Source: a virus
Virus record (IMG/VR): IMGVR_UViG_3300042691_007870
Location: 1 to 31,521 of that record
Strand: one strand, 5' to 3'
DNA length: 31,521 nucleotides
Shown: positions 1-31,521 of the stretch, in pieces
How positions within the stretch are numbered: position 1 is the first letter of the stretch
Layout of the letters: each line of letters opens with the position of its first letter
Notes under the pieces: model-generated
Database searches by the model: none
What the model was told of the DNA's origin: nothing
The model's input: the letters and a program-made list of their open reading frames with translations, nothing else
Program-made: the position numbers and the translations under genes

Positions 1-496
1 CAAGATTATAAGCAAAGCTGAGCAAAGCTCCTCTTTTTCCATCTGACATTTCACTCCAATGTGGGATTTTTCTGAGGGCAGGTAAAAACTCTTTTTTACA
101 TTGCTCAATTAAAAGTTCATCTGCCTCTTGTTGAGTTAAAGTATCACCAAGTTTGAATGAAGATCCATCCTTCTTACGAGTTGAACCCCAACCAATAGTG
201 ATTGGAAGACCTCCCGTGAGAGGATCGGGGTATGCCTTAAGATGACATCCTTCAAACTCTTTGATAAGTTTGATGCCCATTTGTGGGACATCATCACCAC
301 CAACTACAGGAGCTGCAGCAGCAGGGGTTGCTGGTGCAGCACTAGTCTTTTTTCCTCTAAAAATCTCTGCCCAGTCTACATTATCTTCCAAATACTTAAC
401 CGGTAGATTATCTTCTAACCATTGAACTGCTTTGACGTGGTTTGGATTTCTTTCATCATAGAACTGAAAGAAATTATGTAGATCGATTTTTGCCAT
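1..496 (-). CDS. GH24 phage lysozyme (endolysin), 3' end outside window
   Basis: Peptidoglycan hydrolase expected to cut the glycan chain for lysis. I translated it by hand from the ATG at 496-494 and it stays open to the window edge (165 residues seen). Residues 1-50 form a small module starting MAKIDLHNFFQFYDE. An Ala/Pro-rich linker follows at about 52-66, and the lysozyme domain begins near 73. The T4-lysozyme-type catalytic pattern is visible: Glu82 in FEG, Asp91 in AYPDP and Thr100 in TIGWG. GGAG sits 6-7 nt before the ATG, which supports this start. The neighbouring peptidase gene (595-1266) carries the same N-terminal module, so the two are probably a wall-degrading pair. The C-terminus cannot be judged. 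Lysozyme family confidence is high; whether it is the lysis enzyme or a virion-associated enzyme is inference. Confidence 0.85.
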   Translation of the reverse strand, partial: MAKIDLHNFFQFYDERNPNHVKAVQWLEDNLPVKYLEDNVDWAEIFRGKKTSAAPATPAAAAPVVGGDDVPQMGIKLIKEFEGCHLKAYPDPLTGGLPITIGWGSTRKKDGSSFKLGDTLTQQEADELLIEQCKKEFLPALRKIPHWSEMSDGKRGALLSFAYNL

Positions 497-620
497 TGTT
501 GTCTCCGAAATAACGTTGATAAAGTTCGTTTGCTTCTAAATGCTTCCCATGATTAGTAAGATCCTTAATCACCTTAAGCATCTTTCTCTTAAAATTAATC
601 GAAGATTCTGCCCCATCCAT
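474..620 (-). CDS. Small hypothetical protein between the two wall-degradation genes
   Basis: A 48-residue ORF whose start is set by a strong GGAGG five bases before the ATG at 620-618; an ATG one codon earlier is also possible. It overlaps the 3' end of the C39-like peptidase gene by 26 nt and the 5' end of the lysozyme gene by 23 nt, a compact cascade typical of this genome. The product is helical and charged (KMLKVIKDLTNHGKHLEA near the middle), with no signal peptide or membrane segment. I do not recognise a family. The longer reading from 683 is less likely because it would overlap the peptidase gene by 89 nt. Confidence 0.5.
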   Translation of the reverse strand: MDGAESSINFKRKMLKVIKDLTNHGKHLEANELYQRYFGDNNGKNRST

Positions 621-1266
621 CATTTCCTCCTGGACACCAACGGTGCTTAAGAACTGCCTTTGTATAAATGGTCTTCTTACCATTTGTCACAGGTCCAGTG
701 TAATTATCATTGAGAGAACCATAAGGGTCATTTACAAAATATCCTTTACCATCTGGAGTCTTACCAATGACTACACACATGTGTCCACCAGTAGGAGCAG
801 ATAGAGAACCCCTGTGAAGGATACCAATAACAACAGGTTTCCCAGCATCGAGACTTTTATCAACGTCAGCAAAAGAAAGATTGTAACTAAAGTGTGACTT
901 AACTCCATAACCTGCAAGTACCTTCGTTTGTACCGCATGGTCCGTAGTATCACCAATCGCAAATACTTTCTTAACATATTCATCATCACCTTTAATGCTT
1001 CCTGGTTTGAGGAAAGCAAGACACATAGCACATGACGAACTATTACAAGTTCTGTGTGCATCTCTGTAGTTGTCTACTTGGTTAAAATAAGGAACTGCTA
1101 GAACCTCTGGTGTAGGTGGTTTAGTTCTGAAAATTCCGATCCAATCGGTTTCCGAGTCATCCAGAAACTGAGCAGGTAGGTTATCTTCTAACCATTGAAC
1201 TGCTGCTACGTGATTTGAATTCTTTTCGTCGTAAAATTTAAAAAAATTGTGAAGGTCTAGTGTCAT
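595..1266 (-). CDS. C39-like cysteine peptidase with N-terminal module shared with the lysozyme
   Basis: A 223-residue protein. Residues 1-50 repeat the module seen in the adjacent lysozyme (DLHNFFKFYDE, then AVQWLEDNLP). The rest looks like a papain-fold Peptidase_C39_2-type domain: the stretch VPYFNQVDNYRDAHRTC at 58-74 ends in the probable catalytic Cys74. GGH at 160-162 gives the probable catalytic His162, and VNDPYG at 178-183 gives Asp180. Such domains in phages are assigned to cutting wall peptides, which fits the lysozyme next door; this activity is inferred. The ATG at 1266-1264 is preceded by GGAGAGGGAG, so the start is well supported. There is no signal peptide. The 3' end overlaps the next small ORF by 26 nt. 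Confidence 0.75.
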   Translation of the reverse strand: MTLDLHNFFKFYDEKNSNHVAAVQWLEDNLPAQFLDDSETDWIGIFRTKPPTPEVLAVPYFNQVDNYRDAHRTCNSSSCAMCLAFLKPGSIKGDDEYVKKVFAIGDTTDHAVQTKVLAGYGVKSHFSYNLSFADVDKSLDAGKPVVIGILHRGSLSAPTGGHMCVVIGKTPDGKGYFVNDPYGSLNDNYTGPVTNGKKTIYTKAVLKHRWCPGGNDGWGRIFD

Positions 1267-1501
1267 CTCCCTCTCCTATGAACTCTAATGAGAAAATATC
1301 ATGATCAGGAATATCTGGATTCAACCATTCACTAAATTCGGATTGAATCGCCTGGGCATCTTCAAAGTTTGTTTCACAGAGAGTATGAATACGATCAACT
1401 GCCCAATCATGTGTTTGTCTTAGGGTGGTTTCAAGAGTAACCATAGTATTTAGAGTTTTAAGTCCTTTATCATAGCACCACATAAAAATATTTTCAAGCA
1501 T
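1238..1501 (-). CDS. Hypothetical acidic protein, 87 aa
   Basis: A short acidic ORF ending in SLEFIGEGDDTRPSQFF that overlaps the start of the C39-like peptidase gene by 29 nt, so it is probably co-transcribed with it. The start is uncertain. ATG codons at 1501, 1483 and 1444 are in frame and none has a strong ribosome binding site. The ATG at 1483-1481 lies at the end of the sequence GAAAATATTTTTATG, one arm of a perfect inverted repeat whose other arm holds the start of the plus-strand endonuclease gene. A TATAAT-like box on this strand lies at 1515-1510. No family recognised. Confidence 0.5.
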   Translation of the reverse strand: MLENIFMWCYDKGLKTLNTMVTLETTLRQTHDWAVDRIHTLCETNFEDAQAIQSEFSEWLNPDIPDHDIFSLEFIGEGDDTRPSQFF

Positions 1502-1535
1502 AAATAAAAATTATAAGGTAGAAAATATTTTTATG
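1481..1535 (+). repeat. Perfect 15-bp inverted repeat enclosing a late promoter and the endonuclease start codon
   Basis: Arms are 1481-1495 and 1521-1535, with a 25-nt loop at 1496-1520. The right arm reads GAAAATATTTTTATG and its last three bases are the start codon of the plus-strand endonuclease. The loop holds CATAAATA (1499-1506). RNA entering from upstream could fold and bury the ATG; RNA started at the late promoter would lack the left arm. The stem is almost all A/U, so its stability is only moderate. Confidence 0.8.
1499..1506 (+). promoter_or_regulatory. T4-type late promoter (CATAAATA) for the plus-strand endonuclease
   Basis: CATAAATA fits the NATAAATA late consensus of T4-like cyanophages and lies 26 nt before the ATG at 1533. 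It points along the plus strand, so it would serve only the endonuclease. Expected initiation is near 1512, downstream of the left arm of the inverted repeat. Confidence 0.6.
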
Positions 1536-2234
1536 GAATGGAAATATAACGAAGAAGATTTTATTGAAGTTCCGAAAGATATGGAGGGTTTTGTATATCT
1601 AATTACAAACTTAGCAAATGAAAAAAAGTATGTGGGTAAAAAACACTTTTGGACTCGGCAAAAGGATAGAAAAACTGGAAGAAGAAAAAAGAAAGAAAGT
1701 GATTGGAGAAACTATTATGGGTCTTGCGACGAACTAAAAGAAGATATCAAATTATTAGGAAAAGAAAATTTTTTAAGAGAAATACTTTATCTTTGTCCTC
1801 ATAAAAAATCTATGTCTTATTATGAAACTTATGAGCAATTTAAAAGAGATGTGTTAATGACTGACGAATATTATAATACAAATATTGAAGGTAGATTTTT
1901 TGTTAGTGAGAGATCTGGAATATATGAAGTCGTTTTAAGAAACGATAAGTATAGAGAAGATAAAAGAAAATTTATGACTGGCGATAACAATCCAGCAAAA
2001 AGACCAGAAGTTAGACAAAAATTAAGTGAAATGCTTTCTGGTGAGGGAAATCCTATGTATGGAACAACTCTCACCAAAGAACATAAAGAAAAACTTTTAA
2101 ATTCCAGAAGACGTGAAGTTACTGATGGATTTAAAAGTTGGTTAAGTGTAAATGAATGGATGAAAGATAATAAAGCAGGATATCAAAAATACAAACAACA
2201 ATTAAAAGACGGTTTGATTTGGATAAAAAATTAG
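1533..2234 (+). CDS. GIY-YIG homing endonuclease with NUMOD3-like motifs, opposite to all neighbours
   Basis: A 233-residue protein and the only convincing plus-strand gene here. The GIY-YIG signature is VYL at 21-23 and YVG at 33-35, within GFVYLITN...KKYVGKK. Conserved downstream segments (SDWRNYYGSCDELK, then NTNIEGRFF) match the Seg-like endonucleases of T4-like marine phages. Two NUMOD3-type DNA-binding repeats follow (NNPAKRPEVRQKLSEM and GNPMYGTTLTKEHKEK), then a C-terminal basic segment. These enzymes nick or cut a recipient genome to spread their own gene. It lies between the lysis cassette and a truncated relative (2231-2341). A late promoter and a start-codon hairpin precede it. 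AAGG at 1515-1518 is the only ribosome-binding-like sequence and is rather far from the ATG. Confidence 0.85.
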   Translation: MEWKYNEEDFIEVPKDMEGFVYLITNLANEKKYVGKKHFWTRQKDRKTGRRKKKESDWRNYYGSCDELKEDIKLLGKENFLREILYLCPHKKSMSYYETYEQFKRDVLMTDEYYNTNIEGRFFVSERSGIYEVVLRNDKYREDKRKFMTGDNNPAKRPEVRQKLSEMLSGEGNPMYGTTLTKEHKEKLLNSRRREVTDGFKSWLSVNEWMKDNKAGYQKYKQQLKDGLIWIKN

Positions 2235-2341
2235 ACAGCATTTGTAGTAAAATGTATAAGATATACAAACCCAAAATAATCTTGAATATCACTTGAATCA
2301 AATACTTGGTCATTATAGATCCAAGGGTTTTCATAACTCAT
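2231..2341 (-). pseudogene. Amputated N-terminus of a second GIY-YIG endonuclease
   Basis: A 36-codon ORF starting MSYENPWIYNDQVFDSSDIQ and running to DYFGFVYLI, then leaving the family pattern (HFTTNAV) and stopping. The segment GFVYLI is the same motif as GFVYLITN in the intact plus-strand gene, and the preceding segment resembles N-termini of Seg-like marine phage endonucleases. No YIG half, catalytic region or DNA-binding motif follows, because the plus-strand gene occupies the space. Its promoter survives: GATAAATA at 2371-2364. It is probably the stump left when another endonuclease gene replaced or invaded this one. A functional 36-aa peptide cannot be excluded. Confidence 0.6.
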
Positions 2342-2363
2342 ACTAAGAATCTTTATGAGCTAT

Positions 2364-2371
2364 TATTTATC
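2364..2371 (-). promoter_or_regulatory. Late promoter (GATAAATA) before the endonuclease stump
   Basis: On the minus strand the sequence is GATAAATA, fitting NATAAATA, 22 nt before the ATG at 2341. It lies about 30 nt beyond the terminator at 2430-2401, so the stump is its own late transcription unit. Confidence 0.5.
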
Positions 2372-2400
2372 TTCAACGGAGACAAACCTAGTCTAGCAAT

Positions 2401-2430
2401 AAAAAAGCACCCCTGTCAAGAGGTGCTTAA
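2401..2430 (-). terminator. Intrinsic terminator after the Ala/Lys-rich protein gene
   Basis: On the minus strand AAGCACC and GGTGCTT form a stem that continues inward, followed by a T-run (TTTTTTATTG). It begins 18 nt after the stop of the gene at 2448-3452. Confidence 0.85.
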
Positions 2431-2447
2431 AGTTATGTTAGGATTTA

Positions 2448-3452
2448 CTAACGACCCATTTGTTTAGCGTACCACTTTTCAAAATCTTCTCTACGTTTGT
2501 TACCTCTTGGTGGCATGGGAGTTTTTTCTCCACGAACAGGAGCATATTTCTTTTCTTGCTCTCTCTCATACTTTTCTGGATTCTCACGGGCATGTTGTGC
2601 CTCAATAATATCTCTGATAACTTCTTGATCCAACTGAGACATAATGGCAATTGCCTCTTCATTAGTGTCAGCATGTCCTTCTGAGACAAGAAACTCAAGA
2701 ACTACATCCCAGGTATCAATTTCTTCATCAACAGGAATGTTTGAACCTGTTCTTTTATTTCTACTTGCTACTAACTTTTCAGTTCTCCTAAGTTGATGGA
2801 ACTCTCTGTTAGGAGCACCAGAATCTACAGATCTATTAAATTTACGTTCTCTTGCTTTCAATGTTTTTTGAACTTTTTTATCAGATAGTTCATCGAGCTG
2901 TTGAGTCTCTTCACCAAGTCTTGATGCGGCACCTGCTGCCTTCTGAGCAACCTTTCCAACTGCTCCTGCTGCCTTGCGGAGACCTCTTCCGATCATGCTC
3001 TTAACACCAGTCTTGACCTCTGCCTTCTTCTTCTGGACGGTGCTAGAGACGGCATGTGCTGCCTTTCTGCCTGCTCTTCTTGCCTCATCCTTGGCAATAG
3101 AAGCAGCAATGCCAGCACCAGCAACGGCACCCTTGACCTTTGACTTAACTCTTTCCTTAGCAGCAGCCACTGCCGTCTTACGTGCTTCTCCACGTTTTGT
3201 AGCAGTCGTTGACTTTTGATATGCTTTTGCTTCTTTTGAACCAGCTGGTGCATATGGGTTGAGTTCCATTAGATATTGAAGTGCTGCCTCTTCTACCACA
3301 TCAGCAGCCTCATCGATATTGTGACCAAACTCTAGGCACTCTTCGATGAGTTCTTCCACGATTTCTTCAATCATTTCACAGGAGATCCCATCTCCCTCTT
3401 CATAAATGTTTTGATAAGATTCGTATACTGTTCTTAAATCAGACGATAACAT
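2448..3452 (-). CDS. Ala/Lys-rich histone-like protein, probably virion-associated
   Basis: A 334-residue protein with three parts. Residues 1-70 are acidic and helical (EEIVEELIEECLEF). Residues about 75-180 are extremely Ala- and Lys/Arg-rich, like the tail of histone H1 or a DNA-compacting protein (GRKAAHAVSSTVQKKKAEVK). The C-terminal part is charged and ends EDFEKWYAKQMGR. At the end of the basic region LGE and LDE occur within RLGEETQQLDELS; T4 prohead protease cuts after (L/I)xE, so processing is conceivable. A perfect late promoter (TATAAATA, 3487-3480) precedes it and a terminator follows, so it is a single-gene late unit. Function is inferred only: an internal head protein or other structural protein. 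No named family recognised. Confidence 0.7.
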   Translation of the reverse strand: MLSSDLRTVYESYQNIYEEGDGISCEMIEEIVEELIEECLEFGHNIDEAADVVEEAALQYLMELNPYAPAGSKEAKAYQKSTTATKRGEARKTAVAAAKERVKSKVKGAVAGAGIAASIAKDEARRAGRKAAHAVSSTVQKKKAEVKTGVKSMIGRGLRKAAGAVGKVAQKAAGAASRLGEETQQLDELSDKKVQKTLKARERKFNRSVDSGAPNREFHQLRRTEKLVASRNKRTGSNIPVDEEIDTWDVVLEFLVSEGHADTNEEAIAIMSQLDQEVIRDIIEAQHARENPEKYEREQEKKYAPVRGEKTPMPPRGNKRREDFEKWYAKQMGR

Positions 3453-3479
3453 TTTTATACTTATTGGAATTCCTGTGAA

Positions 3480-3487
3480 TATTTATA
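3480..3487 (-). promoter_or_regulatory. Late promoter (TATAAATA)
   Basis: Exact T4 late consensus on the minus strand, 27 nt before the ATG at 3452. It directly continues the T-tract of the terminator at 3511-3486, so one unit ends and the next begins within about 30 nt. Confidence 0.8.
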
Positions 3488-3511
3488 AAAAAAGAGGGTC
3501 ATTAACCCTCT
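3486..3511 (-). terminator. Intrinsic terminator overlapping the end of the 47-aa gene
   Basis: AGAGGGT and ACCCTCT form a perfect 7-bp stem around a 5-nt loop that contains part of the stop codon of the gene at 3502-3645. A T-tract follows on the minus strand and merges into the TATAAATA late promoter. Confidence 0.85.
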
Positions 3512-3645
3512 ACCCATTCTTTACGGTAATCATAGTCTCCAAATAGAAACTCATCACACTCTGCTGCTTCTTTATAAGCATTCAATAGTTCTTGTTCACA
3601 CCATTCATCATAATTGGAATCATCTTTGAGTATTTTAGGGTTCAT
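3502..3645 (-). CDS. Small acidic hypothetical protein, 47 aa
   Basis: Begins MNPKILKDDSNYDEWCEQEL and ends RKEWVEG. The start is fixed by a TAATG overlap with the stop of the upstream gene, which suggests translational coupling. The stop codon lies in the loop of an intrinsic terminator. The product is acidic and rich in aromatic residues, with two cysteines and no membrane segment. The clean coupling and fitting terminator argue that it is real. I do not recognise a family. Confidence 0.6.
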   Translation of the reverse strand: MNPKILKDDSNYDEWCEQELLNAYKEAAECDEFLFGDYDYRKEWVEG

Positions 3646-4061
3646 TAGATTATATTACAACCTGGTTCTAACAATTTATACTCTTTTCCATTATAAGCAA
3701 CTCCGGAGTAATATTCTGTAGCATTAATAACAGAAAACATATTATATTCTCTTCCATCATCAAATGGTGTTATATCTATCAGATCCCCATAGGTATTCTT
3801 CCAGATACTATGATATATTGCACATCCGTAAGTTTCATTATCAACATCTGTAATTAGATAATATCCACTTATTTTTTCTCCACCATAAGTTCTCACATAA
3901 TGATTTACATTATTGTGGCAGTTTGCCCCAGCACATAATGGTTTAGATACTACAGGAACTTTTAACAAAGTGCTTGAGAACTTACAATACTCTTGAAGTT
4001 TAACTACACACTCATCTTCTGGTAATGATATTCTAAACTTTCTCTTCAATACTCCATCCAT
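3645..4061 (-). CDS. Conserved-looking hypothetical protein with Cys/His/Asn cluster
   Basis: About 138 residues from the ATG at 4061-4059; an ATG at 4085 and a GTG at 4100 are alternatives. The chosen start limits overlap with the endonuclease gene to 29 nt and has AAGAAGAA just upstream. Notable segments are PLCAGANCHNNVNHYV, then YLITDVDNETYGCAIYHSIW and DLIDITPFDDGR. The mix of Cys, His, Asp and aromatic residues could be an enzyme active site or metal site, but I do not recognise the fold. Its 5' end is overlapped by the homing endonuclease gene, so that element may have moved in next to it and altered its start or its expression. Confidence 0.6.
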   Translation of the reverse strand: MDGVLKRKFRISLPEDECVVKLQEYCKFSSTLLKVPVVSKPLCAGANCHNNVNHYVRTYGGEKISGYYLITDVDNETYGCAIYHSIWKNTYGDLIDITPFDDGREYNMFSVINATEYYSGVAYNGKEYKLLEPGCNII

Positions 4062-4650
4062 TTCTTCTTGGTCCTTTTCTGTCATACTTAATTGCGGCAC
4101 TCATAGTTGCATATGAAATATTTTGAGACTTACAAAATTCCTTTAATGCTCCAGTAATAATATACTCTTTATTTTCTGGAGAAACAATCCTCCAAGTTTT
4201 AGAGTTTGGATTATCCTTACCAAATTTTGGTGTTCTATTTTGACTTATTTTATTTCTTATCTCTTGTGATAATTTAACACCATATCTTGGATTGTTCTTA
4301 CCAGCAACCTTTTCACTTATTCTTTTCTTTGCTTCTTCACTATGTTTTCTTCCACTAAAACCCTTTGTCTTTTGCCCTCCAGGTTTTCCTTCTCCACCAA
4401 GATTTTGATTTAATAAAACTCCACCATCACATTCTCTTTTCCAGAGTGCTATATGCTTGATTTCAAGTTCTATTGCTTCTTCTTTAGTTAATCCAGATTT
4501 TACAATCCACCTTCTTTGTCTTGGTGGTAATAGGTTTGCTCCATTACTTCTCAAATGCTTTGCGTTTATTCTTCTTGGTTTTCCATAACCAACATAGAAG
4601 GGAGAACCGAAGTCCTCCCTTAAGTAATAATAAAGAATATAGTTATTCAT
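4033..4650 (-). CDS. GIY-YIG homing endonuclease behind nrdB
   Basis: A 205-residue protein. The GIY-YIG core is YILYYYL at 4-10 and FYVGYG at 18-23, followed by a basic PRRI; the catalytic-type acidic helix is EEAIELEIKHIALW, then NQNLGGEG. NUMOD3-type repeats follow (GRKHSEEAKKRISEKVAG and NNPRYGVKLSQEIRNKIS), and a C-terminal helix-turn-helix-like segment (ALKEFCKSQNISYATMSAAI). It belongs to the Seg-like free-standing endonucleases of T4-like phages and is unlike the plus-strand endonuclease outside the core. It lies directly after nrdB, a frequent target locus. A late promoter in the loop of a perfect inverted repeat lies just before the ATG (4650-4648). No Shine-Dalgarno sequence is at normal distance. 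The 3' end overlaps the next gene. Confidence 0.88.
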   Translation of the reverse strand: MNNYILYYYLREDFGSPFYVGYGKPRRINAKHLRSNGANLLPPRQRRWIVKSGLTKEEAIELEIKHIALWKRECDGGVLLNQNLGGEGKPGGQKTKGFSGRKHSEEAKKRISEKVAGKNNPRYGVKLSQEIRNKISQNRTPKFGKDNPNSKTWRIVSPENKEYIITGALKEFCKSQNISYATMSAAIKYDRKGPRRNGWSIEEKV

Positions 4651-4652
4651 TT

Positions 4653-4665
4653 TAAGACTGAACTT
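4653..4665. repeat. 13-nt copy of an nrdB 3' segment, copy A
   Basis: TAAGACTGAACTT on the plus strand, identical to 4772-4784 inside the nrdB coding region. It overlaps the downstream arm of the hairpin before the endonuclease gene. Confidence 0.8.
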
Positions 4666-4674
4666 ACCTATTAC

Positions 4675-4682
4675 TATTTATA
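4675..4682 (-). promoter_or_regulatory. Late promoter (TATAAATA) for the nrdB-adjacent endonuclease
   Basis: Exact late consensus on the minus strand, 24 nt before the ATG at 4650, inside the loop of the inverted repeat 4651-4705. Confidence 0.85.
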
Positions 4683-4710
4683 TAATACACTATTTCAGTC
4701 TTAAAGTCAA

Positions 4711-5895
4711 TTAAAGTTGAAATCCAGAAAAAGTGTCTTTAGTAACATCTTGTTTGATACCACCCACAATATAAGACTGAACTTGTGTTTGTTGGGGTGC
4801 AACTTGAAGACCTTTTGAAGAAATCCAATGCTCAGTCCAAGGAAGTGGATTGTTCTTTGCAGGAATATCATAAAGTGGTTTCAGTCCAATTGCTTTCATT
4901 CTACGGTTTGCGATCCATTCGACATACTGCTGTAACAGTTTGTCATTCAGACCAATCATTGAACCATCTTTGAACAGATACTCTGCCCAAAGTTTTTCTT
5001 GATTCACAGCATTTTCAAAGGTCTTGTAGAACCACTGTTCCTCTTCTTTGGAGATCTGTGCCATTTCTGGATCATCACCCTCCTTCCACTTGTTCAGAAT
5101 GTTTTGAGTGATAACCAGATGCTGGTTCTCATCACGAGCAATCAGTGAGATGATCTTTGCACTTCCCTCCATAAGCTTGAGTTCGCCAAACGCAAAACTA
5201 CAAGCGAAGCTGACGTAAAAGCGAATACCTTCAAGAATATTAACGTTTGCAACTGCTCTGAATAGTTTTCTCTTGAGTTCATACCTTGCTTCTCGGGCGT
5301 AGGGTACTTGTTCCAAAGCGTGGACCCACTCACTTGAGTTGTCATACTGATGAGCACTATTGATGAAATCATTGTATGCCTGAGTCACACTCACGGCACG
5401 TTCCATAATGCGGTCTTCTTTGAGAATCGTATCAAAAACTTCAGATGGGTCTGAATAAACATTCTTGATGATATAAGTGTATGAACGGGAATGGATCATC
5501 TCCATAAACTCCCATACCTTCATACACGCTTCCAGTTCAGGAAGGGAACAGTATGGAGCAAATGCCATACCAGGACCACGACCCTGAACTGAATCCAGCA
5601 TCACCTGATATTTCAGGTTGCTGGTGAAAATGTGCTTTTGCTCTGGGCGTAGCATATGATAATCGCTACGGTCTTTTTGAAGAGATACTTCTTCGGGTCT
5701 CCAGAAATAACCCAATTGCTGTGTTGTTAGTTTATCGAAGATTGGATACTTGTAAGAATCGTATCTCTGTATTCCTAGTGGTTGACCAAAAAACATTGGT
5801 TGCTTTTTGGTGTCTACTTCATTGGAGTTGAAAACGGTCATTGACTCGACCACTGGTTTACCCTCCAAACCTGTTTTAAATCTTACAAGACTCAC
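4711..5895 (-). CDS. nrdB: Class Ia ribonucleotide reductase, beta (radical) subunit
   Basis: The NrdB subunit holds the di-iron/tyrosyl radical that NrdA uses to reduce NDPs to dNDPs. The iron ligands and radical site match E. coli NrdB: Asp101 (LDSVQGR), Glu132 and His135 (EMIHSRSY), Tyr139, Glu222, Glu256 and His259 (ARDENQHL). The C-terminal tail DTFSGFQL is the peptide that docks on NrdA. It is 394 residues, close to family length. The start is a GTG with GGAGG about 7 nt upstream, inside the end of nrdA, giving a 20-nt overlap. An internal ATG at 5841 (MTVFNSN) aligns with the T4 NrdB start and is the alternative. A 13-nt piece of its 3' coding region (4784-4772) recurs before the endonuclease gene downstream. 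Confidence 0.97.
   Translation of the reverse strand: MSLVRFKTGLEGKPVVESMTVFNSNEVDTKKQPMFFGQPLGIQRYDSYKYPIFDKLTTQQLGYFWRPEEVSLQKDRSDYHMLRPEQKHIFTSNLKYQVMLDSVQGRGPGMAFAPYCSLPELEACMKVWEFMEMIHSRSYTYIIKNVYSDPSEVFDTILKEDRIMERAVSVTQAYNDFINSAHQYDNSSEWVHALEQVPYAREARYELKRKLFRAVANVNILEGIRFYVSFACSFAFGELKLMEGSAKIISLIARDENQHLVITQNILNKWKEGDDPEMAQISKEEEQWFYKTFENAVNQEKLWAEYLFKDGSMIGLNDKLLQQYVEWIANRRMKAIGLKPLYDIPAKNNPLPWTEHWISSKGLQVAPQQTQVQSYIVGGIKQDVTKDTFSGFQL
4772..4784. repeat. 13-nt segment of nrdB repeated downstream, copy B
   Basis: TAAGACTGAACTT on the plus strand; on the coding strand it encodes VQSY in the NrdB tail. The exact match lies at 4653-4665, and a 10-nt inverted match is at 4694-4703. Confidence 0.8.
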
Positions 5896-8173
5896 AATCT
5901 TCCTCCTCTGATTCTAGAATTTCGGACATTAAACTTTCTAACGATTGACGAGTTTCTTCAACTTCATCATTCTTCATATCGTGTGTATTCTGATAATAGC
6001 TGGTTTTCCAGCCGTACTTATATGTAGTCAAAAGGTCTTGTGCCATCACTGAAGTAGGAACTTCATTATCTGGGTAATGCTCTGGATTATAGGACCAGTT
6101 TCCAGAAATCGCTTGATCAAAGAACTTTTGCATAACAGCAACAATATGAATATACCCACGATTGCTAGGCATATCCCACAGCAGCGTATAGTTGTTCTTA
6201 AGTGTTTGATACTGGGGAACAATCTGCTTGAGTGGGCCCTTCTTTGATTTCTTAATGGACAAGTATCCCCGAGGTGGTTCGATTCCATTGGTGGCATTTG
6301 ACACAACGGAACTGCTCTCCGATGGCATCTGTGCGGACAGTGTGCTGTTCCGAACTCCGTATTGCTTAACCTGTGCTCTAAGACCTTCCCAATCATACTT
6401 CAGTTCGTTTGGAACAATTTCATCCACATCCTTCTTGTATGTATCGATCGGCAGAATGCCTTGACCATACTTGGTGCGGTGAGAATATTCACAAGCACCT
6501 TTTTCTTTTGCAAGGTCAACAGTTGCCTGAATAAGATAATACTGAAATGCTTCAGTCAGATCATGTACCAGTTTCCAAGCACCAGGATCATCGTAATGCT
6601 CCCCGTGCTTGGCAAGATAGTGTGCTAAACCGATAAACCCTACCCCAAGTGACCGACGTGCTCTGGTGGCGATTTCTGCTGCTTTGACGGGGTATCCTTG
6701 AAAATCAATGAGTTCATCAAGAGACCTAACAGCAAGATCGCAAAGAACTTGAAGATCTTCAAGATCCCTGATTTTGCCAACATTGATAGCAGAAAGAATG
6801 CAAAGAGCAATTTCACCATCGGTATCATCAATATGCTGAAGAGGTTTAGTAGGTAGAGTAATCTCTTGACACAGATTACTCATCTCAACTTTATCGACAA
6901 AAGAAGAGTGAGAGTTGCAATGGTCAATGTTCATAATATAAACACGACCAGTCTCTGCGCGTTCTTTCAGGAGTGAAAGAAAGAGTTCTTGAGCAGAGAT
7001 AGTTTTTCTTGCAACAGATTCATCTCGTTCATAACGTACATATAACTCGTCAAATCCATCAGTGCCAAAAGCATCATACAAACCAGGAACGGAGTGGGGA
7101 GAGAAGAGTGAGATGTTTTCGTTGCGGATGAATCGTTCATAGAAGAGTTTAGAGATTTGGATACTATAGTCTAACTTACGAACACGATTATCTTCAGTTC
7201 CTTTGTTATTTTTTAATACTAAGATATCTTCTATTTCTTGGTGCCAGATTGGGAAGTGTACTGTTGCACTGCCGCCTCTGATGCCATTTTGAGTACAGCA
7301 TCGGACAGTTGACTCAAACTTTTTGAGGAACGGTACAACGCCAGTGTGCTGGACTTCACCACCTCTGATCTTGCTGTTGATACCACGGATGCGACCTGCG
7401 TTGATACCGATACCCGCCCTTTGTGCAACATATCTGCCAATAGCCATATCGCTAGTAAAGATACTATCGAGGGTGTCATCAACATCAACAAGGACACAGC
7501 TAGCGTATTGTCTAAGTGGCGTTCGTACTCCCGCCATGATGGGAGTTGGAATGTTGATTCTGTGCTTTGAGATTGCATCATAGTACTTCCTAACGTAGTC
7601 TAAACGTGTTTCTCTAGGATACTTGGAGAAGATGGTTGCCGCAATCAAGAGGTACATAAACTGTGGCGTTTCGTAAAGTGCCCCAGTGCTTCTGTCCTGC
7701 ACGAGATACTTATCAACGACCTGACGTAAACCTGCATAAGTGAACAGATAGTCACGACTATGATCAACAAACGACTCAAGTTTATCAAACTCTTCATCGG
7801 TATATAGTGAAAGAATTTCTGGATCATATACTCCACGACCTACACAACGTTCTACATGCTGCTTAACGGTCGGGCAATCATAGATGCGACCAAACAACTG
7901 CTTACGGACAGCAAACAGCAGCAGACGGGCAGCAACAAACTGGTAGTTCGGATGGTCTAGGTCAATCAGATCAGAGGCAGAACGAATCAGAATCTCCTGA
8001 ATCTCTGCTGTGGTGATGCCGTCATAAAATTGGATACCAGACTGCATCTCAACTTGTGATGCAGACACATTTGCGAGGTCTTTACATGCCTCTTCCACCA
8101 TGATGTGGAGTTTATTTAAATCAAGGGGTTCAGTTTTACCGTTCCTTTTGACGACTTTCGTTCCGTTGCTCAT
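5876..8173 (-). CDS. nrdA: Class Ia ribonucleotide reductase, alpha (catalytic) subunit
   Basis: Reduces ribonucleotides for phage DNA synthesis; it forms the holoenzyme with NrdB encoded just downstream. It is 765 residues, the usual length. Residues about 5-95 are an ATP cone very like that of E. coli NrdA (IQFYDGITTAEI), so the allosteric activity site seems kept. Catalytic residues are visible: Cys226 (QYASCVL), the Asn-Cys-Glu triad in MSNLCQEITLPTKPL, the second redox Cys in EIALCILSA, and the radical-relay Tyr pair in SYYQNTHD. The C-terminal redox pair is CESCKI. The start ATG overlaps the primase stop by 4 nt (ATGA). Placing nrdAB directly after primase couples dNTP supply to replication. 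Confidence 0.98.
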   Translation of the reverse strand: MSNGTKVVKRNGKTEPLDLNKLHIMVEEACKDLANVSASQVEMQSGIQFYDGITTAEIQEILIRSASDLIDLDHPNYQFVAARLLLFAVRKQLFGRIYDCPTVKQHVERCVGRGVYDPEILSLYTDEEFDKLESFVDHSRDYLFTYAGLRQVVDKYLVQDRSTGALYETPQFMYLLIAATIFSKYPRETRLDYVRKYYDAISKHRINIPTPIMAGVRTPLRQYASCVLVDVDDTLDSIFTSDMAIGRYVAQRAGIGINAGRIRGINSKIRGGEVQHTGVVPFLKKFESTVRCCTQNGIRGGSATVHFPIWHQEIEDILVLKNNKGTEDNRVRKLDYSIQISKLFYERFIRNENISLFSPHSVPGLYDAFGTDGFDELYVRYERDESVARKTISAQELFLSLLKERAETGRVYIMNIDHCNSHSSFVDKVEMSNLCQEITLPTKPLQHIDDTDGEIALCILSAINVGKIRDLEDLQVLCDLAVRSLDELIDFQGYPVKAAEIATRARRSLGVGFIGLAHYLAKHGEHYDDPGAWKLVHDLTEAFQYYLIQATVDLAKEKGACEYSHRTKYGQGILPIDTYKKDVDEIVPNELKYDWEGLRAQVKQYGVRNSTLSAQMPSESSSVVSNATNGIEPPRGYLSIKKSKKGPLKQIVPQYQTLKNNYTLLWDMPSNRGYIHIVAVMQKFFDQAISGNWSYNPEHYPDNEVPTSVMAQDLLTTYKYGWKTSYYQNTHDMKNDEVEETRQSLESLMSEILESEEEDCESCKI

Positions 8174-9141
8174 ATTTTCTTCCAGTTGTTAAACTTAATT
8201 TTTGCTTCTAAACCTGAGTATGTATTTGATTTTAACACATCCATAACGTTAAGTCCAGTGAGCACCATATCATTGATATCTTTTTGCTCAATGGATGTTG
8301 GCCAAATAATTACCTTGTCTCCTCTGTCGATGGTTTTTGATATTCGGTTGACAATTTCTCGATTACGTGGTTCGTTATCAAAAACGTAAATATAATTGCC
8401 CCAACCAAACGACCCAATATCAACGTCGGACCCACACATAGCAACAGCATTTTGTACAAACGTGGAGTCGAAGGGTCCTTCAACAATATAAATGGGTTTC
8501 GAAGAATCCACTTGGTCAAGACCATAAATCTTCGGGGCATCATCAGAAAGCATCACGGTAATATATTTAACAGGGTTAGGACCGAGTGCTCTTCCTTGAA
8601 AACCAATCAAGTTACTTTCAGTATCATACATTGGTATAATAATGCGACTCTCATCCCTACCGATAGTGTCGAACGTAACTTTTTGAGTGTTTGTCCACTC
8701 TTTAAAATTATTAGCAAAATAAAACTTTTCGGGATCAAGTCGTCTTTTTTCTAAGTAGTTTTTTGCTACTTGATTTTCAGATGCTTTAGGTAGATCCAGT
8801 TTCTTCTTAAAGACTGGTTTAGCAAACTCAAACTTGGGTTCTTCGACAACGAAGTTCTTTCCAGTGTGTCCTTCCTTAAACTTCTCCATTGTGTATTGCT
8901 TATACAATACTGTATCGATTTCTTTGAGGAAATTATTAAAGGACATACTCGCACCACAATTGTGGCACTTAAAGTTGGTATTGTTCTTTACAGGATACAA
9001 GTATCCCCTCGTTTTGTTCTTGTTCTTCTGAGAGTCTCCACAAATAGGGCATCGAAAGTTGTAGAGATCCGACTTAACCCTCTTAAATTTTTGCAGACGT
9101 GATGAAACTAAGCCAATATACTTGGCATCAACAAAATCCAT
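8170..9141 (-). CDS. 61: DNA primase (T4 gp61-like)
   Basis: Makes RNA primers for lagging-strand synthesis together with the gp41 helicase (17036-18412). A zinc ribbon is visible at the N-terminus (CPIC at 31-34 and CHNC near 59-62). The TOPRIM catalytic core follows, with the acidic motif YIVEGPFDS and the later acidic strand YVFDNEPRN. At 323 residues it is close to T4 gp61 (342). The 4-nt ATGA overlap with nrdA indicates coupling. The start ATG at 9141 gives MDFVDAKYIG. Confidence 0.93.
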   Translation of the reverse strand: MDFVDAKYIGLVSSRLQKFKRVKSDLYNFRCPICGDSQKNKNKTRGYLYPVKNNTNFKCHNCGASMSFNNFLKEIDTVLYKQYTMEKFKEGHTGKNFVVEEPKFEFAKPVFKKKLDLPKASENQVAKNYLEKRRLDPEKFYFANNFKEWTNTQKVTFDTIGRDESRIIIPMYDTESNLIGFQGRALGPNPVKYITVMLSDDAPKIYGLDQVDSSKPIYIVEGPFDSTFVQNAVAMCGSDVDIGSFGWGNYIYVFDNEPRNREIVNRISKTIDRGDKVIIWPTSIEQKDINDMVLTGLNVMDVLKSNTYSGLEAKIKFNNWKKI

Positions 9142-9153
9142 TACAAAGAGATA

Positions 9154-9570
9154 CTACTTCGTTCTTTCTATTGTAGCAGGTTGATGTGATGGGGTCAAGA
9201 GAAGATTACCAAAAAATTGTGCTGATCCGATTATTAAAACTGCTGCTGAACCAATCCCTGTGGCAATCCATCTAAAAGTTGCAAGATCATTCACTCTATT
9301 TTCAATGTTTTCTATTCTCTTGATTAAAGTATCAGATTGCTTTTCCACATCTTGTTTAACATCACCGAGCATATTAACAATAAGTTGATCGTTCTTATCA
9401 CTTTCATCTAAACGTGCTTCATGTCTTTCCAAAATAATTGCTACTCTATTACTACTTTCACTAATAGACGCAACTGCCCTCTCCAGCTTATCAAGCATCT
9501 CTTTTGATAGGTCTTCATAAATACCGAGTTTTGATTCAAGAACTGCTAGTTTTTCGAGACCGAAGGCCAT
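9154..9570 (-). CDS. Coiled-coil protein with one C-terminal membrane segment
   Basis: A 138-residue protein. Residues about 15-95 have heptad-like spacing with many charged residues (KQDVEKQSDTLIKRIENIEN), pointing to a coiled coil. One hydrophobic segment follows at about 103-122 (WIATGIGSAAVLIIGSAQFF). A coiled coil plus one terminal membrane segment resembles XhlA-type phage membrane proteins, so a lysis or membrane-anchoring role is possible, but no sequence motif proves it and the lysis enzymes are 8 kb away. It follows the block of small virion-type genes and lies 12 nt before the primase gene. Confidence 0.7.
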   Translation of the reverse strand: MAFGLEKLAVLESKLGIYEDLSKEMLDKLERAVASISESSNRVAIILERHEARLDESDKNDQLIVNMLGDVKQDVEKQSDTLIKRIENIENRVNDLATFRWIATGIGSAAVLIIGSAQFFGNLLLTPSHQPATIERTK

Positions 9571-9571
9571 T

Positions 9572-9754
9572 TTACTTTCTTTGCCAGAGTTTCCTATATC
9601 CTTTTTGTGGTGGGTAAATATACTTTTTCTTCTTATCTACTGGAGGAGTTTCAGTTTCTGGATTATAACCTAAAGAAGATGATCCAGCAATATTTGTAAT
9701 TGCAGTCTCTTCTTTTAGAGATCTAACTATTTGGATTACTTTGTTAATATCCAT
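9572..9754 (-). CDS. Small basic protein, 60 aa, conserved type in T4-like cyanophages
   Basis: Starts MDINKVIQIVRSLKEE and ends with the basic-aromatic tail KKKKYIYPPQKGYRKLWQRK. The ATG at 9754-9752 overlaps the upstream stop as TAATG, which decides the start over a longer reading from 9781. I recall small proteins with this pattern (N-terminal helix, flexible middle, KKKKYIY tail) from marine T4-like phages next to structural genes, but no function is known to me. Confidence 0.65.
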   Translation of the reverse strand: MDINKVIQIVRSLKEETAITNIAGSSSLGYNPETETPPVDKKKKYIYPPQKGYRKLWQRK

Positions 9755-10125
9755 TATATTTTTTGTAGTTCTACAGTACAATTACAATCTTCCATTACAT
9801 CATTTATTTCACTTCTTGGATATTCTGGTATTCTATTTAAGAAGACCAGAAAACTCTTAATGTAGGGCCAAAGATCTTTTTCTAAGTTATAAAAAAGAAG
9901 TGGTACAGCTGCATCATTAAAAACATTAAACAGCACCGTAAGATGATTTAATATAAGATGAGTTTTCAATTCACCGGTGTTTTTATATCTTTTTAACAAT
10001 CTTTTAATGTACTTAATTCGTTTTAAATCGTCCTCAAAATCATCCCTAGTTACTGCCTGAGGATTATCGTAGAATTTTATAGCAAAGAGTAAGTAATTAC
10101 TCTCGTTCAACTCATCGAATTTCAT
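9754..10125 (-). CDS. Conserved hypothetical protein of marine T4-like phages, 123 aa
   Basis: Begins MKFDELNESNYLLFAIKFYD and continues with a basic helix (KRIKYIKRLLKRY) and a hydrophobic helical part (LILNHLTVLFNVF). This pattern, including the motif FLVFLNRIPEYP near the end, is familiar from T4-like cyanophages, where it lies with small structural-type genes. No function can be read from it. Its stop overlaps the next start as TAATG, and it follows the beta-rich protein gene by 9 nt. Confidence 0.75.
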   Translation of the reverse strand: MKFDELNESNYLLFAIKFYDNPQAVTRDDFEDDLKRIKYIKRLLKRYKNTGELKTHLILNHLTVLFNVFNDAAVPLLFYNLEKDLWPYIKSFLVFLNRIPEYPRSEINDVMEDCNCTVELQKI

Positions 10126-10134
10126 ACCATATTA

Positions 10135-10710
10135 TCAGCTATCTGGGAATCTTGCGTCGTCAGCAGCATCTCCTGCACCTGTGGTAATTCCACTGAATGC
10201 AACTAAGGTTTCACTCTTAACTCTTAATTTACCATGGCAATCAGAATAAGTGGTAACACCTACCCAACCTGCATGAGAAACAGCATAAGCAGCATTTTTA
10301 CCACCAACTGTTCTACCAGCAGCAACTCTAGTTTCATTTGGATCTACACCAAAGACTGCAGAGAATCTATTTGATTTTACATCTGGAGCAACATATTGCG
10401 TACCGTAAAGAGTATCTTTTGGTTTCTGAGTTACGGTATAAGCAGCACCAACGGTTGCACCAAAACCTACGGTTCCAATTCCAGTAATAAATTGTGTTGA
10501 TACAAGTGTAAGTTGTGTAGCAGAAGTTACACCAGCAATTATTGCTTGCCCGCAGGTTGCCCCAACTCCAACGACTAGAATATCGCCAGTGCTAATACCT
10601 GCTGTCACAAAAGTTGTGCCACTTCCAGTAACAATTTTTGTGGTTGTATTAATTGTAATAGTTCCAGTGAGCCCTGAACTAAAAGAATCTTTCTTGCCCC
10701 AAAGAGCCAT
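10135..10710 (-). CDS. Beta-rich Gly/Thr protein, probable virion structural protein
   Basis: A 191-residue protein starting MALWGKKDSF and then almost entirely short beta-prone stretches rich in Thr, Gly, Val and Ala (GTITINTTTKIVTGSGTTF), with no catalytic motif. Proteins of this style starting MALWG are common among T4-like cyanophage virion proteins, which I take as moderate support. A perfect late promoter (10749-10742) lies 31 nt upstream and TAGGTAGGAAAC precedes the ATG, so strong late expression is expected. It heads a run of small genes extending to 9154. Confidence 0.7.
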   Translation of the reverse strand: MALWGKKDSFSSGLTGTITINTTTKIVTGSGTTFVTAGISTGDILVVGVGATCGQAIIAGVTSATQLTLVSTQFITGIGTVGFGATVGAAYTVTQKPKDTLYGTQYVAPDVKSNRFSAVFGVDPNETRVAAGRTVGGKNAAYAVSHAGWVGVTTYSDCHGKLRVKSETLVAFSGITTGAGDAADDARFPDS

Positions 10711-10741
10711 GTTTCCTACCTATAAATTCTTTGTATACAGA

Positions 10742-10749
10742 TATTTATA
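10742..10749 (-). promoter_or_regulatory. Late promoter (TATAAATA) for the beta-rich protein gene
   Basis: Exact late consensus on the minus strand, 31 nt before the ATG at 10710, abutting the T-tract of the terminator 10777-10749. Confidence 0.85.
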
Positions 10750-10777
10750 AAAAAAAGAGACCTTGAATAGGTCTCTT
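10749..10777 (-). terminator. Intrinsic terminator after the 59-aa membrane protein gene
   Basis: AAGAGACC and GGTCTCTT form a perfect 8-bp stem around a 7-nt loop, followed on the minus strand by a T-tract that runs into TATAAATA. Confidence 0.88.
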
Positions 10778-10790
10778 ACATTATTTGATT

Positions 10791-10970
10791 TTATGGAGTT
10801 AAATCTTTTGCACCTTTATTCTTCAGTTGTGCTTGTGCTTGAAGAAGAATAAGTGAAAGAATACCGTTTGACTTGACCTTTGGGTTTGCTCCCAGTGCTT
10901 CTGAAACTGCAAACAAAACTGTTGCAATTAAAGCTTGATTAGCAAGACACCATGCGATTAATGCGGACAT
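10791..10970 (-). CDS. Small membrane protein, 59 aa
   Basis: Begins MSALIAWCLANQALIATVLF; residues 3-25 are hydrophobic and the second half has another hydrophobic stretch (GILSLILLQAQ) before a basic end. GGAGG lies 6 nt before the ATG, a strong start. A terminator follows 14 nt after the stop, so it ends its transcription unit. I recall near-identical small proteins in T4-like cyanophages; a membrane or virion role is possible but unproven. It is too small for holin assignment on sequence alone. Confidence 0.72.
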   Translation of the reverse strand: MSALIAWCLANQALIATVLFAVSEALGANPKVKSNGILSLILLQAQAQLKNKGAKDLTP

Positions 10971-11000
10971 AATGACCTCCGTGTGAAGAGTATCCTGAGG

Positions 11001-11008
11001 TATTTAGA
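11001..11008 (-). promoter_or_regulatory. Possible late promoter (TCTAAATA)
   Basis: Seven of eight bases match TATAAATA on the minus strand, 30 nt before the ATG at 10970, in the short gap after the 681-aa gene. The mismatch at position 2 makes it weaker than the others. Confidence 0.35.
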
Positions 11009-13054
11009 TCAGTCGAACCTTGAACTCATGTTATCTTGCGATCTTTGTGCAGATGCTTTTGCTATTGCTGCTTTTCTTTTCTTTGCTTCAAGTCTATCAG
11101 CAGTTGTTTCTCCTTTAGGGGTAGGTGCTCCTGGTTCTTTTTTTACACCTCTTTCTGCTTCGTGTTTAGCAACGGTTTTACCACTACGGGTCATAAGACC
11201 TTTCTTAACTTCTGGCATCTTTCTAATCATTTCTGTAGCACGATTTCTCGCAGGTCTTGGTTGACCTTTACGCTCTCTCGTTCTTTCATCAATTACCTCA
11301 CCCTCTGCTTCAAAAGAGTTATACAGAGCAGGATTTCTCTTCTGCCCATCAGCATGTCTAACCAGTCTTGCTAGTTTTTTAAGATCTCTCTGTCTGTTCT
11401 TGTTATCTTTGAAAGCATATGCAGCTTTCTTATCATCCTTAGGAGTAGGTTCTGCGGCAACCTTTCCATATTCTGCTCTATCAACTGCTTCACCAAGTTC
11501 ATCGGCAGTCTTCATGTTTCTTGGAGCAGGAGTGATACCAGCAACTTTAATGCCCTTTGCTCTCATCTTATTTTTAAGGAGATCCATTTTTGTTGGGATT
11601 GATCGTAGATCTTCTGATTCATCTTTAGTATCAGTTTTTTCTTCTTTAACTTCTTTATTATGTTGCTTCCATGCAGTAGCATAAGCAATGCTCTTTTCTT
11701 TCTTAGTCAATTCACCATCTTTAGAATATGCCTTTTTAATATGCTTAACCATTCTTTCTGCTTTTGCACTTGGGGGAGCAACTTCCTGAATATCTTCACC
11801 ATCAGGCTCAAAAGAACTATTGATACCACCAAGTTTATCAATTGCTTTACCAAGCTTATTCTTTAATTTATCTTTAATTGATGGTTTTGCTGCAGGTTTT
11901 GTAACAGAAGATCCACCCTGCTGTCTCTTATTCCAGTCTGTATAAGATTCACCAGGACGTAACTTCTTAGGATCTTCTTTTGGTTTTGACTTTTCTTCAG
12001 CATCTTCACGAGATCTTAATTTAGCGCCACGATCTGAGAGTTTTTTATCTTGTTCTGGATCTGGATGCCAATAATCACCCTCATTTACAACTTCACCTTC
12101 TGGTTCAAAAGAACTTGTTTGGACAGATCCTACTGGAATTCTTCCAGACTTTTGAGCTGCTAATTTTTGTTGGTTTAGTTGTCTTTCTTTATTTTGAAAC
12201 TGTTGGAGATTTGAAATTTGTCTCTTTTCGTTTGGATCAATAACTGGTTTTTTTTGTTGTGGTTTTGCAACAACTTCCTTATCATCAAGTTGTTCACCTA
12301 AAGAAGGAAATACCTTAACAACAGAATCTTTACCAGAATAGTTGTTAACCTTTTCTCCTGTAATTTTCTTGTTCTCAGTTTCTGTTTTTTCCTTTACTTC
12401 ACCAAGAAATTCTTCTGCAACCTTTTTCTTTGCAATAGCAGCACCACGAACCTTTCTACGATTCAAAAGATACTTATCAGATTTGTCATGATCACCATCA
12501 TTATCAATATCCTTATCTTCACGTCCAACTGGATCTAATCCTTTACCTGCCTTTACCTTTGCGGTTTTCTTCCCTTGCTTATCATCATCTTTATCTGGAT
12601 GATAGGCAGTAATTTCTACTCTTGAAATATTAGGATTTGAACGAAGTTCTGCAATTTTTGCACGAGTTGCCTGACGACGGTAAGTATTGCCAGTCTTTTT
12701 ATCAGTTACTACAATCCATTCTTTCTTTTCACCCACCTCTTCAGTGAATACATGAACAAGAGCATTGACCAAAGACTTTTCAACTAATTCTTTAATATCT
12801 TCGGTATACTCTTCTCCTACAATTTTTTTCTTAGCAAGTGCTTTAACTGCAGGGGGTGCAGGAGACTTTGCAAGTTGAGCAAGATATGCTTTAGAGACTT
12901 GGGCAGGGTTGAGTTTTGTCGCCCCACTCATTCTTTGCTTCACTTTATATTTTACATCTGAAGCAAGTTGAGATGCTTGTTTTTCGGCATCTGTTTTGCC
13001 AGCAGCATGACCACGATGTGGACCGCCTTGTTCTTCAAAAATATGCTTACTCAT
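11009..13054 (-). CDS. Large Lys/Glu-rich low-complexity protein with repeated SFEPEGE motif
   Basis: A 681-residue, very hydrophilic protein with many short low-complexity stretches and no long hydrophobic segment. Three copies of S-F-E-P/A-E/D-G-E occur near residues 315, 412 and 578 (DNA about 12114, 11818 and 11320). A DxDxDG-like acidic loop (DKDIDNDGDHDKSDKYL) lies near residue 185 and resembles EF-hand/dockerin calcium loops. Several LGE triplets, one followed by Ala (ELGEAVD), fit the T4 prohead protease rule (L/I)xE. A late promoter (13096-13089) lies 35 nt upstream. I infer a packaged or structural protein, possibly cleaved during maturation; no enzymatic domain is visible. Confidence 0.7.
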   Translation of the reverse strand: MSKHIFEEQGGPHRGHAAGKTDAEKQASQLASDVKYKVKQRMSGATKLNPAQVSKAYLAQLAKSPAPPAVKALAKKKIVGEEYTEDIKELVEKSLVNALVHVFTEEVGEKKEWIVVTDKKTGNTYRRQATRAKIAELRSNPNISRVEITAYHPDKDDDKQGKKTAKVKAGKGLDPVGREDKDIDNDGDHDKSDKYLLNRRKVRGAAIAKKKVAEEFLGEVKEKTETENKKITGEKVNNYSGKDSVVKVFPSLGEQLDDKEVVAKPQQKKPVIDPNEKRQISNLQQFQNKERQLNQQKLAAQKSGRIPVGSVQTSSFEPEGEVVNEGDYWHPDPEQDKKLSDRGAKLRSREDAEEKSKPKEDPKKLRPGESYTDWNKRQQGGSSVTKPAAKPSIKDKLKNKLGKAIDKLGGINSSFEPDGEDIQEVAPPSAKAERMVKHIKKAYSKDGELTKKEKSIAYATAWKQHNKEVKEEKTDTKDESEDLRSIPTKMDLLKNKMRAKGIKVAGITPAPRNMKTADELGEAVDRAEYGKVAAEPTPKDDKKAAYAFKDNKNRQRDLKKLARLVRHADGQKRNPALYNSFEAEGEVIDERTRERKGQPRPARNRATEMIRKMPEVKKGLMTRSGKTVAKHEAERGVKKEPGAPTPKGETTADRLEAKKRKAAIAKASAQRSQDNMSSRFD

Positions 13055-13071
13055 TGGAAGATTTGAATTAC

Positions 13072-14328
13072 TTACTTTTTCCTATACTTATTTATGAATT
13101 GTCTTCCCCAACTACTTCCTGGAGACATTTTCTCGACATATTTTCTATATCCATCAGTTCCAACAAGAGTATTTGGTTTTCCTGGTTCTCTTTCAATGCT
13201 ACTCATATGAACTTCGGAATACTTCTTTGTCTCCATAACATCTTTGATCCAAGACTTAAACATAATATGATCTTCTGTGACGCAAATAAGATAATTAGTG
13301 CCACGACGAATGATACGACCAACTAAACCAGTATTTAAATTTTCTACCAATTGACCAACTTGATATATTTTTTCTTGAATATAATTCTCACGAAGATTAA
13401 TCCAATCAAACTTGGGTGCAATCTCCCAAAGATCCCAACCTTCTTTGATTTGCATTGCAGCACGAAGAGTATTATAAAGTTCTCTTGCCTGCTTATCATT
13501 CATCGAAGCAGGAACACCTTTACGGAAAGTTTTAAAATCTCCTTCTGCTGCTGCCTTTCTTTGCTTTGATGCTGACATTCCCGTTAGATCATCTTCAGCA
13601 TCAGGATCTCTTTCACCAGCAGAACGAACTTCTAAGTTATCAAACTGATAAAGTTTTCCATTATAAGAACTAGAAAGTTTTTCAAATTCTTTGACTCTAT
13701 CTCCACCACCAATAATTCTTACACCAGCATATCCATCCATGTGTGCTTTTTTAAGAACATCAAAGATAGTACGATTTGCTGGATCATTAACAATTCTTTC
13801 ACTGTGCCCTGGGAACATCTGCCTCATAATAGAGACTTTAGTATCGGCATCCAGTGGATTCTTTTTCTTATCCTGACTTCTGGATGGAACAATAATATAG
13901 TCACCATCATCAGAAGATTTGGCAACCGTATCTAAAAGTTTTTCGTGCCCAGTAGTTGGTGGATTAAAACGACCAAAAGCAACGGTCAAAGTTCCTTTTG
14001 TTTTTTCAACTTCTGGTGGTACCATCTCAACTGGTTTTTCTGCAGCAGGTTGTTCTGGTGCAGGTTCTTGCTGTTGAGTTGATGGTTCTTGTGGTTCTGC
14101 AGGTTCTTGTGAAGAATATGAGAGATTCTTTTCTTTATCAGTCTGTGCTGGATCTTTTGCACCAACTCTTTGACGTTTATTAAAAAATTTTAATTGACCT
14201 TTTTCAGTTTTAGCAACAAACTCACCTTTCTTATCATACCATCCACCATGCCCATCACTTTGCAAACCCATTCTGGTTGCTTGTTGGACTGCAGTAGACT
14301 CTTTTAAGAATTGGAAAAAACTTTTCAT
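13072..14328 (-). CDS. Nucleotidyltransferase-domain protein in the virion gene block
   Basis: A 418-residue protein with three parts. The N-terminus (MKSFFQFLKES) resembles starts of phage virion proteins and is followed by a Pro/Gln/Glu-rich linker at about 70-105. The middle is a cytidylyltransferase/nucleotidyltransferase core: FGRFNPPTTGHEKLL carries the TxGH signature, RIIGGGDRV is a typical nucleotide-site loop, and GMSASKQRKAA matches the ISxTxxR-like motif. The C-terminal part (NTGLVGRIIRRGTNYLICV) is a small beta domain like those repeated in other phage structural proteins. Substrate cannot be read. It starts with a TAATG overlap with the gene upstream and lies 17 nt before the 681-aa gene. 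Confidence 0.78.
   Translation of the reverse strand: MKSFFQFLKESTAVQQATRMGLQSDGHGGWYDKKGEFVAKTEKGQLKFFNKRQRVGAKDPAQTDKEKNLSYSSQEPAEPQEPSTQQQEPAPEQPAAEKPVEMVPPEVEKTKGTLTVAFGRFNPPTTGHEKLLDTVAKSSDDGDYIIVPSRSQDKKKNPLDADTKVSIMRQMFPGHSERIVNDPANRTIFDVLKKAHMDGYAGVRIIGGGDRVKEFEKLSSSYNGKLYQFDNLEVRSAGERDPDAEDDLTGMSASKQRKAAAEGDFKTFRKGVPASMNDKQARELYNTLRAAMQIKEGWDLWEIAPKFDWINLRENYIQEKIYQVGQLVENLNTGLVGRIIRRGTNYLICVTEDHIMFKSWIKDVMETKKYSEVHMSSIEREPGKPNTLVGTDGYRKYVEKMSPGSSWGRQFINKYRKK
13089..13096 (-). promoter_or_regulatory. Late promoter (CATAAATA) for the 681-aa protein gene
   Basis: Fits NATAAATA on the minus strand, inside the 3' end of the preceding gene and 34 nt before the ATG at 13054. Confidence 0.6.
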
Positions 14329-14552
14329 TACTTACAGATTTCAGTGGTTATTGCTCGTTCGTTCGCAACAATGTAACTGAGGACACTATTCCTCATTTTC
14401 TTATATTTATTCATTTCCCTATCTGTCTTACAGAGAGAAATGTTCTTGTCAAAAACGAGATAAACGTGAGCAAGGAAATCATTGTATCTACGACTTCTAG
14501 ATTTAGAAGAAGATTCAAACGAAGAAATAATATCCTTTATTGTAAGATTCAT
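14328..14552 (-). CDS. Hypothetical basic protein, 74 aa
   Basis: Starts MNLTIKDIISSFESSSKSRS and ends ANERAITTEICK. It is Ser- and Lys/Arg-rich and probably helical, with no membrane segment. It lies between the candidate nuclease gene (3-nt gap) and the nucleotidyltransferase gene, to which it is linked by a TAATG overlap. I do not recognise a family. The tight fit on both sides supports a real gene. Confidence 0.6.
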   Translation of the reverse strand: MNLTIKDIISSFESSSKSRSRRYNDFLAHVYLVFDKNISLCKTDREMNKYKKMRNSVLSYIVANERAITTEICK

Positions 14553-14555
14553 ACT

Positions 14556-15899
14556 TTACGCTGCCGAAGCATATCTACCAATTAAATTTCCAAGAAAACT
14601 ACCTTTTTCAACATAGTTTCTATAATAGGGACCGCCATCTTTTGTTTCTCTTTTAACACGAAGAATAATTAATTCATCACTGACAGTTCCTCTCTTATGA
14701 ATAACAATTTTTGGCAATAACTCTCCTGATTGAGATCTTCCTTTAGTATAATTAACATCCCAATCATGTTGCCCCAAAACATTAGCAAAATTAGCAAAAT
14801 TATAAATCTTTGCCTCTCCTCTATTTAATTGTACAAGTTCAACATATTCTTCATTTAAAGTAGCAAACCATTCGATTGCTCTGCCAAAAGTTTGTAAGAT
14901 ACTTTCTTTTTCAGTTTGTGAATTTAATTTTTGCTGAACAAGATCCGCGACTTTATCATATACCAAATTAATAGCTCCAGAAACGTCATGTTCGATTTCA
15001 GATTTTTGCCTATAAGAGGACTCTAAATTTGAAATATCAATACCAAAAAGTCTATTAAAATACTCTTTATATCCATCTTGTCTTTTTCCAGTTTGTTCTT
15101 TTAAAAAGTTAGTGCCACCCTTTTGTCCAAATTGTTTTACATCACCCGCTTTAAGAGAAACTTTAATATCCACTGGTTGTAATACATTATTATCATCAGT
15201 AATTTTTACTTCTACATCAACCTTTGTAGTTGTCTGACCTGATAATCCATCTGATGTTACTTCTATCTTATCATATCTTCTATTTTCATAGACCAGTTTT
15301 GCCCATTTTTTAACTTTATCATCATTAGCATATTTTACAGCAGCATCAATATAAGTTTGTAATGATGGAGTTGAATTGCTATTCAACAGAAAATTCATGT
15401 TATTTTCTGCTAAAGCTATCGTAAGAATAACATCATCTTTTAAATCTATTCCCTCATTTTCCGCTTTATAAGTTTTGACAATTACTTTTCCTTTTCCTCT
15501 AGAAACTGGAGATCCCAAACCACCAAGTAAGTTAATTACATCTTGACTCGTTACCGTACTATTTCTATTAGTAAATCTAACAGCGATAGCGCAAGCAAAA
15601 ATACCTTCAGCAACATCACCCAAATTTGCTGTTGCTTTTGGTTTACAAATTTGTCCAAAGGTATACATTTTCTGGTTATTTGCCTTAAAAGGAATCAAAC
15701 AAGCTTCTCTTTTTTTATTTTGTCTTGCTAGAGTAAGAAATTGTTCTAAAGCTTCAGAATCATCAGAAGAAACTATACGAGGTTGTACAGATATTTTAAA
15801 ATTTCCATCATTAAATAATTCAACTATGGATGAAACATACTTCAAAATATCATTACTTCCAGTGCTCAATGCCGCAGTAGATTGTGATATATCTGCCAT
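14556..15899 (-). CDS. Candidate PD-(D/E)XK-type nuclease
   Basis: A 447-residue protein I do not know by name. It carries a pattern typical of the restriction-endonuclease fold: helix 1 with Glu99 (LGDVAEGIFACAIAVRF), Asp228 in TTKVDVEV, then S-x-K at 248-250 (VDIKVSLKAG), followed by Gln256 in VKQFGQ. Several restriction enzymes have Ser in place of the acidic residue two before the Lys. The remainder is mixed alpha/beta with no membrane segment. It is the first gene after the tRNA pair in the direction of transcription, ahead of the nucleotidyltransferase and 681-aa genes. It may act on host or competing phage DNA or be a structural protein of the same fold; only the motif supports nuclease. 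Confidence 0.6.
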   Translation of the reverse strand: MADISQSTAALSTGSNDILKYVSSIVELFNDGNFKISVQPRIVSSDDSEALEQFLTLARQNKKREACLIPFKANNQKMYTFGQICKPKATANLGDVAEGIFACAIAVRFTNRNSTVTSQDVINLLGGLGSPVSRGKGKVIVKTYKAENEGIDLKDDVILTIALAENNMNFLLNSNSTPSLQTYIDAAVKYANDDKVKKWAKLVYENRRYDKIEVTSDGLSGQTTTKVDVEVKITDDNNVLQPVDIKVSLKAGDVKQFGQKGGTNFLKEQTGKRQDGYKEYFNRLFGIDISNLESSYRQKSEIEHDVSGAINLVYDKVADLVQQKLNSQTEKESILQTFGRAIEWFATLNEEYVELVQLNRGEAKIYNFANFANVLGQHDWDVNYTKGRSQSGELLPKIVIHKRGTVSDELIILRVKRETKDGGPYYRNYVEKGSFLGNLIGRYASAA

Positions 15900-15918
15900 A
15901 GTTTTTATTTTTATTTAG

Positions 15919-15991
15919 TGCCCGTGAGAAGATTTGAACTTCCACTGTATGGATTCTAAGTCCACCCTCTCTACCGTTGGAGTACACGGGC
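15919..15991 (-). tRNA. tRNA with anticodon UAG (nominally Leu), short variable loop
   Basis: 73 nt folding as a cloverleaf on the minus strand: acceptor GCCCGTG/CACGGGC, D stem CTC/GAG, anticodon stem GTGGA/TCCAT with loop CTTAGAA (anticodon TAG), T stem GGAAG/CTTCT with loop TTCAAAT, discriminator A73. No CCA is encoded. The variable loop is only 5 nt (ACAGT), although bacterial Leu tRNAs have a long variable arm. The D stem has only three clear pairs. By codon rules it would read CUA. Confidence 0.85.
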
Positions 15992-15996
15992 ATAAG

Positions 15997-16069
15997 TGGA
16001 GAATAGGAGACTCGAACTCCTGACAGCCTGCTTGCAAAGCAGGTGCTCTACCAACTGAGCTAATTCCCC
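15997..16069 (-). tRNA. tRNA-Ala (UGC)
   Basis: A 73-nt regular cloverleaf on the minus strand: acceptor GGGGAAT/ATTCTCC, D arm GCTC/GAGC, anticodon arm CCTGC/GCAGG with loop TTTGCAA (anticodon TGC), T arm AGGAG/CTCCT with TTCGAGT, discriminator A73, no encoded CCA. It lies 5 nt before the second tRNA. Its first ten bases overlap the end of the upstream membrane protein gene. Confidence 0.96.
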
Positions 16070-16422
16070 TTGTTTTTCTTTACTTGTTTTGCGCTCCAAG
16101 CAACAAGTGCCATGAGAGCAAAGTAAAATAGATAATCATCTATCATCACAAGAAAGAAAATAATAGAACCACCAATCCTCAGATAATCTGGAAGTGGTAG
16201 TTTACTAGCAACCCATCGAACTTGTTTCTCAAAGATAAAGTATAGGGGTGCTAGTGCAGTGACTACAAACTCACTGTAAGGAACGACAAAGTATAGAGAA
16301 AGAATTACAAAGATTGGAAAGTAATGTCTCTCAGGTATTCTTTTCAGATAAGAAACATATAGATCAATCCAACCTTGACGGGTGTGTGGTCGGTTTTTCC
16401 AAAACTTTGCAATTCCTTTCAT
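16060..16422 (-). CDS. Multi-pass membrane protein, 120 aa
   Basis: A basic N-terminal segment (KFWKNRPHTRQGW) followed by hydrophobic stretches at about 34-65 and 81-110 (GGSIIFFLVMIDDYLFYFAL), then a basic tail KQVKKNKGN, suggesting three or four membrane passes. The stop codon TAG lies at bases 8-10 of tRNA-Ala, so message and tRNA share ten bases. No family recognised; a host-membrane role during infection is possible. Confidence 0.65.
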   Translation of the reverse strand: MKGIAKFWKNRPHTRQGWIDLYVSYLKRIPERHYFPIFVILSLYFVVPYSEFVVTALAPLYFIFEKQVRWVASKLPLPDYLRIGGSIIFFLVMIDDYLFYFALMALVAWSAKQVKKNKGN

Positions 16423-16440
16423 ATATTATCTTGATTATCT

Positions 16441-16623
16441 TCAATCCACAATTGAAATAATTTTTTCGTCAATATCAAGAACTACTGCACGAATATCAGA
16501 AATTCGAGGAGGAACACTTGACTCATTATATGTATATCCTTGTTGAGCATCAAAAAGAATTTGACGAACTGCTGCAGCAGATCTGACATCCATTTTGATT
16601 GTCACTTGTTTTTGTTTAGTCAT
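16441..16623 (-). CDS. Small conserved-type hypothetical protein, 60 aa
   Basis: Starts MTKQKQVTIKMDVRSAAAVR and ends VLDIDEKIISIVD. It is a short alpha/beta protein with no membrane segment. Its ATG overlaps the mazG stop as ATGA, so it is translated with mazG. I do not know a function. Confidence 0.65.
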   Translation of the reverse strand: MTKQKQVTIKMDVRSAAAVRQILFDAQQGYTYNESSVPPRISDIRAVVLDIDEKIISIVD

Positions 16624-17036
16624 CGGTCATCAGAAGCACGGTTTTCGGAGAAGTAAACATCAAAAGCACCTTCAGGATAACGCTTGAGAAGTTTTTGTAC
16701 ATTTTTAGCAACAACATCATCAAGGGTCACTTCAAGAGCCATACAAGCCTGAGCAACATACCACATAATATCACCAAGTTCGATGATCATATGTTCACGA
16801 TTATCTTCATTAAAGGGTTTGCCCTGAAAGATCATTTTCTTCACAATCTCCATAAACTCACCACCTTCGGCATTGATACCAACAGCAGCAGTCAGCAAGC
16901 GTTCAATATTAGCACCTTTCTCATCCAGTGCGACAAGACGATCAGAAAGGGAAAGGAAGTCTTTGGACGCATCAGAAGTTACAGCATCCACAAACTCAGC
17001 ATACTTATCAAAATTAACGTGTCTAGCAGTTTCCAT
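16620..17036 (-). CDS. mazG: MazG-type nucleotide pyrophosphohydrolase
   Basis: An all-alpha NTP-PPase of 138 residues, a standard cyanophage accessory gene. The metal-binding pattern is visible: Glu residues in EGGEFMEIVKKM, then the E-x-x-D of MIIELGDIMWYVAQA. MazG enzymes hydrolyse nucleoside triphosphates; in cyanophages a role in host ppGpp or in dNTP pools has been proposed, and cyanophage enzymes have been reported to act on deoxynucleotides, so the real substrate is open. It sits directly after gp41 with a TAATG overlap, which ties it to replication. Confidence 0.93.
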   Translation of the reverse strand: METARHVNFDKYAEFVDAVTSDASKDFLSLSDRLVALDEKGANIERLLTAAVGINAEGGEFMEIVKKMIFQGKPFNEDNREHMIIELGDIMWYVAQACMALEVTLDDVVAKNVQKLLKRYPEGAFDVYFSENRASDDR

Positions 17037-18412
17037 TAAAATTTAAATCCTTCAAACGACTTTTTAGGTTTCTTGTCTTCATCATTATACTCGTCATCTT
17101 GCCCAGAGTCAAGTATATCCTTTTGAGCAGTTTGCTCACAGTCATAAAGACGCATTTTAGCACGGTCAATACCTACAATGAAACGCTTGTAGATCGTAGG
17201 GTCATTGTATCTGTTCTTCAGTTGCTTCACCATAATCTGTCCCAACTGCTCAAGTTCTTCAGTGCTAATAAGGGCAAACATAAGATCAGCAGTAGCAGGG
17301 AGACCAAAGGATTCAGAAGTATCAGTAAGTTCAACATCACTATTACCGTAACCTGAACGGGTGGTCTGAGTAGCGGAGACAATTGGGACATTAAACTCCA
17401 CGGCGAGTCCCCTAAGTTCTTCAGCAATTGCTTTAATATACGAATATGAATTGACAGAAAGGTTTGACTTATACCTGCTGGAAGCACAAATATTAAGGTA
17501 ATCAATGAAAATAATATCAGGTCTAAATGACTTCTTAAGTGCCAACTCATTAAGCAATGCCTTAAAGTGTCCACTGTGAGCAGAGGCAGTAGGATACTCT
17601 TTAATTATAAGTGATCCTTGTGTCTTCTTAGAGAGATTGGTTACTTTATTCTCGAACATTTGACGTGGGAGATCAACCAATTGCTGAATCGGCGTATTGA
17701 GAAGGTTTGCATCAATCCTTTCTGCAATTCGCTCTTCTGCCATTTCAAGAGTGATATAGAGAACGGACCTGCCTTGCAATAAGACGGAAGCAGCCAAATG
17801 ACACATGAATAACGATTTCCCAACGCCTGTCCCAGCGAGAGCGATATTGAGAGTCTTATTAGGGAGACCACCCTTTGTGATTTTGTTGAAATATTCCAAA
17901 TCAAACTCGATCTTATCTTCTTTACGATGATAAAAGTCATAACGTTCCTCATAGTTTTGAAGATAGTCGTGTCCGATATTATTATCAAAACTTACCGCAA
18001 GAGCATCCGAAAGAATGCTTGGAATTGCATCACGATTCTTCTTTTCATTATTTCCATCTGCAATATGAATCGACTCCATAAGAGCAAGATAGATCGCACG
18101 ATCACGACACCACTTTTCGGTAGTGTCAAGTAACCATTGCTTCTCAACTGCATTACCATTAAACTGAGATACTAATTCTCGAATTTCTTTTATCTCAGAT
18201 TCTGTGAGATCTGTTCGATTATCTATCTCAATACTAAGTGCTTCAACTGTGATTGCTGAACCATATTTAACAATGAACTTAACAATTTCTTCAAACGTGA
18301 CCTTTTCGGATTTTTTCTCAAAATAATCTGGTTGAATAAAAGGTATGACTTTTCGGGAATAATCTTCATTGTAAACTAAGTTGCGTAAAATTGTAAGTTC
18401 AAGTCTTTCCAT
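17036..18412 (-). CDS. 41: Replicative DNA helicase (T4 gp41-like, DnaB family)
   Basis: A hexameric 5'-3' helicase that moves on the lagging-strand template and recruits primase. The N-terminal helical domain spans about 1-140. The RecA-type motor domain has Walker A GTGVGKS at 194-200 and Walker B-type FIDYLN further on, followed by an H3-like SATQTTRSG segment. At 458 residues it is close to T4 gp41 (475). It overlaps the oxygenase stop upstream by one base (TAATG) and is linked to mazG in the same way. Confidence 0.96.
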   Translation of the reverse strand: MERLELTILRNLVYNEDYSRKVIPFIQPDYFEKKSEKVTFEEIVKFIVKYGSAITVEALSIEIDNRTDLTESEIKEIRELVSQFNGNAVEKQWLLDTTEKWCRDRAIYLALMESIHIADGNNEKKNRDAIPSILSDALAVSFDNNIGHDYLQNYEERYDFYHRKEDKIEFDLEYFNKITKGGLPNKTLNIALAGTGVGKSLFMCHLAASVLLQGRSVLYITLEMAEERIAERIDANLLNTPIQQLVDLPRQMFENKVTNLSKKTQGSLIIKEYPTASAHSGHFKALLNELALKKSFRPDIIFIDYLNICASSRYKSNLSVNSYSYIKAIAEELRGLAVEFNVPIVSATQTTRSGYGNSDVELTDTSESFGLPATADLMFALISTEELEQLGQIMVKQLKNRYNDPTIYKRFIVGIDRAKMRLYDCEQTAQKDILDSGQDDEYNDEDKKPKKSFEGFKF

Positions 18413-18969
18413 TATTTGTAATGCAAGTAGGCACTCATAATATATTTTGGTCCACTTAAAGTAGGATTACCTTTATGAGGGTACATCCAAAGTGGTGGGA
18501 ACATCAGAAGTGTTCCTCTTTTAGGTTGAATAACCAGGTCTTTAAAAATAGTTTCTCCACCAGTTTCCACATCATTTAAATACCACATAAAAGATAAAAA
18601 TCTTCGTGCAGATTCGTGGTCAACGACATCAACATGAGTATCAAAACGATCTTCCCCACCAGGATTATACTTCTTTATTCGAAACTGTTCAAATGCATGT
18701 TCCTGTGGGAAAACTCTTTGGTCAATAAACTCATAATACTTATCACGATATTCAAATACTTTTTTGATGATGTGACTATGAACTTGATTGACCTCTGGTG
18801 AAAGTTCTCTAAATTCTGTCAAATTAAACTGAGTAAAATTTGGTTTTCCTTCATTATCATGACGTTCATGTTTATCTGGAACTTGTTCAAATAATGAAAT
18901 GAGAAAATCGCAAATATCTGGTTCTAAACTATTTTCATAAGTAAGAACCAGATCATTAAGTTCAACCAT
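18412..18969 (-). CDS. 2-oxoglutarate/Fe(II)-dependent oxygenase (prolyl 4-hydroxylase-like)
   Basis: A 185-residue protein with the dioxygenase facial triad His112-x-Asp114 (THVDV) and His165 (YPHKG), plus a basic residue for 2-oxoglutarate about ten residues on (Lys175 in GPKY). The motif LSFMWYLNDVETGGET is typical of the P4Hc subfamily. Such genes are a hallmark of marine T4-like phages and their substrate is unknown. I chose the ATG at 18969 because it overlaps the uvsX stop by 8 nt; the longer reading from 18996 would overlap by 35 nt. It lies between uvsX and gp41, so it is expressed with the replication genes. Confidence 0.9.
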   Translation of the reverse strand: MVELNDLVLTYENSLEPDICDFLISLFEQVPDKHERHDNEGKPNFTQFNLTEFRELSPEVNQVHSHIIKKVFEYRDKYYEFIDQRVFPQEHAFEQFRIKKYNPGGEDRFDTHVDVVDHESARRFLSFMWYLNDVETGGETIFKDLVIQPKRGTLLMFPPLWMYPHKGNPTLSGPKYIMSAYLHYK

Positions 18970-19963
18970 AACTAAATTCTTCTTTAGCAATTGCATCGAG
19001 TTTCTGCATTACTTCTTCGGTAAAATACTGGTCAGGGTTCTTTAAGATTTCCTTTGCGTAAATCTTTTTACCGTCCATCTCATAACGCCCCGCAACATTC
19101 TTCCAGAGTCCACCGAGTTCCCCGAGTTCCAGAAGACCATAATACCGATCAAGACCGCGATCATCATAAAATAGACGGATTTCAACTTGCTGATTCTCCT
19201 TACTCAAACGTGACTTAGCAGTCTTTGCCTTGATAATATTTCCAATGACTTCTTTTCCATCTTTCTCTTTCGACTTGCTGAGATAGATGATAGAAGAAGC
19301 GGCATACTTAAGACCACTACCACCACCCATTTCTTTAGTAGGAACATAAGCACCAATAACGTCATAGGTGTGGTTGGTTACAATCATTGGGATATTTGCC
19401 TGCCCCAACTTGAGAGTGAGCATACGGAAAGCACCTTTTACAAGTTGTGATTTAGTCATATCACGAACTTGTTTGTCGTTGAGTGCATCAGTAATCTCTT
19501 TCTCAGTCGAAAGCATACCCAGAGAGTCTAACACAAACATACACGGTTTACGCTCTCCTTCAGGTTTTTTTAAGTATAGGTCTACTGCTTTGAGTGCTTT
19601 TGTGCGAAACTCTTCTATGGTGACAACATTAACCACGACAAGACGAGATGTGTCGATGCCTCTTGACTCCAGGAGTGACTTTGTAATGGCAGCCTCAGTA
19701 TCAAAGTAGAGACAATAACCATCGGAGTGAATATCAAGAAAATTCTTAACCACAGCGAGAGAAAAGAAAGTCTTTCCAGTAGAAGACTCTCCAGCAATAG
19801 CAGTAATTTTATTCCCAGATACACCACCAAATATACTACCTGAAACCAGTGCATTAAAAATGTACGAACCCGTGTCAACATACTTTTCAGTCTCATCAAT
19901 ATCAGAAGCAAGTTGCGTATACTCACCACCGATTTCTTTTACAATATCCTTAAGAAATTCCAT
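18962..19963 (-). CDS. uvsX: UvsX RecA-like recombinase
   Basis: Strand-exchange protein for recombination-dependent replication and repair. Walker A is GESSTGKT at 58-65, Walker B is CMFVLDSLGML, and the segment EMGGGSGLKYAAS is the DNA-binding loop region. At 333 residues it is slightly shorter than T4 UvsX (about 390). The start ATG has AAGGAGAAAAAG upstream. It is preceded by two tiny paralogous genes and DNA polymerase, and followed by the oxygenase and gp41, an arrangement common in cyanophages. Confidence 0.96.
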   Translation of the reverse strand: MEFLKDIVKEIGGEYTQLASDIDETEKYVDTGSYIFNALVSGSIFGGVSGNKITAIAGESSTGKTFFSLAVVKNFLDIHSDGYCLYFDTEAAITKSLLESRGIDTSRLVVVNVVTIEEFRTKALKAVDLYLKKPEGERKPCMFVLDSLGMLSTEKEITDALNDKQVRDMTKSQLVKGAFRMLTLKLGQANIPMIVTNHTYDVIGAYVPTKEMGGGSGLKYAASSIIYLSKSKEKDGKEVIGNIIKAKTAKSRLSKENQQVEIRLFYDDRGLDRYYGLLELGELGGLWKNVAGRYEMDGKKIYAKEILKNPDQYFTEEVMQKLDAIAKEEFSYG

Positions 19964-20090
19964 TCTTTTTCTCCTTATTCAAAATGTTCATTTTATATCC
20001 CCAAAGTTTAGCATAAAGACTAGGTTGTGAACGTTTAAGAGTATCCATTATAATTTGTAACTCATTTTCTGTAATTGGAAGTGTTATCAT
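19950..20090 (-). CDS. Tiny conserved-type protein, 46 aa, paralogue of its neighbour
   Basis: Starts MITLPITENELQIIMDTLKR and ends NKEKKNGIS. The ATG overlaps the stop of the previous tiny gene as ATGA, and the 3' end overlaps the uvsX start by 14 nt. The stretch ITENELQIIMDTL aligns with INDEELNTIINAM of the gene upstream, so the two look like an old tandem duplication. No function known to me. Confidence 0.62.
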   Translation of the reverse strand: MITLPITENELQIIMDTLKRSQPSLYAKLWGYKMNILNKEKKNGIS

Positions 20091-20251
20091 GCGACAAGTC
20101 CATATTCTTCACGTAAGATTTTTTTATAAGGTAAACCCTGTTCTCGGAGTTCTTTTACCAGTTTAAGTTTTTGGAACAATGCTGTGTCTCCACCAAGAGT
20201 CATAGCATTAATAATTGTATTCAGTTCTTCATCATTAATAGGTAGATCCAT
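20087..20251 (-). CDS. Tiny conserved-type protein, 54 aa, between polymerase and uvsX
   Basis: Starts MDLPINDEELNTIINAMTLG; the second half is a basic amphipathic helix (KLKLVKELREQGLPYKKIL). The ATG overlaps the polymerase stop as TAATG, which fixes the start. Similar small proteins at this place occur, to my knowledge, in T4-like cyanophages. Position suggests a replication-related role, but that is inference. Confidence 0.68.
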   Translation of the reverse strand: MDLPINDEELNTIINAMTLGGDTALFQKLKLVKELREQGLPYKKILREEYGLVA

Positions 20252-22755
20252 TAGGCAAAAAATAGTTCAAGGTTTACAGTTTTTTCTACATTCCATCCAA
20301 TCGCATCAAGAATGGACTTCAATGGTTCTACAAAACTTTTCTCAAATTGTAGTTCATAATCAATGTATTTGTCAAGACCAAGTTCCTTTGGGAAATCTTG
20401 AATGAATGAAATGACATTCTCTTGAATGATATTTGGTTTTTTTAAATATACAAACTTAATTTTTTCACCATTACCAATCAAGGAATACTTATTGGTTATT
20501 TTCTTATCTTTCACATAATGATTAAAGAGAAGTGCTCCACGAATATGAATTGGAGTCTTATGGGCATAAATGGTTGATGATGCCGCATACTTTCTAACAT
20601 CAGATGCTGTTCTTGGAAATGCAATTTGTTCTGGTGGAAGTTTTTTGAAATCTTCACGACACTTATCAATGAATTTAATTACATCATCCTCTGTCCCATT
20701 CATCATCAATTTGAGACCATCTTTAATCATCTTGCGACAAGGTGCTGGAGTCGAAGATTTGATTGCCTCAATACCCATGATTTTCAGTTTAGGTTCTTCA
20801 TAACGAACACCTTCACTGTCCCAAACATTCAAAATGTATCGTTTCTTTGCAGTCCAGATTCCACGTTCGGCAATGTTCTCACGTTTCATCTGCATCTTTT
20901 GGTCATAAGCATTCACATACTCAGCCAGTTCTTCGTAGCAACCTTCAATATACTTTTCAAGTTCCACCTTACAGATCTTATCAATGAACGAAACAATGCC
21001 CTCAGTAGTTTTCTCTCTTCCTTGGTATACACGTTCAACCAAAGGACCCATATTAAGGTAAATAGAATCAGTATCTGAAGCAATAACATAATCAACATCC
21101 TGTGTCTTTAGAATCTTATTGAGATAGGCATTCATCTTGTTTTCAATCCAACGGATTGAAACTTGACCCGACAAGGTGATTGCCTCTGCATTTGCCAATT
21201 TATAATAACGGAAATACTGATTTCCGATAGCACCATAAGCAGAGTTAAGTTGAATCTTCCTTGCCATCTGGATATTGTTGCAACGAGCAATCTCTTTAAT
21301 CAGTTCTTTATTTTTTGTCTTTTCATATTCTTGCTTGGCAGCAAGCATCTTCTTTTTATAAATGGTACGATCCAAATAAATTTTCTCCATCAGTTCGGGT
21401 AAGAATCCACGAACGTCTTTACGAAACATTGCCCCATTGGCACATACTGCCTTATCTTTATACAACTCAAACGTAAGTTCTTGATTTAGGATTTTTTCAA
21501 CATTTGCAGTTGGATGCTTTTCTTCCAGTAGTGTTTCTGGGGAGATGTTGTATTGCATAATAAGATGGGGATACAGGCTATTAAGGTCAAAACTAACCAC
21601 CCAATCATAAAGCCCAGGATTCGGTTCTTTAACATATGCCCCCGCATATTTTGAATCTTTATCTGATCTTTCTTTAGGAGGAATAACAATATTCCTTGCC
21701 TTTAAGTAGTTATAAATGATTGTATCCCACATCCTCACTTGATAAAACACATCTTCATAATTCACCTTGGCATCATATGCCATTGTTAGTGCAAGTTCAA
21801 TAAGTTTCATCTTGTCTTCCAATCGGTCAACAAGTTCCACGTCTTTGATGTTGTATTCTACAAACTTCTGCCAACCTTTAGTGTAGAAGTCTTTAAAGGT
21901 ATCGAACTCAGAGTGATCCAGTTTTTTCTGTCCCAGTTCCACATTTGCAATATGATCAAGGCGATAGGATTCTTGATTAGTATAAGTAAATTTCTTATAG
22001 AGATCAAGATAGTCCAACTGTGAGATACCACCAATATCATAAGAGAGATACTTACGACCAGAAATATAAGTTTCTTCTTCAGTAACAAGTCCCCAAGGAG
22101 ACATACGTTTCATCAGTTTCTCACCCAGTACACGATCAAGGCGACGAACAATATAAGGAATATCGTAAAGTTTACTATTCCAACCAGTAATCACTTCTGG
22201 GGTATTCTCTTCAATCATCCACCAGTTGATAAAATCATTGAGAAGATCATACTCATTATTGAATTGCTTGTAGTAGACATTGCCCTGATTCAACTTGAAT
22301 GGTCCTTGACCCCAAGTAATAATTTCTTTAGTTGAATAATCTTGTACGGTGATTAAAAGAATTTCTTCTGCAGCAGATTCTACATCAGGGAATCCATTCT
22401 CTGATGCAACCTCAATGTCAAGAGTTGTCAATTTGATTTTATTAATATCAAACTTCAGTTCTTCTTCCGAATAAGTCTCAGAAATGTATTGATAAATGAA
22501 CCGTTCATTTCCGTAAATTTTAAATCCTTCTACACCGTCATACTTTTTAATGAACTCTCTACAGTCACGAACAGATCCTGGTTGAATTGATTCGACGTAT
22601 TCACCAGTCAGAGTTTTATATTTGGTTTTTTTCTTTGAGGGAACAAAAAGAGTCGGATTAAATTTCTCACGGGTCATGAAATGTTTACCATCTTCATAAC
22701 CACGAACTAAGAAATGATCACCGACCATTTGAACGTTGGTATAAAATCTCATCAT
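20251..22755 (-). CDS. 43: DNA polymerase, family B (T4 gp43-like)
   Basis: The replicative polymerase with 3'-5' proofreading. Exo I is LTTLDIEVAS (Asp113, Glu115), Exo II TGWNSKLYDIPY, Exo III YNIKDVELVD. Polymerase motif A is SFDLNSLYPHL (Asp390), motif B QLNSAYGAIGNQY, motif C IASDTDSIYL (561-564). The C-terminus NLELFFA resembles the clamp-binding tail of T4 gp43. At 834 residues it is somewhat shorter than T4 (898). The start overlaps the preceding gene by 38 nt and has no clear Shine-Dalgarno sequence, so translation may be coupled or controlled. No intein or split is seen. Confidence 0.98.
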   Translation of the reverse strand: MMRFYTNVQMVGDHFLVRGYEDGKHFMTREKFNPTLFVPSKKKTKYKTLTGEYVESIQPGSVRDCREFIKKYDGVEGFKIYGNERFIYQYISETYSEEELKFDINKIKLTTLDIEVASENGFPDVESAAEEILLITVQDYSTKEIITWGQGPFKLNQGNVYYKQFNNEYDLLNDFINWWMIEENTPEVITGWNSKLYDIPYIVRRLDRVLGEKLMKRMSPWGLVTEEETYISGRKYLSYDIGGISQLDYLDLYKKFTYTNQESYRLDHIANVELGQKKLDHSEFDTFKDFYTKGWQKFVEYNIKDVELVDRLEDKMKLIELALTMAYDAKVNYEDVFYQVRMWDTIIYNYLKARNIVIPPKERSDKDSKYAGAYVKEPNPGLYDWVVSFDLNSLYPHLIMQYNISPETLLEEKHPTANVEKILNQELTFELYKDKAVCANGAMFRKDVRGFLPELMEKIYLDRTIYKKKMLAAKQEYEKTKNKELIKEIARCNNIQMARKIQLNSAYGAIGNQYFRYYKLANAEAITLSGQVSIRWIENKMNAYLNKILKTQDVDYVIASDTDSIYLNMGPLVERVYQGREKTTEGIVSFIDKICKVELEKYIEGCYEELAEYVNAYDQKMQMKRENIAERGIWTAKKRYILNVWDSEGVRYEEPKLKIMGIEAIKSSTPAPCRKMIKDGLKLMMNGTEDDVIKFIDKCREDFKKLPPEQIAFPRTASDVRKYAASSTIYAHKTPIHIRGALLFNHYVKDKKITNKYSLIGNGEKIKFVYLKKPNIIQENVISFIQDFPKELGLDKYIDYELQFEKSFVEPLKSILDAIGWNVEKTVNLELFFA

Positions 22756-23455
22756 TAATTTTTAAGTGCCGTACAGAAGTTTCAAATTTGTTTGTTATGA
22801 TATTAGCATTCTTTTGAGTAAACTCCTCATAAGCACTAATAAACATACTGAAATAATGCCAGTGATTCTTTGGCACATATTGGGGAGATAGACACACAAA
22901 GATATAGTCAAAATTATGATCTTCAAATTGATAATTATCTTTTTCTACATTCAGATAATTTTTGAAGTATTTTGAATTGACTTGATTGCGAGTTTTGTTT
23001 GCACTGTTTGCATTACCAATCCAAGTAAAAGATTTTAACTTGTTTTGACTTGCCAACCATGCACCCCAATTACCCTCATGTATTATATCATGATTGACAA
23101 TGTTATGATATTCACGATCAACACCACCCATGTGAGGTTCATAATCACCACCAAAAAAATCATCATGATGATCAATATTGATCAGATCAATATCTTCACA
23201 ATCCTTCAAATCAAAAAGAATTGAATCATGTTCATATCCAAATGAAACATTACTACAATTTTTTACTGATTTTAAAAAAGTATTATAACAAAACAGTAGA
23301 TTAGATTGGTCAATGTAGAAATGATGTTCTTGAAAGTCTGAAAACTCATGAAGTTGTCTCCACCTTAAAGATGGATTGTCATCAAAAAACAATCCATTAT
23401 AAAGTTGGATTGTTGGTCTCATGATGTAATCTAAATCTATACTCAATACTTTCAT
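22718..23455 (-). CDS. Arginase/UPF0489-like predicted metallohydrolase
   Basis: A 245-residue protein. It starts MKVLSIDLDYIM, with an SIDLDY strand carrying two aspartates, followed by DLINIDHHDDFF and then IIHEGNWGAWLAS and FTWIGNAN. The D-x-D strand, the DHHDD cluster and the GNW motif recall the arginase-fold family UPF0489, where such residues bind two metal ions. I can only propose the fold; the substrate is unknown. It lies between the Sm-like pair and polymerase, overlapping polymerase by 38 nt, so it is expressed with replication genes. Confidence 0.6.
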   Translation of the reverse strand: MKVLSIDLDYIMRPTIQLYNGLFFDDNPSLRWRQLHEFSDFQEHHFYIDQSNLLFCYNTFLKSVKNCSNVSFGYEHDSILFDLKDCEDIDLINIDHHDDFFGGDYEPHMGGVDREYHNIVNHDIIHEGNWGAWLASQNKLKSFTWIGNANSANKTRNQVNSKYFKNYLNVEKDNYQFEDHNFDYIFVCLSPQYVPKNHWHYFSMFISAYEEFTQKNANIITNKFETSVRHLKINDEILYQRSNGR

Positions 23456-23706
23456 GAATTCTCTAGATATTTTTCTAAAATATTCTCAGTTGGATCAACA
23501 AAAGTGAGTATATCTTCTGATCGTATCAGAATCTCATTTTGATCCGTAAAAGTCAACCATTTTACTAATTCAAAAGATTCTTGATCTAAAAGAAAAGGAT
23601 TGATTAACTTACAATCTGGTTCGCCAAGATCTGCTACAACTTCAATAACCTCAGACACTATCACCTGATTGCTCTTCAGTAAAAGACACTTGATCGTCTT
23701 GTCCAT
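23452..23706 (-). CDS. Sm-like fold candidate, 84 aa, second of a tandem pair
   Basis: Starts MDKTIKCLLLKSNQVIVSEV and ends TENILEKYLENS. The pattern (short beta strand with LLKS, IVSEVIEVV, then late strands EILIRSEDILTFVDP) matches the neighbour at 23651-24007, so they are paralogues. The arrangement recalls Sm/LSm beta barrels, but I see no decisive RNA-binding signature. GGAG lies about 7 nt before the ATG. It overlaps the first paralogue by 56 nt and the next gene by 4 nt. Confidence 0.7.
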   Translation of the reverse strand: MDKTIKCLLLKSNQVIVSEVIEVVADLGEPDCKLINPFLLDQESFELVKWLTFTDQNEILIRSEDILTFVDPTENILEKYLENS

Positions 23707-24007
23707 TTACTTTCTCCTCATATAATTCTAAAATTGTTTTAACTGGTTCTACTACTGTTACTACCCAGTCTAATGAAACTAAGATTTGATCATCCGCAGA
23801 TAAAAGAATCCATGGAGATAAAGATACCTGCAATTCACCGTCTAAAGGAAAATCACTTTGATTTTCTGTAAGAAGTACCGGTCTTTTATATTCAATTCTA
23901 TGTGGTTTATTAAACAAATATCCACAAGCCTTATCTTCGGAAACTAATTCCTTAATATCAGAAATTATAGTTTCTCCAGACTTTAACAATGCTAATTTAA
24001 TTGACAT
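23651..24007 (-). CDS. Sm-like fold candidate, 118 aa, first of a tandem pair
   Basis: Starts MSIKLALLKSGETIISDIKE; the middle is LFNKPHRIEYKRPVLL, and the end has strands ILLSADDQILVSLDWVVTVV, then a helix ILELYEEKV. The N-terminal strand with LKSGETIISDIKEL looks like an Sm1 motif (LxxGxxI), and LVSLDWVVTVVEP may be the second strand pair. Proteins with this pattern recur in marine T4-like phages without known function. The ATG at 24007 is preferred to a TTG at 24025; GAGG lies about 12 nt upstream. It follows the hsp20 terminator, so it may have its own promoter (TGCTAGAAT). Confidence 0.7.
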   Translation of the reverse strand: MSIKLALLKSGETIISDIKELVSEDKACGYLFNKPHRIEYKRPVLLTENQSDFPLDGELQVSLSPWILLSADDQILVSLDWVVTVVEPVKTILELYEEKVNGQDDQVSFTEEQSGDSV

Positions 24008-24040
24008 GCTTTCTACTATCCTCAAGTCATTCTAGCAATA

Positions 24041-24080
24041 AAAAGGGGAGGTGTCAACTGGTTTTTGCCAGTTACCTCCC
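24041..24080 (-). terminator. Strong intrinsic terminator after hsp20
   Basis: On the minus strand GGGAGGT then AACTGG pair with CCAGTT and ACCTCCC (a 3-nt bulge GAC), a 13-bp stem with loop CAAAAA, followed by CTTTTTATTG. It lies 26 nt after the hsp20 stop. Confidence 0.92.
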
Positions 24081-24105
24081 ATGCGCCGACGATATTCAAT
24101 TTTAT

Positions 24106-24540
24106 TTAGAGATAATCTTTTCGTTTATGATGATCTGGAACGATTCTTCCCAAAGTAACTGTCAAAAGCCCATCCTCAAAATCAACTGATCGAACTTCCG
24201 TGTCGTCAGAGAGCGTCCATGCTCGTGTAAATGACCGTTGAGCCAGACCCTTGTGGAGATAATTGGTTTCCGTTTCTTTATCCTCTTTCTGACCTTCAAT
24301 AAAAAGTTTACCATCTTGCGTGTAGACATAGACCTCCTTTTTCTTAAATCCAGCGAGTGCTAGTTCTAGTTTAGATTCAACGTTATTTACCTGAACTAGA
24401 TTGTAAGGAGGGTAATTTGATGTAGTTTCATGAAGATGAAAGAGACGATCAAAATATTCGTCCATATTAATACTATTACGAGTAATCTTTTCCATCAAGG
24501 CAGGAAGATCCGCAGCCGTATATCGGGCAATGTTAGTCAT
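24106..24540 (-). CDS. hsp20: Small heat shock protein (Hsp20/alpha-crystallin)
   Basis: A cytoplasmic ATP-independent chaperone common to T4-like cyanophages; proposed roles are protecting phage proteins or photosystem complexes, unproven. 144 residues from the ATG at 24540, which has AAAGGAG 10 nt upstream. A longer reading from 24651 would run through the regA terminator and is rejected. The alpha-crystallin core starts near residue 45 (YNLVQVN...LELALAGFKK), has the GKLFIEGQKED segment, and ends with the conserved strand DGLLTVTLGRIVP, the G-x-L signature. It is a single-gene unit: terminator and TATAAT box before it, terminator after it. Confidence 0.95.
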   Translation of the reverse strand: MTNIARYTAADLPALMEKITRNSINMDEYFDRLFHLHETTSNYPPYNLVQVNNVESKLELALAGFKKKEVYVYTQDGKLFIEGQKEDKETETNYLHKGLAQRSFTRAWTLSDDTEVRSVDFEDGLLTVTLGRIVPDHHKRKDYL

Positions 24541-24600
24541 TATGGTAGCTCCTTTAAAAGCGAGTTTGTGTTTTGTGGACCCTTGTGGCATCCGTATATA

Positions 24601-24606
24601 ATTATA
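24601..24606 (-). promoter_or_regulatory. TATAAT box before hsp20
   Basis: Perfect sigma-70-type -10 hexamer on the minus strand, 10 nt beyond the T-tract of the regA terminator and 61 nt before the hsp20 ATG. No clear TTGACA at -35, so recognition may need a phage factor. Confidence 0.45.
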
Positions 24607-24615
24607 ATAGTTCAT

Positions 24616-24641
24616 AAAAAAAGACGGGTAGGAAACCCGTC
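24616..24641 (-). terminator. Intrinsic terminator after regA
   Basis: GACGGGT and ACCCGTC form a perfect 7-bp stem with a 5-nt loop, followed on the minus strand by TTTTTTT. It starts 7 nt after the regA stop. Confidence 0.93.
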
Positions 24642-24647
24642 CCTTTT

Positions 24648-25088
24648 TCATTCGGCATCCTCTACCTTTTTCTTTTTAGAACCAATATTATACTTGGTTT
24701 CCAAAATCCAGTCACCCTTGTCCTTATAAGAAAGAACTTTGATCTGGTTTAGTGGTGCAATATCTACAATTTTATTGACATCAACAATCTCAATCAGACC
24801 CCAATCAGCAAGTAGTTGAGCAATACGATTGCGACGTTGGACATCGTTCACAGTCAGGTTAGCGTGTTTGCCATCAAGAGCAAACAATTCCTTAAAATGA
24901 ACGAGATAATATCTACCTTGCTTGTGTAGAATATGGCAAGACTGATAGATTTTCTTTTCCTTTCTTGAAGCCACTCCGATGCGGGTCAAAGTCTCACGAA
25001 CTTTAAGAAAGTCATCTGGTTCATTCAGAATGACTTCCACCATTTGGTCGGGCGTCCACTTCACTTCAGGTTCTTGAACGACACTCAT
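24648..25088 (-). CDS. regA: RegA translational repressor
   Basis: An RNA-binding protein that blocks ribosome binding on early and replication mRNAs in T4. The protein matches T4 RegA along its length: EPDDFLKVRETLTRIGVA, YQSCHILHKQGRYYLVHFKE, then RRNRIAQLLADWGLIEIV. 146 residues against about 122 in T4; the extra length is an N-terminal stretch and a basic/acidic tail KKKKVEDAE. It overlaps the gp62 gene by 4 nt (ATGA), the same position as in T4 (44-62-regA). A terminator follows directly, so regA ends this replication operon. Confidence 0.96.
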   Translation of the reverse strand: MSVVQEPEVKWTPDQMVEVILNEPDDFLKVRETLTRIGVASRKEKKIYQSCHILHKQGRYYLVHFKELFALDGKHANLTVNDVQRRNRIAQLLADWGLIEIVDVNKIVDIAPLNQIKVLSYKDKGDWILETKYNIGSKKKKVEDAE

Positions 25089-25468
25089 TTTGTTCCTCCA
25101 GTTTCAAATTTCGATTTAATAAAATTAAGTTGTTCTTTAGTAAGAATCCTCAAAGCTTGTTTTGCCTTTTCATTACTATAACTATAGTAACGTTTAACAT
25201 AATCAAGATCTTTGATTTTATCTTGTCGGAGCCAGGGAGAAAATCTCTTCTTTTTCCTCAGACTATTTATAAAAAAGTCATACTGGAGTTTCTTTGGAAG
25301 GAAATGATACCGATTCATTTCGTTCGCAAACAGAACGCAATCAAGATGACCTGATAGGCAACGATTGATAATATAAGGTGCATAGTCCTTCTCAAGTGAA
25401 TGGTCTTCGTCAATCAGATGGTTCTTCGTTTGATTGATCGAGTTTAACCAATCTTTAAGTTCAACCAT
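25085..25468 (-). CDS. 62: Clamp loader small subunit (T4 gp62-like)
   Basis: Together with four gp44 subunits it loads the gp45 clamp. The 127-residue protein starts MVELKDWLNSINQTKNHLID; a basic patch SLRKKKRFSPW and aromatic KRYYSYSNEKAKQAL match gp62 of T4-like phages. It is shorter than T4 gp62 (187), as usual in marine relatives. Its normal neighbour gp44 is separated by three inserted genes, the last of which (Dam) overlaps it by 8 nt. Confidence 0.9.
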   Translation of the reverse strand: MVELKDWLNSINQTKNHLIDEDHSLEKDYAPYIINRCLSGHLDCVLFANEMNRYHFLPKKLQYDFFINSLRKKKRFSPWLRQDKIKDLDYVKRYYSYSNEKAKQALRILTKEQLNFIKSKFETGGTK

Positions 25469-26336
25469 ACAAAAAAGACTCCAAAGAATTTACTGTGGGG
25501 TAATTAGTCACTAATAGTTCTGTTTTCATATTTTCACCAGACCCTTTAGTCCCACGATGTGCCATAGAATATCTAATTTTCCATTCTCTCAAATGATAAT
25601 CTTTATATAATTCACACAATCTATCATTTAGGTTATAAGTGATCATAAACTTATGAGGACACTTATAAACTTTTTCTGCAAATACATCATGGTCAAAAGA
25701 TTTATGCATCTCTCGATCTTTCCCATAAAGAAAGTCTTTAATATCATATGGTGGATCAAGAAATACGAATACATCTTTACCAGGTGCATTCATAACTTTA
25801 GAGTAATCAATATTTGTAATCTTCCAGTTCTTAATAAGTTGAGAAAACTCTTTTAATTTTTCAATTCCAACAAAAGAAAAATTAGATCTAGATGCAGTCA
25901 CAGAGAAAGTACTATTCTCGGTCAAACCAGAAAAACTACACTTGTTTAGAATGAAGAAACTTATTGCTCTTTCTAAACCATCTTGAGAATTTATATTTTG
26001 TTTTGTTTCATCAAACAAATCTCTATGTGCCTGGTCTTTGTCTTCCTGATTAAGATAATCAGAAACTTTAGTTTTTATCAAATTCAACTGATTAGATAGT
26101 TCTTCACCATTATCTCTTAGTTGAATCCAAAAATTATAGAGTGGCACATAAAGATCATTAATCCAAACGGGAACATCTGGATATGCTTGTGTTGCATAAA
26201 ATGCAACAGATCCACCACCGATAAATGGTTCACGATATTCTTTGAAATTTTCTGGAAACCATGGGGCAAGAGTTTGAGTTGCCTTAGATTTTCCACCAGG
26301 ATATCTAAGACAAGTTTTCAGAGGAAATGTTTTCAT
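25461..26336 (-). CDS. dam: Dam-type DNA N6-adenine methyltransferase
   Basis: A 291-residue enzyme expected to methylate adenine, by family in GATC. The SAM-binding motif is RYPGGKSKA at 11-19 and EPFIGGGS at 36-43; the catalytic motif DPPY is at 194-197. The segment NKCSFSGLTENS in the middle matches the substrate region of the Dam family. It sits between gp44 and gp62, overlapping both adjacent genes (32 nt and 8 nt). Methylation could protect phage DNA from restriction or mark replicated DNA; with no restriction partner seen it is a solitary enzyme. Site specificity is inferred from the family. Confidence 0.92.
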   Translation of the reverse strand: MKTFPLKTCLRYPGGKSKATQTLAPWFPENFKEYREPFIGGGSVAFYATQAYPDVPVWINDLYVPLYNFWIQLRDNGEELSNQLNLIKTKVSDYLNQEDKDQAHRDLFDETKQNINSQDGLERAISFFILNKCSFSGLTENSTFSVTASRSNFSFVGIEKLKEFSQLIKNWKITNIDYSKVMNAPGKDVFVFLDPPYDIKDFLYGKDREMHKSFDHDVFAEKVYKCPHKFMITYNLNDRLCELYKDYHLREWKIRYSMAHRGTKGSGENMKTELLVTNYPTVNSLESFLYG

Positions 26337-26532
26337 AATCTTTAGGGTGATACTTCAAATATTCAAAGAAGGTTAGTTTCATTTCCTTCTGGGTCATACC
26401 ACAATGTTTTGCGGCAGCGGGTAGAGTCATTTTAGCACGAAACAAACCTTCATTTGCTTCTTTTACATTCTCTGGAGTTGTCTTAACTGGAATCTCATAA
26501 AGAGATGCCCTATCAATTTTCAGCAGACCCAT
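26305..26532 (-). CDS. Small protein with HTH-like segment, 75 aa
   Basis: Starts MGLLKIDRASLYEIPVKTTP; the segment LPAAAKHCGMTQKEMKLTFF has the spacing of a helix-turn-helix (AAAKHCGMTQKEM). It overlaps the dam gene by 32 nt and the small membrane gene upstream by 20 nt. Position inside the clamp loader operon suggests a regulator or a small replication factor, but function is unknown to me. Confidence 0.7.
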   Translation of the reverse strand: MGLLKIDRASLYEIPVKTTPENVKEANEGLFRAKMTLPAAAKHCGMTQKEMKLTFFEYLKYHPKDYENISSENLS

Positions 26533-26680
26533 TTATACACCTCACAACGATTTGAGTATTTTTGGTTGCATCTGCCATCTCACGATACCCAGTCCCAACA
26601 TAAATCTGACCACCAACTACAGCAACAGCGCAAACACCCCAGAAGATGTAATACCACTTGGATTTGATTTGATGTCTCAT
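26513..26680 (-). CDS. Small single-pass membrane protein, 55 aa
   Basis: Starts MRHQIKSKWYYIFWGVCAVA, a basic N-terminus followed by a membrane segment at about 9-30, then a polar tail ending INGSAEN. The ATG overlaps the gp44 stop as ATGA, so it is co-translated with gp44. Similar short membrane proteins after gp44 occur, to my memory, in other T4-like cyanophages. Function unknown; it may tether something to the membrane. Confidence 0.65.
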   Translation of the reverse strand: MRHQIKSKWYYIFWGVCAVAVVGGQIYVGTGYREMADATKNTQIVVRCINGSAEN

Positions 26681-27618
26681 TTAAACTCACACTCCACCAT
26701 AATTTCAGTCAGACAGGCAAGCATATTAATTTCTTGATCTGCTACAAACGCACTCTGATACTGATACTTAGCAAGCACAAGCACAGCAGCAGGAATACTA
26801 TTGTTTTCAAGGGCGATATAAAGAGCATCGTAAATACGGCGCAACAATAAAGTAGTATCATTGTCCATATTAGCCACCACCCACTTACGAACTTCAGGGA
26901 AGTTCTTTTCTTTAAGGTTTTGAAGGAGATCATTTACGGCAACATCAGAGAACGTAGCAAGAATTCCAGAATCAATTTGTCCACCTACAGAATATCGTTG
27001 GCACTCGTTGAGGACTCGTCTCCAATCTGGGAAGTGCTTGTTGATGAGTTCGGCAAGGACTTTAGGATCGTATTGTACACGTTCTTCATCCAAGATGTTT
27101 TGTAGACGCTTGAAGAAGGATCCTGCCAGTGCGGTTTTTTCTTTCCCTTTGATGGAGAAGTCAACGACTGCACATCGGGAGTGCAGAGGTTCAATGATTT
27201 TGTTCTTGTAGTTGCAGGTGAAGATGAATCGGCAGTTGCCAGCAAACTCCTCAATAAACGCCCGTAGGAGGAGTTGAACGTCGTTCCCTGTGTTATCTGC
27301 CTCATCAATGATGACGACTTTGTGTTTAGCATCTGACGAAAGCGATACGGTCGAAGCAAAGTTTTTCGCATTGTTTCGGACAGTATCGAGGAATCTACCC
27401 TCGTCGGATCCATTGATGACATAAACATCTACCCCCAATTCAGAACAGAGTGCCTTAGCAACTGTGGTCTTACCGATACCAGGAGGACCAGCAAGAAGCA
27501 TATTTGGAATTTCACCCTTATTTAGAAACTCCCGAAACATAGTCTTGGTAGACTCTGGGAGAATACAATCTTCAATGGTCTTAGGGCGATATTTCTCAAC
27601 CCAAATAAAGTCACTCAT
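26677..27618 (-). CDS. 44: Clamp loader large subunit, AAA+ ATPase (T4 gp44-like)
   Basis: The ATPase of the clamp loader, 313 residues (T4 gp44: 319). Walker A is GPPGIGKT at 44-51, Walker B is VVIIDEAD ending at 108, and the SRC motif (HSRCAVVDF) contains the arginine finger. It starts MSDFIWVEKYRPKT, typical of RFC-type subunits. The start overlaps the Nudix gene by 8 nt and the stop overlaps the small membrane gene by 4 nt. Confidence 0.97.
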   Translation of the reverse strand: MSDFIWVEKYRPKTIEDCILPESTKTMFREFLNKGEIPNMLLAGPPGIGKTTVAKALCSELGVDVYVINGSDEGRFLDTVRNNAKNFASTVSLSSDAKHKVVIIDEADNTGNDVQLLLRAFIEEFAGNCRFIFTCNYKNKIIEPLHSRCAVVDFSIKGKEKTALAGSFFKRLQNILDEERVQYDPKVLAELINKHFPDWRRVLNECQRYSVGGQIDSGILATFSDVAVNDLLQNLKEKNFPEVRKWVVANMDNDTTLLLRRIYDALYIALENNSIPAAVLVLAKYQYQSAFVADQEINMLACLTEIMVECEFK

Positions 27619-28054
27619 TATCTAAAATTTCAAAGAATTCATTTTGTTTGAGCAATTGCTCTGGTAGACTTTTTGTCCAAATATAGTCAAGATGGGTCGA
27701 ATCAAGTTTAGGTTTAAACATTTCATCAACCTCAACTAAGTATAGCATAGTTGGTGTGTGAGTTGCTCTACCATTAGGAACATCAGGAAAGAAATAATTT
27801 GCAAAAGCAATCGATTTTCGATTATTGAAATATCTACCAATTTCTCTTGTTTGCACTCGAACAGCGAGTTCATCTAGTGTCTCGTTAAACATCATTCGCC
27901 CACCAATAACCCAATAAATTCCCTTGACAGGTTCTTCAGATCTTTTGATAAGCAGATATTTATCTTTGCACCGAATTAAAAAGTCAACACAAAAAAGAGG
28001 CATTGTTTTTATAATTTTGAGGTACTCTTCTTCAGGAAGAAAACTATTACTCAT
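27611..28054 (-). CDS. Nudix hydrolase, GDP-mannose mannosyl hydrolase-like
   Basis: A 147-residue Nudix protein from the ATG at 28054; a TTG at 28066 is less likely. The Nudix box at 52-73 is GRMMFNETLDELAVRVQTRE followed by IG. Instead of the canonical REUXEE it has R-V-Q-T-R-E, the same kind of departure seen in E. coli GDP-mannose mannosyl hydrolase (Gmm/NudD), and the N-terminal MPLFCVDFLIR...LLIKRSEEPVKG also resembles it. So the substrate may be a nucleotide sugar, although a nucleotide role would fit the replication neighbours. It overlaps gp44 by 8 nt. Confidence 0.85.
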   Translation of the reverse strand: MSNSFLPEEEYLKIIKTMPLFCVDFLIRCKDKYLLIKRSEEPVKGIYWVIGGRMMFNETLDELAVRVQTREIGRYFNNRKSIAFANYFFPDVPNGRATHTPTMLYLVEVDEMFKPKLDSTHLDYIWTKSLPEQLLKQNEFFEILDNE

Positions 28055-28056
28055 AA

Positions 28057-28179
28057 TTAAGTCCAATCAGGTTTTTTCAAATAAGAACTTGGGACAATTT
28101 CCCACCATTCTTTCCCATCAAAAATATACACCTTATGCGTATGTTTATCAAGAAAAAAGGTGCCTTTCTCGTATTTCAT
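28057..28179 (-). CDS. Tiny hypothetical protein, 40 aa
   Basis: Starts MKYEKGTFFLDKHTHKVYIF and ends PSSYLKKPDWT. Beta-prone with several aromatic residues. The ATG at 28179 overlaps the upstream stop as ATGA; an ATG at 28185 is in frame but less fitting. Too short for family assignment. Confidence 0.5.
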   Translation of the reverse strand: MKYEKGTFFLDKHTHKVYIFDGKEWWEIVPSSYLKKPDWT

Positions 28180-28688
28180 ACCCATTCAGGTTTGCGTTGG
28201 GGCATACGAAGATAGTTATCTTTCACCCAAGGTTTTGAAGCAATGTACCTTTTGTATGCAGTAAAGGTATCAATACTATCATCAAATTTCCATTCTTCGG
28301 GCATCGCCCGAGCAAATGGAGTTACATCAGTAATCTTTCCTTTGGGGAACAGATAGTAAGCAGACACAAGAGTATTATAACACGAATGGGTTTTACCATA
28401 TCGCACAGAATACTCATCACACAAGTTCATTCCCCACTTAATTAACCAATAGGCATTGTGGATACTATCCATTGCCCATTTGGTACAGGGATGATTACGA
28501 AACGCACCCTTTTCAGTTCTGTAGGGAGTGCCGTCAGTTTTAGGCAGAGTGCCGTAGTTATGACCCCACTTTTCAGATGCCACAATGGAAAGCATTTGAC
28601 AGCACTCCAGAGGCATCTTGACGATATGTTTATCAGGGAGACAGACGGCACTTTCAGCAGGCCAAGGTGACGTTACAAAGATGTTCAT
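28176..28688 (-). CDS. Conserved phage protein of unknown function, 170 aa
   Basis: Starts MNIFVTSPWPAESAVCLPDK, followed by HIVKMPLECCQML, NHPCTKWAMDS and YWLIKWGMNLCDEYSVRYG. This series of conserved Cys/His/Trp segments is a known pattern in many phages. Some database entries associate it with pyrimidine-dimer glycosylase-like proteins, but I cannot confirm an enzymatic residue set. It lies between gp45 (4-nt overlap) and the tiny gene, so it belongs to the replication operon. Confidence 0.7.
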   Translation of the reverse strand: MNIFVTSPWPAESAVCLPDKHIVKMPLECCQMLSIVASEKWGHNYGTLPKTDGTPYRTEKGAFRNHPCTKWAMDSIHNAYWLIKWGMNLCDEYSVRYGKTHSCYNTLVSAYYLFPKGKITDVTPFARAMPEEWKFDDSIDTFTAYKRYIASKPWVKDNYLRMPQRKPEWV

Positions 28689-29350
28689 CCAAAAGTCGAA
28701 TCAGGTTCCAGAGCAATATAATACTTTAGATTGTACCTGGTGTTTGTGAATTGTGACAGAAGTTTAGAAGACACCACCACGTCATAGGCACCAGGAATAA
28801 TCTTGATATTCTCTACCTTGAAGTTAAAGGTAAATTCAGCATCAGTCTCACCAACCACAATAGCATACTCGTTAGAAGTATCGTTCTTCTTATCACGAAC
28901 CACCAGTTTGATTACACCTGCCTCACCAACGGCAGACAAGTCAGGCAGTTGGTACACTGCTGCTGCCTTCACCAGTTTTTCCAGAGAAGTGCTGTCTAGT
29001 TGAAAACATACATCCTCAGATGGCAGTTGGATTGCCTTATCAGGAGGAGAGATGATCACATTAGGGTCAGCATAGAAATACTTCACACGACGCTTGCCTT
29101 CTTTGATACTCAGATACGACTCTTCAGTAAAGTCCAGATCAGGGTCTTGGTGAAGTCCCAGACCGTTCAGGAACTGGTTCAGGTCATAGATAGCAAAGTC
29201 ACGGGGGAACTCTTCAGAGATATCTGCCTCAGCAAGGATGTTCTTTGCTACAGAGATCGTGCGAAGTTGAGTACCCTGCTTCACAAGAATAGAGTTGTTG
29301 ATGCCTGCGAAGTTCTTCAGGAGAGCAAGGGTATTATCAGAGAGTTTCAT
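28685..29350 (-). CDS. 45: DNA sliding clamp (T4 gp45-like)
   Basis: The trimeric processivity clamp of the polymerase; in T4 it also activates late transcription when loaded at nicks. The protein matches gp45: MKLSDNTLALLKNFAGINN at the start, AIYDLNQFLNGLGL, ADPNVIISPPDKAI, and near the end FNFKVENIKIIPGAYDV and YIALEPDSTFG. Start choice: the ATG at 29350 aligns with the T4 N-terminus (221 residues); in-frame ATG 29371 would add seven residues. Neither has a clear Shine-Dalgarno sequence. Because late promoters of T4 type are present in this window, a clamp-dependent late system is plausible. Confidence 0.95.
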   Translation of the reverse strand: MKLSDNTLALLKNFAGINNSILVKQGTQLRTISVAKNILAEADISEEFPRDFAIYDLNQFLNGLGLHQDPDLDFTEESYLSIKEGKRRVKYFYADPNVIISPPDKAIQLPSEDVCFQLDSTSLEKLVKAAAVYQLPDLSAVGEAGVIKLVVRDKKNDTSNEYAIVVGETDAEFTFNFKVENIKIIPGAYDVVVSSKLLSQFTNTRYNLKYYIALEPDSTFG

Positions 29351-29373
29351 AGTTTTGTTTTGGAGTTTCATAA

Positions 29374-29700
29374 TCAACGGAATTCAGTCAGACCATTATC
29401 TTTGCGAGAATAATGCCCATCAAAGTGGAGCAGAAGCATAGCATAATGAATGACTTTGAGCAAGTCACGCTTATTGCGTCCATCCTTGTCACCATAACGA
29501 CTTCCATATTTCAGGATGTTTGCCTGACAAAAACCTACAGCAAGTTTCTTTGCTGCCATCAGGTCAATTGTTTGAATGTCATCGTAACCTTGTTCATCAC
29601 CACAATAATGTCCATGATAGGTACTGGTCACGTAGTCTTCAACATCTTTAAAGATTTTATCTTCGTTATATTTCCAAAGATTGTTTTTAGTTTCACTCAT
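29374..29700 (-). CDS. DUF3310-like phage protein
   Basis: About 108 residues from the ATG at 29700; ATG 29727 is an alternative giving nine more. The C-terminal half YGSRYGDKDGRNKRDLLKVI then HYAMLLL matches the DUF3310 pattern (Y-x-x-RYG-K-x-x--DL-K-x-x-HY-x--L) found in many phages. The N-terminal part YNEDKIFKDVEDYVTSTYHG is acidic. The family has no agreed function; its genes usually lie among nucleotide and replication genes, as here next to gp45. Confidence 0.8.
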   Translation of the reverse strand: MSETKNNLWKYNEDKIFKDVEDYVTSTYHGHYCGDEQGYDDIQTIDLMAAKKLAVGFCQANILKYGSRYGDKDGRNKRDLLKVIHYAMLLLHFDGHYSRKDNGLTEFR

Positions 29701-29727
29701 AGTAATAGTAAAGGTTGAATCACTCAT

Positions 29728-29757
29728 AAAGAGAAGGCATATTTTTACCTTCCCCAA
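29728..29757 (-). terminator. Weak terminator-like hairpin after the CobS-like gene
   Basis: GAAGG and CCTTC (29752-29748 and 29737-29733 on the minus strand) with a 10-nt loop and a short TCTTT. Stem and T-tract are both weak, so read-through into the DUF3310-like gene is likely. Confidence 0.3.
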
Positions 29758-29762
29758 TTATA

Positions 29763-30896
29763 TCAGAAAACTTCTTCAGAGGCAAATGCTTTGCGAACAT
29801 CTGCTTCAGTAGTTTCGGGCATCTTGAAGTCAGCATCTACCTTGTCATACAGTTCCAGGAAGGACTGTTTGGTTTCGTCATCAAATCGGTTCACGCACAC
29901 TTGGATTGCCTTTGCCTTGTCTTGGAAGATGCTGTAAGCACGGATGATGTGAACCAGACGACGAGTGCTGATGATTTCCTCAATACCACCATCGTAGAAA
30001 GTCTTACGGATGATATCTGCCCAATCAACCAGGCGCTTGCAGAAATCACGATCTTCTACACCAAGGTCCAGAGCGATGCCTTCGAGAATCTTCTGCTCAG
30101 TGGCAGGGGCAGGATAGGACTGCTCAAAGGTCACAGGGAAACGTTCAAGGAATGCTTCATTGAGCACATTCGTGCCGATGAAGCGACCGTCATCACTACC
30201 CTTACCCTTAGTGTTTGCGGTGGCAATTACATTAAAACCATCGGCGGGTTTGACGTACTTACCAATCTTCTTCAGGAAGACACCCTTACCCTCAAGTACA
30301 GATTGCAGACACAAAATCTTGTTAGAAGCAAGGTCAATCTCATCCAGCAGCAGGATAGCACCACGATCCAATGCTTCTACAACAGGACCATTGTGCCATA
30401 CAGTCTCACCATTCACAAGACGGAAACCACCAATCAGGTCATCCTCGTCGGTCTCGATCGTGATGTTCACACGAATCAGTTCACGTTTAAGTTGAGCACA
30501 CACTTGCTCCACAGAGAACGTTTTACCGTTACCCGAAAGACCCGTAATGAACGTAGGATAAAAAAGACGGGACTGAATAATTTTTTTAAGATCGTTAAAG
30601 TTACCAAACTTGACGAAGGTATCATCTTTGCTAGGAATGAGATTTTGTTCGATAGCAGGCAGAGCAGCAGGTGCTTGGAAAGTACGCTCAATCTCTTCAA
30701 CACGTTCCTGAGTCACTTCCAGATTCCAACGACCACGAGAAGTCTTGAAATTTTCCAACCGACGAGTCACGGTCTGATAGTTGAGACCACGAGAGGCACA
30801 AAAACCCTTGAGGTCACCAGCAGTAATATCAGAACCATAGAGTTCTTGGATGGAAGCAATCAGTTGGTCGTCTTTCAAAGCAAGTTTGCGAGGCAT
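29763..30896 (-). CDS. cobS: CobS-like MoxR-family AAA+ ATPase with N-terminal HTH-like domain
   Basis: A 377-residue AAA+ ATPase called CobS in cyanophages because it resembles the cobaltochelatase subunit. Walker A is GLSGNGKT at 119-126, Walker B LLLDEIDL at 182-189, and sensor region NVIATANTKG follows. Residues 1-50 look like a small DNA-binding or protein-binding helical domain (AGDLKGFCASRGLNYQTVTR). The gene upstream encodes a VWA-domain protein, so this is a MoxR/VWA pair as in CobS/CobT, RavA/ViaA and MoxR systems. A cobalamin role has been proposed for cyanophage CobS; the partner gene makes a chaperone-type metal-insertion or complex-remodelling role equally plausible. It has its own TATAAT box. 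Confidence 0.93.
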   Translation of the reverse strand: MPRKLALKDDQLIASIQELYGSDITAGDLKGFCASRGLNYQTVTRRLENFKTSRGRWNLEVTQERVEEIERTFQAPAALPAIEQNLIPSKDDTFVKFGNFNDLKKIIQSRLFYPTFITGLSGNGKTFSVEQVCAQLKRELIRVNITIETDEDDLIGGFRLVNGETVWHNGPVVEALDRGAILLLDEIDLASNKILCLQSVLEGKGVFLKKIGKYVKPADGFNVIATANTKGKGSDDGRFIGTNVLNEAFLERFPVTFEQSYPAPATEQKILEGIALDLGVEDRDFCKRLVDWADIIRKTFYDGGIEEIISTRRLVHIIRAYSIFQDKAKAIQVCVNRFDDETKQSFLELYDKVDADFKMPETTEADVRKAFASEEVF

Positions 30897-30928
30897 GATG
30901 TAGTTAGGTTGTTTGTTTCAACAGATAT

Positions 30929-30934
30929 ATTATA
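30929..30934 (-). promoter_or_regulatory. TATAAT box before the CobS-like gene
   Basis: Perfect -10 hexamer on the minus strand, 5 nt beyond the T-tract of the preceding terminator and 32 nt before the ATG at 30896. The -35 region is not recognisable. Confidence 0.45.
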
Positions 30935-30939
30935 CAAGC

Positions 30940-30964
30940 AAAAAAGGGGCAGCAAAGTGCCCCC
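30940..30964 (-). terminator. Intrinsic terminator after the VWA gene
   Basis: GGGGCA and TGCCCC form a perfect 6-bp stem with a 6-nt loop, followed on the minus strand by TTTTTTG. It begins 22 nt after the stop of the VWA gene. Confidence 0.9.
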
Positions 30965-30985
30965 TATGACAGTTTAGAAAGTGGT

Positions 30986-31521
30986 TCAAGCAACCAACTC
31001 AATAAACTCACCAAGAATCTTTTTGTTCATTTTTTTGGACTTTAGACTCTTAGCAAAAGCAGATTTGATTTGAGACTTAGTTGCACACTCAGCAACTTCA
31101 AACTCAGTATCTTGAGAGAGGGCACTGGAAGAAAGACCAAAATAAGAATGATACCCAGACTTCCTGATCGTGAATGCCTTTTCTTTCTTCCAAGCACCCA
31201 TTACCTTCTCAAAGTCAGGTCCATAATATCCACAGTAACGACGAATAAAGTGTCCAGCATCACGTCCTTCAAGAACACGAATACCAATAAAGTTCATATC
31301 AGTAAAACGGTCACGAAGATTACGAAGCAGAATATCAGTAAACTCATGAAAATCCACATCGCAAGAATAGGTATTGCCCGTCTTACGATCACGAAGGAAG
31401 GCATTAGGACCGATATGAGCGGTACCCATAAAGGGTTCTTGCTCCCAGTGACGTTGAACTTCACGATGATACTTGACCATACAAGCCTCACCATCAGTCA
31501 GCACAACACACTGAACTTTCT
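30986..31521 (-). CDS. VWA-domain (CobT-like) partner of the CobS-like ATPase, 5' end outside window
   Basis: The frame is open to the window edge, so the N-terminus is missing (178 residues seen). The first visible segment KVQCVVLTDGEA is the VWA domain strand with the TDGE motif (MIDAS region); the rest includes GNTYSCDVDFHEFTDILL and RVLEGRDAGHFIRRYCG, and a Lys-rich tail KSLKSKKMNKKI. VWA proteins next to MoxR ATPases act as their substrate-binding or metal-site partners. A GTG at 31504 is only an internal codon. The gene lies 22 nt before the terminator and upstream of CobS. The partnership is inferred from gene order and the family. Confidence 0.75.
   Translation of the reverse strand, partial: KVQCVVLTDGEACMVKYHREVQRHWEQEPFMGTAHIGPNAFLRDRKTGNTYSCDVDFHEFTDILLRNLRDRFTDMNFIGIRVLEGRDAGHFIRRYCGYYGPDFEKVMGAWKKEKAFTIRKSGYHSYFGLSSSALSQDTEFEVAECATKSQIKSAFAKSLKSKKMNKKILGEFIELVA

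Follow-up and report, generated by a model that had tools for sequence, protein, structure and literature searches.

The gene directly downstream of nrdB in a cyanophage genome fragment encodes a GIY-YIG endonuclease, and its start codon adjoins a perfect inverted repeat that encloses an exact T4-type late promoter motif. This leader is probably an RNA switch that acts in cis, of the T4 I-TevI/mobE type, and that travels with a freestanding endonuclease of the homing type in an insert after nrdB. The T4-like layout, a start-occluding stem with a promoter in its loop, had been proposed by an earlier reading of the DNA without database searches (the sequence-only reading), and it is strongly supported by conservation, covariation, and comparison with empty sites.

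Insertion of the endonuclease gene downstream of nrdB

The window (the whole 31,521-nucleotide stretch that was analysed, a virus record of 31.5 kb) is a fragment of a T4-like cyanobacterial phage, and the closest DNA matches of its nrdB are from Synechococcus phages. The genes nrdA, nrdB, and the GIY-YIG/NUMOD3 endonuclease gene follow one another consecutively on the minus strand. The features of this region are as follows.

8173-5876, minus strand: nrdA
4711..5895, minus strand: nrdB, the upstream gene (Pfam Ribonuc_red_sm, 1.4e-54)
3645..4710, minus strand: inserted segment with the hairpin, the endonuclease gene, and a further ORF, by comparison with empty-site relatives such as L102
4682..4710, minus strand: predicted sigma70-like promoter TTGACT-17-TATTAT, overlapping a hairpin arm and the late motif
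4694..4705, minus strand: 5' arm of the putative start-occluding hairpin, TTTAAGACTGAA (from sequence, folding, and covariation)
4675..4682, minus strand: TATAAATA, an exact match to the T4-type late promoter motif, within the loop of the hairpin, with a predicted 5' end at about 4669
4651..4662, minus strand: 3' arm, TTCAGTCTTAAA, adjoining the start codon (from sequence, folding, and covariation)
4033..4650, minus strand: gene for the freestanding GIY-YIG/NUMOD3 endonuclease of 205 aa, with its start codon at 4650 (Pfam NUMOD3, 1.3e-11)

Both the GIY-YIG catalytic residues and the NUMOD3 DNA-binding motif are present in the endonuclease, and Y7, Y19, G21, R27, E63, and N81, residues of the GIY-YIG type, are invariant among 20 homologues. 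The protein may be active in homing. The insert also holds an ORF of about 150 aa (3645-4100, minus strand), which lies 3' of the endonuclease gene and overlaps its end; it has no Pfam match and is possibly a passenger gene. Further downstream, an intrinsic terminator at 3480-3511 (minus strand) is immediately followed by TATAAATA; many relatives show the same arrangement after nrdB.

Systematic screening of IMG/VR for the endonuclease gene revealed 80 loci, with 59-100% identity over the best segment. The gene lies directly 3' of nrdB in all of them, about 59-71 nt past the aligned nrdB end. A set of 80 nrdB loci showed presence/absence polymorphism at this one site: the endonuclease gene is absent from 77, whose nrdB 3' ends are empty, and the hairpin after nrdB is missing from every one of them, while the three loci with the gene all have it. 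In L102, which has an empty site, the stop of nrdB and the start of a small gene overlap; the counterpart of this small gene in the window begins at 3645, and the hairpin, the endonuclease gene, and the further ORF are therefore recognized as an insert. The hairpin belongs to this insert, because the 77 loci without the gene are also without the hairpin.

The occurrence of the hairpin only with the insert argues against a role in the nrdB mRNA itself. A stem directly 3' of nrdB in 80 of 80 loci could protect or process the 3' end of the nrdAB mRNA, as an exonuclease barrier or as an RNase III site, instead of controlling the endonuclease, and RNase III could cut a long perfect RNA stem. This explanation is unlikely. 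Besides being missing from the 77 empty loci, the stem lacks a U-tract and does not appear among the predicted terminators, it always adjoins the endonuclease AUG, and the same layout stands before endonucleases located downstream of other genes.

The hairpin and the predicted translational block

The arms at 4705-4694 and 4662-4651 are perfectly complementary over 12 bp and enclose a loop of 31 nt, and the ATG (4650-4648) is immediately 3' of the 3' arm. The sequence check reproduced every coordinate that the sequence-only reading had given for the arms, the loop, TATAAATA at 4682-4675, and the adjoining ATG. The stem spans -12 to -1 relative to the AUG and stops there, and its 3' arm is within any 30S footprint. 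The hairpin matches no Rfam family above the gathering score in a search of the window, in which the only matches were two tRNAs; two adjacent tRNA genes are located at 15919-16069 (minus strand).

A repeat of this kind could arise by chance, and AT-rich DNA does contain two-copy repeats. In a Markov-random control of 20 windows, however, only one of 23,966 ATGs had an abutting perfect repeat of at least 12 bp at hairpin distance, an expectation of about 1 per 24,000 ATGs. Repeats this long occur in the real window at two real gene starts, with 12 bp at 4650 and 15 bp at 1533, and these are exactly the starts of its two endonuclease genes. A chance repeat without function has a negligible probability and is refuted by the comparative data, that is, by conservation and covariation across the 80 relatives.

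The predicted fold of the RNA from 4720 to 4600 has an energy of -31.3 kcal/mol, compared with a shuffle mean of -19.0 (z -3.8; none of 200 shuffles was as good), and the hairpin with the 12-bp arms is present in both the MFE and the centroid structures. Folding with and without the 5' arm, the check suggested by the sequence-only reading, gave the outcome it anticipated: the stem dominates the 4720-4600 RNA and cannot form in the RNA starting at 4669. The median cost of opening the start region among 44 leaders is 14.8 kcal/mol for read-through RNA versus 4.7 for late RNA. The corresponding values are 10.1 and 4.8 kcal/mol for the window, whose read-through cost is lower than in most relatives, and T4 I-TevI shows the expected difference as well (14.4 versus 5.2 kcal/mol).

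No Shine-Dalgarno (SD) sequence at normal distance was found in the window leader, as had been noticed earlier, or in any leader of the nrdB family. The stem covers the AUG-proximal region, and the I-TevI-like variant with a consensus SD inside the stem was not seen in this family.

It is proposed that read-through RNA from nrdAB has both arms and would form a stem of at least 12 bp ending at the AUG, which would block 30S binding. Since the stem ends at the AUG and the leaders are without SD, it is the start-proximal part of the 30S site that would be blocked. RNA initiated at the loop promoter would begin 3' of the 5' arm, would be free of the stem, and could be translated from the SD-less AU-rich leader. 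The idea that the freed arm aids initiation found no support: the freed arm has no SD in any relative, and initiation would therefore need that SD-less AU-rich leader. The endonuclease would thus be uncoupled from the host operon and expressed solely from a promoter of its own, which is most likely the late promoter.

Conservation of the stem as RNA

The exact motif TATAAATA is present in 78 of the 80 relatives, 21-27 nt upstream of the ATG. The longest paired run among the 80 has a median of 12 bp and a maximum of 19, and clearly interrupted or weakened stems were found only in L007 and L009. According to the sequence-only reading, the switch would be refuted if close relatives with the gene had lost the repeat; essentially all 80 keep it.

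Across 30 distinct leaders, pairing in the 12-bp stem reaches 95.5% and five pairs are doubly changed, against a shuffle mean of 1.5, and a 17-bp version of the stem includes nine against 4.5. None of 500 shuffles matched the value of either version; such counts overstate significance for related sequences, and slid registers, which preserve the relatedness, also fail. Among imperfect stem pairs, G-U outnumbers A-C by 16:9 in the nrdB family and by 24:6 in another group of endonucleases, and the scoring makes no distinction between these two kinds of pair. Because G-U is in excess of A-C inside the stems, the comparison points to selection on the sense-strand RNA rather than on a DNA palindrome.

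Within nrdB, a copy of the hairpin 3' arm with 16 of 18 identical positions lies at 4784-4767 (minus strand), and in this phage it is a possible competitor for the 5' arm.

The inverted repeat could instead serve chiefly as a DNA operator by which the endonuclease autorepresses its own promoter, as I-TevI does. The promoter is flanked by the arms, and the arm copy in nrdB recalls the similarity between the operator and the homing site of I-TevI (PMC2988022). In relatives that have diverged but retain this arm, however, identity of the nrdB copy is at the random level, and the operator/homing-site reading of the copy was rejected for this reason. The G-U excess also speaks against an operator, as does the finding that homologous nucleases have unrelated arms yet keep the pairing, so that an operator as the main function is improbable.

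Predicted promoters in the loop and the timing of expression

The switch described above was first read as silencing the endonuclease early and allowing it late. This timing is less well supported than the layout itself. The predicted sigma70-like promoter overlaps the late motif, and its predicted start at about 4675 is downstream of the 5' arm, so RNA from it would escape the hairpin too. Late-only timing is no more than likely, because this overlapping and conserved promoter could yield hairpin-free RNA early.

With the same hairpin, the loop promoter might be a dual early/late one, by which the gene is separated from nrdAB and not delayed to the late phase. Of 43 distinct leaders, 27 (about 60%) match the element TTGACT/A-17-TATTAT at 10 or 11 of its 12 positions, compared with 4.4% of shuffled leaders, although related sequences may share it by descent. 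Overlapping early and late promoters have been proposed for middle genes of cyanomyoviruses, and the late motif NATAAATA has been published for the cyanomyovirus S-PM2 (PMC2984593). On the other hand, the element is missing in about one third of the leaders, which retain the hairpin and TATAAATA, and it was found in only one of 36 other devices of the genome scan described below. Dual use of the promoter is thus possible but doubtful. Expression of the nrdB-adjacent endonuclease late only is likely, and its translation only from its own promoter is the better supported of these two statements.

A second device in the window

The other endonuclease gene of the window is preceded by a similar device.

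1481..1495, plus strand: CATAAAAATATTTTC, 5' arm of the hairpin that precedes the SegE-like endonuclease gene
1499..1506, plus strand: CATAAATA, resembling a late promoter, in the loop of this hairpin
1521..1535, plus strand: 3' arm of the second device, GAAAATATTTTTATG, including the start codon at 1533-1535
1533..2234, plus strand: second freestanding endonuclease, SegE-type GIY-YIG (Pfam SegE_GIY-YIG, 1.5e-37)

Close relatives keep the second hairpin (1481-1535) with one compensatory change, and a distant subgroup is without it. The orientation of the SegE-like endonuclease gene opposes all neighbouring genes.

Distribution of the layout among cyanophages

Distant endonucleases at other sites, from MA01, S-CREM2, S-B68, and B23, show the same layout with unrelated arms, and the same holds for most B23-type loci in IMG/VR. 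RNA duplex scoring over a long upstream stretch was too permissive for gene-wide controls and clipped the 5' arm of the window; a helix score centred on the motif and compared with permuted arms took its place. The genome scan covered S-B68, B23, G001, G003, positions 1-215,000 of the 240,842 of S-SRM01, the window, and T4. It yielded 371 late-motif sites before ORFs, and for 26 of them the helix score is at least 28, at a permuted-arm rate of 0.09%; some of these rows are one gene with two motifs. The known leaders of T4 do not reach high scores with an ungapped helix, and T4 is therefore no yardstick for the sensitivity of the scan.

When 276 distinct non-T4 proteins were considered, 25 of the 41 in the GIY-YIG cluster score at least 24. 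Only six outside this cluster reach that score: two look like chance, and four are nuclease-like proteins of the HNH, endonuclease VII, or a similar type, an assignment made in part by visual inspection of the sequence. The layout is almost absent before other late-motif genes. An intrinsic terminator lies between the 5' arm and the late motif in 20 of 36 leaders with the layout.

Endonuclease VII-family proteins with hairpin leaders were observed at L376:9172-9579, L377:5806-6258, and L325:2767-3345, and in the L376 leader the start codon is within a 17-bp perfect stem. T4 gene 49, which encodes endonuclease VII, is a known hairpin-regulated gene (PMC3014915).

Up to about 10 endonuclease copies per genome, each with its own arms, are found in S-SRM01 (L370-L380) and G003 (L354-L360); S-SRM01, a cultured phage, has about nine copies of the layout. 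Self-pairing of the arms has a median score of 29.75, and cross-pairing with other copies in the same genome has a median of 10, with 4 of 256 at 22 or above.

These comparisons suggest, with moderate confidence, that one portable cyanophage leader design serves at least three unrelated types of freestanding homing endonuclease. Its elements would be outer arms concealing the start, a loop that carries a promoter, and in many cases a terminator nested in the same loop, giving two-layer insulation. It would be reused up to about 10 times per genome with arms differing at almost every copy, so that each RNA pairs only with itself.

Comparison with known systems

Hairpin-gated leaders have been published for T4 e, soc, 49, I-TevI, I-TevII, I-TevIII, and segB, and for Aeh1 mobE (PMC3014915, PMC2988022). 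Hairpin gating is defined as SD and/or AUG in a helix (PMC3014915), and the nrdB-family stem is of this kind through its AUG region, with no SD. In T4 I-TevI, I-TevII, and I-TevIII, likewise, a stem hides the start in upstream-initiated RNA and the late promoter is sited so that late RNA is without the 5' arm (PMC2988022, PMC3014915). These genes differ in lying within a group I intron and in sequestering a consensus SD, whereas the endonuclease of the window is freestanding after nrdB, has no SD, and has a stem that adjoins the AUG. Aeromonas phage Aeh1 mobE and T4 segB are freestanding homing endonucleases with the same promoter/hairpin arrangement, and mobE also adjoins ribonucleotide reductase genes (PMC2988022), although it is of the HNH type and interrupts nrdA. 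Both represent one case each, while the nrdB-adjacent endonuclease represents a family with covariation. The T4 e, soc, and 49 leaders follow the same principle in late phage genes (PMC3014915), but these genes have phage functions and are not mobile nucleases.

The leaders of S-SRM01, B23, S-B68, and related cyanophages are similar in organization, with arms around TATAAATA, the 3' arm at the start codon, and freestanding endonucleases. They differ from the nrdB family in their unrelated arm sequences; their loop usually has an intrinsic terminator, and the 3' arm often includes an SD-like AGAG. No account of the layout in cyanophages was found in the searched literature, a limited search that is weak evidence of novelty. 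The mechanism is already known (I-TevI, mobE, e, soc), and the breadth in cyanophages and the nested terminator appear to be undescribed.

Biological meaning

A regulation known from few genes of the T4 group would thereby extend to many mobile nucleases of cyanophages. The device appears to follow the mobile-nuclease lifestyle and not one protein family, and this broader pattern, one device shared by several unrelated mobile nucleases, is the more interesting result, although based on sequence. The layout offers a simple sequence signature with which such genes may be found and their timing and source RNA predicted, and the cultured phage S-SRM01 makes the idea testable in the laboratory. The presence of a nested terminator suggests that unscheduled synthesis of the nuclease is strongly selected against, which bears on why homing endonucleases are so tightly regulated.
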